Below, piece by piece: positions 1 to 64,000 of a DNA stretch of 64,000 bases. The stretch covers positions 1-64,000 of the forward strand of contig JACREZ010000011.1 in the NCBI GenBank assembly GCA_016212665.1, written 5' to 3'. Under the pieces are notes generated by a model. That model was not told the DNA's origin. It was given only the letters and a program-made list of their open reading frames with translations, and did no database searches. How positions within the stretch are numbered: position 1 is the stretch's first letter; each line of letters opens with the position of its first letter. This DNA comes from Ignavibacteriota bacterium (GTDB lineage Bacteria; Bacteroidota; Ignavibacteria; UBA10030; SZUA-254). A program made the position numbers and the translations under genes.

Positions 1-255
1 AATTGGGATACAGACGCACGACGCGAGCAATACCGTCAACTACGTGTTCAAAGCGATGAAATCTATAACAATGCAAATTTTGTTATTGCCGCAATTGTGG
101 TGAACCATGTTGTCAGCGCGATCAATGCCGCACGTACGACTGTCAGTCACAACGAAGCGCTTGACCAAACCGGCTCGCTAAAATTTCAGGCACGTCCGCT
201 CGGAACACTTGCCCATCCGAATGGAATTATGTTTTCCGCTTCCTACCAATTTTAA
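1..255 (+). CDS. C-terminal part of a DUF5683-like protein (partial)
   Basis: The frame is open from base 1 to a TAA at 253-255, giving the last 84 residues of a protein that starts before the window. The segment contains FVIAAIVVNHVVSAINA, a hydrophobic stretch with the NHV-SAI(D/N)A signature I associate with DUF5683-type membrane proteins of Bacteroidota, and it ends in a short strand with terminal Phe (FSASYQF), as outer-membrane proteins often do. The family is recalled from the motif, not searched. The function is unknown. The next gene starts about 60 bases later on the same strand. Confidence 0.6.
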   Translation, partial: NWDTDARREQYRQLRVQSDEIYNNANFVIAAIVVNHVVSAINAARTTVSHNEALDQTGSLKFQARPLGTLAHPNGIMFSASYQF

Positions 256-314
256 TTTTTTCATTCCCATTCGCGTGGAGTATTCTACGCAAATAGAACA
301 GTGAGCATACAATT

Positions 315-860
315 GTGAATCGCTTAGTTTCAGTTACAAAATCGGAAGATATTTTCCCGATGTATAGGGAAACTCCTATCGGTCGTTTGCTCGAGTATCA
401 TAATCTTGCACGGGCACACGATGAATATTCGAAGGCGGAACTGCTCGTCGGGATGTGCATGGATAATAGAAAGCAATTACATATTCCCGATAATTTCGCA
501 TTCATCATTCGCACAGGCGGCGCAAATCTCCGGTACAGTGAATTCAAAGTTTCATTTGCAATTGCAGTTGGCGGAGTAAGTGCGCTTGCTTTAATCGGTC
601 ACACGCAGTGCGGAATGGTAAATCTCATCGCACGCAAAGAACAATTTGTAGATGGATTAGTTGAAAAAGCAGGATGGCAGTCCGACTCAGCGGAAGAACA
701 TTTTTATCATTACGCGCCCATGTTTGAGATCGGAAATGAAATTGATTTTGTGTTGAGTGAAGCGAAACGAATTCGTTTACGATACCCGAAAATACTCGTC
801 GCGCCGATGTTGTATCGGGTGGAGGATAATTTGTTGTATCTTCTTGATGAATCGAAGTGA
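315..860 (+). CDS. Beta-class carbonic anhydrase-like protein
   Basis: A 181-residue protein of the beta-carbonic anhydrase family, which interconverts CO2 and bicarbonate at a zinc ion. The expected ligand set is visible: Cys48 with Asp50 and Arg52 in CMDNR (usual form CxDxR), and His96 with Cys99 in GHTQCGM. The segment after the first motif reads RTGGAN (66-71) where most members have RNAGN, so this is a divergent branch. The start is GTG at 315; an in-frame ATG at 360 (residue 16) is an alternative, and no strong Shine-Dalgarno decides between them. It ends 3 bases before truA, suggesting co-transcription. Confidence 0.75.
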   Translation: MNRLVSVTKSEDIFPMYRETPIGRLLEYHNLARAHDEYSKAELLVGMCMDNRKQLHIPDNFAFIIRTGGANLRYSEFKVSFAIAVGGVSALALIGHTQCGMVNLIARKEQFVDGLVEKAGWQSDSAEEHFYHYAPMFEIGNEIDFVLSEAKRIRLRYPKILVAPMLYRVEDNLLYLLDESK

Positions 861-863
861 CCA

Positions 864-1592
864 ATGCGTAACATCATACTTACAATTGAATACGACGGTG
901 AGCAGTACGTCGGATGGCAGAGACAGTTGAACGGAAAAAGTATTCAGGGCGAAATTGAAAACGCACTGAAGACAATTCTTCAGGAACAGGTGAATGTCAT
1001 TGGCGCGGGAAGAACAGACGCGGGTGTTCATGCTCGCGGACAGGTTGCAAATTTTCAAACAAATACTTCGCTTGAATTGTATCAAATCAAATCGGCATTG
1101 AACAGTTCGTTGTCGGATGATATTGTTGTTCATGATGCAGTTGATGTGGAAGAAGATTTTCACGCACGGTACAACGCAAAACAACGCGTGTATAAATATT
1201 TCATCCGTCAAAATGAAAGCGCGCTGGAAAGAAAGTATTCGTGGTTTGTACGATACGAGTTGGACATCGAACGAATGAGAGAAGTCGCACAGACGATTCT
1301 CGGTGAACACGATTTTGAAGGATTCGCGAAAGTCGGTTCTGATGTGAAGCATTTTGTCTGTCATGTTTCGATGTCGGAATGGCAAGTAGGCGAGAAGCGA
1401 TTAACATACACAATCTCGGCAGACAGATTTTTACGCGGAATGGTTCGCGCTCTCGTCGGAACAATGATTGATGTCGGTCGGGGATTTCTTTCGCCTGATA
1501 TTTTCAAAGAGCGGCTCGATAACCGATTGAAGTATGAACCGCGTTCAGCCGCCCCCGCGCACGGTTTGGTTTTGGAACAGGTATTTTATTGA
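864..1592 (+). CDS. truA: tRNA pseudouridine(38-40) synthase TruA
   Basis: A 242-residue enzyme of the usual TruA length. It converts uridines 38-40 in the tRNA anticodon arm to pseudouridine. The catalytic Asp52 lies in the family motif GAGRTDAGVHARGQV (48-61), and the N-terminal IEYDGEQYVGWQRQ is also typical. The C-terminal part has RFLRGMVRALVGTMIDVG, the expected second-domain signature. The ATG at 864 follows the carbonic anhydrase stop by 3 bases. A perfect hairpin follows at 1608-1627. Confidence 0.97.
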   Translation: MRNIILTIEYDGEQYVGWQRQLNGKSIQGEIENALKTILQEQVNVIGAGRTDAGVHARGQVANFQTNTSLELYQIKSALNSSLSDDIVVHDAVDVEEDFHARYNAKQRVYKYFIRQNESALERKYSWFVRYELDIERMREVAQTILGEHDFEGFAKVGSDVKHFVCHVSMSEWQVGEKRLTYTISADRFLRGMVRALVGTMIDVGRGFLSPDIFKERLDNRLKYEPRSAAPAHGLVLEQVFY

Positions 1593-1607
1593 TTACAATT
1601 TGTATAG

Positions 1608-1627
1608 CCCACACCTTCAGGTGTGGG
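1608..1627. repeat. Perfect intergenic hairpin downstream of truA
   Basis: Nine-base arms (CCCACACCT and its complement) are separated by TC. No T-run follows, so it is not a canonical terminator. It belongs with the other short perfect palindromes of this window. Confidence 0.7.
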
Positions 1628-1692
1628 TGGCAAAAACTCGTAGAGCGGTTTCAAATAATACAAATGAATTTTATTAACAATTACAGGAATCT

Positions 1693-2508
1693 ATGAAGCG
1701 TTATTTACAACTTCGATATTTCATTTTTACATTTACATTATTGTTTGTCATCGGGTGCGGCGTTGCACTGAACATGTACACCGACTCGGATGAAATCAAG
1801 TTAGGACAACAACTCGACCAACAAATTAAAAGTAACCCGAAAGAATATCCGATTCTTCAGGGACGACCGGAAGTGAAACAATACGTGATGAACATCGGAA
1901 ATCAGGTGCTTGCTTCATCGGAAGTGAAGAAGCGTGGTGTGTATGCGTATCAATACGAAATCATTCACGATGACAAAACGATTAACGCGTTCTGCACTCC
2001 CGGCGGATACATTTACGTTTATACCGGCTTGTTGAAATTTCTCGATAACGAAGCCGCGCTCGCCGGAGTGCTTGGGCATGAAATCGCACATGCTGAACGA
2101 AAGCACGCGACGAATCGAATGACGAAGGCGTACGGTATTCAATTTATCCTTGCTATCGCATTGGGTGAAAAACCTTCACAGATAGTTGAAATCGGGGCAA
2201 ACTTATTTAGCGGACTCGCGTTGCTTGCAAACAGCCGTGCCGATGAAACCGAATCGGATGAGTTTTCGATGAAGTATCTTTCTTCGACAAAATATTATCC
2301 CGGAGGTGTAACATATTTCTTTGAGAAGATTCAAAAAGAGCAGGGGAGAAGCGGCGGCGCGCTTGAACGATTACTCTCAACGCATCCGCTGCCGCAAGAC
2401 CGCGTTGACCATGTAAACGAACTTCTTCGCAACATGGGAAATCCTCAGCCGACGGAAAACAATACTTTTTCCAAATCCTATCAGGAATTCAAAAAGAAAC
2501 TTCCGTAA
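1693..2508 (+). CDS. M48-family metalloprotease, lipoprotein
   Basis: A 271-residue periplasmic zinc protease anchored as a lipoprotein: a hydrophobic N-terminal segment ends in a lipobox with Cys22 (VIGC). The zinc motif HEIAH is at 129-133, and the likely third ligand is Glu185 in SRADETESDE, matching the R-x-x-E-x-E-x-D pattern of M48 proteins. The C-terminal LSTHPLPQDRVDHV is the usual STHP motif. Such proteins (BepA/LoiP-like) act in outer-membrane protein quality control; a precise role cannot be assigned. The gene stands alone between truA and the CorC-type gene. Confidence 0.9.
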   Translation: MKRYLQLRYFIFTFTLLFVIGCGVALNMYTDSDEIKLGQQLDQQIKSNPKEYPILQGRPEVKQYVMNIGNQVLASSEVKKRGVYAYQYEIIHDDKTINAFCTPGGYIYVYTGLLKFLDNEAALAGVLGHEIAHAERKHATNRMTKAYGIQFILAIALGEKPSQIVEIGANLFSGLALLANSRADETESDEFSMKYLSSTKYYPGGVTYFFEKIQKEQGRSGGALERLLSTHPLPQDRVDHVNELLRNMGNPQPTENNTFSKSYQEFKKKLP

Positions 2509-2555
2509 CATGACAACGTTCTGTTTGAGTAATATTTTTCATAACAAAAATTGAT

Positions 2556-3884
2556 ATGTCTGAACTCATTGGAAATTTTGTTTTCGTTTTATTACTTGTG
2601 TTGGCGAACGCTTTCTTTGTTGCGGCAGAGTTTGCGATTGTAAAAGTTCGTTCATCTCAGATTATCGAACGACTTCGTAAGGGGCATAAACAAGCCGAAT
2701 TAGCAAAGCATATTATTGATAATTTAGACGCATATCTTTCTGCAACTCAACTTGGAATAACACTCGCAAGTTTAGGACTTGGTTGGGCAGGCGAACCCTT
2801 ACTTGCCGATATGATTCAGAAGCCGTTGATGTCCATAGGAATCGTTGATGAAAAAATTCTGCATGGAATTGCCTTTGGAATAAGTTTTTCAATTATTACG
2901 TTTCTCCACATCATTCTGGGGGAATTAGCGCCAAAATCATTAGCAATCCAATATCCTGAATCAACAACTCTCATTATTTCATTTCCGCTACAATTATTTT
3001 ATCGGATTTTCAAACCGTTCATTTGGCTCTTGAATACTGTTGCAAACCTTCTTTTGCGCGGATTCGGTATTCAACCTTCTTCAACAAGTGAATTGTTACA
3101 TACATCTGAAGAGTTAGAAATCATTGTTACGGAGGGAGCAAAGAGTGGCGCTCTGACAAAAACCGAGCAGGAACTGCTTTCAAGTATTTTTGAATTCACT
3201 ACGACAACGGCAAAAGAAATCATGGTGCCACGAACAGAAATGATTGCGCTCGATATTGATTTGCCGCGCGAACAACTGATTCGTAAAGTTATCGAAGAAG
3301 GTTATTCACGTATGCCCGTTTTTAAAGATTCGCTCGATAACATTGTCGGAATTATCTACTCGAAAGATTTGATTACGATGATGGAACATCGTGACCTGAT
3401 TATCCTTCAAGATATTATGCACACGGTCCATGTTGTTCCCGGAACGGTGAAAATCAGTGAACTGATGCGCGACCTGCAACAGCGAAAACTGCACATGGCA
3501 ATTGTTGTGGATGAATTCGGCGGCACACAGGGACTCATCACGATGGAAGATATTCTCGAAGAAATCGTTGGCGAGATTCACGACGAGTACGATGAAGTGC
3601 TGAAAGAAGTAGAGCACTCGACGGATGGTTCGGCATTAGTTGACGCGAAAATCTCCATCTCGGATTTCAATGATAAATTCTCTGCAGAGATTCCTGAGGA
3701 TTCCGAATATGAAACTCTGAACGGATTTTTATACAAGCAATCGGGCAAAGTGTTGAATCAGAATGATGAAATATCATTTAAAAATCTTCATTTCCGTGTG
3801 ATGAAAACGAGCCAACGAAGAATTCGTCAGGTGAAAGTGAAGAAAGTTTCCGGTATTCAACATGCTCAGACAACAAGCGAGTGA
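2556..3884 (+). CDS. CNNM/CBS/CorC_HlyC-domain membrane protein (hemolysin family)
   Basis: A 442-residue protein with the standard three-part layout. An N-terminal CNNM (DUF21) membrane domain (about 1-190, several hydrophobic helices, with VAAEFAIVKVR near the start) is followed by a CBS pair (about 205-330, MVPRTEMIALD to GGTQGLITMEDILEEIVGEI) and a C-terminal CorC_HlyC domain (about 345-430). Members are implicated in magnesium and cobalt transport or extrusion. The TGA stop overlaps the ATG of the next short gene by one base (TGATG), indicating translational coupling. Confidence 0.92.
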   Translation: MSELIGNFVFVLLLVLANAFFVAAEFAIVKVRSSQIIERLRKGHKQAELAKHIIDNLDAYLSATQLGITLASLGLGWAGEPLLADMIQKPLMSIGIVDEKILHGIAFGISFSIITFLHIILGELAPKSLAIQYPESTTLIISFPLQLFYRIFKPFIWLLNTVANLLLRGFGIQPSSTSELLHTSEELEIIVTEGAKSGALTKTEQELLSSIFEFTTTTAKEIMVPRTEMIALDIDLPREQLIRKVIEEGYSRMPVFKDSLDNIVGIIYSKDLITMMEHRDLIILQDIMHTVHVVPGTVKISELMRDLQQRKLHMAIVVDEFGGTQGLITMEDILEEIVGEIHDEYDEVLKEVEHSTDGSALVDAKISISDFNDKFSAEIPEDSEYETLNGFLYKQSGKVLNQNDEISFKNLHFRVMKTSQRRIRQVKVKKVSGIQHAQTTSE

Positions 3885-4198
3885 TGTTGAGAAAATTTAT
3901 AACTGAACTCAAACGCGAAAGCGAACACCTGAATTGGGGAAGGGAAATTGTCGTTGAGTTCGCTTCCAACTACGAACAGTTTGCTGCAACCAATTCCTTT
4001 TTTCATGTTCTTGAAACCAAAGGCGCAAACTTCTATCCGTTTCCTGTTTCCATAGCAAAAATTCTTAGCAATATATTTCCTTCCATGTCGGTGGGATTAT
4101 TTTTTTGTTTGAGGAGAACACAAAAACAGGGAGCGTTCGTTGAAGTGTTGCAACAGAATTTCTTCCAAACCAATTACTTTGACGGAACCACTCGCTGA
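3884..4198 (+). pseudogene. Internally deleted class I SAM-dependent methyltransferase
   Basis: The frame codes for 104 residues from the ATG at 3884. The first 25 (LRKFITELKRESEHLNWGRE) resemble the N-terminus, and the rest (GANFYPFPVSIAKILSNIFP, SMSVGLFFCLRRTQ, FFQTNYFDG) resembles the C-terminus, of class I SAM methyltransferases found beside glycosyltransferases in this group. The AdoMet-binding core (DxGxGxG motif and following strands, roughly 130 residues) is absent, and the two ends are joined in frame near residues 30-40. The resemblance is recalled and was not aligned. If right, the product cannot bind AdoMet. It lies directly upstream of two GT2 genes. Confidence 0.5.
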
Positions 4199-4201
4199 AC
4201 G

Positions 4202-5125
4202 ATGTCGCCGGATGTTTCCATAATTATTGTCACGTACAACTCGGCGTCGTATATCGAACAATGTATTCATTCAATACACGAGCATTCACAACAAACTTCT
4301 TTTGAAATAATAATTGTTGATAATTGTTCATTAGATACTACCGTTCAAATTATAGAAAGTAAATTCCCTCAGGCCAAAATATTCCAAAACCAACATAATG
4401 TCGGATTTGCATCAGCGAACAATCAAGGCATCGAAGCAAGCGAGGGAAAGTATATTCTTCTCCTCAATCCCGACACAGAGTTCAAATCAAATCTCTTACA
4501 GGAAAGTTTGACGTTTCTGAAACATCATCCTGATGTTGGTTGCGTGGGTCCACAGATTCTGAACGTTGACGGAAGTATACAACGAACCGGAGTTAGTTTT
4601 CCGTCTCTGTGGAATAGTTTTGTTGAAATATTTTTCCTCGAGCAACTTTTTCCATCTACTCGAATCTTTGGTCGTCATCGCCGCTTGTTTGATAATCCAA
4701 ATGAAGAACATATTGTGGATTATCTTCAAGGTTCTTGCCTGATGTTCCCCAAACAAGTATTACAGAAACTTGCTGGGATGGACGAACGATTCTTTCTCTA
4801 TTTCGAAGAGACGGATTTGTGCTACCGTTTGAAACAGGAAGGATGGAAGACGGTCTATGTTCCGCAAGCAAAACTACTACACTACGGCGGAAGCGGGAGC
4901 GAGTATTACAATGAGTTTCGACTTTTGAACTATCACAAAAGTTTTCTGTTGTTTCACTCGAAACATTATTCACAGACAAAACAGATTGTCTTTCGTTTGA
5001 TTCTGTTTGCGCGAGCGTTCGTTCGGGGGTGTACATTTGTCGTACTTTCATTTCGTCCGAATTATGTTGAACGCGCTGTTGCCTATTTCAAAACAGCGCT
5101 GTACTTATCGGGAGTGAAGAAATGA
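4202..5125 (+). CDS. Family 2 glycosyltransferase (rhamnosyltransferase-like)
   Basis: A 307-residue GT-A fold enzyme. The N-terminal SIIIVTYNSASYIEQCIHSI is the usual GT2 start, followed by IIVDNCSLDTT and the acidic LLNPDTEF. The later MDERFFLYFEETDLCYRLKQ and HYGGSGS motifs are typical of the WbbL/rhamnosyltransferase branch. It probably transfers a sugar from a nucleotide donor during surface-polysaccharide assembly at the inner membrane face. The ATG lies 4 bases after the methyltransferase remnant, and the end overlaps the next GT2 gene by 4 bases (ATGA). Confidence 0.92.
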   Translation: MSPDVSIIIVTYNSASYIEQCIHSIHEHSQQTSFEIIIVDNCSLDTTVQIIESKFPQAKIFQNQHNVGFASANNQGIEASEGKYILLLNPDTEFKSNLLQESLTFLKHHPDVGCVGPQILNVDGSIQRTGVSFPSLWNSFVEIFFLEQLFPSTRIFGRHRRLFDNPNEEHIVDYLQGSCLMFPKQVLQKLAGMDERFFLYFEETDLCYRLKQEGWKTVYVPQAKLLHYGGSGSEYYNEFRLLNYHKSFLLFHSKHYSQTKQIVFRLILFARAFVRGCTFVVLSFRPNYVERAVAYFKTALYLSGVKK

Positions 5126-6132
5126 GTTCATCGGTTTTCTTCTCAGTCATCATCCCTACATTTAACCGCAAAGAAAAGTTGATTGAATGTTTGCAATCAT
5201 TGGATGCTCAAACATTTCCTAAAGAACGATTTGAAGTGTTAATAGTTGATGATGGTTCGACTGATGGGACGGAAGAGGCGGTTCATCAGTTCACGGGCAA
5301 ATCAAAATTATCCATTCAATATTTACGGCAGAATAATTTAGGTCCCGGCTCGGCACGAAATACTGCCGCCCATAAAGCAAGCGGAGAAATTCTTGCGTTC
5401 ACCGAAGATGATGTAGTCATAGAAAACAATTGGCTCGAACGAGCATCAACATATTTTCATGAAGAATCGCTTGCCGGATGCGAAGGACGGACGACGATTC
5501 AAAACTCAACGCGTCCGCTCAGAATTATGGAACAGCACGGACATCTCGGTTTTCTTCCTTGCAATTTATTTGTTCGAAAAAATGCATTTCTTGAAATAGG
5601 CGGTTATTCAACGGAGTACTTTGACCAAAATACCAAACTCTATTTCCGCGAAGATGCTGATTTCGGTTTCCGACTGATTGAGCGAGGTTTAAAATTCGTC
5701 TATGCAGATGATGTTGTTGTAGCCCATCCGCCGCAATTCACAACGTGGCAATCTCCGTTTCGTCACGTCAAACGGTTCTTCTTTGATGCTCTCTTAATGA
5801 AACGACACCCGAAATTATTTCGTGAAACATTGGAGGTGAAACGAATTGGTTCATTAAAGATTCACCGTCCGTTTCATTATTTATCGTTATCGTTTTTCGT
5901 TTTCTGTCTCTTCTTTTTTGTTTCGATTTTCAGCGAAGGTAACTTTGCGTTTCTTCTCTTCATCGGGATGGTTATTTCAATCAGTGGAATGAGTTTGCGA
6001 TACATCCAAAACGACACGCCGTTAGTACTCAGGATTCAGATATTGCTTTCCATACCATTCGTTTCTTTTTCCTACTTGTATTGGTTTGTGAAAGGATGTT
6101 TTCGTTTCAAAAACTTTCGAGCGTTGCTCTGA
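5122..6132 (+). CDS. Family 2 glycosyltransferase with C-terminal membrane segments
   Basis: A 336-residue GT2 enzyme: SVIIPTFNRKEKLIECLQSL at the start, VDDGSTDGT for nucleotide binding and FTEDDVVIENNW as the acidic metal site. Residues about 250-330 contain two or three hydrophobic segments, so the enzyme is membrane-anchored at its C-terminus. It is translationally coupled to the upstream GT2 (4-base overlap). Its role in cell-surface glycan synthesis is inferred from family and neighbour; donor and acceptor are unknown. Confidence 0.92.
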   Translation: MSSSVFFSVIIPTFNRKEKLIECLQSLDAQTFPKERFEVLIVDDGSTDGTEEAVHQFTGKSKLSIQYLRQNNLGPGSARNTAAHKASGEILAFTEDDVVIENNWLERASTYFHEESLAGCEGRTTIQNSTRPLRIMEQHGHLGFLPCNLFVRKNAFLEIGGYSTEYFDQNTKLYFREDADFGFRLIERGLKFVYADDVVVAHPPQFTTWQSPFRHVKRFFFDALLMKRHPKLFRETLEVKRIGSLKIHRPFHYLSLSFFVFCLFFFVSIFSEGNFAFLLFIGMVISISGMSLRYIQNDTPLVLRIQILLSIPFVSFSYLYWFVKGCFRFKNFRALL

Positions 6133-6237
6133 TAGTGAATGCGCACGATGAACGAAAGTTTGCTGTGAAACAAATTCTTGTTTTTTAACTCAAAGCTTTC
6201 TATTATCAAAGAGAAAAAACAACGAGAAAATTTTTTT

Positions 6238-6954
6238 ATGTATGTTCGAAATAAAAAAGCATTGGTGATATTCTCGAAAGCGCCTGAACTTGCTCATCGC
6301 GCTCCCGATGAACCATACGCAGGTTTGCCGTGGACAGACCTTGATGCTCTTTATTCTGCAATGTTTGATGATGTTCTTGAAACAGCGCTCACCTTGCCTT
6401 CGATTGATGTTTATATCTTAAAAAATGACCCGGAATTTTCCAACGAATTTCTCATCCGCCTCAATCCTAAAGTTCAAATTTTAGAACACCCGAATACTGC
6501 ACTACATGAACGTGTGCACTATGCATTTGAAACATTGTTTTCATTGAAGTATGAACAAGTTGTTCTTTTGCTGGAACCCAATCCGCTTATGACAAAAGCA
6601 GATTTACGGAATACATTCGAACTGCTTCATTATGACGATGATTCTGTCGTCGTCGGACAAAATAGTAACGGGAAATGTTTCCTTCTTGCTTTGAAATCTG
6701 ACCATTCTGATTTGTTTGAAGCGATGGGAGATACGGATGTATTTTCCAATGAACAATGTTTTTTTGAACGGATTTGTGAACGCGAATTAATGGTGTTTCC
6801 TATTCCGCCTAAATATCCGCTTGATACAGGTTCATCGCTTCATCGCTTGAAAGTCGAATTGGAAGAGTTGGCTGGCGGAAACGGGTTTTCTCAACACACG
6901 CGGACAATGTTTCGCTCCATTGATAAAAAATACAGGCTTCGTAAGTTCCGTTGA
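6238..6954 (+). CDS. DUF2064-like (TIGR04282-type) glycosyltransferase-fold protein
   Basis: A 238-residue protein beginning YVRNKKALVIFSKAPEL, which matches the DUF2064 opening (K-A-L-I-I-F-A/S-K). It has a mid-protein VVLLLEPNPLMTKADLRNTF where DUF2064 members carry their nucleotide-binding acidic region, and LDTGSSLHRL near the end. A TTG start at 6178 would add 20 residues (MFFNSK...) that are not family-like, so I chose the ATG at 6238. The function is not established. Its stop overlaps the nadD start by 4 bases. Confidence 0.6.
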   Translation: MYVRNKKALVIFSKAPELAHRAPDEPYAGLPWTDLDALYSAMFDDVLETALTLPSIDVYILKNDPEFSNEFLIRLNPKVQILEHPNTALHERVHYAFETLFSLKYEQVVLLLEPNPLMTKADLRNTFELLHYDDDSVVVGQNSNGKCFLLALKSDHSDLFEAMGDTDVFSNEQCFFERICERELMVFPIPPKYPLDTGSSLHRLKVELEELAGGNGFSQHTRTMFRSIDKKYRLRKFR

Positions 6955-7535
6955 AACGTTTCGGAATTTATGGTGGCACCTTTAACCCGCCACATCTCGG
7001 GCATCTTATCGTGACGGAAAGTGTTCAAGACCAGTTGCAGTTTGATAACGTGTTGTTTATTCCTGCTGCAATTCCGCCGCATAAAATCGAGAGTCAAATT
7101 GCCCCGGTTCGCGCCCGGCTCGAAATGACAGCGCTCGCGATTTCCAAGAACAGGTCGTTTGAAGTTTCAGATATTGAAATTACCCGGACGGGTTTTTCTT
7201 ACACAATTGATACAGTGAATCAGTTAAAAGAATTGTATCCACACACGAATTTTTCTCTCATCATCGGCGCGGATAATTTTCTTGAAATTGAATCATGGAA
7301 ATCCCCCGAAAAAATTCTTGAGCAGGTTGAACTTATCGTGATGAATCGTTTTGGATTTGAACCGGCGCTGATGAACTCGAAGTTTATGAAAGAAGCAAGG
7401 TTTGTTACGGTTCCTAACATAGGAATTTCGAGCACGGAAATACGCAGACTGGTGAAGCAAGAACGTTCCATCCGTTATCTCGTTCCTCCAGAAGTGGAAC
7501 AATATATCTACGTCAATGGTTTGTACAGAACGTAG
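6951..7535 (+). CDS. nadD: Nicotinate-nucleotide adenylyltransferase NadD
   Basis: A 194-residue enzyme that adenylates nicotinate mononucleotide to deamido-NAD in NAD synthesis. The nucleotidyltransferase motif GGTFNPPHLGH ends in HLGH (15-18), and the C-terminal ISSTEIR (159-165) is the second signature. The start is TTG at 6951 inside TTGA, which overlaps the preceding stop; the protein MKRFGIYGGTFNPPH begins exactly where the family begins, so the weak start codon is credible. Confidence 0.96.
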   Translation: MKRFGIYGGTFNPPHLGHLIVTESVQDQLQFDNVLFIPAAIPPHKIESQIAPVRARLEMTALAISKNRSFEVSDIEITRTGFSYTIDTVNQLKELYPHTNFSLIIGADNFLEIESWKSPEKILEQVELIVMNRFGFEPALMNSKFMKEARFVTVPNIGISSTEIRRLVKQERSIRYLVPPEVEQYIYVNGLYRT

Positions 7536-7573
7536 AGCAATTTTCGATCAACAATAACTAACACAGGTACATT

Positions 7574-10500
7574 ATGTTATCTCTCAAAAATATTCTTTGC
7601 AGTATTGCACTTGTATGTTTTTTTCAGGTTTCTGCATTCGCATCGAATTCTTTTCAAGTCAGTAAATCATCCAATCCAAGACCTTCGCTTTTCAGCAAGA
7701 CGAAGGAGAATAGTCATTATTTACATGATAGAATTATTATCAAACTGAAAAGCACCGTGACGCTTTCAAAAGGAGCGAAAATATTCGGGCTTTCAAATGT
7801 AGATAAAGTATTGTCAGAATTTTCAACCACCTCGGTTGAAAAAATGTTTGAGGAAACGAATTTGTCCCAAGCGAAAGAATCGCCGCTTACCGGAGTATTT
7901 GTGGCAAAGTTCACCGCCCCGGTGGATGCGTTTGAACTTGCAAGCGAAGTCTCACAACTTCCTGAAGTTGAATATGCGGAACCATGGTTTATTTATCCTG
8001 TTGGCGCTGATTCCATCTTTCGTCCTAATGACACGCTTTATACCAAAGGAAGCCAATGGGGATTGGGAAAAATAAAGGCTGACTCCGCATGGTATCATGC
8101 AAAGGGTGATGCTTCGGTCGTGATTGGTATAATAGATACAGGAGTGGAGTGGGACCATCCGGATTTGTATGGAAATATTTGGTTAAATCCCGGAGAAGAT
8201 GCCTGGTCTAATCCGAACGACCCTTCAACCGGAAACGGAGTTGATGACGATGGGAACGGATTCGTAGATGATTGGCGCGGCTGGGATTTCGGAGGGGCGT
8301 CGTACCAAAATCCTGTTGCAGATAACAATCCAAATGCAAAAACCGGGAATATCGGGCATGGAACACATGTTGCCGGAATTGCATCTGCCTCGACAAATAA
8401 CACAACAGGAGTTGCAGGAATAGGATTTAGTTGTAAAGTACTTCCAATCAAAACAGCTTCGGATAACGATGCTCGCGGTACGGGTGGAAATGCGTTTATT
8501 GTGTTTGGATTCCAGGGAATAAAATACGCGGCAGATGTTCACGCTGACGTTGTCAATTGCAGTTGGGGCGGCGCAGGGTATTCTCAATTCGAGCAAGATG
8601 TTGTTGATTACGCAACTGAGCGAGGAACGGTAGTCGTTGCCGCCGCAGGAAATTCAGGGTTAAGAGAAGCGCAGTATCCTGCAGCGTATCGAGGTGTTTT
8701 TTCCGTCGGGGCAAGAGTAAATGCAGGGACCGGCTATGAACTGAAAGCCGGTTACTCAACGTATCACACAAGTGTAGATGTAACTGCACCCGGAGGAAGC
8801 GGTTCGGGAATTAGCGAGATGATTCTCAGTACGTATGTTGATAGTTCGTATGCGTATATGTCCGGTACCTCCATGGCGGCGCCGTTCGTTGCAGGATTGA
8901 TTGGACTAACAAAAGCCAAATATCCTGATTTGAATTCTGAACAAGCGGCAGAGCAAGTACGAGTTACTTCAGACCCGAAAGAAAACACTCCTAATTATAG
9001 ATACTTGCTCGGGAAAGGAAGAATCAATGCGTACCGTGCTGTGAAAGATAGTTCACCTGTTTTTCCTTCAGTTCGATTACTCTCCTACGCGCTTGATGAT
9101 GAATCCGGAGGCAATGGGAATGGAATTCCTGATCCAGGTGAAACTATAAATTTACTCTGCACATTTAAAAATTATTTACGTGAAACTTCTCCAACCGCAT
9201 CCGTAACACTGGTGTCTACCGATGCGAATAAAATTCAAGTGATTAACAATTCATTTACTCTTGGGAGTATCACTACGCTTGGAACAGTAAATAACTTTTC
9301 TATTCCGTTTACAATAAAAATAGGAAGTTCTGTTGCAACAAATCTCCTTCATGAATTGAGGTTTGATTTTAAGGATGGTACTACGTACTCAGATTTTCAG
9401 TGGATTGAGTTGCTTCTGAATCCTCTTTTTATTACACATAAAGTCGGAAATGTTGCATTTTCAGTATCAAATTTCGGCTCACTTGGGTATTTTGATTACG
9501 CACAAGGTTCTGGTGTTTCGTACGGCGATGGTTTCCAGTATCCAATCGGCGACCCGTCATCACTCTTCCATGCTTCGCTGATGGTTGCAACCGATTCAAA
9601 CCACGTTGTTGATAATGCATTCGGAAATCCCAGCAATTCAAGTGCAGTTGATTGGAAAGTAGCATATGATGGTAAATTCAGTTTACCTCAAATACCAGGT
9701 ACAGACCAATTAATACAAGCCGCTTATACTGATTCAAGTGCTGGAACAAGCAGAATAGGTTTAAAAGTAAGACAAAGATCTTATGCTTACTCAACTTTTC
9801 CTGATAACGACTATATCATTATCCAATTCGATATAAAGAATATTCGTACAGATACTATCAAAAATGCTCTTGTAGGCATCTATGCCGATTGGGATATTGG
9901 CGATGTAAATGAAAATAAAGTACGTTATGATGGAACAAAGAATTTAGGATACATGTGGGATTCAACAGGTTCAAATTATTTTGGCATTTCATTGTTGACT
10001 TCAACTGTCGCTTCTTCCTTCAGAGCAGTTAATAATCCGATTTATGTTTATAATGGTTTTACTGAAGGAAACAAATATCGGTTTTTAAATGAAGGTTTTG
10101 TGTTGACTGAAGGTACTCCGATAGGAGATTGGTCATTTGTTATTAGTGCGGGACCATTTACAATTCCTCCAGGAGATAGTAACAAAGTAGCATTTGCATT
10201 TCTAGGCGGTGATAATTTGAGTGATTTGAAAGCGAATGTCGATGCGGCAAAAAATAATTGGTTAGCTTTAACGAGTGGATTAGCCATTCCAGAACTCATT
10301 TCGCCTGAAAACGATTCTGCATTTTTAAATCCTTCTCCGACATTATCTTGGGAATCAACTTCACTTGCAACAGAGTATATTTGTCAGGTTTCAACTGACC
10401 GTCTTTTCTTTCATAAAGTTGTAGATACAACAGTAACAGATACCACTCTTCAAATCGGGCCACTTACTGATAGTACGAGGTATTTCTGGAGAACCCGTGC

Positions 10501-11524
10501 AAAAAATTCAACGAGCGTAAGTCTTTGGTCTGAAATTCGAAGTTTCGTTTTATCTGTTCCGTTACAAAAACCTCAGATAACCATTTCGGTACTACAAAAT
10601 CCTGTTCTAACTAAATATTTTGATGTAATAATTAGTTCTCACATGGAATTAATTCAAAATCCATTAGTACAGACAGTCTCTGCTAATGAACGAGATACAA
10701 TTGATATGACTGAAATTTCACCCCAACTTTATAAAGGTAGTTCTGTTTTTAAGGCTACTGGTAGCTTAACTTTGCTCGTTTATGTTAAGGCAACCAATGG
10801 ACAAGATTCTGCTGCCTCAAAGACCATCAATGTAGGATTAGTTAAAAAAGGAGAGATTACAGAAATTGCTAGTGTTGATGGCGATGCAAGAGTAATTTTC
10901 CGTGAGAATACAGTTACTGAAGATATATATGTCGTTGTTTCAAAGGAAACCCCAATTAAATCAGAGAAAATTGTTTCTGCTCTATTTACCGTAAGCCCAG
11001 ATAGAAAATTTTCAAAAGATTTATCAGTAGAATTTGATTATTCAAGACTTATTATCCCCAAAGAGAAAGTTCCCCATCTTTGTGTCTATCAAAAGAAAGA
11101 GAATGAGCTTGTACAACTCGAGTCGTGGATAGACCATAAGTCAAAAAAAATCATTGGTAAAACTCAGCAGACAGGAACTTTCTTTCTTGGATTAAGTGCT
11201 ATTAATGTAGCACAAATATTGCCAGAGAATTATCAATTGTATCAGAATTATCCTAACCCATTTAATCCTTCTACCAAAATTTCATTTGATGTGGTTCAGC
11301 CCTCGCATGTGAACATAAAAATATATAATTATCTCGGACAATTAGTGAGCACACTAGTAGACGAGGATTTTATGTCTGGAAACTATAATGTGGTTTGGAA
11401 TAGTAAAAATGAAGGAGGTATTTCTATGGCTAGCGGAGTATATTTTTGCAAAATGGTAGCAGTTAATCTCCAAACTGCTACTGTTGAATATCAACAAACA
11501 ATTTCAATGACAATTATTAAATAA
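7574..11524 (+). CDS. Secreted subtilisin-like (S8) serine protease with T9SS sorting domain
   Basis: A 1316-residue exoprotein. The signal peptide is about residues 1-23, followed by an inhibitor-like propeptide (about 50-140). The S8 catalytic domain has Asp188 (IIDTGVEWDHPD), His262 (GHGTHVAG), the oxyanion Asn360 (AAAGNSG) and Ser433 (SGTSMAAP). A long beta-rich linker follows, including a fibronectin-like segment (about 910-990, LISPENDSAFLNPSPTLSW). The last ~97 residues are a type IX sorting domain opening with NYPNPFNPSTKISF. It is expected to cross the outer membrane through T9SS and stay on the surface or be released. It is the main taxonomic marker in this window. Confidence 0.95.
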   Translation: MLSLKNILCSIALVCFFQVSAFASNSFQVSKSSNPRPSLFSKTKENSHYLHDRIIIKLKSTVTLSKGAKIFGLSNVDKVLSEFSTTSVEKMFEETNLSQAKESPLTGVFVAKFTAPVDAFELASEVSQLPEVEYAEPWFIYPVGADSIFRPNDTLYTKGSQWGLGKIKADSAWYHAKGDASVVIGIIDTGVEWDHPDLYGNIWLNPGEDAWSNPNDPSTGNGVDDDGNGFVDDWRGWDFGGASYQNPVADNNPNAKTGNIGHGTHVAGIASASTNNTTGVAGIGFSCKVLPIKTASDNDARGTGGNAFIVFGFQGIKYAADVHADVVNCSWGGAGYSQFEQDVVDYATERGTVVVAAAGNSGLREAQYPAAYRGVFSVGARVNAGTGYELKAGYSTYHTSVDVTAPGGSGSGISEMILSTYVDSSYAYMSGTSMAAPFVAGLIGLTKAKYPDLNSEQAAEQVRVTSDPKENTPNYRYLLGKGRINAYRAVKDSSPVFPSVRLLSYALDDESGGNGNGIPDPGETINLLCTFKNYLRETSPTASVTLVSTDANKIQVINNSFTLGSITTLGTVNNFSIPFTIKIGSSVATNLLHELRFDFKDGTTYSDFQWIELLLNPLFITHKVGNVAFSVSNFGSLGYFDYAQGSGVSYGDGFQYPIGDPSSLFHASLMVATDSNHVVDNAFGNPSNSSAVDWKVAYDGKFSLPQIPGTDQLIQAAYTDSSAGTSRIGLKVRQRSYAYSTFPDNDYIIIQFDIKNIRTDTIKNALVGIYADWDIGDVNENKVRYDGTKNLGYMWDSTGSNYFGISLLTSTVASSFRAVNNPIYVYNGFTEGNKYRFLNEGFVLTEGTPIGDWSFVISAGPFTIPPGDSNKVAFAFLGGDNLSDLKANVDAAKNNWLALTSGLAIPELISPENDSAFLNPSPTLSWESTSLATEYICQVSTDRLFFHKVVDTTVTDTTLQIGPLTDSTRYFWRTRAKNSTSVSLWSEIRSFVLSVPLQKPQITISVLQNPVLTKYFDVIISSHMELIQNPLVQTVSANERDTIDMTEISPQLYKGSSVFKATGSLTLLVYVKATNGQDSAASKTINVGLVKKGEITEIASVDGDARVIFRENTVTEDIYVVVSKETPIKSEKIVSALFTVSPDRKFSKDLSVEFDYSRLIIPKEKVPHLCVYQKKENELVQLESWIDHKSKKIIGKTQQTGTFFLGLSAINVAQILPENYQLYQNYPNPFNPSTKISFDVVQPSHVNIKIYNYLGQLVSTLVDEDFMSGNYNVVWNSKNEGGISMASGVYFCKMVAVNLQTATVEYQQTISMTIIK

Positions 11525-11535
11525 GGTAAAGAATC

Positions 11536-12126
11536 ATGGTGCGAGAGTATTTTATTATAATATTAATTTGTTGTGCTTTAATAGCATGTAATGAAGAGGG
11601 AACGACACCTCCAACAGAAAAAACTGCTTCCCAACTGATTCAAGAAGGATGGACAGCGTATATCAATAAAAATTATCAGATTGCGATAAAAAGATTTGTT
11701 GAGGCTATTCAAAAGGACGGAACTATCTCAGATGCGTATAATGGGACGGGTTGGACATTGAGCAGGATGGATAGTCTTGCCCAATCCGTTACGGCATTTC
11801 AGAATGCTTTAACAATAAATGGGAATAATTATGAAGCACAATCCGGACTTGCCTTCGATTTGAATGCCCTGAAACAATATAATCAATCGAACTATTATGC
11901 TCTTGAAGTACTTAATCAAAATGGTAACTGGACATTTAGTCATGATACCACGATAAATAAAAAAGATTTACACATTGTGATTGCCCAAAATTATTTTGCA
12001 CAGGCAAAATTTGATTCCTCGCTCAGTCGAGTTCAAATTATTGAAGGAAGTTTTAATGCGGATATTTCAACCCTCAATGGGCAGAAACAATTGGCTGCAA
12101 AAATTGAGGAACTGTTCGAAGAATAG
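11536..12126 (+). CDS. TPR-containing lipoprotein
   Basis: A 196-residue protein with a lipoprotein signal (IIILICCALIAC, lipobox Cys18). About three tetratricopeptide-like helical pairs follow: AWTAYINKN-type helices near 34-60, DAYNGTGWTLSRMDSLAQSV and NYEAQSGLAFDLNALKQY. The function is unknown beyond a scaffold role; the neighbouring secreted protease, 11 bases upstream, suggests co-expression. The start ATG at 11536 has a purine-rich AAGGTAAAG upstream. Confidence 0.8.
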   Translation: MVREYFIIILICCALIACNEEGTTPPTEKTASQLIQEGWTAYINKNYQIAIKRFVEAIQKDGTISDAYNGTGWTLSRMDSLAQSVTAFQNALTINGNNYEAQSGLAFDLNALKQYNQSNYYALEVLNQNGNWTFSHDTTINKKDLHIVIAQNYFAQAKFDSSLSRVQIIEGSFNADISTLNGQKQLAAKIEELFEE

Positions 12127-12175
12127 ATAAGTAAGAAAATTTGAGACATCCACATCGTGTCAATTATAAGCAGTA

Positions 12176-12391
12176 TGAAGTTTAACACTGCCTTTGGCAC
12201 ACCGTGAACATCTTTCATTAAAAGTCTATGACATGCTTGGGAAAGAAGTTGCAGAAGTTGTGAATGAAGAACAGACAGCCGGGCTTCATGAACTAAGTTT
12301 TAATGGCGCCGACTTAGCATGCGGTGTGTATTATTATCGTTTAATCAGCGGGAGTTTCGTTGATACGAAAAAGTTCTTGCTGGTGAAATAA
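12176..12391 (+). pseudogene. Decayed 3' end of a T9SS-sorted protein gene
   Basis: Residues read from about 12194 give LSLKVYDMLGKEVAEVV, then a GVYYYRL segment and KKFLLVK, which is the C-terminal half of a type A T9SS sorting domain (SLKVYDMLGKEV and GVYYYRL are hallmark pieces). The NYPNPFNPST part is missing, the frame closes upstream at a TGA (12176-12178), and there is no start with a ribosome site. It is a relic of a deleted or rearranged cell-surface protein gene. A good terminator follows at once. Confidence 0.7.
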
Positions 12392-12411
12392 AGAATTCTT
12401 TTTCAAGTGTG

Positions 12412-12446
12412 GCCCCGCCTGATAATTTTCAGTGCGGGGCTTTTTT
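12412..12446 (+). terminator. Rho-independent terminator
   Basis: The GC-rich stem GCCCCGC (12412-12418) pairs with GCGGGGC (12434-12440), followed by six Ts. It closes the plus-strand unit of the protease, TPR lipoprotein and sorting-domain relic before the convergent minus-strand genes. Confidence 0.85.
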
Positions 12447-12505
12447 ATTCGATAATTCGGTGGAAGGTGAACAAGCAGGACTTGGAAAAAGTACAATCCG
12501 AATAT

Positions 12506-14197
12506 CTATTTCTTCTGTTCCTCATACCACTTCATCCACGCATCATATTCTCCGCCAAAATTATTCGAAGTGATTTTAACCAACGAGCGAGTGGCTTCGC
12601 GGCGAACATCCATGCTTGGGTCTTTCAGCGCGGAGATGAGCGGCTTCACTGCTTCGGAACTTCCAATCATGCCAAGAGCAATTGCGGCACTTTGGCGGAC
12701 TTGAGCGGATTGTTCTTTTATCCAATCGAAATCTAACACTTCCTGCAGGCTACGCACTAACGCGTCAACTGCATTTGCATCTTTGTATTTGCCAAGCGCA
12801 AGCGCGGCGCGTTGTCGAACAGTAAAATTATTGTCTCGCAACAAACTCATCACTCCGTTGAATGTTGGTTGTATTTTCAAATCGCCGCAGACTTCAATCG
12901 CGGCGGAGCGAACATCTTCGTCGTTATCATGAAGCATGGATGATAACGCTGAAGCGCCATACAACTTGTACATGAGTTCGATGAGTTTCGGAATGTACGA
13001 GCCGTTCGCTTTGAATACCTTTGCAAACGGTGCGGAAGTACCATTCGTCGAGTTCTGAACGGGCGAAGACAATTGAGGCGGTTCAATAGTGCGTGCAAAT
13101 ACTCGTTTGAACGAAGGATACCCCGGCAAATCGAACGATAATTTGCCACTTAAAGAAGCGCCGGTGTAGTGCATCAACTCAGTTCCATACGCACTGCCAA
13201 GTGCAACACCTGCTGTTTTTACATTCAACGTTGCCGAAAAAGATTTCGCATCGGGTCCTACGGCGGTGACATTGGCATGTTCTGAAAGCAAGCGACGTGT
13301 GAGAGACTCAATAGGAAGCGAGACGCCGGTAATTGCCGAAGAATCACCATCGGCATTTTTCTGATAAAACAACTGTGTTGCAATTACCTGTACAATTTTT
13401 GCCTGACGATACGCGAGGGCAATATCTTCTATGTTATGCTTTGCAACTTCAACATACATTCCCTGGGGATACTGACGGATGTATTCTTCGTACGCTTCAA
13501 TCGTCTGCTCTTTATTCGCTTTCCGGAACGCAATCAGTTCGATGCGACCGAGCGCATCGGCTTTGAACGCGCCATCAGGATAGCGCTTCAAATAATTGAG
13601 ATAAACAGAATCAACGTCTTCATTTTTCAATTCCTCGAAACTGAGAAATTCAATCATCGCCCGTGCAGAGTCGGCATACTTTCCGTCGGGATAATCTTTC
13701 AGATAACTTTCGTACGCGGTGACGGTGTTCGCGGTGCGAATTTGTGTATTGAAGTAGAGATGTTCACGGCGGGAGCGCGCCTCGTTTGCGAATACTCCGT
13801 TCGGAAATCTCTGCAAAAAATCATCATACCCGTTGACGGAATTTTCCGCTTCAGTCTGTTTATGAAAAAATAATTTTTCCAACCGTTCATTTACTTCTTG
13901 TGCAAATTCACCCCGCGGAAATTGCCGGAGGTAACGGTCGTAGGAAGAAATCGTATGTTCTTCTTTTGCACGAAGGAAGGAGAGGGTATCAATTTTCCAG
14001 CGCGCTGAGTCGGCAAGTTCTTCCGAGGGATTCGAATCCAAAAAGTTTTGGTATGCTTCCAAGGTATTGATTGCCTGTGCTTCTTTCCATCCGGTCGTGG
14101 ACGAAGCGCAACCGTTCAGAAGCGATGCAAGAAGTACATGCAATGCAACGGCAACGATGACTATTTTGAATTGAGAGAACATGGGCTTTTTCTTCAT
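12506..14197 (-). CDS. Lipoprotein with tetratricopeptide-like and HEAT repeats
   Basis: From the ATG at 14197 this is 563 residues; the longer frame up to 14317 would overlap ftsX and hide the signal peptide. MKKKPMFSQFK is followed by a hydrophobic stretch ending in LLNGC, a lipobox. Residues about 40-280 are at least six copies of a ~35-residue helical repeat with the consensus YexYLrqYPdGxya. The C-terminal ~180 residues are HEAT-type repeats (DEDVRSAAIEVCGDL, FTVRQRAALALGKY, AQVRQSAAIALGMIG, MDVRREATRSLVKI). It is probably a periplasmic scaffold; no enzyme motif is visible. It lies 64 bases downstream of ftsX. Confidence 0.8.
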   Translation of the reverse strand: MKKKPMFSQFKIVIVAVALHVLLASLLNGCASSTTGWKEAQAINTLEAYQNFLDSNPSEELADSARWKIDTLSFLRAKEEHTISSYDRYLRQFPRGEFAQEVNERLEKLFFHKQTEAENSVNGYDDFLQRFPNGVFANEARSRREHLYFNTQIRTANTVTAYESYLKDYPDGKYADSARAMIEFLSFEELKNEDVDSVYLNYLKRYPDGAFKADALGRIELIAFRKANKEQTIEAYEEYIRQYPQGMYVEVAKHNIEDIALAYRQAKIVQVIATQLFYQKNADGDSSAITGVSLPIESLTRRLLSEHANVTAVGPDAKSFSATLNVKTAGVALGSAYGTELMHYTGASLSGKLSFDLPGYPSFKRVFARTIEPPQLSSPVQNSTNGTSAPFAKVFKANGSYIPKLIELMYKLYGASALSSMLHDNDEDVRSAAIEVCGDLKIQPTFNGVMSLLRDNNFTVRQRAALALGKYKDANAVDALVRSLQEVLDFDWIKEQSAQVRQSAAIALGMIGSSEAVKPLISALKDPSMDVRREATRSLVKITSNNFGGEYDAWMKWYEEQKK

Positions 14198-14261
14198 AAC
14201 TAACTCTACATACTTGATTTCTGGTCTAAGGGTAAGAAAATTCCGAAAGAAATCAAATAGA

Positions 14262-15137
14262 TTAGACAACCGATTCGGAAATATACTTCCGTGCTGAAAA
14301 AAGACTTCCGAGAACACCTAATCCCGAACCTGCAACAATGACCATCAGGTAAAACCGGAATGAGGCTTGAACGAGTGAAGTCAGTTCAAAGGAGAGAAGT
14401 TCTTTTGTCGAGGTGATGAAATAAAAAAGCAATCCCGCCGCAACAAGCCCGCCGAAAAATCCAAGCAACATTCCCTCAATCAAAAATGGAGAGCGAATGA
14501 ACCAACGGGTTGCGCCGACAAGTTTCATCACTTGAATTGCATTCTTCCGTGCTACAATGGTAAGCCGGATTGAATTGGAAACGAGAACAACTGCAGAGAA
14601 GGCAAGGAAAATTCCGAAAGCAAGCGCGAGCGAGTTTAATCCTTTCGTACGGTTGTCGAAAAATTCAAGCATATCTTTCCGGTACACGACGTCATCAATC
14701 CCTTTGATTGATTGGAGTTTTGTTTTTATCTCTTCAACTTGTCCGGCAGTTCGAAACTGTTCTTTGAGAGTAATCTTGAATGAAGGGGGGAACGGGTTAA
14801 AATCAAGCACGTTACCGATGTCGTCGCCAAATTCTTTCTTGAAAAATTCAGCCGCGTCTTCTTTGGAAAAATATTCAGCGCTGGCAATTCCTTCGACGGC
14901 TTGAATCTGTGCCTGAACATCAACAATTTTATTTTTCTTCAATGATTCATTGAGGAACACTTCCACATCCACTTGCTGACGGATTTGCTCGACTGCCTTC
15001 GATGCCTGAACCGAGAGGAGATAAAACATGCCGAGCAGTAACAGGGAAATTGTGATTGTGAGAATCGAGCCGACCGCCGCCAACTTCTGACGACGGAATC
15101 CGGCAATTCCTTCTTTGATTGTGTATTGAAAACTCAT
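14262..15137 (-). CDS. ftsX: Cell division protein FtsX (permease-like)
   Basis: A 291-residue protein with FtsX topology: one membrane helix near 22-45 (AAVGSILTITISLLLLGMF), a periplasmic domain (about 50-165, beginning VEQIRQQVDVEVFLNES) and three C-terminal helices ending in a short tail. FtsX with the ATPase FtsE couples the divisome to cell-wall hydrolases. It overlaps pheA by 4 bases. Unusually, no ftsE is adjacent; an FtsE-type ATPase lies about 43 kb away at 58444-59103. Confidence 0.9.
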   Translation of the reverse strand: MSFQYTIKEGIAGFRRQKLAAVGSILTITISLLLLGMFYLLSVQASKAVEQIRQQVDVEVFLNESLKKNKIVDVQAQIQAVEGIASAEYFSKEDAAEFFKKEFGDDIGNVLDFNPFPPSFKITLKEQFRTAGQVEEIKTKLQSIKGIDDVVYRKDMLEFFDNRTKGLNSLALAFGIFLAFSAVVLVSNSIRLTIVARKNAIQVMKLVGATRWFIRSPFLIEGMLLGFFGGLVAAGLLFYFITSTKELLSFELTSLVQASFRFYLMVIVAGSGLGVLGSLFSARKYISESVV

Positions 15138-16012
15138 GCGTTTGTTCCGTTAATCGTTTTTCCTTCGGAGTAGCAGCCGAGGATTTTTAAGTGATGCGTA
15201 ATTTCGCTCATATGTCGAAGCGCGTTTTTACAGTGTGTATCGTTCATACTTCCTTCGAAATCAATATAGAAAAGATATTCCCACGGCTTTCCCATAATGG
15301 GTCGCGATTCGATTTTATGAAGATTGATGTCACGCAATGCAAACACGCTTAACGCTTTGAATAACGCGCCGGGAATATCTTTGGTCGAAAAGACAATCGA
15401 AGTTTTCGCCCGTGTTGTTGCCGCTTCAAACTTTTGACTGAGAATGAGGAAGCGTGTGTAGTTGTGGTGATTGCTTTCAATGCCGCGCTTCAAAACAGTA
15501 AGACCATACAGTTCTGCCGCTTCTTCGTTTGCAATCGCTGCGGCGTTGAGTTTATTTTCTTCTTTGATGAACTTCGCCGCGCCTGCGGTATCATAGACAG
15601 CGACTGCTTCTACATGTTTCAGTTTTTTCAAAAACAATTCGCACTGAGCAAGCGCTTGCGGGTGCGAATAAATAAACCGAATGTCTTTCACTGTTGTTCC
15701 TCGGTGAACAATGAGAGAATGTACCACCCGGATTTTTATCTCTCCGACAATTTTCAGATTGTATCGTTGGAGTAAATCATAATTTTGAAGAATACTTCCG
15801 CCGAGAGAATTTTCAATCGGGATAATGCCGTACGTTGTCCTTTTCGTTTGAACCGATTTGAACACATCATCAAACGAATGAAAGGGGACGGACGTAACCT
15901 GCTTCCCGAAAAAGGTTAGTGCGGCTTGTTCGCTGAACGCGCCGTGTTCGCCCTGGAACGCGACAGAGACTTGTTTTGAGTTTTGATGTTTGAGGTTTGA
16001 TTTTATTTTCAT
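15134..16012 (-). CDS. pheA: Prephenate dehydratase PheA
   Basis: A 292-residue monofunctional prephenate dehydratase, which makes phenylpyruvate for phenylalanine synthesis. The catalytic domain runs from about 15 (VAFQGEHGAFSEQAA) to 200, with the NYTRFLIL motif carrying the essential Thr-Arg-Phe. The C-terminal ACT domain contains HKIESRPIMGKPW, the ESRP phenylalanine-binding loop, so feedback inhibition by Phe is expected. No chorismate mutase domain is present. The ATG abuts the preceding TAA. The first ~13 codons lie in a period-7 repeat tract, so the extreme N-terminus is not family-conserved. Confidence 0.95.
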   Translation of the reverse strand: MKIKSNLKHQNSKQVSVAFQGEHGAFSEQAALTFFGKQVTSVPFHSFDDVFKSVQTKRTTYGIIPIENSLGGSILQNYDLLQRYNLKIVGEIKIRVVHSLIVHRGTTVKDIRFIYSHPQALAQCELFLKKLKHVEAVAVYDTAGAAKFIKEENKLNAAAIANEEAAELYGLTVLKRGIESNHHNYTRFLILSQKFEAATTRAKTSIVFSTKDIPGALFKALSVFALRDINLHKIESRPIMGKPWEYLFYIDFEGSMNDTHCKNALRHMSEITHHLKILGCYSEGKTINGTNA

Positions 16013-16015
16013 TTA
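15971..16015. repeat. Degenerate period-7 tract at the pheA start
   Basis: Read on the minus strand, the sequence runs as successive heptads of the form AnnTCAA/ACCTCAA/ACATCAA/AACTCAA. It encodes the non-conserved N-terminus of PheA. It is one member of the dispersed period-7 family in this window. Confidence 0.6.
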
Positions 16016-16525
16016 ATAATTCGATTCATCTCTCCAACGGACAATTTGCCAACTGTCGGTTGCCTGAGCGCGGGCGAGCGTGAGATTTGCGTAGCCATCA
16101 ACACGATTGACTTCGCTTGGATTGAACGTCACCGTCAGATTGAACCCGCGAATAATTGATTGCATGGTATCGTTTCCGCTTGATGAAATAATGTTGTTCC
16201 AAATCAGTTCGAGCGATTGGACATTTTGAAATAATCCATACGTTGTGTGCATATCATCCGTCCTCCCCCACGATACATCTACGCCACGGTCGTAATCGCG
16301 GTACGTGAAGACGAAATTATCATCAAGAATTGAACTGTACAATGTCGTATCTTTGAACATGTATGCTTGACGGAATGTACAGAAAACATTTTCAATGTTC
16401 GTCAGGTCTGTGCAAAGTTGAGATGACGGTTCGGTGTCGAGGCGCGGGGCGAACGGATTCAAACAACTGAAACTGACGAAACTGAGAATACAGGCAATCG
16501 GAAGCATTTTAACAGAACTTGTCAT
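16013..16525 (-). CDS. Lipoprotein, NTF2/SnoaL-like (hypothetical)
   Basis: A 170-residue protein with a lipoprotein signal (CILSFVSFSC, Cys21). The body alternates short helices and strands: the opening helix TNIENVFCTFRQAYMFKDTTLYSSILDDNFVF and the ending WQIVRWRDE are typical of the NTF2/SnoaL-like fold. No catalytic residues can be assigned. It shares this layout and the closing WxIxRWxD motif with the gene just upstream, so the two may be distant paralogues. The ATG directly follows the upstream TAA (TAAATG). Confidence 0.65.
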   Translation of the reverse strand: MTSSVKMLPIACILSFVSFSCLNPFAPRLDTEPSSQLCTDLTNIENVFCTFRQAYMFKDTTLYSSILDDNFVFTYRDYDRGVDVSWGRTDDMHTTYGLFQNVQSLELIWNNIISSSGNDTMQSIIRGFNLTVTFNPSEVNRVDGYANLTLARAQATDSWQIVRWRDESNY

Positions 16526-17143
16526 TTAACTTCCGCTGAACACGGCTTTCCAATAACTCCACGTTGAATCGGAAACAGTTCGATTATCCTGCCAACGATA
16601 GATTGACCAAAGCCGTTGTGCGTTTGCACCGATGAACATCTGCATGTTTCCTTGAACGAGTTGCGTTACACCACTTCTTCGATGCGGATAGAAAAATGTG
16701 TAGTCCATTGAATAAACAACCGAATCGGAACTGACAGCGAGCGTACTTGAATTTGCAAAAGCCAGATACGGAGTTCCGTTCGATGGTTGACCTAAGTTTT
16801 GAAAATACATTCGTTCTTGTTCCGGAGCCCAGGATGAGAAGACGCTTGAATACTGCGCGCTGATTTCAACCGACGGGAGAAAAAAGTACGTCCGCCCTGT
16901 AGTCGCATCAGAGAAACACCTGAAGTAATTATCGGCGTTACTCTCGGTGATTGATTTTTTCAAATTTTCCAACACAATATCCGCACTGACAGGTTGAATG
17001 AATGTTGAGTTGTTTTGTGCGGGCGGTTCCGGGTCTCGTGTAGAAAACAAATCGCATTGCATTGTGGAAAAAGAAAAACACAACATGATAATCACGATGT
17101 GAGTTTGTTTTCCCTTTTGCATTTTGAATTTTTCATTTATCAT
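16526..17143 (-). CDS. Lipoprotein, NTF2/SnoaL-like (hypothetical)
   Basis: A 205-residue frame from the ATG at 17143; a second candidate ATG at 17122 gives 198 residues and a more compact signal peptide. Hydrophobic residues end in a lipobox (FSTMQC). The body begins with a helix (ADIVLENLKKSITESNADNYFRCFSD) and ends LWSIYRWQDN, matching the layout of the following gene. Function is unknown. An extended frame to 17236 would run inside recR and is unlikely. The first codons are made of period-7 repeat sequence. Confidence 0.65.
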   Translation of the reverse strand: MINEKFKMQKGKQTHIVIIMLCFSFSTMQCDLFSTRDPEPPAQNNSTFIQPVSADIVLENLKKSITESNADNYFRCFSDATTGRTYFFLPSVEISAQYSSVFSSWAPEQERMYFQNLGQPSNGTPYLAFANSSTLAVSSDSVVYSMDYTFFYPHRRSGVTQLVQGNMQMFIGANAQRLWSIYRWQDNRTVSDSTWSYWKAVFSGS

Positions 17144-17147
17144 TGAC

Positions 17148-17741
17148 CTACACTTCTGTTCGTGCTTGTAATGCTCGAACAAGCGTTGCTTCATCAGTAA
17201 ATTCCAAGTCACTGCCGACAGGAATGCCTCGTGCAAGTCGGGTTACTTTCACTCCCAATGGCTTCAACAACCGGCTCAAATAAATCGTTGTTGCCTCTCC
17301 TTCGATGCTTGCGTTCATGGCAAGAATAATTTCCTGCACTGAGCCTTCGATGCGATGAAGCAGTTCCTTGATTTTCAAATCTTCCGGTCCGATTCCATCA
17401 AGAGGAGAGAGCGCATCGCCGAGAACATGATACATTCCTTTGTACTCGTGTGTCTTCTCGATAGCGATGACATCATTCGGGTCTTCGACGACGCAAATGA
17501 GCGAGCGATTTCGAGTATGGTTCGAGCAGATTCGGCAGGGATTTTCTTCAGTGAAATTCCAGCATATATTGCAGTAATTGATTCGTTCTTTCACGTTCAC
17601 CAACGCTTCTGCAATTTTTATAACATCCGGTTTCGGAAGTTTGAGTATGTGCATTGCAAGCCGGTGTGCCGACTTTCTTCCGATGCCGGGGAGAGAAGAA
17701 AACTCTTCGACGAGTTGCTCGATGGATTCAGCAGTGTACAT
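17148..17741 (-). CDS. recR: Recombination mediator RecR
   Basis: A 197-residue protein of standard length. It works with RecF and RecO to load RecA at gaps. The N-terminal helix-hairpin-helix (LPGIGRKSAHRLAMHIL) is followed by a four-cysteine zinc finger (CNIC...CRIC, about 56-72) and a TOPRIM domain (LICVVEDPNDVIAIEKT, then GEATTIYLSRLL). The start codon overlaps the stop of ybaB by one base, the classic ybaB-recR arrangement. Confidence 0.97.
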   Translation of the reverse strand: MYTAESIEQLVEEFSSLPGIGRKSAHRLAMHILKLPKPDVIKIAEALVNVKERINYCNICWNFTEENPCRICSNHTRNRSLICVVEDPNDVIAIEKTHEYKGMYHVLGDALSPLDGIGPEDLKIKELLHRIEGSVQEIILAMNASIEGEATTIYLSRLLKPLGVKVTRLARGIPVGSDLEFTDEATLVRALQARTEV

Positions 17742-18082
17742 TAAAAGCCGGGGAGATTCAATCCGGGGATTTTTGGCAACATTCCGTTGGTGACTTTGTT
17801 CATCTCTTCCGATGCCATTTTTTGAGATTCATCAAGCGCTTTGTTCACTGCGGCGACGATAAGGTCTTCCAGCATTTCGCTGTCGTCAGGATTGATGACT
17901 TCCTTCTCAATTTGAATTTTAACAAGTTGCTGTCTGCCGTTGGCGGTGGCTTTAATCATTCCGCCGCCCGCTTCCGCGGTGATGGTTTTCAGTTCAAGTT
18001 CTGCATTGACTTTATCCATTCGTTCCTGCATTTGTTGAACTTGCTTCATTACATTTTGCATGTTAGGCATGCCTGATTTCAT
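17741..18082 (-). CDS. ybaB: YbaB/EbfC-type nucleoid-associated protein
   Basis: A 113-residue protein of the YbaB/EbfC family: [22 protein letters not shown] forms the first long helix, [22 protein letters not shown] the central strands, and [18 protein letters not shown] the second helix. These dimers bind DNA as bracelets or tweezers. It sits immediately upstream of recR as in most bacteria. AAGGAAC precedes the ATG by the usual distance, and a good promoter lies upstream. Confidence 0.95.
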
Positions 18083-18120
18083 ATTGTTCCTTTTTGATTA
18101 ATAATGATAGAAATGTTGGA

Positions 18121-18150
18121 GAAATATAGTTTATTCGAGAGGAAATTCAA
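18121..18150 (-). promoter_or_regulatory. Candidate Bacteroidota-type promoter for ybaB-recR
   Basis: On the minus strand TTG (18148-18150) and TATATTTC (18121-18128) are separated by 19 bases, matching the Bacteroidota -33/-7 consensus (TTTG, N19, TAnnTTTG). It lies about 40 bases before the ybaB ATG. Confidence 0.6.
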
Positions 18151-18207
18151 AAGGAACTATAATGTGGAACTACAGCGTGGATTCAGAAATCCAAACGAAC
18201 GCGGCTT

Positions 18208-18237
18208 TTGTTTTTGCTCGAACTTTTGATATTTTAA
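18208..18237 (+). promoter_or_regulatory. Candidate Bacteroidota-type promoter
   Basis: TTG (18208-18210), a 19-base spacer, then TATTTTAA (18230-18237), about 45 bases before the ATG at 18281. It would drive the EHPK-repeat protein gene. Confidence 0.5.
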
Positions 18238-18280
18238 TCACCCTCAAATCACAAATCAATCATTTAATCAAGGAATTATT

Positions 18281-18796
18281 ATGAAACGTTCATTCACGTG
18301 CTGGGCATGCGTGCTTACGGCATCGTTACTCGTTCTTTTTGTTTTGTCAACCAGAACAAACGCTCAGGAACATCCAACCGAACATCCCAAAGAACATCCG
18401 AAGGAACACCCAAAAGAACATCCAAAAGACGCTTCGAAGGATAAAAGTAAATCGGTTGAAGTTACCAAAGAATTACTGGCAGAATCCATCACAAGTTACA
18501 TTGAGAAAGACTCAGATTTGAAAGGCGGATACTTTGTTTTCTTCGATAAGGAATCAAAAACACCTCTCGTTCTTACTCTTGATAAGGTTCATAAAGATAA
18601 ACTCTCGAAAGTAGGAGAAAAAGAATACTTCGCGTGTAGCGATTTCAAATCAATTGATGGAAAAATGTATGACCTTGATTTCTTCATGAAAGAAGGGAAA
18701 AGAGGTTTGGATGTTAGTGAAGTCATTCTTCATAAGGTGGAGGGGAAGCCTCGCTATAATTGGTATGAGAAAGACGGAACCTGGATTCGGAAGTAA
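18281..18796 (+). CDS. Secreted protein with an EHPK tetrapeptide repeat
   Basis: A 171-residue protein. The signal peptide is about residues 1-29 (ending NAQE). Immediately after comes a run of five tandem EHPx units (EHPTEHPKEHPK... to residue ~50), encoded by an imperfect 12-bp repeat. The rest (about 60-171) is a small alpha/beta domain without a recognised motif; it contains YFACSDFKSIDGKMYDLDFFM and ends in WYEKDGTWIRK. The His-rich, Glu/Lys-charged repeat could bind metal or act as a flexible linker in the periplasm; this is inference. Confidence 0.75.
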   Translation: MKRSFTCWACVLTASLLVLFVLSTRTNAQEHPTEHPKEHPKEHPKEHPKDASKDKSKSVEVTKELLAESITSYIEKDSDLKGGYFVFFDKESKTPLVLTLDKVHKDKLSKVGEKEYFACSDFKSIDGKMYDLDFFMKEGKRGLDVSEVILHKVEGKPRYNWYEKDGTWIRK

Positions 18797-18938
18797 TATA
18801 TTTCGCAGACCGTTAAAGCATTTTTTTTGGAGTAAAATTTCGCGAGCAATGGAAAGGTGAGTGGGGAGAATTCAAAGAGTGAAATATTCTTTTGATGATT
18901 CTCCCTACCACAATTTCATCGTCTCAACAGCAACAAGC

Positions 18939-19919
18939 ATGAAAATTTTCCTTACAATTCTAACCTTCCTTGTTCTTTCGCTCGAGATAACCGGCTCATC
19001 GCGCACGCTTGAGCCTTCAAGAAACCTGGAGTTTTCGTACGGGTTTACTCTGAAGAACATTTCGAAGGATGCCAAACGAATAAGTATCTGGATGCCGATA
19101 CCGCAATCTGATAATCTTCAGACAATTAATAATCTTAAAGTTGATTGTCCCTATCCATACGTAATTGAGAAGGAGTCAGAATACGGTAACTTAATACTGA
19201 AAATAGATTTGAGAGAGCGTGTCGCAAATGATGTTTCGTTGAAATTGAAATTTCAAGCAAGTCGGAGTTCATTTATGTCGCTTGATAAAAAATCTCACTC
19301 TGTCTCTCTCACGCAGGAAGAACGCAAGCGATTTCTTTCTTCCGACAGACTTGTTCCGATAGATGGGAAGATTGCTGAAGAAGCAGAGAACGTTGTGGGG
19401 AAGAGTAATAATGATGTTGACAAAGCACGAGCAATCTATGATTATATTACTTCAACCATGAAGTATGATAAAAGCGGCACGGGCTGGGGACGAGGCGATG
19501 CGATTTATGCTTGCGATGTTAAAAGAGGAAACTGCACCGACTTCCATTCGCTTTTCATCGGATTTGCCAGGGCAAGTGGAATTCCCGCTCGATTTGTTAT
19601 AGGGTTTCCGCTTCCCGAAAATAAAGTAAATGGAGAAATCCTCGGTTATCATTGCTGGGCAGAATTTTTTGCTGACGGTTACGGCTGGATTCCGGTGGAT
19701 GCTTCCGAGGCCGTCAAAAATCCTGAGAAGAAAGAATTTTTCTTCGGAGGATTGGATGAAAACAGAATACAATTCTCCATCGGTCGCGACATCCGTCTTG
19801 ATAAATCTCCCGATGTAGAACCGGTAAACTATTTCATTTATCCGTTCGTTCTCGTGGATGGAAAACCATTCGAGAACATTGAACGTCATATCACCTTTTC
19901 AGAAACACAGAAGAAGTAA
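18939..19919 (+). CDS. Transglutaminase-like (Cys protease fold) secreted protein
   Basis: A 326-residue protein from the ATG at 18939, chosen because a signal peptide begins there (MKIFLTILTFLVLSLEITGSS); a GTG at 18861 would add an unlikely leader. Residues about 180-290 form a transglutaminase-like domain with the triad visible: Cys in RGNCTDFHSLF, His in GYHCWAEFF and Asp in PVDASEA. Bacterial members are usually peptidases or amide-bond enzymes of the envelope. The stop overlaps the next start (TAATG). Confidence 0.88.
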   Translation: MKIFLTILTFLVLSLEITGSSRTLEPSRNLEFSYGFTLKNISKDAKRISIWMPIPQSDNLQTINNLKVDCPYPYVIEKESEYGNLILKIDLRERVANDVSLKLKFQASRSSFMSLDKKSHSVSLTQEERKRFLSSDRLVPIDGKIAEEAENVVGKSNNDVDKARAIYDYITSTMKYDKSGTGWGRGDAIYACDVKRGNCTDFHSLFIGFARASGIPARFVIGFPLPENKVNGEILGYHCWAEFFADGYGWIPVDASEAVKNPEKKEFFFGGLDENRIQFSIGRDIRLDKSPDVEPVNYFIYPFVLVDGKPFENIERHITFSETQKK

Positions 19920-20536
19920 TGTCAACAAATCATAATTTTACGCTGAACAAGCATCGTCTTTCTCATATTTCTCAATTAACAGTCAGCAAGGATTTCTTTC
20001 GTCAATCTTTTGAAGGCGGTTGCTCGATGATGAACTGCAACGGGAAGTGCTGTAAGGACGGAGTTTGGGCAGACCTCACCGAACGAGACAAGATATTAGC
20101 TCATAAAGACCTGATTAAAAAGTACATGGAACCAACGCAAGACCATGACCACACCACCTGGTTTGATGAACAAGAAGTTGAAGACCCCGATTTTCCGTCC
20201 GGAAAAGCAATCGGCACTCAAACGAGAGGAAATGGTTGCGTCTTTCTTAATAGTAACGGTCATTGTGTGTTACAACGAGCCGCAACCGAAGAGGGAATGA
20301 GCAAATTCTTTCTCAAACCATTTTACTGTTTTGCTTTTCCAATTGCGCTTGAATTTGGTGAGTTGGTTCTGGATGACCCAGATTTTACTTATCAAACTCA
20401 ATGTTGTTCAACGGTTGAAAACGGAAATCTCACGGCAATGGATGTTTGTGCCGAAGAACTTGAATTTATGCTGGGGAACGACGGCTTTACTGAATTGCAG
20501 TCCATCGCAGAAACAGTGAAGCAGGAAAGAAAATAA
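19919..20536 (+). CDS. DUF3109 family cysteine-rich protein
   Basis: A 205-residue protein with a cysteine pattern (CSMMNCNGKCCKDGVWADL near the N-terminus, then CVFLNSNGHCVLQ, FYCFAFPI and QCCSTVENG) matching DUF3109, a family widespread in Bacteroidota. The clustered cysteines suggest a bound metal or iron-sulfur centre, but the activity is unknown. It is coupled to the transglutaminase-like gene upstream and followed after 7 bases by obgE. Confidence 0.85.
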   Translation: MSTNHNFTLNKHRLSHISQLTVSKDFFRQSFEGGCSMMNCNGKCCKDGVWADLTERDKILAHKDLIKKYMEPTQDHDHTTWFDEQEVEDPDFPSGKAIGTQTRGNGCVFLNSNGHCVLQRAATEEGMSKFFLKPFYCFAFPIALEFGELVLDDPDFTYQTQCCSTVENGNLTAMDVCAEELEFMLGNDGFTELQSIAETVKQERK

Positions 20537-20543
20537 AGACTTT

Positions 20544-21548
20544 ATGTTTATTGATGAAGCAACAATTGTAGTGAAAGCGGGGAACGGAGGAAACGGATGT
20601 ATTAGTTTCCGTCGTGAGAAATATGTTCCGAAAGGAGGACCGGACGGCGGTACAGGAGGAAGAGGGGGGAGCGTTGTCATTCGAGCAGATAGACAACTAA
20701 CGACATTGATGGACTATCGTTATAAACGACATTATCTGGCATTAAGCGGGGACAACGGTCAGGGTGCAAATAAAACAGGAAGAAACGGCGAGGATATTAT
20801 TCTTCGTGTTCCTTGTGGAACGGTTATCAAAGAACAAGAAACAGAAACTATCTTGACCGATTTAGTGGAGGACAAAGATGAATTTGTGGTTGCAAAAGGC
20901 GGACGCGGCGGAAGAGGAAATGCTGAGTTCGCAACGTCAACGAATCAAGCGCCGCGTAAGGCTGAACAAGGCACGAAAGGAGAAGAAAGGACGATTCATC
21001 TTGAATTGAAATTGTTGGCTGATATTGGCTTGGTCGGATTTCCCAATGCCGGAAAATCAACGCTGATTTCAAGAATCTCTGCTGCGAAACCGAAAATTGC
21101 AGATTATCCCTTCACTACACTTATACCAAACTTAGGCATCGTTCGCTTTGGTGAATATAAAAGTTTTGTTGTTGCCGATATGCCCGGACTGATTGAAGGC
21201 GCACACGACGGGCGGGGCTTGGGAATTCAGTTTCTCCGACATATCGAACGAACAAAAGTACTTGTGTTTCTCATTGATTGTTTTTCAGACGATGTAAAAG
21301 AACAATACAATATTCTGTTAAATGAATTAGAACTTTTTAACAAAGAGTTAGTGAAGAAACCGCAAATCATTCTCATCACGAAAATGGATTCAGCAGATGA
21401 TGAGTTTCGGAAAAAAATACTGAAGGTGAAATTCAAACGAGGAATACCTGTTCTCCACATTTCTTCAGTAAGTGGTGAAGGGTTAGAAGAAGTAATCAAG
21501 TTAATGTGGGAAAAACTTCAGAAGAGTAAACCAAAATCGGAGAAGTAA
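20544..21548 (+). CDS. obgE: Obg/CgtA GTPase
   Basis: A 334-residue GTPase involved in late large-ribosomal-subunit assembly and stress control. The N-terminal glycine-rich OBG domain (1-158) includes GNGGNGCISFRREKYVPKGG and GRGGRGNAEFATSTNQAPR. The G domain shows G1 GFPNAGKST, G3 DMPGLIEGAHDGRGLG and G4 TKMD. No C-terminal OCT extension is present beyond a short lysine-rich tail. The start at 20544 (MFIDEATIVVKAG) is the normal family start. Confidence 0.98.
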   Translation: MFIDEATIVVKAGNGGNGCISFRREKYVPKGGPDGGTGGRGGSVVIRADRQLTTLMDYRYKRHYLALSGDNGQGANKTGRNGEDIILRVPCGTVIKEQETETILTDLVEDKDEFVVAKGGRGGRGNAEFATSTNQAPRKAEQGTKGEERTIHLELKLLADIGLVGFPNAGKSTLISRISAAKPKIADYPFTTLIPNLGIVRFGEYKSFVVADMPGLIEGAHDGRGLGIQFLRHIERTKVLVFLIDCFSDDVKEQYNILLNELELFNKELVKKPQIILITKMDSADDEFRKKILKVKFKRGIPVLHISSVSGEGLEEVIKLMWEKLQKSKPKSEK

Positions 21549-21588
21549 AACCGTTTGGTTAGGGGAACAAATCTTTGTATTTTTATTC

Positions 21589-21690
21589 GAGGTCAAGTCC
21601 TGTGCAACATAACAATTCCAAACTCCGCCAGGTCCGGAAGGAAGCAACGGTAGGAAATCCGTTGTGTGTGACATAGGGAAGCTTGACCTC
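21589..21690 (+). ncRNA. ffs: Signal recognition particle RNA, small bacterial type (4.5S)
   Basis: About 102 bases. The conserved domain IV core GGTCCGGAAGGAAGCA is present, with its asymmetric loop, and the ends pair perfectly (GAGGTCAAG at 21589-21597 with CTTGACCTC at 21682-21690). It forms the RNA of the particle that targets nascent membrane proteins with Ffh. A run of nine Ts follows, so the closing stem doubles as a terminator. It lies 40 bases after obgE. Confidence 0.95.
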
Positions 21691-21699
21691 TTTTTTTTT
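21682..21699 (+). terminator. T-run terminator of the SRP RNA
   Basis: The 3' arm of the SRP closing helix (21682-21690) is directly followed by nine Ts. Confidence 0.8.
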
Positions 21700-21849
21700 G
21701 CAAGTCACCCTCCTCTATCCGTCAGTTGTTTCTTTCATAACTACAGAGGAAAATTTGGATTACCCCCTTGTACTACTCACTCTATCGGATGAAAGGTGGA
21801 CAATGAAATTCCTATAGTTAAAGGAGAGTAATACAAGCCAGTAAAAGTG

Positions 21850-21975
21850 ATGTGGTTGAGTCAGCACGTGAAATTGGATGAATTGCGGGTGACAGAGATA
21901 CATGAGCTTGTTCATTTGCAGAAGGAAGAGATTGCGCGGGTGAAGAAGGAGATAGAAGGGGTGCGAAAGACTTGA
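21850..21975 (+). CDS. Possible short coiled-coil ORF or gene remnant
   Basis: A 41-codon frame (ATG preceded in frame by GTG) between the SRP RNA and plsY encodes a charged helix, with DELRVTEIHELVHLQKEE followed by EIARVKKEIEG. It resembles the C-terminal tail of DUF1003-type or similar membrane proteins, so it may be a truncated remnant. There is no clear ribosome site. Other than this and the hairpin array at 22042-22149, nothing is recognised in 21700-22278. Confidence 0.25.
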   Translation: MWLSQHVKLDELRVTEIHELVHLQKEEIARVKKEIEGVRKT

Positions 21976-22041
21976 ACGTATTATTGATTTAGGAGAAAGA
22001 TTAGTATTTTTGCGGAGCGTTAAACTAATTACCTTCGTACA

Positions 22042-22149
22042 GTTACCATAAATGGTAACGCTACGAATTTCAAGTCCTGTAAATAGGACTGTTTACAAAG
22101 CCCGATTTATCTGGCTTGTAATTTTTAGCGTGACCGTTTACGGTCATGC
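22042..22149. repeat. Array of four stem-loops with TAAA/TTTA loops
   Basis: Four inverted repeats follow each other: 22042-22059 (GTTACC arms), 22073-22090 (AGTCCT arms), 22095-22120 (TACAAGCC arms with one bulge) and 22128-22149 (ten-base arms GCGTGACCGT with one G:T pair). Stems differ, but the centres are TAAA, TAAA, TTTA and TTTA in order. Confidence 0.75.
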
Positions 22150-22210
22150 GGAGATGCAATGTAATGTTAAACCAAATAGCTAACCGTAATCAAGAAAATG
22201 ACAAAAGAAC

Positions 22211-22241
22211 TTGATTATTTTCAAATAATCTTCTATCTTTA
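22211..22241 (+). promoter_or_regulatory. Candidate promoter with internal palindrome upstream of plsY
   Basis: TTG (22211-22213), 20-base spacer, TATCTTTA (22234-22241), about 38 bases before the plsY ATG. The spacer contains a perfect palindrome, GATTATTT-TC-AAATAATC (22213-22230), which could be an operator. Confidence 0.5.
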
Positions 22242-22278
22242 CAGGTAATTTTTTCTATAACAAGGTCAATTTCAAACT

Positions 22279-22962
22279 ATGGGTGAATTATCGCTCGTTA
22301 TCGTTCTTAGTTATATCGTCGGCTCAATACCGACAAGCATTATTATCAGCAAGCTGACGCACGGCATTGACGTCCGAAATCACGGAAGCGGCAATGCGGG
22401 CGGTACGAATGTTTTTCGTGTGCTTGGCTGGAAGTATGGTGTTACTGTTATTCTCCTTGATATTTTTAAAGGATATGTAGCAACAATGCTTGTAACCAAG
22501 TTGATGCTTGGTCCGATTCCATTCGACAATGTAACGCCATTTGAAGATCTAACCGTCGTCCGAATTATTGCGGGGTGTGCGGCAATCCTCGGTCATATCT
22601 GGACAATCTTTGCAAGTTTTCGCGGTGGAAAAGGAATTGCAACCGCAGGCGGAGTTCTTCTCGCACTTGCAACCATCGAAATTCTTGTTACGCTTGGTGT
22701 CTTTATTATTGTGTTTGCAATCTGGCGGTATGTTTCGCTCGGTTCGGTTATTGCCGCGCTTTCATTCCCGGTAACAATGGCAATTCGACATAACGTGTTT
22801 CATGCCTATCTGGAAGGGTACAACACCCTCATCTTTTTCAGCATTGGCATTTCCTTGCTGTTGGTTTACACACATCGGACGAACATTAAACGTTTGATTG
22901 AAGGGACGGAGAATCGTTTGTCATCATCATCACTTTTGAAACGAAAGAAGAATGGGCGGTGA
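22279..22962 (+). CDS. plsY: Acyl-phosphate:glycerol-3-phosphate acyltransferase PlsY
   Basis: A 227-residue integral membrane enzyme making lysophosphatidate from acyl-phosphate, the first acylation in phospholipid synthesis. Diagnostic motifs: GSIPTSIIISK at the first helix, HGSGNAGGTNVFRVLGWK and FRGGKGIATAGGVLLAL. It is slightly longer than usual because of a basic C-terminal tail (SSSSLLKRKKNGR). It precedes gpsA, whose product supplies the acceptor, so the two form a functional pair. Confidence 0.96.
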   Translation: MGELSLVIVLSYIVGSIPTSIIISKLTHGIDVRNHGSGNAGGTNVFRVLGWKYGVTVILLDIFKGYVATMLVTKLMLGPIPFDNVTPFEDLTVVRIIAGCAAILGHIWTIFASFRGGKGIATAGGVLLALATIEILVTLGVFIIVFAIWRYVSLGSVIAALSFPVTMAIRHNVFHAYLEGYNTLIFFSIGISLLLVYTHRTNIKRLIEGTENRLSSSSLLKRKKNGR

Positions 22963-23001
22963 TGCCCATTTTTCTTTCATACACATCTTTATAGTTTTTC
23001 G

Positions 23002-24000
23002 ATGCGCATAAGTGTTCTGGGCGCCGGTAGTTGGGGAACGGCATTGGCAATCCTCCTTCATTATAATTCTCACCAAGTTGTACTCTGGGGACATAGACTT
23101 GAGCACACAGAAGAGCTTAAGCAACATCGGGAGAATGTCCGCTTACTTCCCGGTGCGCACCTTCCGAACGAAATAACTATCACAAGCGATTTAGAATTTT
23201 CCCTCGAACATGCAGAACTCATTGTATCTGCCGTTCCGTCACAGTTCCTTCGTTCTGTCATCGAAACGGTGAAGGGAAAAGATTTCAGAGAAACGTTTTT
23301 TGTGAATGTGGCGAAGGGAATAGAAAATCAATCGCTCAAAACAATGTCGCAGGTTCTGCGTGAAGTGTTACCGACTGCAAGAAAAGAAAACATCGCCACA
23401 CTTTCGGGACCAAGTTTTGCAGAAGAAGTAGCAAAGAGAATTCCCACAGCAGTTGTTGCCGCCTCGGAGAATTTAGAGACAGCAAGGTTTGTTCAGCAAG
23501 TGTTTATGACTCCCAACTTCCGTGTTTATTCAAGTGATGATTTACGAGGAGTTGAACTTGGCGGTTCAATCAAAAACATTATGGCAATCGCGGCAGGGAT
23601 TGCAGACGGCGCAAAGTTCGGTGACAATACCAAAGCCATGATTATGACTCGAGGAACGGTTGAATTAACCCGGCTCGGAGTTGCACTCGGTGCGAAACAG
23701 AAAACGTTTGCCGGTCTTTCCGGCATCGGTGATTTGATTGTTACCTGCATGAGCAAGCACAGCCGCAACCGTCACGTCGGCGAAGAAATCGGAAAGGGAA
23801 GGAAGTTGGATGAAGTTCTTGCCGAAATGGAGATGGTCGCTGAGGGCGTTGCAACAACGAAGTCGCTTCATAACCTTGCTAAAGGACTGAATGTCGAAAT
23901 GCCGATTGTGAACGCTGTCTATGAAATCCTGTTTGAAGGGAAAGAACCGGTTCGGGCAACATACGAACTGATGACACGAGATGCGAAAGAAGAAACCTAA
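23002..24000 (+). CDS. gpsA: Glycerol-3-phosphate dehydrogenase [NAD(P)+] GpsA
   Basis: A 332-residue enzyme reducing dihydroxyacetone phosphate to sn-glycerol-3-phosphate. The N-terminal Rossmann motif is LGAGSWGTALAI. NVAKGIENQ, LSGPSFAEEVA and ELGGSIKNIMAIAAGIADG (with the catalytic Lys) are all present, as is GLSGIGDLIVTCMS. The ATG at 23002 lies 39 bases after plsY. Its product is the PlsY substrate. Confidence 0.97.
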   Translation: MRISVLGAGSWGTALAILLHYNSHQVVLWGHRLEHTEELKQHRENVRLLPGAHLPNEITITSDLEFSLEHAELIVSAVPSQFLRSVIETVKGKDFRETFFVNVAKGIENQSLKTMSQVLREVLPTARKENIATLSGPSFAEEVAKRIPTAVVAASENLETARFVQQVFMTPNFRVYSSDDLRGVELGGSIKNIMAIAAGIADGAKFGDNTKAMIMTRGTVELTRLGVALGAKQKTFAGLSGIGDLIVTCMSKHSRNRHVGEEIGKGRKLDEVLAEMEMVAEGVATTKSLHNLAKGLNVEMPIVNAVYEILFEGKEPVRATYELMTRDAKEET

Positions 24001-24135
24001 CTTCAAATTCTAAATTCGAATATCCAAACTCTAAACAAACTCGAAATACGAGTTCTGAAACACCACCCTGCCCAATCATTTAAGATTTAGGATTTATGAT
24101 TTGCTTAGGATTTCGAAATTAGAAATTAGAATTTT
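24001..24135. repeat. Period-7 degenerate repeat tract between gpsA and recG
   Basis: Two blocks of loose heptads: AAATTCT/AAATTCG-like at 24005-24050 and GATTTAG/GATTTAT/GATTTGC then TTAGAAA/TTAGAAT at 24085-24135. It is non-coding. Confidence 0.65.
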
Positions 24136-24146
24136 TCTCTCATTTC

Positions 24147-26363
24147 ATGCCTCAATCTAAATTCACAGAACATAATCTTGAAACCCCCATCCAATATCTG
24201 AAAGGTGTTGGACCGAAACGTGCTGAGGCGCTGAACGAACTCGGCATCTGCACCGTTCACGATTTACTTTATTACTTTCCCCGCTCGTACATTGATTTAA
24301 GCCGCGTAGAAAAAATTGCCAAACTTCATCGTGTTGTTGATACGGGTGATTACGTTACGGTCATTGGAAAAGTACGTCGGGTGGATTTGCTCGGTCGCCA
24401 TCCAAAACAACGCCTTGTCATTGTCCTTGGAGATGAAACCGGAACAGTGGCTTTAACATTCTTCAGGGGAGTCCAATTCTACAGAAAGTCATTTGAGGTC
24501 GGTGAAGCGCTGGCTGTTTCCGGCAGAGTCGGTTCGTTCATGAATCGTACACAGATGATTCATCCGAGCATTGATAAGCTTGAAGTGTCTGACGAAGAGG
24601 GAATGACGCTGGAAGGATTTCTTCACACCGGCGGAATTGTTCCGAAGTACAGTTCTACGGAGGAATTACGCAATCTCAATCTTGAGTCGAGAAGTTTCCG
24701 CCGTATTCTCAAAGCAATGATAGATGAGTTTGCAGGGTATGTTCAGGAATTTCTCCCGAAGTCAATCGTAGAGTCGTATAAATTCCTTTCACTGAAAGAG
24801 GCGTTAAGTTCAATTCACTTTCCACATTCATACGATTCACTTGAAGATGCTCGCCGTCGTTTGAAGTTTGATGAGTTGTTCGCGTTGCAATTGGTTCTGG
24901 CTCTCCGAAGAAAAAGCGTGAAAGTGGATTTGCCCGGAATTCCGTTCAATGTTCAGAGCAAATATGCCCGTGCTTTGGTTGATTCACTTCCGTTTCGACT
25001 GACAAATGCGCAAGTTCGTGTCATCAAAGAAATTGCTGAAGATATGAAAACCAACCGCCCGATGAATCGCCTATTGCAGGGAGATGTTGGGAGTGGAAAA
25101 ACATTGGTCGCATTGATTTCTATTCTGATTGCAGTGGAAAGCGGGTATCAAACTGCTTTTATGGCTCCAACGGAAATTCTGGCTGAACAGCATTTCAAGA
25201 CGATGCAGAGTTTTCTGAAAGATATTCCGGTCAACATTCGGTTGTTAGTCAGTGGTCAGAGAAAGAAACTCCGGCAGGATATTCTTGAAGATGTAAGACG
25301 TGGTTCGGCACAAATAGTTGTCGGAACTCATGCGCTCATTCAGGAAGGAGTGGAGTTTGCCAACCTCGGTTTGGCTGTGGTTGATGAACAACACCGTTTC
25401 GGTGTTGCTCAGCGGTTGGCTTTGAAGGAAAAACGGACAGGAAATTCCTCGACCGGATTCCCGGATGTGTTAGTTATGACTGCCACTCCGATTCCACGAA
25501 CGCTTGCCCTCACATTGTATGGCGACCTTGACGTTTCAACCTTGAACGAACTTCCGATGAACCGCAAACCAATCAAGACCGTGTTGAAGGTGGAAGGAGA
25601 GCGGAAGTCGGTGTATCAATTTATCCGAGAGCAAGTAAAGCAGGGAAGGCAGGTGTATATCGTCTATCCGTTGGTGGATGAGTCGGAGAAAGTTGACTTG
25701 AAGGCGGCAACTGTCGCACATGAACAGCTTCAGAAAGAAATATTTTCCGATTTAAAGGTCGGACTCATCCACGGGAAACTTCCTTCCGATGAAAAAGACA
25801 ACATCATGGCGGCGTTCAAATCGAAAGAGCTCGACATTCTTGTCGCAACGACCGTGATTGAAGTCGGTATTGATGTCGCCAACGCGACGGTAATGGTGAT
25901 TGAACATGCCGAGCGATTTGGTCTGGCTCAACTTCATCAACTGCGGGGACGAGTCGGGCGTGGTTCTGATCAATCATACTGTGTTCTCATTGCACCGGAT
26001 TGGTTGGCGAAAGTGAGAACGGAGAAAAAGCAACAATCAATTCTCGGAGAAGAGGATGACGAGAAACGAGTGGTCGAGAAACGATTAAAGGCAATGTTAG
26101 ATTCATCAGATGGCTTCAAAATTGCTGAAATTGACTTGGAATTGCGTGGTCCGGGTGATTTTTTCGGAACACGACAAAGCGGGATGCCGGAACTTCAACT
26201 CGCCAATCTTGTTACCGATGCAGACTTACTCGCGCTCGCTCGGCATGAAGCATTCAAGTTGATTGACCTCGACCCGCATCTTCGCGCGCCCGAACATCAG
26301 AGATTGCGCGTACATTACCAAGAGAGGTTTAAGGATTCGCTCGCGTTTCTTCAAACCGGGTGA
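24147..26363 (+). CDS. recG: ATP-dependent DNA helicase RecG
   Basis: A 738-residue branched-DNA helicase that regresses stalled forks. The N-terminal wedge/OB domain begins TPIQYLKGVGPKRAEALNEL. The helicase core has Walker A GDVGSGKTLVAL, the DEQHR box in VVDEQHRFGVAQR, motif III TATPIPRTLALTLYGDLD and motif VI QLHQLRGRVGRG. The C-terminal RGPGDFFGTRQSGMPEL is RecG-specific. Length is normal. It stands alone. Confidence 0.98.
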   Translation: MPQSKFTEHNLETPIQYLKGVGPKRAEALNELGICTVHDLLYYFPRSYIDLSRVEKIAKLHRVVDTGDYVTVIGKVRRVDLLGRHPKQRLVIVLGDETGTVALTFFRGVQFYRKSFEVGEALAVSGRVGSFMNRTQMIHPSIDKLEVSDEEGMTLEGFLHTGGIVPKYSSTEELRNLNLESRSFRRILKAMIDEFAGYVQEFLPKSIVESYKFLSLKEALSSIHFPHSYDSLEDARRRLKFDELFALQLVLALRRKSVKVDLPGIPFNVQSKYARALVDSLPFRLTNAQVRVIKEIAEDMKTNRPMNRLLQGDVGSGKTLVALISILIAVESGYQTAFMAPTEILAEQHFKTMQSFLKDIPVNIRLLVSGQRKKLRQDILEDVRRGSAQIVVGTHALIQEGVEFANLGLAVVDEQHRFGVAQRLALKEKRTGNSSTGFPDVLVMTATPIPRTLALTLYGDLDVSTLNELPMNRKPIKTVLKVEGERKSVYQFIREQVKQGRQVYIVYPLVDESEKVDLKAATVAHEQLQKEIFSDLKVGLIHGKLPSDEKDNIMAAFKSKELDILVATTVIEVGIDVANATVMVIEHAERFGLAQLHQLRGRVGRGSDQSYCVLIAPDWLAKVRTEKKQQSILGEEDDEKRVVEKRLKAMLDSSDGFKIAEIDLELRGPGDFFGTRQSGMPELQLANLVTDADLLALARHEAFKLIDLDPHLRAPEHQRLRVHYQERFKDSLAFLQTG

Positions 26364-26370
26364 AGATAGT

Positions 26371-26505
26371 TTTTTGTTTTTAGTTTTTGGTTTCGGTTGT
26401 AAGTTTCAAGTTACAGTTTACTTGTTGTTGGTTACGTCATCACCCTAATGACCAATGACTACTGACAAATGACTGATGACAAGTGTAAGTTGATGACAAG
26501 TGGAG
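26371..26505. repeat. Period-7 degenerate repeat tract downstream of recG
   Basis: Heptads of the GGTTTCG/GTTGTAA type change near 26440 to AATGACC/AATGACT/ACTGACA/AATGACT/GATGACA. With 26506-26691, which holds the palindrome and promoter described separately, this accounts for the 328-base gap. Confidence 0.7.
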
Positions 26506-26559
26506 AGAAAGAGAAATTTTTTCCGTTGGAGAGTAGTCGAGGTGAAAAAAATATTTTTC

Positions 26560-26575
26560 AAAAACGCGCGTTTTT
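26560..26575. promoter_or_regulatory. Perfect 16-bp palindrome just upstream of the promoter
   Basis: AAAAACGCGCGTTTTT ends two bases before the -33 TTG at 26578. The loopless symmetry suits a dimeric regulator site better than an RNA hairpin. Confidence 0.4.
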
Positions 26576-26577
26576 TC

Positions 26578-26607
26578 TTGACTAATTCTAAAAAAAGATT
26601 ATATTAC
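26578..26607 (+). promoter_or_regulatory. Candidate promoter of the ATP-grasp/GNAT/KamA operon
   Basis: TTG (26578-26580), 19-base spacer, TATATTAC (26600-26607). This matches the Bacteroidota -33/-7 pattern; it also reads as TTGACT-16-TATATT for a classical sigma-70 form. Confidence 0.6.
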
Positions 26608-26691
26608 GGCTGTGCAATATGATACAACATATCTTCAACACAACTCAAAGCAACTTTATGTCGAACTATTCGCGAGGATTGTATTAGTTCT

Positions 26692-27810
26692 TTGCTAACA
26701 CTTCCTCCACGAGTAAAGTCTCTACGAGTCGCGCTTGTGTATAATCAGAAAAAGGAAGTTTCTCCCGCCACCGTTGTCTCCAACGAACCCGATTCACTCA
26801 GTTTCAACTCATCAACTAACGACACTGAAACAGTTGTTGTGTCTCCTCAGCGCGCGAATGATAAATATGCTGAGTGGGATTCGTGGGAAACAATTCACGC
26901 AGTCGAACTTGCTCTTGCCGAACATCATGATGTCACGCTTATTGAAGCGGACGAACATGCTTATCAAAAATTTCTTACAACCAGACCGGAAATTGTTTTC
27001 AATATTTCGGAAGGAATGAACGGTGTATCGCGTGAAGCACAAATTCCCGCGATGCTTGAGTATCTCGGAATTCCATATTCCGGTTCTGACCCGCTCACGC
27101 TTGCAATTTGTCTCGATAAATCACGCGCAAAAGAAATTCTGTCTTACTATCATATCAGCACGGCACAATTTGAGGTTATTCATTCGCTCAGCGAACTTAC
27201 TTCGTGTTCCATTTCAACGCCTTGCATGGTGAAGCCGCTTCATGAAGGTTCAAGCAAAGGAATTTATGATTCTTCGTTGGCAAAAAGTCAAGCGGATTTA
27301 ATCAAAGAAGTTGAAACAGTCATTTCCGTGTACCATCAACCTGCGCTCATTGAAGAATTTCTTTCAGGAAGAGAGTTCACGGTTGCAGTGATGGGGAACG
27401 ATGACGAAGTAACATGCCTGCCGATTGTTGAAATCAAATTCGATTCACTACCGGAAGGTGTGAACCCGATTTATTCGTACGAAGCGAAATGGATTTTTGA
27501 CAGACCGGAATCACCGCTTGATATTTTTGAATGCCCGGCGAAGATTCCGTCATCGTTGAAAAATGAAATCGAACAACTTTGTATCAAAGCGTATAAAACT
27601 CTTCGATGCAGAGATTGGTGTCGGATTGATGTTCGATTAGATGCACAAGGCATACCTCACATTATAGAACTTAACCCTCTGCCCGGCATCTTACCGAACC
27701 CTAAAGACAATTCCTGTTTCCCGAAAGCCGCACGAGCCGCAGGGATGAATTACAATCAACTCATTCAAACCACAATGTGGCTTGCCGCCAAACGATACGG
27801 CTTATCTTAA
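26692..27810 (+). CDS. ATP-grasp ligase, D-Ala-D-Ala ligase-like (first of a pair)
   Basis: A 372-residue protein of the ATP-grasp/Ddl family. After an N-terminal strand (RVALVYNQ) and a variable ~50-residue insertion come a pre-ATP-grasp domain (IVFNISEGMNGVSREAQIPAMLEYLGIPYSG, cf. Ddl) and the ATP-grasp core: MVKPLHEGSSKGI, ALIEEFLSGREFTVAV and the metal site CRIDVRLDAQG...IIELNPLPG. The family joins a carboxylate to an amine through acyl-phosphate. Residues for D-alanine are not clearly conserved, so another amino-acid substrate is plausible. The start is TTG at 26692, with GAGG about 14 bases upstream, and is somewhat uncertain. Confidence 0.85.
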   Translation: MLTLPPRVKSLRVALVYNQKKEVSPATVVSNEPDSLSFNSSTNDTETVVVSPQRANDKYAEWDSWETIHAVELALAEHHDVTLIEADEHAYQKFLTTRPEIVFNISEGMNGVSREAQIPAMLEYLGIPYSGSDPLTLAICLDKSRAKEILSYYHISTAQFEVIHSLSELTSCSISTPCMVKPLHEGSSKGIYDSSLAKSQADLIKEVETVISVYHQPALIEEFLSGREFTVAVMGNDDEVTCLPIVEIKFDSLPEGVNPIYSYEAKWIFDRPESPLDIFECPAKIPSSLKNEIEQLCIKAYKTLRCRDWCRIDVRLDAQGIPHIIELNPLPGILPNPKDNSCFPKAARAAGMNYNQLIQTTMWLAAKRYGLS

Positions 27811-27822
27811 TCCACAAAACGT

Positions 27823-28908
27823 ATGCAGAAAAAAGTTTCCATCGCCATAGTTTATAACGAACCGACAACCCCTGTCCGGTTAGAACAGCACAATGTTGTT
27901 TCTGCTTCAGGTGTGCTAAGACAAGAAGCAGTGGTTCCTATTGTAAACGGTGACTCACTTCTTGACCTTTCCGATGTGGGTGTGCTTGAACAGAAAGAAC
28001 AGATTGCAAAAGTATTGGATGAGTTAGGGTATCAAACACGAGTCTTTAATGTTGATGGAGATATTGTCCGGCTTGTTAATTTTTTGAAAGATGAAAAGCC
28101 CGATTTGTTATTCAACATGTGCGAAAGTTTGTTGAACAAAGCCATCCATGAAATGCACGTTGCCGGCATTTATGAACTGATGGGCGTGCGTTACACCGGA
28201 GCGGGACCGTTAGTTCTCGGAACGGCGCTCCATAAATATCGAGTCAAAGAAATTCTTGCCTTTAATGGACTACCGACCCCTCGGTATCAAGTAGTCAAAA
28301 CACCTTTAAATTTCGAACTTGACGAAAGCCTTCAATTTCCGCTTATTGTCAAGCCTTCCCGAGAAGATGCAAGTATCGGAATCAGCGCGTCTTCTGTAGT
28401 TTATTCAATAAATGATCTGAAAAAACAAGTTCGGCATGTCGTTGAACAATTCGACCAACCAGCAGTGGTGGAAGAATATATTGACGGACGAGAGTTGAAT
28501 GTTGCAATCATCGGAAACCGAAAACCGATTGCAATGCCAATCTCCGAAGTAGATATGACAACGTTACCGGCACATCTGCCGCGTATTATCACCTACAATG
28601 CAAAGTGGGTGAAAGGCACCGACGAGTACGAATGTACGAAAGGCGTTTGCCCCGCTCTTCTTCCGCCAGAGTTGGAAGAGCGAATCAAAGCGCTTGCCGT
28701 AGATGCGTACCATTTGATTGGTTGCCGCGATTATGCGCGCGTGGATTTCCGCTTGTCGAAAGACCATCAGCCGTTCATTCTCGAAGTGAACCCGAACCCC
28801 GACATTTCAGAAGATGCCGGGTTCATGCGTTCGGCGAGAGTGTATGGATTGGAGTTTGAAGAAGCAATCGGGAAAATCGTTGAGTTCGCATTGGAACGAG
28901 CCGCATAA
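27823..28908 (+). CDS. ATP-grasp ligase, D-Ala-D-Ala ligase-like (second of a pair)
   Basis: A 361-residue homologue of the preceding gene, again opening with a strand and Asn (IAIVYNEP) and a divergent insertion. The core shows LLFNMCESLLNKAIHEMHVAGIYELMGV, LIVKPSREDASIGI, AVVEEYIDGRELNVAI and a metal-binding CRDYARVDFRLSKD...FILEVNPNPD. The two ligases differ in the substrate loops, suggesting they act in sequence on different substrates. It starts 12 bases after the first ligase and shares its last base with the GNAT start (TAATG). Confidence 0.85.
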   Translation: MQKKVSIAIVYNEPTTPVRLEQHNVVSASGVLRQEAVVPIVNGDSLLDLSDVGVLEQKEQIAKVLDELGYQTRVFNVDGDIVRLVNFLKDEKPDLLFNMCESLLNKAIHEMHVAGIYELMGVRYTGAGPLVLGTALHKYRVKEILAFNGLPTPRYQVVKTPLNFELDESLQFPLIVKPSREDASIGISASSVVYSINDLKKQVRHVVEQFDQPAVVEEYIDGRELNVAIIGNRKPIAMPISEVDMTTLPAHLPRIITYNAKWVKGTDEYECTKGVCPALLPPELEERIKALAVDAYHLIGCRDYARVDFRLSKDHQPFILEVNPNPDISEDAGFMRSARVYGLEFEEAIGKIVEFALERAA

Positions 28909-29402
28909 TGTTCAGTGAACAAGTTTCAGTTAGAAAATTTCAATCAGAAGATAAACCTGCAATCATCAAAATTCTGAGAGCGACAAATGTTTTCAGTGAT
29001 GAAGAAATTACAATCGCAATTGAGTTGATGGACGATTTCTTACAAAAACCGAATCAACAAGATTATGATGTGTACACCGCAGTCAGCGAAGAAGGACAAG
29101 TACTCGGTTACTACTGTGTCGGTCCGACTCCACTCACGCAGGGAACATTCGATTTGTATTGGATTGCAGTAAATCCTGATTGGCATAAACAAGGTGTAGG
29201 TAGTTTGCTCAACCGTCATTGTGAAGAATTGGTCAAGTCACTCGGTGGGCGATTGATTGTTGCTGAGACATCATCGAAACCGAATTACGAAACCACACGA
29301 CGGTTCTATCATCTGCAGGGCTACCAAGAAGTTGCAAATATTAAAGACTACTACAAACCGGGTGACAGTCTTGTCATCTTCGGAAAATATGTTCAACAAT
29401 AG
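28908..29402 (+). CDS. GNAT-family N-acetyltransferase
   Basis: A 164-residue acetyl-CoA-dependent transferase. The N-terminal VRKFQSEDKPAIIKIL is the usual first strand-helix. The acetyl-CoA pyrophosphate motif is in LYWIAVNPDWHKQGVGSLLNRHCEE (Q-x-x-G-x-G/S), and the C-terminal FYHLQGYQEVANIKDYY is typical. It is coupled to the upstream ligase and 14 bases from the aminomutase gene. By analogy with the AblA/AblB pair, where a GNAT acetylates beta-lysine made by a KamA enzyme, the substrate may be a beta-amino acid or its peptide. Confidence 0.88.
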   Translation: MFSEQVSVRKFQSEDKPAIIKILRATNVFSDEEITIAIELMDDFLQKPNQQDYDVYTAVSEEGQVLGYYCVGPTPLTQGTFDLYWIAVNPDWHKQGVGSLLNRHCEELVKSLGGRLIVAETSSKPNYETTRRFYHLQGYQEVANIKDYYKPGDSLVIFGKYVQQ

Positions 29403-29416
29403 AGAAAAACAACTAT

Positions 29417-30565
29417 ATGGAACTCTGGCAAGAGTTACTTCGTCAAAGCGTTGACACAGGAAAAGATTTAGTCGAACGGTTCGGGTTTGATAAAGACCTC
29501 GCCGACCGGCTGAATAAATTTTTCCACATTCGAATCAATCCATATTATCTCAGTTTGATTCGCCACCCCGGAGACCCCATCTGGCTTCAGTGCATTCCCG
29601 ATGCAAAGGAGTTGATGGATGACGGTTTACCGGAAGACCCGTTAGCAGAAGATTCACACAGTCCCGTGCCGAGCATTGTGCACCGGTATCCCGACCGCGT
29701 ATTGTTTCTGACGACAAGTCAATGTTCGATGTACTGCCGATTCTGCACGCGCAAGCGGAAGGTCGGCGACTCAACGAAGATAAACATGAAGTACATTCAG
29801 GACGGAATTGATTACATCGCGAAGCATCCTGAAATCCGCGATGTCATTCTTTCCGGCGGCGACCCGCTCACGCTCACCGATGTGATGGTGGAAAAAATCC
29901 TGAAAGGTTTGCGGCAGATTCCTCATGTTGAGATGATTCGTCTTGGAACGAAGATTCCGTGTGTGCTTCCTCAGCGCATCACTCCGAAACTTTGCAAGAT
30001 TATCAAGAAGTATCATCCGGTGTATGTGAACACACATTTTAATCATCCGTGGGAATGTACTCCCGAAGCAAAGCGTGCATGTGAAATGCTTGCCGATGCC
30101 GGAGTTCCTATTGGCAATCAGGCAGTGTTGATGCGCGGTGTGAACGATGACGCTGAAGTAATGAAAGAGTTGTTCAGAAAACTCTTGACGATGCGTGTGC
30201 GTCCGTACTATCTCTATCAAGCCGACATTACGAAGGGAACGGATTATTTCCGCACACCTGTCAGCAAAGGGTTGGAGATTATGGACAAACTTCGAGGGCA
30301 TACTTCCGGCTTGGCAATTCCCGCGTATGTGATTGATGCGCCCGGCGGCGGCGGAAAGATTCCTATTCTTCCGCAGTACGTCATTGGTCGCGCAGGAAAG
30401 AATATTATTCTCCGAAACTACAAGTACGAGATTTTCACTTATCCCGATGTTGAAGAAAATCCTGTTAACCACAATCCACCTGTTGAAAAACCATTTCTCC
30501 GCAAGCGAAGAAATGGAAACGGCAAGCACGAGCCGGAACATGAGACGGTGGAAGTGATGGCGTAA
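29417..30565 (+). CDS. kamA: KamA-family radical SAM lysine 2,3-aminomutase
   Basis: A 382-residue radical SAM and PLP enzyme. The iron-sulfur motif CSMYCRFC (in TTSQCSMYCRFCTRKRKVG) is followed by LSGGDPLTLTD. GHTSGLAIPAYVIDAPGGGGK carries the Lys that forms the PLP aldimine and the Asp (IDAP) which, with the Asp in QADITKG, corresponds to the two aspartates that bind the lysine side-chain amine in characterised lysine 2,3-aminomutase. True KAM activity (L-lysine to beta-lysine) is therefore more likely than EpmB activity. It is the last gene of the four-gene unit and is followed by a strong terminator. Confidence 0.9.
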   Translation: MELWQELLRQSVDTGKDLVERFGFDKDLADRLNKFFHIRINPYYLSLIRHPGDPIWLQCIPDAKELMDDGLPEDPLAEDSHSPVPSIVHRYPDRVLFLTTSQCSMYCRFCTRKRKVGDSTKINMKYIQDGIDYIAKHPEIRDVILSGGDPLTLTDVMVEKILKGLRQIPHVEMIRLGTKIPCVLPQRITPKLCKIIKKYHPVYVNTHFNHPWECTPEAKRACEMLADAGVPIGNQAVLMRGVNDDAEVMKELFRKLLTMRVRPYYLYQADITKGTDYFRTPVSKGLEIMDKLRGHTSGLAIPAYVIDAPGGGGKIPILPQYVIGRAGKNIILRNYKYEIFTYPDVEENPVNHNPPVEKPFLRKRRNGNGKHEPEHETVEVMA

Positions 30566-30572
30566 ATATAAT

Positions 30573-30605
30573 GTAGGGCGACTCGGCGAGTCGCCCTACT
30601 TTTTT
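30573..30605 (+). terminator. Strong hairpin terminator after kamA
   Basis: Twelve-base perfect arms (GTAGGGCGACTC and complement, 30573-30584 and 30588-30599) are followed by six Ts. The GCGACTC core recurs in the two inverted-repeat elements at 51702 and 55277. Confidence 0.85.
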
Positions 30606-30635
30606 GACATTCCTCAGGAATTTTTCTATCTTTTG
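30604..30635 (+). promoter_or_regulatory. Candidate Bacteroidota-type promoter for the Uma2 gene
   Basis: TTG (30604-30606, using the last Ts of the terminator), 20-base spacer, TATCTTTTG (30627-30635), 18 bases before the ATG. Confidence 0.6.
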
Positions 30636-30653
30636 TCAAGTTAATTTGATAAA

Positions 30654-31208
30654 ATGAAACACTCACACTCAATCTTTTGCACGTATGATGATTACTTAAC
30701 ACTTCCCAATGATGGGAGACGTTATGAAGTCATTGATGGAGAACTTACTATGGCGCCAGCACCATTTACCGACCATCAAGATGTATTAAGAAACCTTGAA
30801 TTCATTTTAGTTTCCTTTTTGAGAAAAACTCGATGGGGAATTTTATATGCTGCACCGACTGATGTTGTCTTTTCAATGACCGACATTGTTCAACCGGATT
30901 TGCTTGTTGTAGCTCGCGAGCGAAAAGAAATTATTACAAAGAAAAATATCATTGCCGCTCCGGATCTCGTCATAGAAATTCTCTCACCATCCTCAACTCT
31001 TACAGACAGAACAACAAAGAAAGCTCTCTACGAAAAATATGGAGTAAAGGAATACTGGATTGTTGACCCGGATGAACAAGCGATTGAAGTGTTCAATCTT
31101 GAAAACAAGATTTTCATCATGATGAATGTATTCAAATCAGATGAACAATTAACGTCGAAATTACTTAAAGAATTAGTTGTTGATTTGAAGGAAGTGTTTG
31201 AAACATAA
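30654..31208 (+). CDS. Uma2-family (DUF820) putative endonuclease
   Basis: A 184-residue protein with the Uma2/DUF820 restriction-endonuclease-like fold: YDDYLTLPNDGRRYEVIDGELTMAPAP at the start, the acidic IVQPDLLVV, then APDLVIEILSPSST (catalytic Glu region) and KKALYEKYGVKEYWIVDPDE. Uma2 genes are often present in many copies in Bacteroidota and cyanobacteria, and their role is unsettled. It has its own promoter and lies just upstream of two hairpins and the unknown gene pair; a functional link to that pair is not shown. Confidence 0.88.
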   Translation: MKHSHSIFCTYDDYLTLPNDGRRYEVIDGELTMAPAPFTDHQDVLRNLEFILVSFLRKTRWGILYAAPTDVVFSMTDIVQPDLLVVARERKEIITKKNIIAAPDLVIEILSPSSTLTDRTTKKALYEKYGVKEYWIVDPDEQAIEVFNLENKIFIMMNVFKSDEQLTSKLLKELVVDLKEVFET

Positions 31209-31217
31209 TTTCTATGC

Positions 31218-31268
31218 CGTCAGGTTTTTCAACCTGACGACTTTCTTGTCGGGAGGAAACTCCCGACA
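31218..31268. repeat. Two adjacent perfect hairpins with complementary tetraloops
   Basis: The first hairpin has nine-base arms CGTCAGGTT with loop TTTC (31218-31239); the second has nine-base arms TGTCGGGAG with loop GAAA (31247-31268). Loops are complementary. They lie between the Uma2 stop and the next gene. Confidence 0.8.
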
Positions 31269-31293
31269 TCACATCGAAAAGTGAGTGATAATA

Positions 31294-33195
31294 ATGGATA
31301 GTGCTACGCTCGATAGTTTGATCGCTTTGCTGAAATGCGATTCTCACAAAGCGAGGTTGGCCAAGAAGCTAGATATCAGTCTGACATCAAGACTTTCGGA
31401 TGCCGATATGGACGCATTTGCAGATGTTTTACTCGATCAGACTGGCCGCATCGTTGGCGATTACTATTCACGACTTTTCGATTTCTATTTATCATGTAAT
31501 CACAATGATGACGCAATTCAGGCAGTCGGCAATATTTGGTTAGCGACGTTTTCAAAAATAGATGATGAGCAAAAGCAGACTCTGCTAGATCACTTTGCCC
31601 GAACAGATAATCACTCCTTCTGGCCCCTTGTTCCGATTCTTAGCACAATTCTACTTTCTGTGCGATTCGAGCCCGAATACTTGGCTCACTTCTTTATTGA
31701 AATGAGCAACAAGATCAAGGGGGACATGGCAGGCGGAGAATTCTACAAAGTCCTCGAATTATTATGCAGAGAAAGAAGTGATCTTTCGTTGAAGATCGTT
31801 GAGAACATTTCACGTACAGCTTCATCAGATATAGATGTGCACCTCTTATCCATACTATTAGGGAGTTTACGAAACTCGTCTTCTGTTTCGTCAGAAACAA
31901 GGGAATCGATCTCATCGCTTGAAAGATCCTTCAAGTCATCCCCTAATCTGACACTGAGAAAGAGCTATTACTTCTCTTTTGCGTATTCCTCTCTCTCACG
32001 AGATCTATCGGCAATTCCAGTTCGTGAGCTAATCGATGAGATTCTCCAAGGACAATCCGGCAATCCAAATGACTCGTTAGAATTCTTAGCCCGCATTTCA
32101 AGAACTCAGGTTGGGAACCCAGCATCTCAAACAATATTGCTGAATCACCTAAGATCAATCGCACCGAACATCATACGGTCTGGAATTCAGCAGTATTTAT
32201 CCATTCTATCCAGTGCGATACACTCTGCAAAAAGATTACCTGACCAAGCCATCGTTGCGGAAGTGTTGGATTCATTGTCATCTGCTTCTGAGATGTTCAT
32301 TCCTGACCAAGCGAATGAGCACGGACTTGTCTCTCTCTTGGGCGACATTCTATTCAGAAGCGCTTCTTATCTAGACAGGATTCTCGATGTTGTGGCTTGC
32401 CTTGATCGCGATTTGACCAGGCGGATTCTTTCAAATAATTCCTTTGAATATCACGCGAGCAAATTAGGCGGGCCAGAATTGTCACAATTACTAGGCAGGA
32501 GATTGGTTTCCACAAACTCTAGAGAGCGTTTTCTTGCTCTTGCCATGCTTGAGACCAGAACGAGCCTTGGTTGGGAGTTGGATCTATCCACTTTTCAACC
32601 GGACGAAACGGCACTTGCGATCTTATTGCTTGAGATAAAGAATCACACACTTTTGGGAGAAGCAACTTCTCAACTATTGATTTCTGTCCTTCCGCTTTTC
32701 GAAAAAGCGCCGGAAGCGATCAAGAGCGAATTCTTCCACTATCTATTCTTTCAAGCCGGCAACTATCCAGGGGCTTGTTTAGAAACATGGAAAGCTATTG
32801 GATCTCCAAGTCCTATCTTGGCTGAAGTCATTAAGATGGCGGACCATTACTTCGAGAACCTAAGAAAGAATGAGCTGAAGTTTATTCCCCAGACCTTTCC
32901 CAGCTTGGATGAGATATCAAAGCGAGGTGCGAGAGAGCAGTCAAGAAAGATAAGCGAAGAAGTAGATAAGCGATCGGTGTTTGTTGCGCTTGCGCATAAA
33001 GTGGCAATTATCTACGGGGAGAGTTGGGCTACAATTTCTCAAGGGCAACTTGGCGCTGAATCTACACCCCAACCGATATCACATTCTGTAGAGTTTCCTC
33101 GTATGGAAGAGATTGACCCTGAAGGAATGATGCTCCAACGGATGGATGCCGGCGGACGTATTCATGCGATTGAGCGAGAGGGATCAAAACAGTGA
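31294..33195 (+). CDS. Large all-helical protein of unknown function (unknown module, gene 1)
   Basis: A 633-residue protein that I do not recognise. It is predicted almost entirely alpha-helical, with repeated amphipathic helices and Leu/Ser-rich stretches (e.g. DVHLLSILLGSLRNS, LLNHLRSIAPNIIRSGIQQYL), resembling a HEAT/ARM-like solenoid. No catalytic motif, signal peptide or membrane segment is visible. I chose the ATG at 31294 over the GTG at 31285. The end overlaps the next gene by 4 bases (GTGA), so the two are coupled and probably form one complex. Its codon choice (more CTA, AGA and AGG) looks different from neighbours; this was not counted. Confidence 0.6.
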   Translation: MDSATLDSLIALLKCDSHKARLAKKLDISLTSRLSDADMDAFADVLLDQTGRIVGDYYSRLFDFYLSCNHNDDAIQAVGNIWLATFSKIDDEQKQTLLDHFARTDNHSFWPLVPILSTILLSVRFEPEYLAHFFIEMSNKIKGDMAGGEFYKVLELLCRERSDLSLKIVENISRTASSDIDVHLLSILLGSLRNSSSVSSETRESISSLERSFKSSPNLTLRKSYYFSFAYSSLSRDLSAIPVRELIDEILQGQSGNPNDSLEFLARISRTQVGNPASQTILLNHLRSIAPNIIRSGIQQYLSILSSAIHSAKRLPDQAIVAEVLDSLSSASEMFIPDQANEHGLVSLLGDILFRSASYLDRILDVVACLDRDLTRRILSNNSFEYHASKLGGPELSQLLGRRLVSTNSRERFLALAMLETRTSLGWELDLSTFQPDETALAILLLEIKNHTLLGEATSQLLISVLPLFEKAPEAIKSEFFHYLFFQAGNYPGACLETWKAIGSPSPILAEVIKMADHYFENLRKNELKFIPQTFPSLDEISKRGAREQSRKISEEVDKRSVFVALAHKVAIIYGESWATISQGQLGAESTPQPISHSVEFPRMEEIDPEGMMLQRMDAGGRIHAIEREGSKQ

Positions 33196-35063
33196 TTCCG
33201 GACCATTTCAAATCATTTTTGACTGATTATGTCGGGTCACTCAAGGAGCGAACCCGTGGTGAAAAGGGTGGGAACAAGTTTGGCCTAGATTGGCTGATAT
33301 ATAACTATGGTTTGCTGAACGGCCTGATACCAATTAGGCTGCCATTCAGACGCCAATCGGGTGCAGAGATTGCACAATCTACGGCTGGAACTGAGTTCGG
33401 GATTGACGTGGCTTTTCTGACGGCGGACGAACTCACATTAACGATATTTGTGCTTAAAGATGAGGAACTAACAAACCAAACATGGACGAAGCATTCGTTT
33501 GGTGATGACCTTGAAAAAGCAAAATATCCCGATTTGTCCAGATCTGAATTGAGTAAAGTCAATTCGGTTGAAATCATTCTTGCATACAACAAAGATGAAA
33601 AAGTTGAGGGAGTGCAGTTATTCGAGAATTTAGCGAAAGGCTCTAACCCTTCAATTCATCATCCTGTCGCCGGGGAAATTCCACTTAGTTTTGTCAGGTG
33701 GAATCTGAGCAAGATTGTCGACGAGATAGCGACTACGGCGCTAGATCCGACTATTCTTCCGCAGCACTTATCGGGAACGCTTGTTCACTTAAGCCATTTA
33801 GTGGCGCGTGTCGAGTATGGGACAAGTGAATGGAAGAACATGGTTGCCCCGGCGTGGGATTCATACCTGGATGAAGTTCTCTCAAGGTCTGGAAAAGTAG
33901 GCACACTTCAGACTATACCGATTAGCCTGATTGTGTTGAAATCATATCTTGAGACTTCGACATTCAATCAACTGTGCGGATGGATCGAACTTATTGAGTG
34001 GGCTGTAGTTAAAAGCTGGGGATATTTTGAAGATTCTGATGCCGAAGGTAAACAGATAATCTTTGGGCTTTTATCACACCTATATCTCCAAGAGTTGCTT
34101 TTCTACATTGGAGAGGCAGATAATTCACTCGGCGTCGAACATTCACTCTCTAAACCTAGAAGAGCCTTCAGCTATATCAACACAATAAATGATGCCAATC
34201 GTGCATATTGGTTGATTGCGCGTATCGGAATTCTGAGCTTGGCTTTACAGGATTGTATTGACACAGCAAGTCCGGCAGGTAAAAAGTTCGCAACCGATAC
34301 AATACAAAAACTGGGCAAGACGCTCACCCGTCTTATTAACAACAATCCGGCCTGCTACCGTCCACTTATCGATCTCCATCATATTCAGATCTTCTTGGCT
34401 TGGCTCCTATTCTGGCAAACCGGTGCTCGGGACGAGATGTTTGCCTTGTTGCATTCCATAGCCACCAGGCTGCTTCTCCGAAGGACTGGTAGCCTCCCAA
34501 TTCCATTTCCGGATGGTTGGAACCAAATTGATGTTGTGGCCGAATATGTAGCACTTGGTAAGCGTCCCTACGGCTATTGTGCTGAAAGCTCCTATCTCAT
34601 TCTCATGCTTGCAGAGTTATCTTTCTCGTTTGAACCTGAAACTCGTGATCAGCTCTTAGAGAAGGTCTATACTCGCCTTACACTTGGTATTTCGCCTAGT
34701 GGCGAACAGTATATGTTCAAGCCGGACGGGTCAGACATACGACAACTGGATCTATTGTGGTGGTCACCGGATGACAAATGGATGAAGGAGCTCTTCAAAA
34801 AGAAATCACGAAATGGAGTTGCGGTAAACCTAATGGAGCTTGCTGACGATCAAAGCACAGAATCGTTGGCTGATAAATTCAGCCGGTTTGTAACTTCTAC
34901 CCGGACCAAATATCCTTTTACGGTCGCAGCACATATTCCAAAATCTGTTCTTATTCTTGGATGCCTTTGGAATGAGTCTCCATTGCCTTCTGAATTTTGG
35001 AGAAGCGTAATCTTCCCAATCGAAGAAGAAGCATCAACGGATGCCCATGTCCATGTTGTCTAA
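33192..35063 (+). CDS. Large protein of unknown function (unknown module, gene 2)
   Basis: A 623-residue protein that I do not recognise. Residues about 45-170 look like a mixed alpha/beta domain: GTEFGIDVAFL, then a strand LTLTIFVLKDEEL and a second strand SVEIILAYNKDE. The G-x-D ... strand-Lys spacing is reminiscent of restriction-endonuclease-like folds, but the acidic residue two before the Lys is missing, so nuclease activity is only a guess. Residues 190-600 are mainly helical and Trp/Leu-rich (DLLWWSPDDKWMKELF near the end). The start is GTG at 33192, overlapping the upstream stop. There is no signal peptide. Confidence 0.6.
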   Translation: MIPDHFKSFLTDYVGSLKERTRGEKGGNKFGLDWLIYNYGLLNGLIPIRLPFRRQSGAEIAQSTAGTEFGIDVAFLTADELTLTIFVLKDEELTNQTWTKHSFGDDLEKAKYPDLSRSELSKVNSVEIILAYNKDEKVEGVQLFENLAKGSNPSIHHPVAGEIPLSFVRWNLSKIVDEIATTALDPTILPQHLSGTLVHLSHLVARVEYGTSEWKNMVAPAWDSYLDEVLSRSGKVGTLQTIPISLIVLKSYLETSTFNQLCGWIELIEWAVVKSWGYFEDSDAEGKQIIFGLLSHLYLQELLFYIGEADNSLGVEHSLSKPRRAFSYINTINDANRAYWLIARIGILSLALQDCIDTASPAGKKFATDTIQKLGKTLTRLINNNPACYRPLIDLHHIQIFLAWLLFWQTGARDEMFALLHSIATRLLLRRTGSLPIPFPDGWNQIDVVAEYVALGKRPYGYCAESSYLILMLAELSFSFEPETRDQLLEKVYTRLTLGISPSGEQYMFKPDGSDIRQLDLLWWSPDDKWMKELFKKKSRNGVAVNLMELADDQSTESLADKFSRFVTSTRTKYPFTVAAHIPKSVLILGCLWNESPLPSEFWRSVIFPIEEEASTDAHVHVV

Positions 35064-35349
35064 GACATATGATTGTCTTGTTTCCAAGCTCTCAGACTTG
35101 GTGAGAGTTCCAGTTACGTTGTATGTCATCATCCGCAATTTACTACCTGCAGCTGAGTAAAATAATTTTAGATTGCGTGCGTCCGTCTGGGTAAAAACTT
35201 TCAATACGATTGTAACGGATTGCCTCAAATGTTCGATTGCGAATCGGACGCTACGATTAAGACTTATTAAAACCCTCCTGTGTTGGTGTTTAGGGGAAAC
35301 TCGTACACTATTTCGAGTTTGTTTCCCTTCCTCTTCTTTCTTACATTTT
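35064..35349. other. Intergenic region with scattered inverted repeats
   Basis: No gene is seen. It holds CCAAG/CTTGG (35084-35101), GCGTCCG/CGGACGC (35079 region overlap excluded; the pair is at 35179-35185 and 35245-35251 as read), CGATT-GCG-AATCG (35234-35246), and AAACTCG/CGAGTTT (about 35297-35320) followed by a C/T-rich stretch that could act as a weak terminator for the unknown pair. Confidence 0.4.
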
Positions 35350-35392
35350 CATACCAACAAATTAACCAATCACCAATTAACTACTCACTAAG
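35350..35392. repeat. Period-7 tract before dnaG
   Basis: Heptads AATTAAC/CAATCAC/CAATTAA/CTACTCA/CTAAG run up to the TTG start of dnaG. Confidence 0.55.
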
Positions 35393-37288
35393 TTGAGATT
35401 TGCTCCCGACAAAATAGAAGAAATCCGTATTGCAACCGATATTATTGAACTCATCGGTGCGCATGTGCAATTGAAGCGGCGCGGGAAGAATTACACCGGG
35501 TTGTGCCCATTCCATGTCGAGAAGACTCCGTCGTTTTCGGTTTCATCAGAGAAGCAGATGTTTTACTGTTTCGGATGTGGAAAAGGAGGCAACGCATTTT
35601 CCTTCATGATGGAATACGAAAAGGTGTCGTTTCAGGAAGCGGTGCGTGCGTTGGCGGAGAAAGCGGGCATCGCTCTTCCCGTGTATGAATCAGAACAGGA
35701 AGCGCAAGCAAATCAATTCGAGGAACTCTACCTCGTTTGTCAGAAGTCGGCGAGATTTTTCTATCAAAACTTAACCGAAACGGTGGAAGGGAAATTCGCT
35801 CTTGAATATTTCCGTCACCGGGGATTTCGGGATGAAACGATTCGTCAGTTCGGACTTGGTTATTCGATGAATACGTGGGACAGTCTTATCAAGTTTGCTG
35901 AGAAGGAAAACATCTCAACTGATATGTTGCATCAAGCCGGACTTGTGCGAAAGCGGGACGATGGTTCGTTCTATGATTATTATCGCGGGCGTGCGATGTT
36001 CCCGATTTTTTCTCCGACAGGACGTGTGATTGGTTTCGGCGCGAGAAAGATGTATGAGGATGATGCGATTGCAGGAAAATATATCAACTCGCCTGAGACA
36101 CAAATTTACAACAAAAGCAGAGTTCTCTATGGACTTTTTCAAGCGAAGGATGCGTTACGTGAACATGACAATGCAATCTTGGTTGAGGGCTACGCTGACC
36201 TGATTACATCGTTTCAAGCCGGCGTAAAAAATGTTGTCGCATCAAGCGGAACAGCGCTGACGCCGGAACAAATTCATTTGCTCAGTCGCTACGCGAAGAA
36301 AGTAACGATTGTGTATGACGCCGATTCTGCCGGCTCGAATGCCGCACTGCGCGGTGTTGATATTATTCTCGAACGTGGAATGGATGTTCGCGTTGCATCG
36401 CTTCCCGAAGGAGATGACCCGGACAGTTTTGTGAAGAAACAAGGTGGCGAAGCATTTCAGGAATTGCTCGATGAATCGGTTTCGTTCATTGATTTCATGG
36501 CGCAATCGTTCGAGCGGAAGGGATTGTTTGATTCGCCGGAAGGACAAACGCAGGCAGTCCGTACGATTGTACAATCAATTGCAAAAATCAAAGACGAACT
36601 GAAGCGTGATTTCTTCATTAAAAATCTTGCAGAAAAATATCGTCTGTACGAGACGACGTTGTATCGTGAGTTGGAGAAATCTCTTGTAGAAGAACAGAAG
36701 CGTTCGCGAGTTGTTGCAGAATATGATAAGACCACAACAACATTCTCCCAACCTGCGATTCAACCGAATTCTGTCAAGTCTCAAGAATTAATCATCCCGA
36801 ACAATGAGAAAGAGTTAACACGAGCAATGTTGGAGGGGGGCGAAACAGTTACCCGATTTGTGTTTGAACATCTTACTCTCGACGAATTTTTACATCCGAA
36901 GACACGGGCGATTGCACAACATCTTCTTTCCGTTATGGAAGAAGGTCGCACTATCGAGCCGTCATCGTTCATTAATGAATTGGAAGATGAACAACTCAAA
37001 CAGTTTGTGACAACGATTGTCTTTTCAAAATACCACATCAGCAAGCGATGGGAAGAATCGGGCGCAAACTTAGAGCAAGGCGAGCCGATGAAAATCGCTG
37101 TTGATGCAATCATCCAAATGAAAAAACAACAGATTGAAAAACTCATCGAACAGAATCAACAGGAACTCAGACAAGTAGCGCAACGAGGTGACGATGTTGT
37201 TCCGTACCTCGAACGAAATAAGGAATTGATTGAGGCGAAGCGGAACTTGGAATCGAACGGATTGGTGGAGAGAAAGGCGTTTGAATAG
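35393..37288 (+). CDS. dnaG: DNA primase DnaG
   Basis: A 631-residue replication primase. The CHC2 zinc domain has Cys38, His41, Cys59 and Cys62 (LCPFHVEKTPSFSV...FYCFGCGKGG). The TOPRIM core shows ILVEGYADLI (catalytic Glu) and VTIVYDADSAG (DxD). The C-terminal third (about 440-631) is the helical DnaB-interaction region. The start is TTG at 35393, giving MRFAPDKIEEIRIATDIIEL, the conserved beginning, so the rare start is credible. Confidence 0.97.
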   Translation: MRFAPDKIEEIRIATDIIELIGAHVQLKRRGKNYTGLCPFHVEKTPSFSVSSEKQMFYCFGCGKGGNAFSFMMEYEKVSFQEAVRALAEKAGIALPVYESEQEAQANQFEELYLVCQKSARFFYQNLTETVEGKFALEYFRHRGFRDETIRQFGLGYSMNTWDSLIKFAEKENISTDMLHQAGLVRKRDDGSFYDYYRGRAMFPIFSPTGRVIGFGARKMYEDDAIAGKYINSPETQIYNKSRVLYGLFQAKDALREHDNAILVEGYADLITSFQAGVKNVVASSGTALTPEQIHLLSRYAKKVTIVYDADSAGSNAALRGVDIILERGMDVRVASLPEGDDPDSFVKKQGGEAFQELLDESVSFIDFMAQSFERKGLFDSPEGQTQAVRTIVQSIAKIKDELKRDFFIKNLAEKYRLYETTLYRELEKSLVEEQKRSRVVAEYDKTTTTFSQPAIQPNSVKSQELIIPNNEKELTRAMLEGGETVTRFVFEHLTLDEFLHPKTRAIAQHLLSVMEEGRTIEPSSFINELEDEQLKQFVTTIVFSKYHISKRWEESGANLEQGEPMKIAVDAIIQMKKQQIEKLIEQNQQELRQVAQRGDDVVPYLERNKELIEAKRNLESNGLVERKAFE

Positions 37289-37299
37289 TGAGTAACTCA

Positions 37300-37330
37300 T
37301 TGCAAATCACTCCCCTTCACCGTATATTAA
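37300..37330 (+). promoter_or_regulatory. Candidate promoter for the GT9 gene
   Basis: TTG (37300-37302), 20-base spacer, TATATTAA (37323-37330), about 22 bases before the TTG start codon. Confidence 0.5.
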
Positions 37331-37351
37331 GCCGGTTTTTGAAACTCTCAT

Positions 37352-38392
37352 TTGAAACAACACGAACAACGATTTCTCATCATCCGAACTGACCGCATTG
37401 GAGATGTTCTTCTCACGCTTCCGATGGCGCAAGTCATCAAACAGCAATTTCCGAACGCGCATGTGGCAATGCTCATCCGAACATACACGAAGGAACTTGT
37501 CGAGGATAATGAGTTCGTTGACCAAATCCTGTACTATGACGAAGATGACGGTGTGCTGACTCCCTTTGCTCAGTTGGTTAGTTCGTTGCGCTCACAGAAA
37601 TTCGATGTGGTGATTCACACGCAACCGCGACCACGACTTGCATGGGCAACTTGGTTTGCCGCAATTCCCGTTCGCGTCGGAACGGGTTACCGGTGGTATT
37701 CGTTTCTGTTCAATAAGAAAATGTATGAGCATCGGAAAACAGCACAACGGCATGAACTTGAATACAATTTACAGTTGTTGTCGGTTGTCGGTTGTTCAGT
37801 TGATGGCTTACATATTCAACCATCATTAATCGTACATCCTGAATCAACGAATCGAGTCAACAACATTCTTGAGCGACTTGGAATTCAACCCGAAGAGAGA
37901 GTCGTTGTGCTTCATCCGGGAAGCGGCGGTTCTGCGCGGGATTGGAGCGCGAAAAAGTTTGGCGAGTTGGCTCAGCGACTCGGAAACATTCCGAATGTTC
38001 GTGTGGTTATTACAGGAAAGAAAAATGAAGAGCAACTTGTGAATACAGTGATGAATTTAGCCGGTACGAATGCAGTTCCGCTCATCAATTTTGAATCGTT
38101 GCGTGATTTTGCCGCGATAGCAAAACGTGCGACGTTGTTTGTCGCCAACTCAACGGGACCGATTCATATTGCGGCGGCAGTCGGAACGTATGTGATTGGA
38201 TTGTATCCACAAATAACGGCACTCAGCGCTGCGCGATGGAGTCCATACACGAATGCAAAAACAATTTTTTCTCCGGATGGAAAACCGGCAGATTGTAAAA
38301 AATGTCTTCAAGCAACAACGTGTGAGTGTATGGAGACGATTTCAGTTGAAGATGTGTATCAGAAAGTAAAAAGAGTTTTAGGGAAAAGTTAA
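37352..38392 (+). CDS. Family 9 glycosyltransferase (heptosyltransferase-like)
   Basis: A 346-residue GT-B enzyme of the ADP-heptose:LPS heptosyltransferase family, acting in LPS core assembly. FLIIRTDRIGDVLLTLPMAQVIKQ is the typical start. VVLHPGSGGSARDWSAKKFGEL and FVANSTGPIHIAAAVGT are the donor-binding motifs. A C-terminal cysteine cluster (CKKCLQATTCEC) is also common in this family. The start is TTG at 37352. Codons for about residues 138-152 (LQLLSVVGCSVDG) are read from a period-7-like GGTTGTC run. Confidence 0.93.
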   Translation: MKQHEQRFLIIRTDRIGDVLLTLPMAQVIKQQFPNAHVAMLIRTYTKELVEDNEFVDQILYYDEDDGVLTPFAQLVSSLRSQKFDVVIHTQPRPRLAWATWFAAIPVRVGTGYRWYSFLFNKKMYEHRKTAQRHELEYNLQLLSVVGCSVDGLHIQPSLIVHPESTNRVNNILERLGIQPEERVVVLHPGSGGSARDWSAKKFGELAQRLGNIPNVRVVITGKKNEEQLVNTVMNLAGTNAVPLINFESLRDFAAIAKRATLFVANSTGPIHIAAAVGTYVIGLYPQITALSAARWSPYTNAKTIFSPDGKPADCKKCLQATTCECMETISVEDVYQKVKRVLGKS

Positions 38393-38424
38393 AAATGAAA
38401 AGTGAAAAATTAAAAGTTCTTTTG
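38386..38424. repeat. Regular period-7 tract across the start of the DUF3108 gene
   Basis: Five successive heptads AAAAGTT/AAAAATG/AAAAGTG/AAAAATT/AAAAGTT span the GT9 stop and encode the first residues (MKSEKLKV) of the next protein. Confidence 0.75.
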
Positions 38425-39216
38425 TTGTGTTTGATATTTCTGTTTGTTTTGCAATCATTTGCACAAGAGCAGAAGGATTCACTCAACGCTATTTCATCGG
38501 ACACGCTTCGGAAGATACCGAACAAGGCGTTCGCCGCAGGTGAAATTCTGAAATTTGATGTGAACTATGGATTTGTCACAGCGGGTGAAGCTGTCATCAA
38601 AATATCGGATGTCATGCACAACGGACGTAAGTGTTTCAAGGTGGATTTTGAGGTTGACTCAAAGCCGTTCTTTGATTGGATTTACAAAGTGCGTGACCGT
38701 TACTCTACAATCATTGATGCGGAGGGATTGTTCCCTTGGAGATTTGAACAGCACATTCGCGAAGGCGGGTACACGAGAGATTTCATTGCAGACTTTGACC
38801 AAGTTCATCACTTCGCACACACAACGGAAGGAAGCCACCCGATTCCGCCGTATGTTCATGATATGCTCTCTGCGTTTTTCTTTGCTCGTGTCGTTGACTT
38901 TTCAAACTACAAGCCGGGAGAAAAACTTCGCCTGCAAAATTTTTATAAAGATTCTACCTACGAACTCGATGTGAAGTATAAAGGGAAACAGGAAATTGAA
39001 GTTGAGGCGGGAACATTTAATTGCATCGTGGTTGAACCGTTGGCGCGTGAAGGCGGACTGTTCAAAAGCGAAGGAAAGGTGAACGTGTGGCTGACTGATG
39101 ATGAACGAAGAATTCCGGTTCAGGTCAGTACGAAAGTAATCATCGGTTCGATTGATGCCGAGTTGATTGAGTACAGCGGCATCAACGGTCCGATTCCATC
39201 AAAGATTGATGATTGA
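38395..39216 (+). CDS. DUF3108 domain-containing exported protein
   Basis: A 273-residue protein with a signal peptide (about 1-22, LLLCLIFLFVLQSFAQ) and the DUF3108 pattern: FAAGEILKFDVNYGFVTAGEAVIKI, DWIYKVRDRYSTIID and FNCIVVEPLAREGGLFKSEGKVNVWLTDDERRIPVQV. The family forms a periplasmic beta-sandwich of unknown function, common in Bacteroidota. The start lies 3 bases after the GT9 stop. Confidence 0.88.
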   Translation: MKSEKLKVLLLCLIFLFVLQSFAQEQKDSLNAISSDTLRKIPNKAFAAGEILKFDVNYGFVTAGEAVIKISDVMHNGRKCFKVDFEVDSKPFFDWIYKVRDRYSTIIDAEGLFPWRFEQHIREGGYTRDFIADFDQVHHFAHTTEGSHPIPPYVHDMLSAFFFARVVDFSNYKPGEKLRLQNFYKDSTYELDVKYKGKQEIEVEAGTFNCIVVEPLAREGGLFKSEGKVNVWLTDDERRIPVQVSTKVIIGSIDAELIEYSGINGPIPSKIDD

Positions 39217-39227
39217 GGAACATACGA

Positions 39228-40187
39228 ATGGCATATCAACAAATTGATTTGAAGAAAGTCAAGACAATTTCAATCAAAAGCAGGAAGAGTAAAGTCAAGG
39301 CAAACCAGTTTGCTCACGTGTTCGACCCGAAGCAACAATCGTTTGATGATTTTGTTCGGTCGTTGCCGCACATTCTCGTTGCAGAAGATTTGAGAAAGTT
39401 TGTAGATGATGTTGAAAAATCGGTGAAGCGAAAGAAACCGGTTGTTGTCATGCTCGGAGCACACGTGATTAAAGTCGGATTGAATCCGTTGTTGATAGAT
39501 TTGCTCGAACGGAAAATCATTTCCGCCGTTGCGATGAACAGCGCGGCGGCAATCCATGATGTCGAAACGGCGATGTGGGGAACGACTTCGGAAGATGTCG
39601 AGGAAACTATTGTTGACGGAACATTCGGTATGTCGAAGGAAACAGGTGAGTTCATTAACGGCGTTCTCACAAATGCTTCGAGGAAAAGTACAATCGGATA
39701 TGGAGAAGCATTAGGAAAGAAATTGCTCAAATCTCGAAACTCGAAACTCAGCATTCTCGCTTCCTGTTACCGACTTCAAATCCCTGTGACTGTTCACGCG
39801 GCAATCGGAACAGACATTATTCATCAGCAACCGACGATGAACGGAGCGGCAACAGGTGAAATGTCATTTCGGGATTTCAAAGTTCTTTGCAATGTTGTGA
39901 AAGATTTGCAAGGCGGCGGAGTTGTCTTGAACATCGGCTCGGCTGTCATTTTGCCGGAAGTATTTTTGAAAGCAATCACTGTTGCACGGAATCTCGGTTA
40001 CAAAGCGAAGGGGTTTACGACGGCAAACTTTGACATGCTTCAACATTACCGCCCGCGCATGAATGTATTGTTCCGCCCGACAAAAGGCCATGGCAAATCT
40101 TATGCTTTTACGGGACATCATGAAATCATGATTCCGCTTCTGTGTGCGATGATAAAAAATCAACTCTCAAACCAACCAATGAACTGA
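39228..40187 (+). CDS. Deoxyhypusine synthase-like protein
   Basis: A 319-residue protein with VVVMLGAHVIKVGLNPLLIDLLERK, AAAIHDVETAMWGTTSEDVEETI and GGGVVLNIGSAVILPEVFLKAI, features I associate with bacterial deoxyhypusine-synthase-fold proteins (NAD-dependent aminobutyl transfer in the eukaryotic enzyme). Bacteria lack eIF5A, so the substrate must differ; homospermidine synthesis is one possibility. The ATG at 39228 was chosen because GAGGAA lies 7-11 bases upstream; a TTG at 39213 would overlap DUF3108. The family call is from memory of the motifs. Confidence 0.55.
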   Translation: MAYQQIDLKKVKTISIKSRKSKVKANQFAHVFDPKQQSFDDFVRSLPHILVAEDLRKFVDDVEKSVKRKKPVVVMLGAHVIKVGLNPLLIDLLERKIISAVAMNSAAAIHDVETAMWGTTSEDVEETIVDGTFGMSKETGEFINGVLTNASRKSTIGYGEALGKKLLKSRNSKLSILASCYRLQIPVTVHAAIGTDIIHQQPTMNGAATGEMSFRDFKVLCNVVKDLQGGGVVLNIGSAVILPEVFLKAITVARNLGYKAKGFTTANFDMLQHYRPRMNVLFRPTKGHGKSYAFTGHHEIMIPLLCAMIKNQLSNQPMN

Positions 40188-40251
40188 ATCTTTCGGTCAG
40201 GTTAGATTTGAAAATCTCAGTATATTATCAGGAACTATAAATAAGGTATCT

Positions 40252-40485
40252 ATGGAAATGACACTTCGTATGAATGCGGGTCAACTTAATTCCGAACTTC
40301 TTGAGAAGATTCAAGACATGTTTCGGGATAAGGAAATCGAAATTACCGTGAATGAGATTGACGAGACAGAGTATTTATTCCGTTTTTCAGAAAACAAACG
40401 ACGCTTGCTGAACGCGATTGAGAATGTTGAACTCGGGAAAAACCTTATTCATGTACCGCTGAGTGATATTGAGAAAGTAGCGTGA
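40252..40485 (+). CDS. Putative antitoxin partner of the YoeB toxin
   Basis: A 77-residue acidic protein. The N-terminal half (MTLRMNAGQLNSELLEKIQDMF) could form the strand-helix of a DNA-binding antitoxin. The C-terminal half (FSENKRRLLNAIENVELGKNL, then IHVPLSDIEKV) matches the toxin-binding tail of many RelB/YefM-like antitoxins (rLL-aIeni-xGkxlv...ldElek). It does not look like canonical YefM at its N-terminus. Overlapping the toxin gene by 4 bases supports the assignment. Confidence 0.7.
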   Translation: MEMTLRMNAGQLNSELLEKIQDMFRDKEIEITVNEIDETEYLFRFSENKRRLLNAIENVELGKNLIHVPLSDIEKVA

Positions 40486-40748
40486 GGAATATTTTCTTTG
40501 AAAACAGCGCGTTCAAGGATTTTACTGAATGGGGAATCCATGACAGGAAACTCCAACAGCGCATTGCACAACTTATACTTGAAATTACGCGAACTCCTTT
40601 TGAAGGGAAGGGAAAACCCGAACCGCTCAAACACATAAAAGGAGGCTACTGGTCACGCAGAATTAATGATGAACATCGTCTCGTTTGCAAAGTTACTGAA
40701 GAGGCGATAATCATCGTATCATGTAAATATCATTATGATTTGAAATGA
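40482..40748 (+). CDS. yoeB: YoeB/Txe-family mRNA endoribonuclease toxin
   Basis: An 88-residue toxin that cleaves mRNA at the ribosome. It aligns by eye with YoeB over its whole length. The catalytic residues of E. coli YoeB (Glu46, Arg65, His83, Tyr84) correspond here to Glu47, Arg66, His84 and Tyr85 in GKPEPLKHIKGGYWSRRI, EHRLV and KYHYDLK. The start is GTG at 40482, inside the antitoxin stop. All key residues are intact. It overlaps the next gene (ATGA). Confidence 0.92.
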   Translation: MRNIFFENSAFKDFTEWGIHDRKLQQRIAQLILEITRTPFEGKGKPEPLKHIKGGYWSRRINDEHRLVCKVTEEAIIIVSCKYHYDLK

Positions 40749-41713
40749 CCGAGCCGGAACTTCCTCTTCAGGAAAACGTTGAACAACCGCAACTCGTTCA
40801 ACAGTTTCTTCCTCGAACATTTTTGGAGCGGCACGGAATTCATCCGGTACTCTTCGCTTTTATTTCTCTCATCTTGATTTTTATTCTCTATCAATTTGTC
40901 GGAAGTCTGATAACGTTCTTGATTTTCGGAATGGACCTGACGAAAGCAAATGTTACGGGATTACGAATTGCGACAGGAATCGGTCAGATACTTTTTATTT
41001 TGGTTCCGACATTTTTCCTTATTCAGTTCGTTACGTTTCGCCCGACAGAGTACATGCGGTTAAAGGCGCCAGACCCGCTTGCAATTGTTCATGCCATTGT
41101 CGGAGTGTTTTCCCTTCAGCAACTTCTTCAAGTCTATCTCTACTTTCAGGAAAAAATACCTCTCCCCGAATTCGTCCGGGAATTTCAGGACAAATTCAAG
41201 GTGATGTATGAAGAGACGTATAAAATGCTCGCGGGTTCACAGTCGGTTCCTGAGTTGCTGTTCGTTATTCTTATCATCGCCGTGTTACCCGCAATTACGG
41301 AAGAATTTTTCTTTCGAGGACTGATTCAGCGAAGCATGGAGAAGGGATTAACGCCGACGGTCGGATATGTTCTGACAGGATTAATTTTTGGCGCGTATCA
41401 TCTCAATCCTTTTACCTTGATTCCGCTTGGCGCGTTGGGAATATATCTCGGATTTCTCACCACAAGATCGGGAAGCATTTGGGTCTCCTCAGCCGCGCAT
41501 TTTTTCAACAACGCTCTCGCGTGTATTGCGCTGTACCTAAACATTGACGACGAAGCAATTCTTACAAGTGACCCCGAAGCGATGACAACGAATGATGTTC
41601 TCATGTTGTTTGTGCTGATGCTCTTCATCTTTTCTGTCTCCACATATTTATTTTTGAAAACCACCGCGACGAAGGAAACAGTTGTGCAAGAACCAAAGGA
41701 CATGTGGACATGA
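40745..41713 (+). CDS. CPBP-family intramembrane protease (Abi/CAAX-like)
   Basis: A 322-residue polytopic membrane protein. The CPBP motifs are present: AITEEFFFRGLIQR (motif 1, Glu-Glu and Arg), GAYHLNPFTLIPLGALGIYLGF (motif 2 His) and SSAAHFFNNA (motif 3 His/Asn). Members include Rce1-like proteases and immunity proteins. The start overlaps the yoeB stop by 4 bases, and the end overlaps cdsA, so it belongs to a tight gene string. Confidence 0.92.
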   Translation: MTEPELPLQENVEQPQLVQQFLPRTFLERHGIHPVLFAFISLILIFILYQFVGSLITFLIFGMDLTKANVTGLRIATGIGQILFILVPTFFLIQFVTFRPTEYMRLKAPDPLAIVHAIVGVFSLQQLLQVYLYFQEKIPLPEFVREFQDKFKVMYEETYKMLAGSQSVPELLFVILIIAVLPAITEEFFFRGLIQRSMEKGLTPTVGYVLTGLIFGAYHLNPFTLIPLGALGIYLGFLTTRSGSIWVSSAAHFFNNALACIALYLNIDDEAILTSDPEAMTTNDVLMLFVLMLFIFSVSTYLFLKTTATKETVVQEPKDMWT

Positions 41714-42642
41714 GCAATCACCTGAAACGACTTCTTGTCGCGCTCGTTGCAATTCCGGTTATCATCTATGTGACCATCAAAGGTGGATTTGTTTTCTTTC
41801 TGTTTGCTACCTTGATTTCTTCATTTGCGTTGCTTGAATTCTACGGACTTGCCAAAGCAAAAGGAGCGCGTCCGTTAAGAGCACTTGGTTTGATTACCGG
41901 GTGTTTTGTCTTGCTTGCATTTTTCAACAATAACTTGTTTGAATTGTTTGGCAATTGGTTTGGTAGCGCACCCAAATCCGAGTCACAATTTTTGTTGATT
42001 GTTTTTCTTACTGCAATTCCTGTGATTGGTTTGGTTGAGTTATTTCGGAACAACGGTTCGGCGCTCAACAATCTTTCGACAACAATCTTCGGGGTTGCGT
42101 ACGTCTCGTTGTTTTTCGGAACGCTTGTCGGTGTGCGAGAAGTGTTCACACCGCTCCATGTTCCTGTAGTGCGGTTGATGCCGTCAGAATTTATGAGCAC
42201 TGAACTGAACGAACGATTGTATCTATGGGGCGGCTACACGGTTGTCTCAATCTATACAATGATTTGGGTGTGCGATTCTGCGGCGTATTATGTCGGTAAA
42301 TCAATTGGAAAGCATAAATTATTTCCACGCGTCAGTCCGAATAAGAGTTGGGAGGGTGCGATTGCCGGATTTTTGTTCGCAGTTGCAACTTCGATTGCGG
42401 CAAAATATCTTGTGCTTGATTATCTACAACTTCAACAAGCGATTGTGCTTGGAGTGATTGTCGGTTTATTCGGTCAACTTGGTGATTTATTTGAATCGCT
42501 CCTGAAGCGGGACGCAGGTGTGAAAGATTCATCGAATATCATACCCGGGCATGGCGGCATTCTCGACCGTTTTGATAGTTTGCTTTTCGTCTCGCCGATT
42601 GTGTATCTTTATTTAGATTTTGTTGTCTTTAGTTTTAATTGA
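41710..42642 (+). CDS. cdsA: Phosphatidate cytidylyltransferase CdsA
   Basis: A 310-residue integral membrane enzyme making CDP-diacylglycerol. The family signature is at the C-terminus: GDLFESLLKRDAGVKDSSNI followed by IPGHGGILDRFDSL. Upstream, VCDSAAYYVGKSIGKHK and SPNKSWEGAIAGF are also typical. The ATG at 41710 (ATGA overlap with the CPBP stop) is preferred to a GTG two codons earlier. TGATG links it to rimO. Confidence 0.96.
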   Translation: MSNHLKRLLVALVAIPVIIYVTIKGGFVFFLFATLISSFALLEFYGLAKAKGARPLRALGLITGCFVLLAFFNNNLFELFGNWFGSAPKSESQFLLIVFLTAIPVIGLVELFRNNGSALNNLSTTIFGVAYVSLFFGTLVGVREVFTPLHVPVVRLMPSEFMSTELNERLYLWGGYTVVSIYTMIWVCDSAAYYVGKSIGKHKLFPRVSPNKSWEGAIAGFLFAVATSIAAKYLVLDYLQLQQAIVLGVIVGLFGQLGDLFESLLKRDAGVKDSSNIIPGHGGILDRFDSLLFVSPIVYLYLDFVVFSFN

Positions 42643-44003
42643 TGTCCAAAAAAGAAAAAGTTCACGTCCTTACGTTGGGTTGTGAAAAAAATACTGTTGA
42701 TTCCGAAGTGCTGATGAACCAACTCAGGTTGAACGAGATGGAATTGACGAACGACCCGAATCGCGCAGACACGCTCATCATCAACACATGCGGATTTATT
42801 CAGGATGCGAAGAACGAATCCATCGAGACGATTCTTCAAGCGGTTGAACGGAAAAAGCATGGCAAACTTCAGAAAGTCGTTGTCATGGGTTGTCTTTCGG
42901 AACGATACTCGATTGAATTGCAAAAAGAAATTCCTGAAGTAGATTTGTTCATCGGCGCAAACAAGATGGACAAAGTCGTGCAAGCGCTCGGTGGAGATTA
43001 CAAATATGAACTCCTCGGCGAACGGATTCTTACAACGCCAAAACATTTTGCCTACTTGAAAATCTCGGAAGGATGCGATAGACCGTGCGCGTTTTGTGCA
43101 ATTCCGTTGATGCGTGGAAAACATCAAAGCAAATCAATTGAAAAACTCATAAGCGAAGCAGAAAATCTTGCGTCAAACGGAGTGAAAGAACTTATTCTCA
43201 TCGCTCAGGAAAGCACCTACTATGGTCTTGACTTGTACGGCAAGCGAACGCTTCCGCAATTGCTTGAGCAACTAAACGGAGTAACCGGACTCGAATGGAT
43301 TCGGTTGATGTACGCGTATCCATCGCAATTTCCGCTTGAAATTTTAGATGCGTTCATTGCAAACGAAAAGATTTGTCGCTATCTCGATATGCCCGTTCAA
43401 CATATTTCTGACTCTGTGTTGAAATCAATGCAACGCGGAATCAGTTCACGAGCAACTCGAAATTTGATTGAAACAATTCGAGCGAAAGTTCCGAACATCG
43501 CGTTGAGAACCACAATCATCGTCGGCTATCCGAACGAAACAGAAAACGATTTCAATGAACTTGTTGAATTCATCAAAGAAACAGAATTTGCCCGGCTCGG
43601 TGTTTTCACCTATTCACAGGAAGAAGATACATCGGCGTTTCCACTCGGCGACCCGATTCCTTTTGAAGTGAAGGAAGAACGAAAACGAATCATCATGGAA
43701 ACTCAAAAAGAAATATCGCTACGGAAGAACGAAGAATTGACAGGAAAGCAACTTCGTGTTTTAGTTGATGAAAAGCAGGGCGATGTTTCGATTTGCCGAA
43801 CGGAACGAGACGCTCCGGAAGTTGACAACTCAGTCATGGTTCATTCTTCCAACGAGTTTGCCATCGGCAACTTCTATGAAGTTGAAATCATTGATGCGGA
43901 GGAGTATGATTTGTTTGCAATACCTGTTGGAAAAGAAGTTCGAGGAGAAGAAACTAATGTTCTACAAAATTCGTTGAGAGAGGAGAAAGTGTTTTGGGTA
44001 TGA
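42642..44003 (+). CDS. rimO: Ribosomal protein S12 methylthiotransferase RimO
   Basis: A 453-residue radical SAM enzyme that methylthiolates an Asp of ribosomal protein S12. The MTTase domain carries three cysteines (TLGCEKNTVDSE, INTCGF, VMGCLSERY). The radical SAM motif is CDRPCAFC in SEGCDRPCAFCAIPLMRGKH, which is RimO-specific, as is the ESTYYGLDLYG segment. The C-terminal TRAM domain follows. The ATG at 42642 shares a base with the cdsA stop; TTG at 42639 is less likely. Confidence 0.96.
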   Translation: MSKKEKVHVLTLGCEKNTVDSEVLMNQLRLNEMELTNDPNRADTLIINTCGFIQDAKNESIETILQAVERKKHGKLQKVVVMGCLSERYSIELQKEIPEVDLFIGANKMDKVVQALGGDYKYELLGERILTTPKHFAYLKISEGCDRPCAFCAIPLMRGKHQSKSIEKLISEAENLASNGVKELILIAQESTYYGLDLYGKRTLPQLLEQLNGVTGLEWIRLMYAYPSQFPLEILDAFIANEKICRYLDMPVQHISDSVLKSMQRGISSRATRNLIETIRAKVPNIALRTTIIVGYPNETENDFNELVEFIKETEFARLGVFTYSQEEDTSAFPLGDPIPFEVKEERKRIIMETQKEISLRKNEELTGKQLRVLVDEKQGDVSICRTERDAPEVDNSVMVHSSNEFAIGNFYEVEIIDAEEYDLFAIPVGKEVRGEETNVLQNSLREEKVFWV

Positions 44004-45295
44004 AAAGAGTTTATTGTTTTTTGTTTGCAGTTTTTTGTCTGACAACATATTCAATCGGGCAGGATAATCGCCCGCACGCGATGATAGAAGCAGACTTACC
44101 GCATTTCTTCCTCGATATTTTGAACTTCGGCTCAGATAGCGTAGGCGTGAGTAGGGTGGATGCGTATGTTCAAGTGCCGCACGAAATGTTATCGTTTGTA
44201 AAATCCGACAATCTGTTTCGTTCAAGTTACGAAGTGACAATAGATGTCCTTGATAAAGAGGGAAACCTTGTCAATGAGAAACTCTGGACGGAAGAACTTT
44301 CAACTGAAGATTATCAGGAATCCGTTTCTCCGACAACCGGGAAGATGAGTCAAAAAACATTTTATCTCAAACCGGATTCGTACGAATTTGTAGTGCAAAT
44401 CCGGGATGTGGAAACGCGGAAATTGAATCAGGTCAAGAGAGCTGTGAAGGTCAGGGAGTTTTCAGAGAACCTGACGCTCAGTGATGTCATGGTTGTCAAA
44501 CAACTAAATAAGGAAGAGGAGAAAACGGTTGTCGTACCAAACATTGCCGCTACGATTGGAAGCGCACCGGAAATGATTTCGTTTTTCTTCGAGGCGCGTT
44601 CGAAAACTCTTCCGCTTGAAGCAAAGTTTATCCTTACCCTTTCAAGTAAACTCGGTGTTGTCGTGCGAACCGACACGTTGAAAAAATCGCTGACGAAATC
44701 CAAGCAATCGTGCTTCATGAATATTTCAAGCAACGCGCTGTTAGCCGGGGAATATACGCTTGACGTGAAAGCATACATTCCCGACAGTTCTGATAGTTCG
44801 TTGATGAAAGAAGTGAGTAGTGTTTCGAGGAGACTTAATGTTCGGATTCAAGGATTGCCTGTATCAGTGAATGATATTGACCTTGCGATTGACCAACTTC
44901 AATATGTTGCGGAGAAGGAAGTGATTGAAGAAATGAAAGCGGCAGTCGCGGAACGGAAGCGCGATTTATTTGTAGAGTTTTGGAAGAAGCGTGACCCGAC
45001 GAAAGAAACGGAAGTCAACGAGTTGATGCTCGAATATTATCAGCGTGTCGAATTTGCCAACAAAAATTTCAGCCACTATCAGGAGGGCTGGAAGACGGAC
45101 AGAGGAAATGTGTATATCGTTTTTGGAGAGCCGAACAACATCGAGCGGCATCCGTTCGATATTGATTCGAAGCCGTACGAAATCTGGACCTACTTTGAAA
45201 TGAACCGGGAATTTGTGTTCGTGGATGAAACCGGCTTCGGCGATTACCGCTTGCGAAATCCTATTTGGGATACGTGGCGAACGCGCTACCGCTAA
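44000..45295 (+). CDS. GWxTD-domain exported protein
   Basis: A 431-residue protein with a signal peptide (MKRVYCFLFAVFCLTTYSIGQ). The C-terminal GWxTD domain is recognisable by HYQEGWKTDRGNVYIVFGEP, then PYEIWTYFEMNREFVFVDETGFGDYRL. The N-terminal region is beta-rich. The function of the domain is unknown; it is restricted largely to Bacteroidota, Acidobacteria and relatives. The ATG at 44000 overlaps the rimO stop. It is followed after 28 bases by the Omp85 gene. Confidence 0.9.
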   Translation: MKRVYCFLFAVFCLTTYSIGQDNRPHAMIEADLPHFFLDILNFGSDSVGVSRVDAYVQVPHEMLSFVKSDNLFRSSYEVTIDVLDKEGNLVNEKLWTEELSTEDYQESVSPTTGKMSQKTFYLKPDSYEFVVQIRDVETRKLNQVKRAVKVREFSENLTLSDVMVVKQLNKEEEKTVVVPNIAATIGSAPEMISFFFEARSKTLPLEAKFILTLSSKLGVVVRTDTLKKSLTKSKQSCFMNISSNALLAGEYTLDVKAYIPDSSDSSLMKEVSSVSRRLNVRIQGLPVSVNDIDLAIDQLQYVAEKEVIEEMKAAVAERKRDLFVEFWKKRDPTKETEVNELMLEYYQRVEFANKNFSHYQEGWKTDRGNVYIVFGEPNNIERHPFDIDSKPYEIWTYFEMNREFVFVDETGFGDYRLRNPIWDTWRTRYR

Positions 45296-45323
45296 TTCCT
45301 GACTGAATTGTTATTGTCGCACT

Positions 45324-46799
45324 GTGAATCAGAAAATAATATTTTTGTTGTTGGTTTGCTGGTTGACGGTTGACGGTTATTCTCAGGGAGTTGTTGGCGA
45401 AATAATTTTGGAAGGCAATTCAACACTTTCCACAAAATTTCTTCTGGAACGATTTGAAACGCGTGAGGGAGATTCTCTTCAAAAAGAATTGCTTGAACAG
45501 GATATTGATGATTTGATTTCTGAGTATGAATCAATCGGGCATCCGTTCGCGGCAATTTCCGTCAAATCAATTGAATCCTATCAAGAACAAAACGAAACCC
45601 GACTTAGAATTACCTTAAAAATCGAAGAAGGAGAACTTGTTCACATAAAAGAAGTTCGTGCTTCCGGAAATAAAGAGACAAAGGAATATGTCATCGTTCG
45701 GGAGGCGAAGATAGGTATGAACGAAATTTATGATGAGCGGAAGGTAAAAATCATACCTCAACGATTGAATCGGCTGAACATATTTTCCCAGGTGAATGAA
45801 CTTGTATTGACTATGAATGATTCGGGAGGAGTTCTCACAATTCCTGTGGAAGAAGGAAATACAAATACGTTTGACGGGGTGCTTGGATATGTTCCGGGTT
45901 CTTCCGGTGAGGATGGATTTCTCACCGGCTTGGCAAACGTTTCGATGCGAAATCTTTTCGGAACTGCGCGCAAGTTGAATGTTCGTTGGCAGAAAGAGCG
46001 TACAGACGTTCAGGAAATTATTCTTCATTATGTCGAGCCATGGTTTTTCAATTTTCCTGTTGATGTTGGAGGAACATTCAAGCAGAGACAACAGGACACG
46101 TTGTATGTCAGCAGACAATTTGAAGTTACGGCGTATGTCCGTTTGTTTGATGAGTTCACACTCGGAGGAGTCTTTTCACATGAATCTGTAATCCCATCGA
46201 ATAATAATGCAGGATTGCAAATTGTTGAATCGAAAACGACAACAACAGGAATAGAACTGCACTATGATACTCGTGATGATATGTTCAATCCAACAAAGGG
46301 AGTTTATTATCGAAGCGATTATCGTATTGGAAACAAAACTTTCGGTGCAAACGAAGCGGCGGTTCAGAAACTTGCTCTGGATGTTGCGGTGCCTGTTGAA
46401 ATATTTCAACGACAAGTGCTTTCAATTGAATTACACGGAAAAGAATTGCTTGCCGATAACATTGGAATCGGTGAAATGTACCGACTTGGAGGCACGACAA
46501 CATTGCGCGGTTATAAGGAAGGTCAGTTCATCGGTTCACGTATCGCATGGACGAGTGTGGAATATCGTTTTTTGTTGAGTCGGCGTTCATTTTTCTTTGG
46601 ATTTTTAGACGGAGGATATTACTTTCTTCCCGACAATCAAGCACAAGGAATTGCATCTTCACAATCATTCAAATATGGTTACGGCATCGGAACGCGAATC
46701 GAAACGGGAATCGGTTTGCTCGGAGTCAGTTTTGCTTTTGGAGAAGGAGATTCGTTCTCGCAGGGGAAGATACACTTTGGGATTGTTAATGAGTTTTGA
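45324..46799 (+). CDS. BamA/TamA (Omp85)-family outer membrane protein
   Basis: A 491-residue outer-membrane protein. After a signal peptide (about 1-20) come two POTRA-like domains (VVGEIILEGNSTLSTKFLLERF and LVHIKEVRASGNKETKEYVIVR) and a beta barrel from about 170. It has the conserved L6-loop motif in GGTTTLRGYKEGQFIG (RGY) and a terminal aromatic signature (IHFGIVNEF). It is shorter than BamA, so more TamA-like; the substrate is unknown. The start is GTG at 45324. Part of the signal-peptide coding region is a period-7 run (GGTTGAC repeated). Confidence 0.9.
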   Translation: MNQKIIFLLLVCWLTVDGYSQGVVGEIILEGNSTLSTKFLLERFETREGDSLQKELLEQDIDDLISEYESIGHPFAAISVKSIESYQEQNETRLRITLKIEEGELVHIKEVRASGNKETKEYVIVREAKIGMNEIYDERKVKIIPQRLNRLNIFSQVNELVLTMNDSGGVLTIPVEEGNTNTFDGVLGYVPGSSGEDGFLTGLANVSMRNLFGTARKLNVRWQKERTDVQEIILHYVEPWFFNFPVDVGGTFKQRQQDTLYVSRQFEVTAYVRLFDEFTLGGVFSHESVIPSNNNAGLQIVESKTTTTGIELHYDTRDDMFNPTKGVYYRSDYRIGNKTFGANEAAVQKLALDVAVPVEIFQRQVLSIELHGKELLADNIGIGEMYRLGGTTTLRGYKEGQFIGSRIAWTSVEYRFLLSRRSFFFGFLDGGYYFLPDNQAQGIASSQSFKYGYGIGTRIETGIGLLGVSFAFGEGDSFSQGKIHFGIVNEF

Positions 46800-46935
46800 T
46801 TCGCTTGGTTACAGGTTGCAGGTTTGTGGTTACTGGTTTCATTCTTACATTAAACCACCAATGACAAATGACCATTGACGAATGACAAGGAATAAAGAAC
46901 GAAGAACAAAGTACAAAGTACTAAGTACAAAGTAC
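46800..46935. repeat. Long period-7 tract running into rnhB
   Basis: First GGTTACA/GGTTGCA/GGTTTGT/GGTTACT, then from about 46860 some eleven heptads in register (AATGACA/AATGACC/ATTGACG/AATGACA ... AAGTACA/AAGTACT/AAGTACA). The last ones encode the non-conserved N-terminus of RnhB. Confidence 0.8.
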
Positions 46936-47538
46936 GAACAGCAATATTGGAACGATGGAATATTACATGTTGCAGGTGTTGATGAAGCAGGACGTGGACC
47001 GCTTGCGGGTCCGGTGGTTGCCGCGGCTGTAATCGTTCATAAAAATATCTCGATTGATGGAATTGATGACTCGAAGAAATTGAATGGTAAAAAGCGTGAT
47101 GAACTATTCGAGTTGATTCAAGAAAAAGCATTGAGTGTCGGTGTGGGAATTGTTTCTCATGTGCTCGTTGATGAAGTGAACATTTTGCAAGCAACATTCA
47201 GAGCAATGCACGAAGCAATCGAACAACTGAAGCCGAAGCCACAGCAATTGCTCATTGACGGGAACAGATTTTCCGGAAAGGGAATACCGTTTCAGACAAT
47301 TGTGGATGGCGATGCAAAATGTTTTTCCATTGCCGCCGCTTCAATTATTGCCAAAGTTACCCGTGACAGGTTAATGATTGAATACGACGAGCAATTTCCC
47401 CAATATGGATTCGCACAGCACAAAGGCTACGGAACGAAACAGCATATTGCCGCAATCAGGAAATATGGATTGTGTGAAATTCACCGGAAGAGTTTTCATC
47501 TTCATGATAAGCAACTAACATTATTCGAGCGAGAATGA
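46882..47538 (+). CDS. rnhB: Ribonuclease HII
   Basis: A 218-residue RNase HII that removes ribonucleotides from DNA. The core begins at about residue 33 with VAGVDEAGRGPLAGPVVAAAVI (DEAGRG catalytic motif). DDSKKLNGKKRDELF, LIDGNRF and SIIAKVTRDRLM follow as expected. The first ~20 residues (MTRNKERRTKYKVLSTKYEQ) are encoded by repeat DNA; a later start cannot be excluded, though no in-frame ATG occurs before the core. It overlaps yraN by 4 bases. Confidence 0.95.
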   Translation: MTRNKERRTKYKVLSTKYEQQYWNDGILHVAGVDEAGRGPLAGPVVAAAVIVHKNISIDGIDDSKKLNGKKRDELFELIQEKALSVGVGIVSHVLVDEVNILQATFRAMHEAIEQLKPKPQQLLIDGNRFSGKGIPFQTIVDGDAKCFSIAAASIIAKVTRDRLMIEYDEQFPQYGFAQHKGYGTKQHIAAIRKYGLCEIHRKSFHLHDKQLTLFERE

Positions 47539-47885
47539 ATCGTCGAAGACAAGGCGCACAAGGCGAAGCACTCGCTGTTGAATATTTGCAGAAAAAAGGT
47601 TATCGTATCCTCCGACAAAATTACAGATACGAACGAGACGAGATAGATATCATCGCACAAGAGAATGAAACACTCGTCTTTATCGAAGTGAAGGCGCGTC
47701 GTTCAACAAACTACGGTGCGCCGATTGAAGCAGTGACAGAATCAAAGCAGAAAACAATTCGCGCTGTTGCCGAAGGCTATCTTGCAGAAAATGAAATAGA
47801 AGATATCTCTTGTCGGTTTGATGTCATTTCGATTTTATACAAGAACGGTAAGCCGGAAATCGAACATTATGTTGACGCCTTTTAG
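47535..47885 (+). CDS. yraN: YraN (UPF0102) family nuclease-fold protein
   Basis: A 116-residue protein. GAQGEALAVEYLQKKGYRIL, RDEIDIIAQENETLVFIEVKAR (a PD-(D/E)xK-like Asp and ExK) and RFDVISILY are the UPF0102 signatures. It has a nuclease fold, with a role in DNA metabolism suggested but not established. The rnhB-yraN order is widespread in bacteria. Confidence 0.94.
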   Translation: MNRRRQGAQGEALAVEYLQKKGYRILRQNYRYERDEIDIIAQENETLVFIEVKARRSTNYGAPIEAVTESKQKTIRAVAEGYLAENEIEDISCRFDVISILYKNGKPEIEHYVDAF

Positions 47886-48056
47886 TCAAGTCAAAAGTCA
47901 AAAATAAAAAGTAAAAAAATATCCGTTTTCTATTACTGGTTATTCGTTTTTACAAATGACGAATGACAAATGACTATTGACAAAAGCAGTTAAATAGTAA
48001 AGAACAATGAACCAAAAACCAAGACCAAAAACTAAAAACCCAAAACTCAAAACTGA
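47886..48056. repeat. Period-7 tract between yraN and cstA
   Basis: AGTCAAA/AGTCAAA/AATAAAA/AGTAAAA heptads at the left, ATGACGA/ATGACAA/ATGACTA/TTGACAA near 47956-47985, and CCAAAAA/CTAAAAA/CCCAAAA/CTCAAAA up to the cstA ATG. Confidence 0.75.
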
Positions 48057-49910
48057 ATGAATGCTTTACCATTAATTATTGTTGCCCTTTTGGTGATGGC
48101 GATTGCCTATCGTTACTACAGCGCGTTCATTGCGGCGAAAGTTGTTGCTTTGAATGGCTCGCGGGAAACTCCGGCGCATACGCTGAATGATGGACAGAAC
48201 TATCATCCGACAAACAAGTGGGTATTGTTCGGTCATCACTTCGCGGCGATTTCGGGAGCGGGTCCGCTGATTGGCCCGGTGCTGGCGACGCAGTTTGGGT
48301 TTCTTCCGGGATTCCTGTGGTTACTCATCGGTGTTTGTCTCGGCGGCGCAGTTCATGATTTTGTTATTCTTGCCGCGTCTATCAGACGAAAAGGAAAATC
48401 GCTTGCTGAAATTGCAAGGCACGAGGTTAGTCCGCTTGCCGGGTTGATTTCTTCGATTGCCATTCTCATCATCGTTGTTATTGCTCTTGCGGGACTTTGA
48501 CTTGCAGTCGTCAACGCGTTGCGTGAAAGTCCTTGGGGAACATTTACAATCGCGGCGACAATTCCCATAGCGCTGTTTGTCGGATTGTGGATGTACAAAA
48601 TCCGTCCGGGAAGAGTTGCAGAAGCAAGTATGATTGGTGTTGTTGGAGTGTTTGCCGCTGTCATTGTCGGCGCGTGGATTCCCGAATCTCCGCTTGCTGA
48701 ATATTTTACGTTCTCGCGTGAAGGAATCATTATCGCAATTGCGGCGTATGGTTTTATTGCATCGGTGTTGCCTGTGTGGTTGCTTCTCTGCCCGCGTGAT
48801 TATCTTTCATCATACATGAAAATCGGAACGATTGCCGCGCTTGTTATCGGTGTCATTGTTGTCCATCCTGAATTAAAAATGCCTGCAATTACCGAGTTCA
48901 TTCATGGCGGCGGTCCCATAATTCCCGGAAAAGTTTTCCCGTTCGTTTTCATCACGATTGCGTGTGGAGCAATTTCGGGATTTCATTCGCTTGTCTCATC
49001 AGGCACGACGCCGAAAATGCTCAACAAAGAAACCGATGCCCGAATGATTGGTTACGGCGCAATGTTGATGGAAGGATTGGTCGGAGTGATAGCGCTGATT
49101 GCTTCAAGTTCGTTGTTTCCCGGAGATTACTTCGCCATCAATCTTTCACCCGAAAAATTCGCCGCGCTTGGTATGCAGACAGAAAATCTCGAAATGCTTG
49201 CACAGGAAGTCGGAGAACAAATTGCCGGACGACCGGGCGGAGCGGTTTCGCTTGCTGTCGGTTTCGCACAAATTTTTTCAGCAATCCCCGGAATGGCTGG
49301 GTTGATGTCGTATTGGTATCACTTCGCGATTATGTTTGAAGCATTGTTCATCCTCACAACAATTGATACAGGCACACGCGTCGCCCGTTTCCTTGTTCAG
49401 GAATTTGGTGGCCGAGTCTGGAAACCAATGGAGAAAACAGATTGGCTTCCCGGTACACTTCTCTCAACCGGTTTGGTTGTGTTTGGCTGGGGATATTTTA
49501 TCTGGACAGGAAACATCAGCACGATTTGGCCCATGTTCGGAACGGCAAATCAACTGCTTGCGGCGGTAGCGCTCGCAGTTGCTACAAGCGCGATTATCAA
49601 TGCAGGAAAAGTTCGATATGCTTGGGTAACGCTTGCGCCGATGCTGTTCGTTGCCACTACAACTCTCGTTGCCGGCTTCCTCAACATCACTGATAATTTT
49701 TTGTCGTTGACTTCAAACCCGAAAACAGCGACTCAAGGGTACGTTAATTCTATTCTTACAGGAATAATAATGGTTTGCGCTGTTATTATTCTCGTCGAAG
49801 CAGTGCGGCGTTGGTTTGCCGTGCTGGTGAAGAAGGAAATTATCAAAGACGGAAAACCTGTATCTCTCAAAGAAAGTGGTTATATTCCGTCTGAATATGG
49901 AATGAATTAA
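48057..49910 (+). pseudogene. cstA: Carbon starvation protein CstA, interrupted by an in-frame TGA
   Basis: Codons 1-147 and 149-617 lie in one frame and together give a complete CstA-family transporter (peptide or pyruvate uptake, many membrane helices): [43 protein letters not shown], then [36 protein letters not shown] and [20 protein letters not shown]. Codon 148 (48498-48500) is TGA between IALAGL and LAVVNAL, where the family normally has Gly (ALAGLG), so a single G-to-T change in GGA explains it. TGA is a normal stop elsewhere in this window. It is either a real nonsense mutation or a sequencing error; no frameshift is present. Confidence 0.85.
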
Positions 49911-49962
49911 CACAACCAATTAATCACGCAATTACATTGTCCGCACAACTTGTAATGTCATC

Positions 49963-51693
49963 ATGCTCTACTATTATGTTTCGATAGCCTATACGATAAT
50001 CAACCTGCTGTTGGCAGGAATTATTGTTGTCAAATCTCCGAAGAATCTGCTCAATCGCTTCTACGCGTTTTGTGTCGGTTGTTTGATTGTCTACGGACTT
50101 GGGAAGGATTTGCTCAGCGAGGGAGTGTTGCGCGGCGATGTGTTTGTGCGGCTCACCGAATTTCTCTTCTGTTTGATTCCATTTTTCTTTCTCCACTTCG
50201 TTGTCATTTTCCTGAGACGCTACGATATTCTGAAATCAAAAGTAGTCGTCATTGCAATTTATTCGGCTGGACTTTTGAGTTACCTGATGCTCGCAACGGG
50301 AATTGTCAGTCAATCGGAGACTGAAACAATTTCATCGTCGGGATTTATTTTTTACATCACGTGGATGTCGGTGTTCTTCAGCATCGGAGTCACGTTGTTG
50401 TATTCGTTGGTGAAGGGATTTGCCGAGCGAAAAGTTCAATCGAATCTTCTCTTATCAGGTTTTACTGTTCTCCTCGTTGTTCTTCCGGGACCGCTAACCT
50501 ATTCTATTGCTCAAATTCTGACCGTTGGAGGTGCAGAGTGGTATGGAATAACTTCTGCTATTGCGTTACTCGTGACCGTGTATTTACTCTTCCGCCATAA
50601 AATCATGGTGACGGTATATGATTCCATCAAAGCCGCGTTGGTGGTGATGAATGATTTGTTCATTATGACTGACGAACAATTTCATATTGAAGTGGCAAAC
50701 GGCTCTCTGACTTCAACACTCGGCATCTCTGAATCCGATATGCTCGGCCATTCGTTGATTGATTTTATCGAACCGAAAGATTACATCCCGACGTACCTGC
50801 ATTATGTTCAAAAAAATAAAATGAGGGAAGGGCGATTCGACGCCGAGATGAAATCGAAAAATGGAAAAATTCATACGGTCAATTTTTCATTTTCTCCTGT
50901 GTTTGAGAATGAACAACTTGTCGGTTTCGTCGGGATGGGAAAAGATATTACCGAGCAAAAAGTGCTGGAACAACATCAGCGCGAAGCACAGAAACTCGAT
51001 AGTATCAGCACGCTTGCTTCCGGCATTGCGTATGATTTTACAAAACTTCTGTCTGTTATCATGGGTTATGCTCGCCTGATTGACCTTGCCAAAACAGATG
51101 CAGAGACGCTTTCAAGCAGTTCGGACGAAATAAAAAAGAGTGTGCAGAAGGGTTCGGAATTGGTGAGACAGATTTCTGCCTTTGCCAGACAAACAGCGGA
51201 CAATCTTGAAACAATTCAAGTAAAAAATACCCTTGATGAACTTTCAGTTTGGATGAAACAAACCATACCAATCAATATCAAGACATCATTACAAGTAGCA
51301 GACGAACTTCCTGTAATCAAAGCAGACAAATCCGTGTTGCTCCAATCTCTCCAAAATTTATGTTTGAATGCGCGCGACGCGATGATGCCGAATGGCGGAA
51401 CTCTGATGATTTCAGCATCCGTAACATTCGCTGAAGAACTTTCACATCGTTTTGAAAGTACAACGGCGAAAAAGTATATCGGCATTTACGTGAAAGATAC
51501 CGGGGTAGGAATGAGTAAGGAAGTCATTGGGCGAATCTTCGAACCATTCTTTACAACGAAGGAAAGCACGCAAGCCGCAGGCTTGGGACTTGCCGTTGTT
51601 TACGGAGTCGTCCGCAGTCACGGCGGGCATATTGATGTTGAGAGCGAGTTGGGGAAGGGGACGACGTTTTCGATGTTTTTGCCGATAGGATAA
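49963..51693 (+). CDS. Membrane sensor histidine kinase lacking its phosphoacceptor His
   Basis: A 576-residue protein: an N-terminal seven-helix sensor domain (about 1-220), a PAS domain (about 225-330, ISESDMLGHSLIDFIEP to FVGMGKDITEQK), a HisKA-like dimerisation helix pair, and a HATPase_c domain with N box LQNLCLNARDAM, G1 KDTGVGM, F box FEPFFTTKE and G2 GLGLAVVYG. The H-box reads STLASGIAYDFTKLLSVI where relatives read GIAHDFNNLL; residue 357 is Tyr (TAT, 51031-51033), one base from His (CAT). Autophosphorylation at this site should be lost. It lies 52 bases after cstA, whose expression such kinases often control. No response regulator is adjacent. Confidence 0.88.
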   Translation: MLYYYVSIAYTIINLLLAGIIVVKSPKNLLNRFYAFCVGCLIVYGLGKDLLSEGVLRGDVFVRLTEFLFCLIPFFFLHFVVIFLRRYDILKSKVVVIAIYSAGLLSYLMLATGIVSQSETETISSSGFIFYITWMSVFFSIGVTLLYSLVKGFAERKVQSNLLLSGFTVLLVVLPGPLTYSIAQILTVGGAEWYGITSAIALLVTVYLLFRHKIMVTVYDSIKAALVVMNDLFIMTDEQFHIEVANGSLTSTLGISESDMLGHSLIDFIEPKDYIPTYLHYVQKNKMREGRFDAEMKSKNGKIHTVNFSFSPVFENEQLVGFVGMGKDITEQKVLEQHQREAQKLDSISTLASGIAYDFTKLLSVIMGYARLIDLAKTDAETLSSSSDEIKKSVQKGSELVRQISAFARQTADNLETIQVKNTLDELSVWMKQTIPINIKTSLQVADELPVIKADKSVLLQSLQNLCLNARDAMMPNGGTLMISASVTFAEELSHRFESTTAKKYIGIYVKDTGVGMSKEVIGRIFEPFFTTKESTQAAGLGLAVVYGVVRSHGGHIDVESELGKGTTFSMFLPIG

Positions 51694-51701
51694 GATATTT
51701 G

Positions 51702-51777
51702 GTGCGACTCACTTATACCTCGAAGATTTAGAAAATGTTGGAGATGAAGACAAGTTTAATCGGAAAGTGAGTCGCAC
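51702..51777. repeat. 76-bp element with 13-bp terminal inverted repeats
   Basis: GTGCGACTCACTT (51702-51714) and its exact complement (51765-51777) enclose 50 bases. It sits between the kinase stop and the convergent minus-strand gene, so it may also terminate both. Same 11-bp terminus as the element at 55277. Confidence 0.8.
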
Positions 51778-51785
51778 TTTCTAAA

Positions 51786-52964
51786 TTAATAATACTCATT
51801 CTCATATTTAATGAGATACAGTGGCGTATTAAAAATATTCAGCCGTATTTCCTCGTCCATGTTGCCGTACTCATCAACAACATATTCATAATTACCGGAC
51901 ACATTCCCGTCAGCATCGGAAACACGAGCGTGTGTTTCAAAGCCGTCTTCATCATAAAAGGATTCAACTTTGCTGGTAAAGTTATACTCGACTGATGAAA
52001 TACGTTTTCCTGCTTCGTTATATTTGTAAGTTGTTCTGCTGATAAACTTCCCGGAATTATCTGTTCGTTTCTTTTCGATGAGATTTCCGTTCGCATCGTG
52101 GAGATATTCTTCATACCAGAATACTTCTCCGAACGACGTCAGGTAAGTTCCAATCGTCACATTGCCGCGTACTTCAAACGTGGAGATGAGTTTACCTATC
52201 AGGTCTGATCCTTCACTGATAAAAACTTCACCGGAAACCGGGTTGTTCTCATCATCATAGGAAAGTTTAAATGAATTTTCCACTTCTCCCTCGTCGTTGT
52301 AGAATAGTTGTTCGATATGATTTTCCCGTTCATCGAAACGACCGACTGAACGGAGTTTTCTCTCTTCCCGTACTGTTCGATTTTCGAAATAATATTTCCA
52401 TCCTGTGGATGATTTGAGGATAGGAAAGCGTGTCTTTGGTTGAGGCTGTGTGGAAGATGTTACGGCTTGATAGCGTTTGATTCCATCACTCGTAATTTTA
52501 ACGATAACATTTTCTTTACCGATACGACGCTCAATCAATCGGAACGTGATGAGATTTCGTTTGGCAAGATACTCGGCAAAATCTTTTACCCGGCAGTATA
52601 ATTTTCCCTCATAAACTTTATCCATTTGCTCAATCATCCTGAAGCGACAGCAATCAATTAACGACAGATGATTTCCTCGTTCCATCAAGTCGGACAATAC
52701 CATGTCGGTCATTTCCTGCAAATCGTTGCTGATTGCTTCGATACCTTCGAGGGTGATTTTTGAAAAAAGAAAATCTTCACCCTTTTCAAATTTATGAATA
52801 AGTCCTGTTTCCTTTAAGGATTCACTGCACTCAAGCAATTCTTCCTTCGTAAATGAAGGAAAACTTTGGATGCGCGCATACAAATTCGACGTGCTGGTTG
52901 GATTGTTTTTATACATCGAATAAAGATGTTGTAAAAATTGTTTTTGTTTGTCGGTGAGGTTCAT
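51786..52964 (-). CDS. Winged-helix-like N-terminus fused to YD/RHS-like repeats (hypothetical)
   Basis: From the ATG at 52964 (AGGAAAAC just upstream) the protein has 392 residues. Residues 1-180 are helical with two winged-helix-like segments (SFTKEELLECSESLKETGLIHK and FAEYLAKRNLITFRLIERRIG). Residues about 190-392 are beta-rich, with YD-like repeats (EYLHDANGNLIEKKRTDNSG, TTYKYNEAGKRISSVEYNF, FYDEDGFETHARVSDADGN, YEYVVDEYGN). There is no signal peptide. Function is unknown; the combination of a helical DNA-binding-like part and YD repeats is unusual. Confidence 0.6.
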   Translation of the reverse strand: MNLTDKQKQFLQHLYSMYKNNPTSTSNLYARIQSFPSFTKEELLECSESLKETGLIHKFEKGEDFLFSKITLEGIEAISNDLQEMTDMVLSDLMERGNHLSLIDCCRFRMIEQMDKVYEGKLYCRVKDFAEYLAKRNLITFRLIERRIGKENVIVKITSDGIKRYQAVTSSTQPQPKTRFPILKSSTGWKYYFENRTVREERKLRSVGRFDERENHIEQLFYNDEGEVENSFKLSYDDENNPVSGEVFISEGSDLIGKLISTFEVRGNVTIGTYLTSFGEVFWYEEYLHDANGNLIEKKRTDNSGKFISRTTYKYNEAGKRISSVEYNFTSKVESFYDEDGFETHARVSDADGNVSGNYEYVVDEYGNMDEEIRLNIFNTPLYLIKYENEYY

Positions 52965-53083
52965 AGTTTTCCTTGTTCCCAAGTTTCCGCGTCTTAAACT
53001 TTACAAGTTATATTTTTCATTACTACGAAGGAGCTTGAGCGTCTTGCTTGACTCTGCCACGCGGGAGGGTAATGAAATTCATC

Positions 53084-53788
53084 TTATTGTTTCAAGTCCA
53101 TCAATTTATTGGGTGATTTTCCATCTTTTGGATTGGAATGGCCCTTCAACTCCGAGTCAAGAATTCGAAGAAGTTCTATCGAGAACGCTCTGTTGATTCG
53201 GACTGGAACCCCGCCCCGAAGTGAAGTTTTCTCCCATCCCTCTCTTATCATCGCAATTACCTTACCAAAGCGATCGATGACTGGGCCACCTGAATATCCA
53301 GGGACAGCTTGTCCTTCAAATTCAATGAAGTCAACTTTTGTACCCTCTTCCACAAGTACAGATCCTCGTGCAGAGACAGTTGCCAACCTTATGATATATC
53401 TTGCGAGGGGTGTATCCCAACCAATGTAGTGGATTGTATCGCCGGGCTGTACTCGCGAAAAGTCCCCAAACTGTAAGGACGCAGGTTGAGATCCACCAGT
53501 TCTAATAAGGAAGGCGACATCGTAACTTGGGAGATTGTACTTAACAGTAACTCGGAACAATTGTTCCGGAGATCCAATGTAATTGAACCACAACGTGTCA
53601 GCCACAGCTACGTGGGAACAAGTATAAATTGATTTTGAATCGCCGGCAACAAATGCTGTCCCAATAGGAATTGAGTCTGTGGGTTCAAGGAAAACTCGGC
53701 CGATTGCATTTGATTCTAAGGTAACTTGACCCGATGCTGACTTGATACATAACAGAATATAGAGGCATACGATAGAAAGTATCTTCAT
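53084..53788 (-). CDS. Exported trypsin-like serine protease
   Basis: A 234-residue protein with a signal peptide (about 1-20, ending SASG) and a chymotrypsin-fold peptidase domain. The triad is visible: His in IYTCSHVAVAD, Asp in LPSYDVAFLIR and Ser in VPGYSGGPVIDRFG. There is no PDZ domain, unlike DegP/HtrA. It is likely a periplasmic protease. It has its own good promoter upstream and stands apart from neighbours. Confidence 0.85.
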   Translation of the reverse strand: MKILSIVCLYILLCIKSASGQVTLESNAIGRVFLEPTDSIPIGTAFVAGDSKSIYTCSHVAVADTLWFNYIGSPEQLFRVTVKYNLPSYDVAFLIRTGGSQPASLQFGDFSRVQPGDTIHYIGWDTPLARYIIRLATVSARGSVLVEEGTKVDFIEFEGQAVPGYSGGPVIDRFGKVIAMIREGWEKTSLRGGVPVRINRAFSIELLRILDSELKGHSNPKDGKSPNKLMDLKQ

Positions 53789-53862
53789 TTGGAATCTCCA
53801 TATGTTTGATTTTTGAACTTGTGGTTTGTTTATTTTGGTTTTGGTTGTCTTTTATTGCCTTG

Positions 53863-53892
53863 CAAATATACATCATTCACATTTTCAATCAA
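53863..53892 (-). promoter_or_regulatory. Promoter with full Bacteroidota consensus
   Basis: On the minus strand TTG (53890-53892), exactly 19 bases, then TATATTTG (53863-53870), a perfect TAnnTTTG box. It leaves a ~65-base leader before the protease ATG at 53788. Confidence 0.7.
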
Positions 53893-53910
53893 ACAAAAAG
53901 CATACATCAG

Positions 53911-53939
53911 ATGGAGTCCACCCGCGAGGTGGACTCCAT
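53911..53939 (-). terminator. Hairpin terminator downstream of the minus-strand gene ending at 53956
   Basis: Perfect 12-base arms (ATGGAGTCCACC and complement) with a five-base loop. On the minus strand, T-rich sequence follows about 10 bases later. It separates this gene from the protease promoter. Confidence 0.65.
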
Positions 53940-53955
53940 CTTTACCGCTTTCTTC

Positions 53956-54621
53956 TTACGCTATCACCGCACTAACAATTTCGGTTTTTGGTCCGGCTTG
54001 TCCGGTGGGGTTTTGCCACCAACCGAGATAGTAAACAGTCTTGCCAATATCCGATGCATTGAATGTTACAACATACGGCGTTGCTGTATCCAAGACTAAA
54101 AAGCTCATCTCGGATTCATCTATCGGTGCGGGTCCGCCAACCTTTTTGTAAATCATACAGCCCAATACTCTTTTCGGTTTTGCTTTACTCTTGGGTGTAG
54201 TCTCATCAAAAAAGTGTATGGTATGTTGCAGATGAGCGCTCGTATCTATCCGAAACATCGGACGGGTAGTCGGTCTCGGCGCGGCAGTCGGTATGTTATC
54301 CGCCGGCGTAATTCCGACTTTCGTCTTCTGGTCGGGAGAGATAGAACTGTTGAGGTTGACTTTCTTCAAGACCGCCGAAAAAGTCTTTACCAAAAGCGCT
54401 CTCGTCTCATCTTTCTTCACCGTTGCCGCCCGTGCCGCAGTCTGTGCAAGAAGATGACTTCCGTAATCTCCATTCCACGCATTCACCGCATCATCAAGCG
54501 CTTGTTTATCGGCATCGGTAACTCCGTACGTTGCTGAATTATCAACAAGTTCTGTTTTTAATCCTGACAAAAGAGAGTTAAGCTGTTCGTCAGAAATGTC
54601 TCGTAAGTTTGGTAGTGCCAT
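53956..54621 (-). CDS. Hypothetical protein with helical N-terminus and beta-rich C-terminus
   Basis: A 221-residue cytoplasmic-looking protein with no recognised domain. Residues 1-100 are helical (DISDEQLNSLLSGLKTELVDN and DADKQALDDAVNAWNGDYGSH). Residues 125-221 are beta-rich and Pro/Thr-containing, ending YYLGWWQNPTGQAGPKTEIV, similar to a fibronectin-type or small Ig-like domain. AGGAG lies upstream of the ATG. Its own terminator follows. Confidence 0.6.
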   Translation of the reverse strand: MALPNLRDISDEQLNSLLSGLKTELVDNSATYGVTDADKQALDDAVNAWNGDYGSHLLAQTAARAATVKKDETRALLVKTFSAVLKKVNLNSSISPDQKTKVGITPADNIPTAAPRPTTRPMFRIDTSAHLQHTIHFFDETTPKSKAKPKRVLGCMIYKKVGGPAPIDESEMSFLVLDTATPYVVTFNASDIGKTVYYLGWWQNPTGQAGPKTEIVSAVIA

Positions 54622-54718
54622 AAGTTTTTTCTCCTATGTTATTATTATTAAAAAAATCATTACGACTTGCACTACAAGCGTAAATGATTATGTGTTTGAT
54701 GACGTACAAAACTCGTCT

Positions 54719-54950
54719 GCGGGAAAAGATTTCCCGAGCCCGGGAAATGAATTCCCACGCGCGGGGGAAGATTTCCTGAACCCGGAAAAAGTTTTCCCAC
54801 ATGCTGGGGAAGTTTCCCTGAACCCGGAGAAGATTTCCTGAGTCCGGGAAAAGATTTCCTCCATGCGGGGGAAGATTTCCTGCACACGGGAAAAGATTTC
54901 CCGCATGCGGGAGAAGATTTCCTGAACCCGGGAAATCATTTCCTGCATGA
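54719..54950. repeat. 21-bp minisatellite, about eleven imperfect palindromic units
   Basis: Units of about 21 bp each contain GGGAAAAGATTTCC or a close variant, itself nearly palindromic. Spacers alternate between GAACCC-like and CATGCG-like, giving a 42-bp higher order. Spacing between units is 19-23 bases. The minus strand is open in more than one frame because 21 is a multiple of 3. Confidence 0.85.
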
Positions 54951-55276
54951 TGATGTTGCTTATTTTCGGCTGTTTTCAACAATTATGTTGATTTACAGCC
55001 ATTCGCAATCTGAAGATTGCGGCTACAATTATATTGTTGGGGAATAGATGGTGGGGGAGGACATCTAATCCGAACAAAACGTAATTCACCCTAAGCATAC
55101 CTCACATGCTTTGGATTTTCTTAAATTATTTTGGTGGATTAGATTTTTTTACCCGGTTGCTGGGACCGAGTGGTGCAATGATACGAAAAGTTTTTTTGAA
55201 AGTCAAGAAAAAGAAAAGAGAAAAGAAGATGTTTTAAGTTTCAAGGTTAAAACCGTGTCACGGCAAAAGCAACAAG
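54951..55276. other. Intergenic region without a supported gene
   Basis: It contains a perfect short hairpin (CGCAATCT arms, GA centre, 55004-55021, flanked by AGCC/GGCT). A 68-codon frame at 55111-55317 has no ribosome site and a low-complexity Lys/Glu middle, so it was not annotated. Confidence 0.5.
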
Positions 55277-55353
55277 GTGCGACTCACATATTCTACAATA
55301 CTCGACCAAAAAATTGAATAGTCTACAAATCTTGAAATGCGAGTGAGTCGCAC
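55277..55353. repeat. 77-bp element with 11-bp terminal inverted repeats
   Basis: GTGCGACTCAC (55277-55287) and its exact complement (55343-55353). Size and ends match the element at 51702-51777, while the interiors are not obviously similar. It lies just downstream of yebC. Confidence 0.8.
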
Positions 55354-55363
55354 GTCTGAACAA

Positions 55364-56080
55364 TTACTCTGGAATTTTCATGTTGTGATACACAGCCTGC
55401 ACGTCATCATCATCCTCAATCTGGTCAAGGAGTTTCTGGATTTCTTCTTGTTGTTCGGGCGAAACTGCATTTGTGGAGAGAGGAATTCGTTGTAACTCTG
55501 CGCTGAGAACTTCCACGCCTTTATCTTCCAACGCTTTTTGCATTTTCCGAAAATCAGCATACGATGTGTTGAGATAGGCTTCATCTCCATCAACAGTGAA
55601 TTCTTCCAAGCCGAAATCAATCAGTTCTAACTCTAACTCATCCTTGTTGATATTTTTTGCAGAAATGGTGAACATGCCTTTTCGTTCAAAAAGAAAATCG
55701 AGCGAGCCGGTTGTACCAAGCGCACCGCCTGCACGAGTGTAATACATGCGGATGTTTGCCACTGTTCGTGTCGGGTTATCGGTCGCACATTCCGTAACGA
55801 TGGCAATGCCATGCGGTCCGTATCCTTCGTATACCACTTCCTGAAAATCCGCCGCATCTTTTGATGCCGCCCGTTTAATTGCCGACTCGACATTGTCCTT
55901 CGGCATGTTCACATCTTTGGCATTCTGGATGACGAGACGGAGTCGCGCATTGCCATGCGGGTCAGGTCCGCCGGCTCTTACTGCAATTGCGATTTCTTTC
56001 CCGATTTTGGCAAATGTTTTTGCCATCTTTGCCCAACGTTTCTCTTTACGCGCCCGTCTGAATTCAAATGCTCGACCCAT
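55364..56080 (-). CDS. yebC: YebC/PmpR family regulator or translation factor
   Basis: A 238-residue protein of normal length. FARIGKEI-like FAKIGKEIAIAVRAGGPDPHGN, LRLVIQNAKDVNMPKDNVESAIKRA and VYEGYGPHGIAIVTECATDNPTRTVANIR are the hallmark segments of the TACO1/YebC family. It binds DNA in some species and is reported to assist translation of proline tracts in others. The first 18 residues are as expected for the family (MGRAFEFRRARKEKRWAKMA). Confidence 0.96.
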   Translation of the reverse strand: MGRAFEFRRARKEKRWAKMAKTFAKIGKEIAIAVRAGGPDPHGNARLRLVIQNAKDVNMPKDNVESAIKRAASKDAADFQEVVYEGYGPHGIAIVTECATDNPTRTVANIRMYYTRAGGALGTTGSLDFLFERKGMFTISAKNINKDELELELIDFGLEEFTVDGDEAYLNTSYADFRKMQKALEDKGVEVLSAELQRIPLSTNAVSPEQQEEIQKLLDQIEDDDDVQAVYHNMKIPE

Positions 56081-56122
56081 GGTATTTCAAGTTCCTTTGT
56101 TACTGATTATCTAAAATGTGTG

Positions 56123-56130
56123 CAAATATA
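56123..56130 (-). promoter_or_regulatory. Candidate -7 box of the yebC promoter
   Basis: TATATTTG on the minus strand, a perfect TAnnTTTG box, 42 bases before the yebC ATG. No clear TTG lies 19 bases further upstream. Confidence 0.4.
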
Positions 56131-56215
56131 GGGAAAAGCGAGGAGAGAGAGAAATTGTTTTTTTTGGTTCCGAGTTGGAAGTTGGTTGAAGAAAATAGTT
56201 TTGAACTGACAATCC

Positions 56216-56620
56216 TCAGGATAGTTGTACAGTCTTTGATTCAAAATCTAGTAGCAAAGTTGTCCCAACAGAAGCAATGAACTCCATTCCTAAGAGTGAG
56301 TCACCGGGGATAAACCAAGTCTCAACTTTTTTCTTCTTCACAAGTACAGTTCCGTAATACATCGGTAACTCAACTTCTTCACCTGTTGCCAAAGTAAATG
56401 TATCATAACCCATGAATTCTATTTTGAGAGTTTCCAAGATTTCTTTTGGCAAAGCGATACCACCACTGAATCCCGTATCAACTGTAAACGAAATATTTCC
56501 TTTTTTATGGAAGACGAGTATTCCATCCTTCCTGAAGGAGCCAAAAAATGATGGAGAATTATTAGTGATGTTTCCTTCGAGGATTTTTTCATCCTCTTTT
56601 TGGTCCTGCATGATGAACAT
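56216..56620 (-). CDS. Clan AA (retropepsin-like) aspartic protease
   Basis: A 134-residue single-domain protein. The active-site motif VDTGFSGGIALP (DTG) is at about 47-58, and a second conserved segment GDSLLGMEFIAS (flap/LG motif) is near 106-117. It is half the size of pepsin, so it should work as a dimer. Its start (ATG at 56620, or 56611) lies inside the end of the upstream gene, indicating coupling. The biological substrate is unknown. Confidence 0.75.
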   Translation of the reverse strand: MFIMQDQKEDEKILEGNITNNSPSFFGSFRKDGILVFHKKGNISFTVDTGFSGGIALPKEILETLKIEFMGYDTFTLATGEEVELPMYYGTVLVKKKKVETWFIPGDSLLGMEFIASVGTTLLLDFESKTVQLS

Positions 56621-56831
56621 GTGCCGAAGTATATCCTATTCTTACAAAATAAAAAGTTCCGGACGGGTATTTTTTCTTTCCTTTTTTGAATGCTTCCAGA
56701 ACATCTTTTCCTAAAAACCAATCTCCGCTTTCCGGTTCAACAGCCGCAAGCATTCCTCTCTTTTGTTTTAAGGAATGTAATTTAGATAAGACAGATGCTG
56801 AAGGTCGTCTTACTTTCGGTATTTTGAGCAT
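56589..56831 (-). CDS. Small conserved-looking protein upstream of the aspartic protease
   Basis: An 80-residue protein, mixed basic and acidic, with KQKRGMLAAVEPESGDWFLGK, then KYPSGTFYFVRIGYTSAHVH. The arrangement of this small protein followed by a clan AA protease is one I recall from other genomes as a bicistron, but no function is known to me. It overlaps the protease gene by about 32 bases. Confidence 0.6.
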   Translation of the reverse strand: MLKIPKVRRPSASVLSKLHSLKQKRGMLAAVEPESGDWFLGKDVLEAFKKGKKKYPSGTFYFVRIGYTSAHVHHAGPKRG

Positions 56832-56900
56832 TTCGATTCCTATTGTTTTCTTAATTACTTTGCTGTTTTAATATAAAGGATTCAGATTTGTAAGACAATT

Positions 56901-57269
56901 TTATACTATTGTCTGATATGCCTTCCACGCCAAATACAACCACCCCGCAAGAAAGCAAAGTCCACCAAAGGGCGTAATCGCACCGAGCCATTTTATTCCG
57001 GTGATGCTGAGGAGGTAAAGACTTCCTGAGAAGAGAAAAATCCCAACGACAAATAACCACCCCGCAATTTGAGCGTTGGAAATATGTGAAGCCGCCCACG
57101 CAACAACAAACAATCCGAGAGCGTGGTACATGTGGTATCGTACACCGACTTCAAAAATGCTGAACATGTCGGGAGTAAGTTTTTGTTTGAGCATGTGAGC
57201 GGCAAATGCGCCGAGCGCAACACCCAGAAAAGAAAAAAGAGATGCAAGAATGAAGAAAAATTTATCCAT
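56901..57269 (-). CDS. DUF423 (YgdD-like) small membrane protein
   Basis: A 122-residue protein with four predicted membrane helices. LGVALGAFAAHMLKQKL, YHMYHALGLFVVAWAA and GIFLFSGSLYLLSITGIKWLGAITPFGGLCFLAGW are the DUF423 signatures. The function is unknown. Its start is adjacent to a short period-7 tract. Confidence 0.93.
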   Translation of the reverse strand: MDKFFFILASLFSFLGVALGAFAAHMLKQKLTPDMFSIFEVGVRYHMYHALGLFVVAWAASHISNAQIAGWLFVVGIFLFSGSLYLLSITGIKWLGAITPFGGLCFLAGWLYLAWKAYQTIV

Positions 57270-57302
57270 TGACGATTTACGATTGATTCATTGATGATTG
57301 GT
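57268..57302. repeat. Short period-7 tract upstream of DUF423
   Basis: Heptads ATTGACG/ATTTACG/ATTGATT/CATTGAT/GATTGG. Confidence 0.6.
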
Positions 57303-57344
57303 TTTAATGATAATATCAAACTCAAAATAGAAAAGCAAACATCT

Positions 57345-57375
57345 TTGGATTTGAGTTCAAGCGTTTGTACATTTT
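57345..57375 (+). promoter_or_regulatory. Candidate promoter for pdxA-ftsE
   Basis: TTG (57345-57347), 20-base spacer, TACATTTT (57368-57375), about 60 bases before the pdxA ATG. Confidence 0.45.
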
Positions 57376-57436
57376 CGCCGCATTGTATGATGATATCAAA
57401 TACCCCAATACTCCATTACTCCGATGAGGGATTTGC

Positions 57437-58447
57437 ATGAAAAGTAAACCAATAGTCGGCATTACAATGGGTGACTACAACGGCATTGGACCGGAGGTTG
57501 CAATCAAAGCGGCTATTTCACTTCAGGTTCAAAGTATTTGCCATCCTGTCCTCTTTGGACTGATTGATGTATTTGAATATTATGCGAGACTTCTGAAGAT
57601 GAATATCCTATTAAGGGAAATTGACGAACAAAATTTTTCATTTCAAAAGAAAGGGATTCCGGTCTTTCATTTGTCTCAATATCAAATTTCGGGAATTCAA
57701 CTTGGAAAAGTTACAGAAGAAGCGGGATTGTATGCTTGCCTTAGTTTGGAAAAAGCGGTCGAATATTGTTCAGACAAAATCCTTCATGGGATGGTGACAG
57801 CGCCTGTATCAAAAGATTCGATGAACAAAGCAGGTTATTGTTACCCCGGACAAACGGAAATGCTCGCCTTTCTTACTCGGACAAATAAATTTATGATGAT
57901 GGTAACTGCCGGTTCGTTTCGTGTCGGATTGGCGACGATTCATCTACCTTTGAAATGTGTTCCTGAAGCAATTTCAAAAAAAATAATTTCGGAGAAGTTG
58001 ATTCTGTTGAAACAATCACTAAAAAAAGACTTTGGAATTGATTCTCCCAAGATTGCTGTGCTTGGTTTGAATCCTCATGCGGGCGAAGATGGTTTGCTTG
58101 GCTACGAAGAAATTGATTTTATTATTCCATCACTCGAGTATGTTCGTCGAAGGAAGGGAGTGAATGTAGAAGGTCCATTTCCCGCAGATGGATTTTTCGG
58201 TAGGCATCTTTACCGAAATTACGATGCCGTGCTTGCAATGTATCACGACCAAGGATTGATTCCATTGAAGATGCAGGGTTTTGATATTGGTGTGAACTTC
58301 ACTGCCGGATTGCCAATCGTTCGCACTTCGCCTGACCACGGAACGGCGTTCGACATTGCAGGAAAAGGAATCGCAAATCCATCAAGCATGATTGAAGCAA
58401 TCAAACTTGCTGTCTCAATTATTCATAATCGAAAAAAAAAACAATGA
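57437..58447 (+). CDS. pdxA: 4-hydroxythreonine-4-phosphate dehydrogenase PdxA
   Basis: A 336-residue enzyme of pyridoxal-phosphate synthesis (DXP-dependent route). ITMGDYNGIGPEVAIKAA is the conserved start. VTAPVSKDSMNKAG, PGQTEMLAF, LNPHAGEDGLLG, GPFPADGFF and MYHDQGLIPLKMQGFDIGVNFTAGLPIVRTSPDHGTAFDIAGKG (metal-binding His/Asp region, cited in pieces) all fit the family. It overlaps ftsE by 4 bases. Confidence 0.96.
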   Translation: MKSKPIVGITMGDYNGIGPEVAIKAAISLQVQSICHPVLFGLIDVFEYYARLLKMNILLREIDEQNFSFQKKGIPVFHLSQYQISGIQLGKVTEEAGLYACLSLEKAVEYCSDKILHGMVTAPVSKDSMNKAGYCYPGQTEMLAFLTRTNKFMMMVTAGSFRVGLATIHLPLKCVPEAISKKIISEKLILLKQSLKKDFGIDSPKIAVLGLNPHAGEDGLLGYEEIDFIIPSLEYVRRRKGVNVEGPFPADGFFGRHLYRNYDAVLAMYHDQGLIPLKMQGFDIGVNFTAGLPIVRTSPDHGTAFDIAGKGIANPSSMIEAIKLAVSIIHNRKKKQ

Positions 58448-59103
58448 ACATTCAATTTGAACACGTCAGTGTCGCATTCGATAAACACATCGTCCTGAAA
58501 GACATCAATCTGGAAATTAAGGAAGGCGAGTTTGTTTCTCTTACCGGGGAATCGGGTGTCGGGAAGACAACATTTCTACGCTTGCTGTATTTTGATTTAC
58601 TGCCGACTGATGGAACGGTTCGCGTTGGGTTGTTCAGTTCTTCTTCAATCAGAAAAAAGGAAATCCCGCAACTCAGAAAAATGCTCGGCATTTCCTTTCA
58701 GGATTTCAAATTACTTGATGACAGAAATGTTTATGACAACATCGCCTTTGTGCTTGAAGTGATTCGGCAGAAAAATGATTTTATCAAAGAGCGTGTGCCG
58801 GAAGTTTTATCGCTTGTTGGTTTGGAGAATAAGCAGAATGCAATGCCGCATGAACTTTCCGGCGGCGAGCTAGCACGTGTTATGCTTGCCCGTGCGATTG
58901 CAAATCAACCGGAAGTTCTTATTGCTGATGAACCGACAGGTAATCTTGATTTGAAAACCGGATTGGAAATTCTGGAAGTCTTAAAGACAATCAACAAAAA
59001 TGAAACGACAGTGATTATGGCATCGCACAATATGGAGATTGTGAAGAAGGCAGGAGGAAGAGTGTTGTTGTTGAAAGATGGGAGAATGAGCGAGAATAAA
59101 TGA
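58444..59103 (+). CDS. ftsE: FtsE-type ABC ATPase
   Basis: A 219-residue ABC ATPase of FtsE length. Walker A GESGVGKTTFL, Q-loop in ISFQDFKLL, signature HELSGGELARVMLARAI and Walker B VLIADEPTGNLD are intact. IQFEHVSVAFDKHIVLKDINLEI at the start is FtsE-like. A LolD-type role cannot be excluded, but no LolC/E partner is near. The cognate ftsX lies far away at 14262-15137 on the other strand. It is coupled to pdxA. Confidence 0.8.
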   Translation: MNIQFEHVSVAFDKHIVLKDINLEIKEGEFVSLTGESGVGKTTFLRLLYFDLLPTDGTVRVGLFSSSSIRKKEIPQLRKMLGISFQDFKLLDDRNVYDNIAFVLEVIRQKNDFIKERVPEVLSLVGLENKQNAMPHELSGGELARVMLARAIANQPEVLIADEPTGNLDLKTGLEILEVLKTINKNETTVIMASHNMEIVKKAGGRVLLLKDGRMSENK

Positions 59104-59281
59104 TTGACGATTGAGTCATTGAGTTGATGACCGATAAATGTCAAAGATGTGAGATGTGGGATATGAGATATTTGTTACCTCTCTCTTTTTGTAGGGTATT
59201 TCCAGAGACTATAATTGCCTTTGTGAATCATGTACTATGAATCCAAAACTAAAACACAAAACAACAAACTAAGAAACTATC
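59101..59281. repeat. Period-7 tracts between ftsE and the DUF5916-like gene
   Basis: GATTGAC/GATTGAG/TCATTGA then AGATGTG/AGATGTG/GGATATG/AGATATT (59101-59172), and AAAACTA/AAACACA/AAACAAC/AAACTAA/GAAACTA (59243-59280). A candidate promoter (TTG 59189, 18 bases, TATAATTG 59210-59217) lies between the two blocks. Confidence 0.7.
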
Positions 59282-59351
59282 GTTGGCCTGCAACCCTTCC
59301 TCACATTCCATCGTATCAACAACCAACCGATTTATTATCTGTGCAAAGTTT

Positions 59352-61502
59352 ATGAAAAACAATCTCAGTCACATTTTTATTTCAGTTCTTTTTCTCATCT
59401 CGACAACGGTTTTTGCAAACGAACCTCTCAAACCAATTCGAGTGCAAATTGCTCCGAACATTGACGGCGTTCTTGATGAACCGCTTTGGAATCAGGCGCC
59501 GAAAGTTTCTGGCTTCAAAACGTTCATTCCCGATTTTGACATCATACCGAAAGAACAGACGGAGGTGATGCTCGCCTATGATAGCGCTAACCTTTACTTC
59601 GCATTCAAGTGTTACGATGAACCGGACAAAATCAAAGCGTCAGTCTCGGCGCGGGATAAAATGATTACAGATGATTTCATTTGTATCAATCTTGATGCAT
59701 TCAATGACCAACAAGGACTGAATGCGTTTTATGTGAACGCATTCGGAATTCAGGGAGATAGCAAGTTCGCGGCAGGGAACGAAGATTTCAGTCCAGATTA
59801 TGTCTGGTACAGCGCGGGAAAAATAAATCCTGATGGATTTACTGTTGAGGTTCAACTTCCACTCAAAAGCCTTCGCTACCGGAACGACGAGCCGACGACG
59901 ATGGGTGTTATTCTCGAACGATTTATTAGCAGAAGAAATGAGCATAGTTGTTTCCCTCGTCTTGACCCGGCGAAGGGATTTGCACTTCTTACACAAATGT
60001 ACCCGCTTGAATATTCCGGCATCGAACATTATACATTATTGGAAATTTTACCGGCACTCACCGCGACACGGCAGGATGTTCGTGAAGGGACGAACTTGGT
60101 TCGAAGCAAACAGGAAGCGGAAGCAAGTCTCAATCTCAAGTACGGGATTACTTCCGATTTGATTTTGGATGGAACCATCAATCCCGATTTCAGTCAGGTA
60201 GAATCGGATGCGGGGCAGGTGGATGTGAACCTCCGGTCGAGATTATTTAACTCCGAAAAGCGTTCGTTCTTTCTCGAAGGGCAGGATAATTTCAACCTTG
60301 CAGTCAGTGCAAACAGTTTCGACCCGATGCTGTTTTATTCAAGAACAATTATCGAGCCGGTGCTTGGAACAAAGTTGACCGGTAAAGTCGGGAAGTACAA
60401 TACACTCGCCGCTCTTTATGCAGTTGATAATGTTCTTGAACAAGAGCGACCGACACTCGGCAACTACATTCATGTTCCTGTACTCAGATTCAAATCGGCA
60501 CTCAGTGATGATAGTTATCTTGGATTTCTGTATGCCGGACGTGAACTTGACGAAAGCCATAACCGAGTTCTCGGGTATGATGAACAAATTCGTGTTTCAG
60601 AGTCAAGTGTTTTGGAGAGCGCGGGATTTCTTACATGGGCGAAAGATGTCGGAGTTGCCAAAGCAGTAAGAGGACATACCTTAGGTTTTCGGTATTCATA
60701 CAACACGCGCAACCTTGATTTCAGCCTGAACGCACGTGAGATTTCTGAAAACTTTCGTGCTGATATGGGATACTACGCACGCACCGGTGTCGTCAACTTT
60801 ATCGGATTTGTCAGACCGAAAATTTATCCCGCAAGCGATTTGTTGCAACGAATTGATTTCGAACTTGCGACAGGACATACGAAGGATAGGTTTGGTGGAT
60901 TGTGGGAAACAGGAAACGACCTTGCCGCAACTGTTTTCTTTGCGGGTAACTGGACGTTCCGCACTCGCGCGGTGTATGCTACTGAAATATTTGAGGGGCA
61001 ACGATTCAAGACAAGCGGAGTTCACACTCAACTTCGATCCAACATCACGAAAACATTGTTTACCAATCTTTTGTTTCGTCATACGCAAGCAATCTTCTAT
61101 CCAGCATCATTACAGGGGAAGAGCGATGTCGTTTCTGCAACAGTAAATTATCAGCCAACGGAAAATATGCAGGTTGATGGTTCGTTTACTTATTCAGACT
61201 TCACAAGCGAGGATACTCAAGAGATGCTTTATCATTATACAATCACACGTCTAAAGTTAACGTATCAGGTGAATCAATATCTTTTCTTTCGTGCGCTTGG
61301 CGAGTACAACAATTTCCGCAAACAACTCAGCACGGATGTACTTGCTTCGTTCACGTACATTCCCGGAACTGTTGTCTATGTTGGCTACGGTTCAATCTTC
61401 AACAAGGTACGATGGGACGGAACTTCGTATGTAGAGAGCGAAAATCTTTTGGAGATGCGGCGCGGGTTGTTTTTCAAGATGTCATATCTATGGCGCTCGT
61501 AA
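59352..61502 (+). CDS. DUF5916-like outer membrane protein with CBM9-like N-terminal domain
   Basis: From the ATG at 59352 the protein has 716 residues and a signal peptide (about 1-23). Residues 25-215 resemble a family 9 carbohydrate-binding-like domain (IDGVLDEPLWNQAPKVSGF, VMLAYDSANLYFAFKCYDE, DFICINLDAFNDQQGLNAF). The remainder (LNLKYGITSDLILDGTINPDFSQVESDAGQVDV, cited as the key landmark in part, then LFNSEKRSFFLEGQDNF) is a long beta-barrel-like region. The function of this Bacteroidota family is unknown; glycan-related roles have been suggested. An earlier in-frame start would hide the signal peptide. Confidence 0.82.
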   Translation: MKNNLSHIFISVLFLISTTVFANEPLKPIRVQIAPNIDGVLDEPLWNQAPKVSGFKTFIPDFDIIPKEQTEVMLAYDSANLYFAFKCYDEPDKIKASVSARDKMITDDFICINLDAFNDQQGLNAFYVNAFGIQGDSKFAAGNEDFSPDYVWYSAGKINPDGFTVEVQLPLKSLRYRNDEPTTMGVILERFISRRNEHSCFPRLDPAKGFALLTQMYPLEYSGIEHYTLLEILPALTATRQDVREGTNLVRSKQEAEASLNLKYGITSDLILDGTINPDFSQVESDAGQVDVNLRSRLFNSEKRSFFLEGQDNFNLAVSANSFDPMLFYSRTIIEPVLGTKLTGKVGKYNTLAALYAVDNVLEQERPTLGNYIHVPVLRFKSALSDDSYLGFLYAGRELDESHNRVLGYDEQIRVSESSVLESAGFLTWAKDVGVAKAVRGHTLGFRYSYNTRNLDFSLNAREISENFRADMGYYARTGVVNFIGFVRPKIYPASDLLQRIDFELATGHTKDRFGGLWETGNDLAATVFFAGNWTFRTRAVYATEIFEGQRFKTSGVHTQLRSNITKTLFTNLLFRHTQAIFYPASLQGKSDVVSATVNYQPTENMQVDGSFTYSDFTSEDTQEMLYHYTITRLKLTYQVNQYLFFRALGEYNNFRKQLSTDVLASFTYIPGTVVYVGYGSIFNKVRWDGTSYVESENLLEMRRGLFFKMSYLWRS

Positions 61503-61515
61503 ATTATTCATTTCA

Positions 61516-62616
61516 ATGAAATCAAACCCAAATAACCATTCAACTCTTTTTGAAACGTTAAAGAAAGATATCCAACGCGGAGATTTCAGAAGTACTGTCT
61601 CACGGGAATTTCATGAGTTGAAGGATTTCATGCTCGATGATGAACGAAAGAAACGTCTTCAACAAATGGGACGCGTGAAGGGGTGGTTCTACGTGGTTGG
61701 GTGGCTTATGAAAACCATGTTCTTTCGTCTGACACCGACGCGGAGATTGCTTGTTGTTGTTGGCTTGCTCTTCTTATTCTTTTCGCGGGCGCGATTATTT
61801 GATGGAGAAAATATTCAGATAGAAACGAACACCGGAATCCTCGGAGGGTTGATGATTCTTTTCGTGTTGATGCTTGAACTGAAGGATAAATTACTCGCGA
61901 AAGAAGAACTGGAAGCGGGACATGCTGTACAAAAAGCATTGATGCCGGAACGAAGTCCGAAAGTTGAAGGGTGGGAGATGTGGTTATTCACCCGTTCAGC
62001 AAATGATGTTGGAGGCGATTTAGTAGATTGTATCAAGGTAGATGAAGAACGATTTGCCGTTATGCTAGCAGATGTAGCAGGGAAAGGATTGAGCGCCGCA
62101 CTGCTCACCTCAAAACTCCAGGCAACGATACGCGCGTTAGCTCCGGACGCAGAATCGCTCCCGCTCCTTGCCACAAAACTCAATACAATATTTTGTCGGG
62201 ATAGTTTACCCAATGTTTTTGCATCGCTTGTCTATGTCGAACTTCGCTGTGGTTCAGGAGAAGTAAAGGTATTGAACGCAGGACATTTTCCTGCGCTCTG
62301 TATCTATGGGAATGAAATTCGGAAAACCGAAAAAGGGGGAGCGGCTTTGGGTCTTACAAAAACTGCCCAGTACCGGGAACAAAAAATTGTTCTGCAGGAA
62401 AATGAGTTGATGGTAATTTATTCCGATGGATTAACGGAAGCGAGAAATGTAGCAGGAGAATTTTATGGAGAACACAGAATCCAACAATTATTACCTCTTC
62501 TGACGAAGTATTCCGTAGGAATAATAGGTGAAATGATAATAGCAGAACTCGACCGTTTTGTCGGAAGCGCACGGACCCATGATGATGTTTCAATTGTTGT
62601 TTTGAAGAAGGTATAA
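61516..62616 (+). CDS. SpoIIE-type PP2C serine/threonine phosphatase, membrane-anchored
   Basis: A 366-residue protein. Two membrane helices lie at about 75-95 and 110-130. The cytoplasmic SpoIIE domain (about 140-365) has NDVGGDLVDC, LADVAGKGLSAALLTSKLQ, NAGHFPALCIYG and IYSDGLTEARN, with the metal-binding aspartates present. Such proteins (RsbU/RsbP-like) dephosphorylate anti-sigma-factor antagonists in partner-switching. No STAS or kinase partner is in the window. It starts 14 bases after the DUF5916-like gene. Confidence 0.92.
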   Translation: MKSNPNNHSTLFETLKKDIQRGDFRSTVSREFHELKDFMLDDERKKRLQQMGRVKGWFYVVGWLMKTMFFRLTPTRRLLVVVGLLFLFFSRARLFDGENIQIETNTGILGGLMILFVLMLELKDKLLAKEELEAGHAVQKALMPERSPKVEGWEMWLFTRSANDVGGDLVDCIKVDEERFAVMLADVAGKGLSAALLTSKLQATIRALAPDAESLPLLATKLNTIFCRDSLPNVFASLVYVELRCGSGEVKVLNAGHFPALCIYGNEIRKTEKGGAALGLTKTAQYREQKIVLQENELMVIYSDGLTEARNVAGEFYGEHRIQQLLPLLTKYSVGIIGEMIIAELDRFVGSARTHDDVSIVVLKKV

Positions 62617-62668
62617 AAAAATCAAAAAGAAGAATCAAATATTATTTTGAACTACAAATTTAATAGTT

Positions 62669-62914
62669 TTATCTATGGACCGCTTCCACTCTCTTCACCT
62701 CCGGCGCAAAGTGCATAATCGTTCGTTCAATCCCCGCACGAAGCGTGAGGGGGGAGAGAGGACATATCACGCATAACCCTTCGTAGCGTACTTCTACAAT
62801 ACCATTTTCTTTGATGTTTACAAGTTGAATATTGCCGCCATCTGCTATGAGATATGGGCGGCAATATTCTAATGCTTGTTCGATTCGTTGTTGTAGAGGT
62901 GAAACGTTTTCCAT
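62669..62914 (-). CDS. NifU C-terminal-domain iron-sulfur protein
   Basis: An 81-residue protein from the ATG at 62914; a GTG 7 codons earlier is possible. RIEQALEYCRPYLIADGGNIQLV and YEGLCVICPLSPLTLRAGIERTI are the NifU-like signatures, with the CxxC that holds a labile cluster. It should act as a scaffold or carrier in iron-sulfur assembly. It lies just downstream of mrp, another cluster carrier. Confidence 0.93.
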   Translation of the reverse strand: MENVSPLQQRIEQALEYCRPYLIADGGNIQLVNIKENGIVEVRYEGLCVICPLSPLTLRAGIERTIMHFAPEVKRVEAVHR

Positions 62915-62956
62915 AATTGTGTCATGTTGAACCACAGAGACGCGGAGTTCGCAGAG

Positions 62957-64000
62957 TTAATTTACGCCTAAATCTATTTCAATTTTCGGTGTTGGAGTTG
63001 AGAGCGATTGGATGCTAAGTTGCGCCGCCATGTTTCTTGCAAGTTGTCGGATTTGTTTTGCCTGTGTTGCTTCCGGTTCGAGCACGACAATTGGTTTTCC
63101 TATATCGCCGCCGACTCTGATGGGCGTGTAAATCGGAATATCGCCGAGGAATGGAACGTTGAGTTCTTCCGCCGCTTTCTTTCCGCCGCCGGTTGAAAAA
63201 ATTTCTTCCCTGTGTCCGCAGTGTCCGCAAATGTGGTAACTCATATTTTCGATAATTCCGAGTATCGGGACGTTCACTTTCTGAAACATCGCAAATGCTT
63301 TTCGTGCATCAGCGAGAGAAATATCCTGCGGTGTGGTTACGACGACCGCTCCCGAAAGTGGAATAGATTGAACAAGCGTTAAGTGAATGTCTCCTGTGCC
63401 GGGAGGTAAATCAAATACGAGATAATCAAGTTCGCCCCAGTCCACATCGGACATAAACTGTTTGACTGCTCCGCTCACCATAGGTCCGCGCCAAATGACT
63501 GCTTGCATCGGGTCAACGAGAAAACCGATGGACATGACCTGTACGCCATGTGCTTCAAGTGGAACGAGTTTTTGTCCTCTCATTTTCGGTCGTTCATCAA
63601 TTCCCATCATGAGCGGAATGCTCGGTCCGTAAATATCCGCATCAAGCAAACCGACTTTTGCTCCATCAAGCGCAAGCGAGACTGCGAGATTTACTGCTAC
63701 GGTTGATTTCCCCACGCCGCCTTTGCCACTTGCAACTGCGATTGTATTTTTTACGCCCGCCAATAATTCAGCACGTTGCTGGCCTGGACTTACCCGCACA
63801 CTTGATGTCATTTCGATTGAAATTGTACCGACATTTTCAATATTGTCTCGGATTGCTTGTTCGGCGGCGGCTTTCAATTCATCGCGGACGGGACAAGACG
63901 GAGTTGTTAATTCAATTTTGAAGGAGACATTTTGCTTGTCAATCTTCAAATCTTTAACAAAATTCAAAGCGACAATATCCCGATGAAGGTCAGGGTCTTT
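62957..64000 (-). CDS. mrp: Mrp/ApbC-type ATP-binding iron-sulfur carrier (5' end outside window)
   Basis: The frame stays open to the window edge. The residues before the apparent start (KDPDLHRDIVALNFVKDLKI) are the usual N-terminal MIP18-like (DUF59) domain, so the true start lies beyond base 64000. The P-loop is VASGKGGVGKSTVAVNLA. DADIYGPSIPLMMG, VFDLPPGTGDIHLTL and the CGHCG metal-binding pair are present. It carries and transfers iron-sulfur clusters, consistent with the NifU-like gene just downstream. Confidence 0.95.
   Translation of the reverse strand, partial: KDPDLHRDIVALNFVKDLKIDKQNVSFKIELTTPSCPVRDELKAAAEQAIRDNIENVGTISIEMTSSVRVSPGQQRAELLAGVKNTIAVASGKGGVGKSTVAVNLAVSLALDGAKVGLLDADIYGPSIPLMMGIDERPKMRGQKLVPLEAHGVQVMSIGFLVDPMQAVIWRGPMVSGAVKQFMSDVDWGELDYLVFDLPPGTGDIHLTLVQSIPLSGAVVVTTPQDISLADARKAFAMFQKVNVPILGIIENMSYHICGHCGHREEIFSTGGGKKAAEELNVPFLGDIPIYTPIRVGGDIGKPIVVLEPEATQAKQIRQLARNMAAQLSIQSLSTPTPKIEIDLGVN

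What the first reader, a model, noticed from the sequence alone, without database searches (positions are those of the whole stretch)
31294..35063. Translationally coupled pair of large unknown proteins flanked by hairpin DNA
Seen: 633- and 623-residue proteins overlapping by 4 bases, the first an all-helical solenoid, the second with an alpha/beta N-terminal domain (G-x-D ... strand with VLKDE) and a helical remainder. They lie behind a Uma2 gene and two perfect hairpins, before a region rich in inverted repeats, between housekeeping blocks. Inference: an accessory module gained as a unit; a defence or stress role is possible but not shown.
Basis: partly seen in the sequence, partly recalled or inferred. 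Interest (0 to 1): 0.68.

Follow-up and report, generated by a model that had tools for sequence, protein, structure and literature searches.

The report
Divergent Olokun anti-phage defence pair
The two large overlapping genes are a far-diverged version of the known but mechanistically unexplained Olokun anti-phage system; OloB starts with a nuclease-like domain whose active site is unusual, and its nearest relatives carry an extra, third gene that is not part of the known system.

Summary
The pair is real: 633- and 623-residue proteins whose genes overlap by 4 bases (GTGA). It is not family-less. Both proteins match the PADLOC models OloA and OloB (E about 4e-24 each, nearly full length, same order), so it is an Olokun-type defence module.

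OloB relatives have oloA directly upstream in 69 of 70 genomes, and neighbours include many defence genes. The module is accessory: absent from 99 of 100 sampled relatives, and in a sister genome the flanking kamA and dnaG lie 158 bases apart. Uma2 is not part of it.

OloA is a HEAT-like solenoid. OloB residues 1-189 adopt a PD-(D/E)xK-like fold, closest to the FokI nuclease domain. E19, D72 and K89 are invariant in 58 sequences, but the usual acid two residues before the lysine is missing.

The window belongs to a deep separate lineage (100/100 support). Its three known relatives carry a third gene between oloA and oloB, a free-standing copy of the OloB N-terminal domain; the window lacks it. 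Olokun's mechanism is listed as unknown, so the nuclease reading is a testable inference, not shown.

The parts
31294..33195 (+). oloA-like gene, 633 aa, all-helical HEAT-like solenoid
   Evidence: PADLOC OloA PDLC03925 E 4.1e-24, residues 61-617; family profile built here without the window 3.4e-24; AlphaFold2 model pLDDT 80, best PDB matches SF3B1 and PP2A-A HEAT solenoids
32971..33144 (+). conserved OloA C-terminal motif (S.F......YG.S ... S.E.PR...DP), about residues 560-617; beta-hairpin in the model
   Evidence: alignment A3 and profile alignment; model strands 569-573 and 577-582
33192..35063 (+). oloB-like gene, 623 aa, GTG start in the 4-base overlap GTGA
   Evidence: PADLOC OloB PDLC03926 E 4.5e-24, residues 57-607; family profile built here without the window 2.5e-19; 34-37% identity to OloB of L140-L142
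33192..33758 (+). OloB residues 1-189: PD-(D/E)xK-like nuclease-fold domain; invariant E19 (33246-33248), D72 (33405-33407), K89 (33456-33458), W170
   Evidence: AlphaFold2 model H H E E E H E H E; VIA-align FokI 2fok Z 9.5, rmsd 4.2, 148 aligned, MspJI Z 8.2; residue counts in 58 sequences
33759..35063 (+). OloB residues 190-623: alpha-helical remainder, TPR/HEAT-like
   Evidence: model and its matches
31218..31268 (.). two perfect 9-base-pair hairpins between Uma2 and oloA (31218-31239, 31247-31268); flanking, function unknown
   Evidence: the first exists once in the genome
30566..35317 (.). segment absent from the kamA-dnaG junction of sister genome G002 (homology covers 29190-30565 and 35318-37213); includes Uma2, which has its own history
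   Evidence: blastn of L128 and L129 to the window

Best explanation
The locus is a horizontally acquired, deep-branching member of the Olokun (OloA-OloB) anti-phage defence family. Shown here by computation: family membership of both proteins, near-obligatory pairing, patchy accessory distribution, an empty site, a HEAT-like solenoid in OloA and a PD-(D/E)xK-like fold at the N-terminus of OloB. Inferred: OloA and the helical part of OloB form a scaffold that recognises a sign of infection, and the OloB N-terminal domain then cuts nucleic acid, with E19, D72 and K89 as its active site in a permuted arrangement (an acid from the first helix or elsewhere replacing the missing one two residues before the lysine), as in CCGG-family restriction enzymes. 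Whether it would cut phage or host DNA or RNA is not known.
For: PADLOC OloA and OloB at 4.1e-24 and 4.5e-24. Profiles rebuilt from 67-69 independent sequences, window left out, give 3.4e-24 and 2.5e-19. oloA directly upstream of oloB in 69 of 70 genomes; the exception L074 is near a contig edge; 56 of 69 allow the 4-base overlap. OloA and OloB trees put the window with L140-L142 at 100/99 and 100/100. Present in 1 of 100 relatives, 8 of 395 in the phylum and 5 of 391 in the class, some of these hits being another HEAT-plus-nuclease pair rather than Olokun. Empty site in G002. Neighbours of the 70 loci include type I RM subunits, Mokosh MkoB, DrmMII, Septu, pAgo, Lamassu, SoFic, AbiV. Nuclease fold: FokI Z 9.5 over 148 residues, MspJI, EcoT38I. 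E19, G70, D72, K89, W170 invariant in 58 sequences. Residues 1-189 are more conserved than the rest between the window and its nearest relatives (41-50% against 31-35%). Permuted catalytic motifs with a helix glutamate exist in active enzymes (PMC6344858).
Against: No acid two residues before K89 in nearly all homologues (S, V or T in 55 of 58), so catalysis is uncertain. The FokI match is at the level of fold only; Foldseek itself gave no significant hit, and Z 9.5 is not far above unrelated rows of the same list. Sequence identity to canonical Olokun is only 16-20%. No defence gene other than Olokun was identified beside it in the window; the other PADLOC matches there were not assigned to genes. 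No experiment on this lineage.
Confidence: 0.72

Rival explanations
1. The OloB N-terminal domain is a catalytically dead PD-(D/E)xK fold that only binds nucleic acid; the Olokun system acts by binding or sequestering, or through a partner.
For: The acid two residues before the lysine is missing across the family. In the window protein further near-invariant canonical residues are changed (E22R, R67T, Q68E, G91E, R95N).
Against: E19, D72 and K89 are invariant in all 58 sequences, which is typical of a catalytic set; active restriction enzymes with permuted acids are known (PMC6344858).
Confidence: 0.35
2. The window locus is a reduced, perhaps impaired, derivative of a three-gene Olokun variant: it lost the free-standing nuclease-like gene and may no longer work fully.
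For: All three nearest relatives (L140-L142) carry a 228-239-aa gene between oloA and oloB whose sequence aligns to residues 5-154 of canonical OloB (PADLOC OloB E 4.8e-6 for L142; HHalign probability 91%, E 1.1e-6). The window genome has no copy. The fused domain is diverged in the same way in window and relatives, as if it had been freed by the extra copy.
Against: Both window genes are intact and coupled by a 4-base overlap; the OloB N-terminal domain is the most conserved part. In the OloA tree the window is outside the three, so the third gene may have been gained by them instead of lost here.
Confidence: 0.35
3. A pair with a cellular (stress or housekeeping) role unrelated to defence.
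For: Here it sits between housekeeping genes without any defence neighbour identified beside it, and GC content is ordinary.
Against: Absent from 99 of 100 relatives, empty site in a sister, family members lie beside many defence genes and the family is a listed defence system (PMC10121019; PMC12926258).
Confidence: 0.06

Closest known systems
Olokun defence system (OloA-OloB; Millman et al. 2022, known to me from memory, paper not held; listed as a defence system in PMC10121019 and with unknown mechanism in PMC12926258)
   Same: Two genes in the same order, nearly full-length profile matches for both, same 4-base coupling, same C-terminal OloA motif, same invariant E...GxD...K...W set in OloB
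   Different: Only 16-20% identical in OloB; separate lineage at 100/100; 9-10-residue insertion between E19 and D33; VLKDE instead of hhKxG(D/N) after the strand; relatives have a third gene
Three-gene relatives L140 (G609), L141 (G493), L142 (G530)
   Same: OloB 34-37% and OloA 24-26% identical to the window proteins; same class of bacteria
   Different: A free-standing 228-239-aa copy of the OloB N-terminal domain lies between oloA and oloB; the window lacks it
PD-(D/E)xK nucleases (FokI cleavage domain; permuted CCGG family such as NgoMIV and PfoI)
   Same: Fold of residues 1-189 (FokI Z 9.5); invariant D and K; a conserved glutamate in the first helix as in the CCGG family
   Different: No detectable sequence similarity to solved structures; no acid two residues before the lysine; no cleavage shown

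Membership tests
Olokun | OloA protein matching the family model over most of its length | tested here: met
   PDLC03925 E 4.1e-24, model 27-587 of 596; own profile 3.4e-24
Olokun | OloB protein matching the family model over most of its length | tested here: met
   PDLC03926 E 4.5e-24, model 30-554 of 556; own profile 2.5e-19, in which the N-terminal stretch alone scores only 0.6 bits
Olokun | oloA directly upstream of oloB on the same strand | tested here: met
   window 33192-33195 overlap; 69 of 70 family loci
Olokun | Protection against phage | not testable with these tools
   needs an experiment
PD-(D/E)xK nuclease superfamily | alpha-beta-beta-beta-alpha-beta core fold | tested here: met
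   model order H H E E E H E H E for residues 4-183; FokI Z 9.5, 148 aligned; moderate-confidence model
PD-(D/E)xK nuclease superfamily | Active-site D and K | tested here: met
   D72 and K89 invariant in 58 sequences; their geometry was not measured
PD-(D/E)xK nuclease superfamily | Acid (D/E) two residues before the lysine | tested here: not met
   V87 here; S, V or T in 55 of 58 homologues; a permuted acid is possible but unproven
PD-(D/E)xK nuclease superfamily | Nucleic-acid cleavage | not testable with these tools
   needs an experiment

The most novel reading that the evidence does not exclude
The window pair and L140-L142 are a distinct Olokun subtype, in which the nuclease-like domain was duplicated into a separate gene and the fused copy took on a new conserved motif (FGID...IFVLKDE...W.K..F..D); the window is a two-gene form that works with the changed domain alone.
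Probability: 0.5. Interest if true: 0.55.

Novelty: new variant of a known kind. Interest (0 to 1): 0.45.

Why it matters
Olokun is a described defence system whose mechanism is still listed as unknown. A second, very distant lineage shows which residues never change (E19, G70, D72, K89, W170), points to a nuclease-like effector with an unusual active site, and supplies a natural split of that domain into its own gene, which makes the catalytic question directly testable.

Tried and rejected
Pfam: no family for either protein above its cut-off. PDB sequence search: nothing for OloB; OloA matches only generic armadillo/HEAT repeats. Plasmids, phages and viral contigs: no relative of the window OloB or of the L141 OloB at the thresholds used, none of the window OloA on plasmids; canonical OloB occurs on 34 plasmids and on no phage record. 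A first genome-contig scan with the window OloB alone found nothing. Uma2 as part of the module: rejected, since G001 has Uma2 at this place and no OloB match in its genome. Downstream inverted-repeat-rich region: not found. tRNA as insertion site: none in the window. Hairpins as repeated mobile elements: the two searched have one exact copy each in the genome; the first is followed by a T run and looks like a terminator of kamA. Foldseek alone did not return the nuclease match; it appeared only in the VIA-align second look.

Full report
What is there. The window holds two overlapping genes at 31294-33195 (633 aa) and 33192-35063 (623 aa), sharing the four bases GTGA. Upstream lie kamA, a terminator-like hairpin, a Uma2 gene and two 9-base-pair hairpins; downstream comes dnaG. 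The pair has ordinary GC content, but oloA ranks second of 51 window genes for unusual codon use. The downstream spacer is not unusually rich in inverted repeats.

What it is. Pfam is silent, but PADLOC gives OloA for the first protein (E 4.1e-24) and OloB for the second (E 4.5e-24), each over nearly the whole model. These are the two proteins of Olokun. To test this independently, 70 OloB loci were collected from public genomes. oloA lies directly upstream in 69 of them, and the one without it is near a contig edge; in 56 of 69 a 4-base overlap is possible. Profiles built from these sequences without the window recover the window proteins at 3.4e-24 and 2.5e-19. The characteristic OloA C-terminal motif is conserved in the window protein. 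Genes next to the 70 loci include many that match defence models: type I restriction subunits, Mokosh, DISARM, Septu, Argonaute, Lamassu, SoFic and AbiV; several annotated plasmid loci also lie beside such genes.

Accessory status. OloB occurs in 1 of 100 sampled relatives, the window genome itself. kamA and dnaG are close neighbours in several relatives, for example 158 bases apart in the sister genome G002, whose sequence matches the window on both sides of the insert (29190-30565 and 35318-37213). Sister genome G001 has the hairpin and Uma2 behind kamA but no OloB match, so Uma2 has its own history and is not part of the module.

Structure and likely mechanism. The OloA model (pLDDT 80) is a HEAT-like solenoid, closest to SF3B1 and PP2A-A; this is a common architecture and says little about function. 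The OloB model (pLDDT 75, pTM 0.70) has an alpha/beta domain in residues 1-189 followed by helices. In the VIA-align comparison this domain matches the FokI nuclease domain (Z 9.5, rmsd 4.2, 148 residues), MspJI (Z 8.2) and EcoT38I (Z 6.8), all PD-(D/E)xK enzymes; Foldseek alone gave no significant match. Over 58 sequences E19, G70, D72, K89 and W170 never change, while the position two before the lysine, normally an acid, is S, V or T in 55 of 58. Active restriction enzymes of the CCGG family have permuted acids, and PfoI uses a glutamate in the N-terminal helix (PMC6344858). The best reading is therefore a nuclease effector with a permuted active site, held by two solenoid parts that sense infection; catalysis, substrate and trigger are inferred, not shown. 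The literature held here lists the mechanism of Olokun as unknown (PMC12926258); the original description (Millman et al. 2022) was not available.

A separate lineage with a third gene. A class-wide search found three closer relatives, L140, L141 and L142, with OloB 34-37% and OloA 24-26% identical to the window proteins. Trees of OloB and of OloA group the window with these three at 100/100 and 100/99, far from all canonical members. In all three, a gene of 228-239 codons lies between oloA and oloB. It aligns to residues 5-154 of canonical OloB (HHalign probability 91%, E 1.1e-6; PADLOC OloB 4.8e-6 for the L142 copy): a free-standing copy of the nuclease-like domain. No such free-standing gene was found in the 70 canonical loci, nor in the window genome. 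The fused domain of this lineage shares a new motif (FGID ... IFVLKDE ... This domain is more conserved between the window and its relatives (41-50%) than the rest of OloB (31-35%), so it appears to be under selection here too. Whether the window lost the third gene or its relatives gained it cannot be settled: in the OloA tree the window lies outside the three, and in the OloB tree the order is unresolved.

Verdict. Its value lies in the deep lineage, the third gene in its relatives and the strongly conserved nuclease-like domain with an unusual active site.

Noticed in passing
L013 7669-11662, L014 7957-11923, L015 5072-9240, L143 6751-10930: A different two-gene pair: an 834-895-aa HEAT-like protein followed by a 490-500-aa protein. 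In L013 both match the PADLOC OloA and OloB models (1e-62, 2e-50), while the L014 second protein also matches LmuA (4e-16) and carries a standard D...ExK motif. The PADLOC Olokun models may mix two systems.
   Followed up: partly
L140 3320-7778, L141 3467-7917, L142 3542-8004: Three-gene Olokun variant; L140 lies beside an Eco57I-type methyltransferase gene and L142 beside a PifA-like KAP ATPase and a type I restriction subunit fragment.
   Followed up: yes
window 30573-30599 and L129: The hairpin behind kamA keeps its outer arms in sister genome G001 while the inner bases changed on both sides and still pair, so the hairpin itself seems to be kept.
   Followed up: no
window 7574-11524: A 1316-aa subtilase-like protein with a weak C-terminal sorting-domain match has by far the most atypical codon use of the window (z 17).
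   Followed up: partly
window 40482-40748: A YoeB-like toxin gene (Pfam E 6e-32).
   Followed up: no
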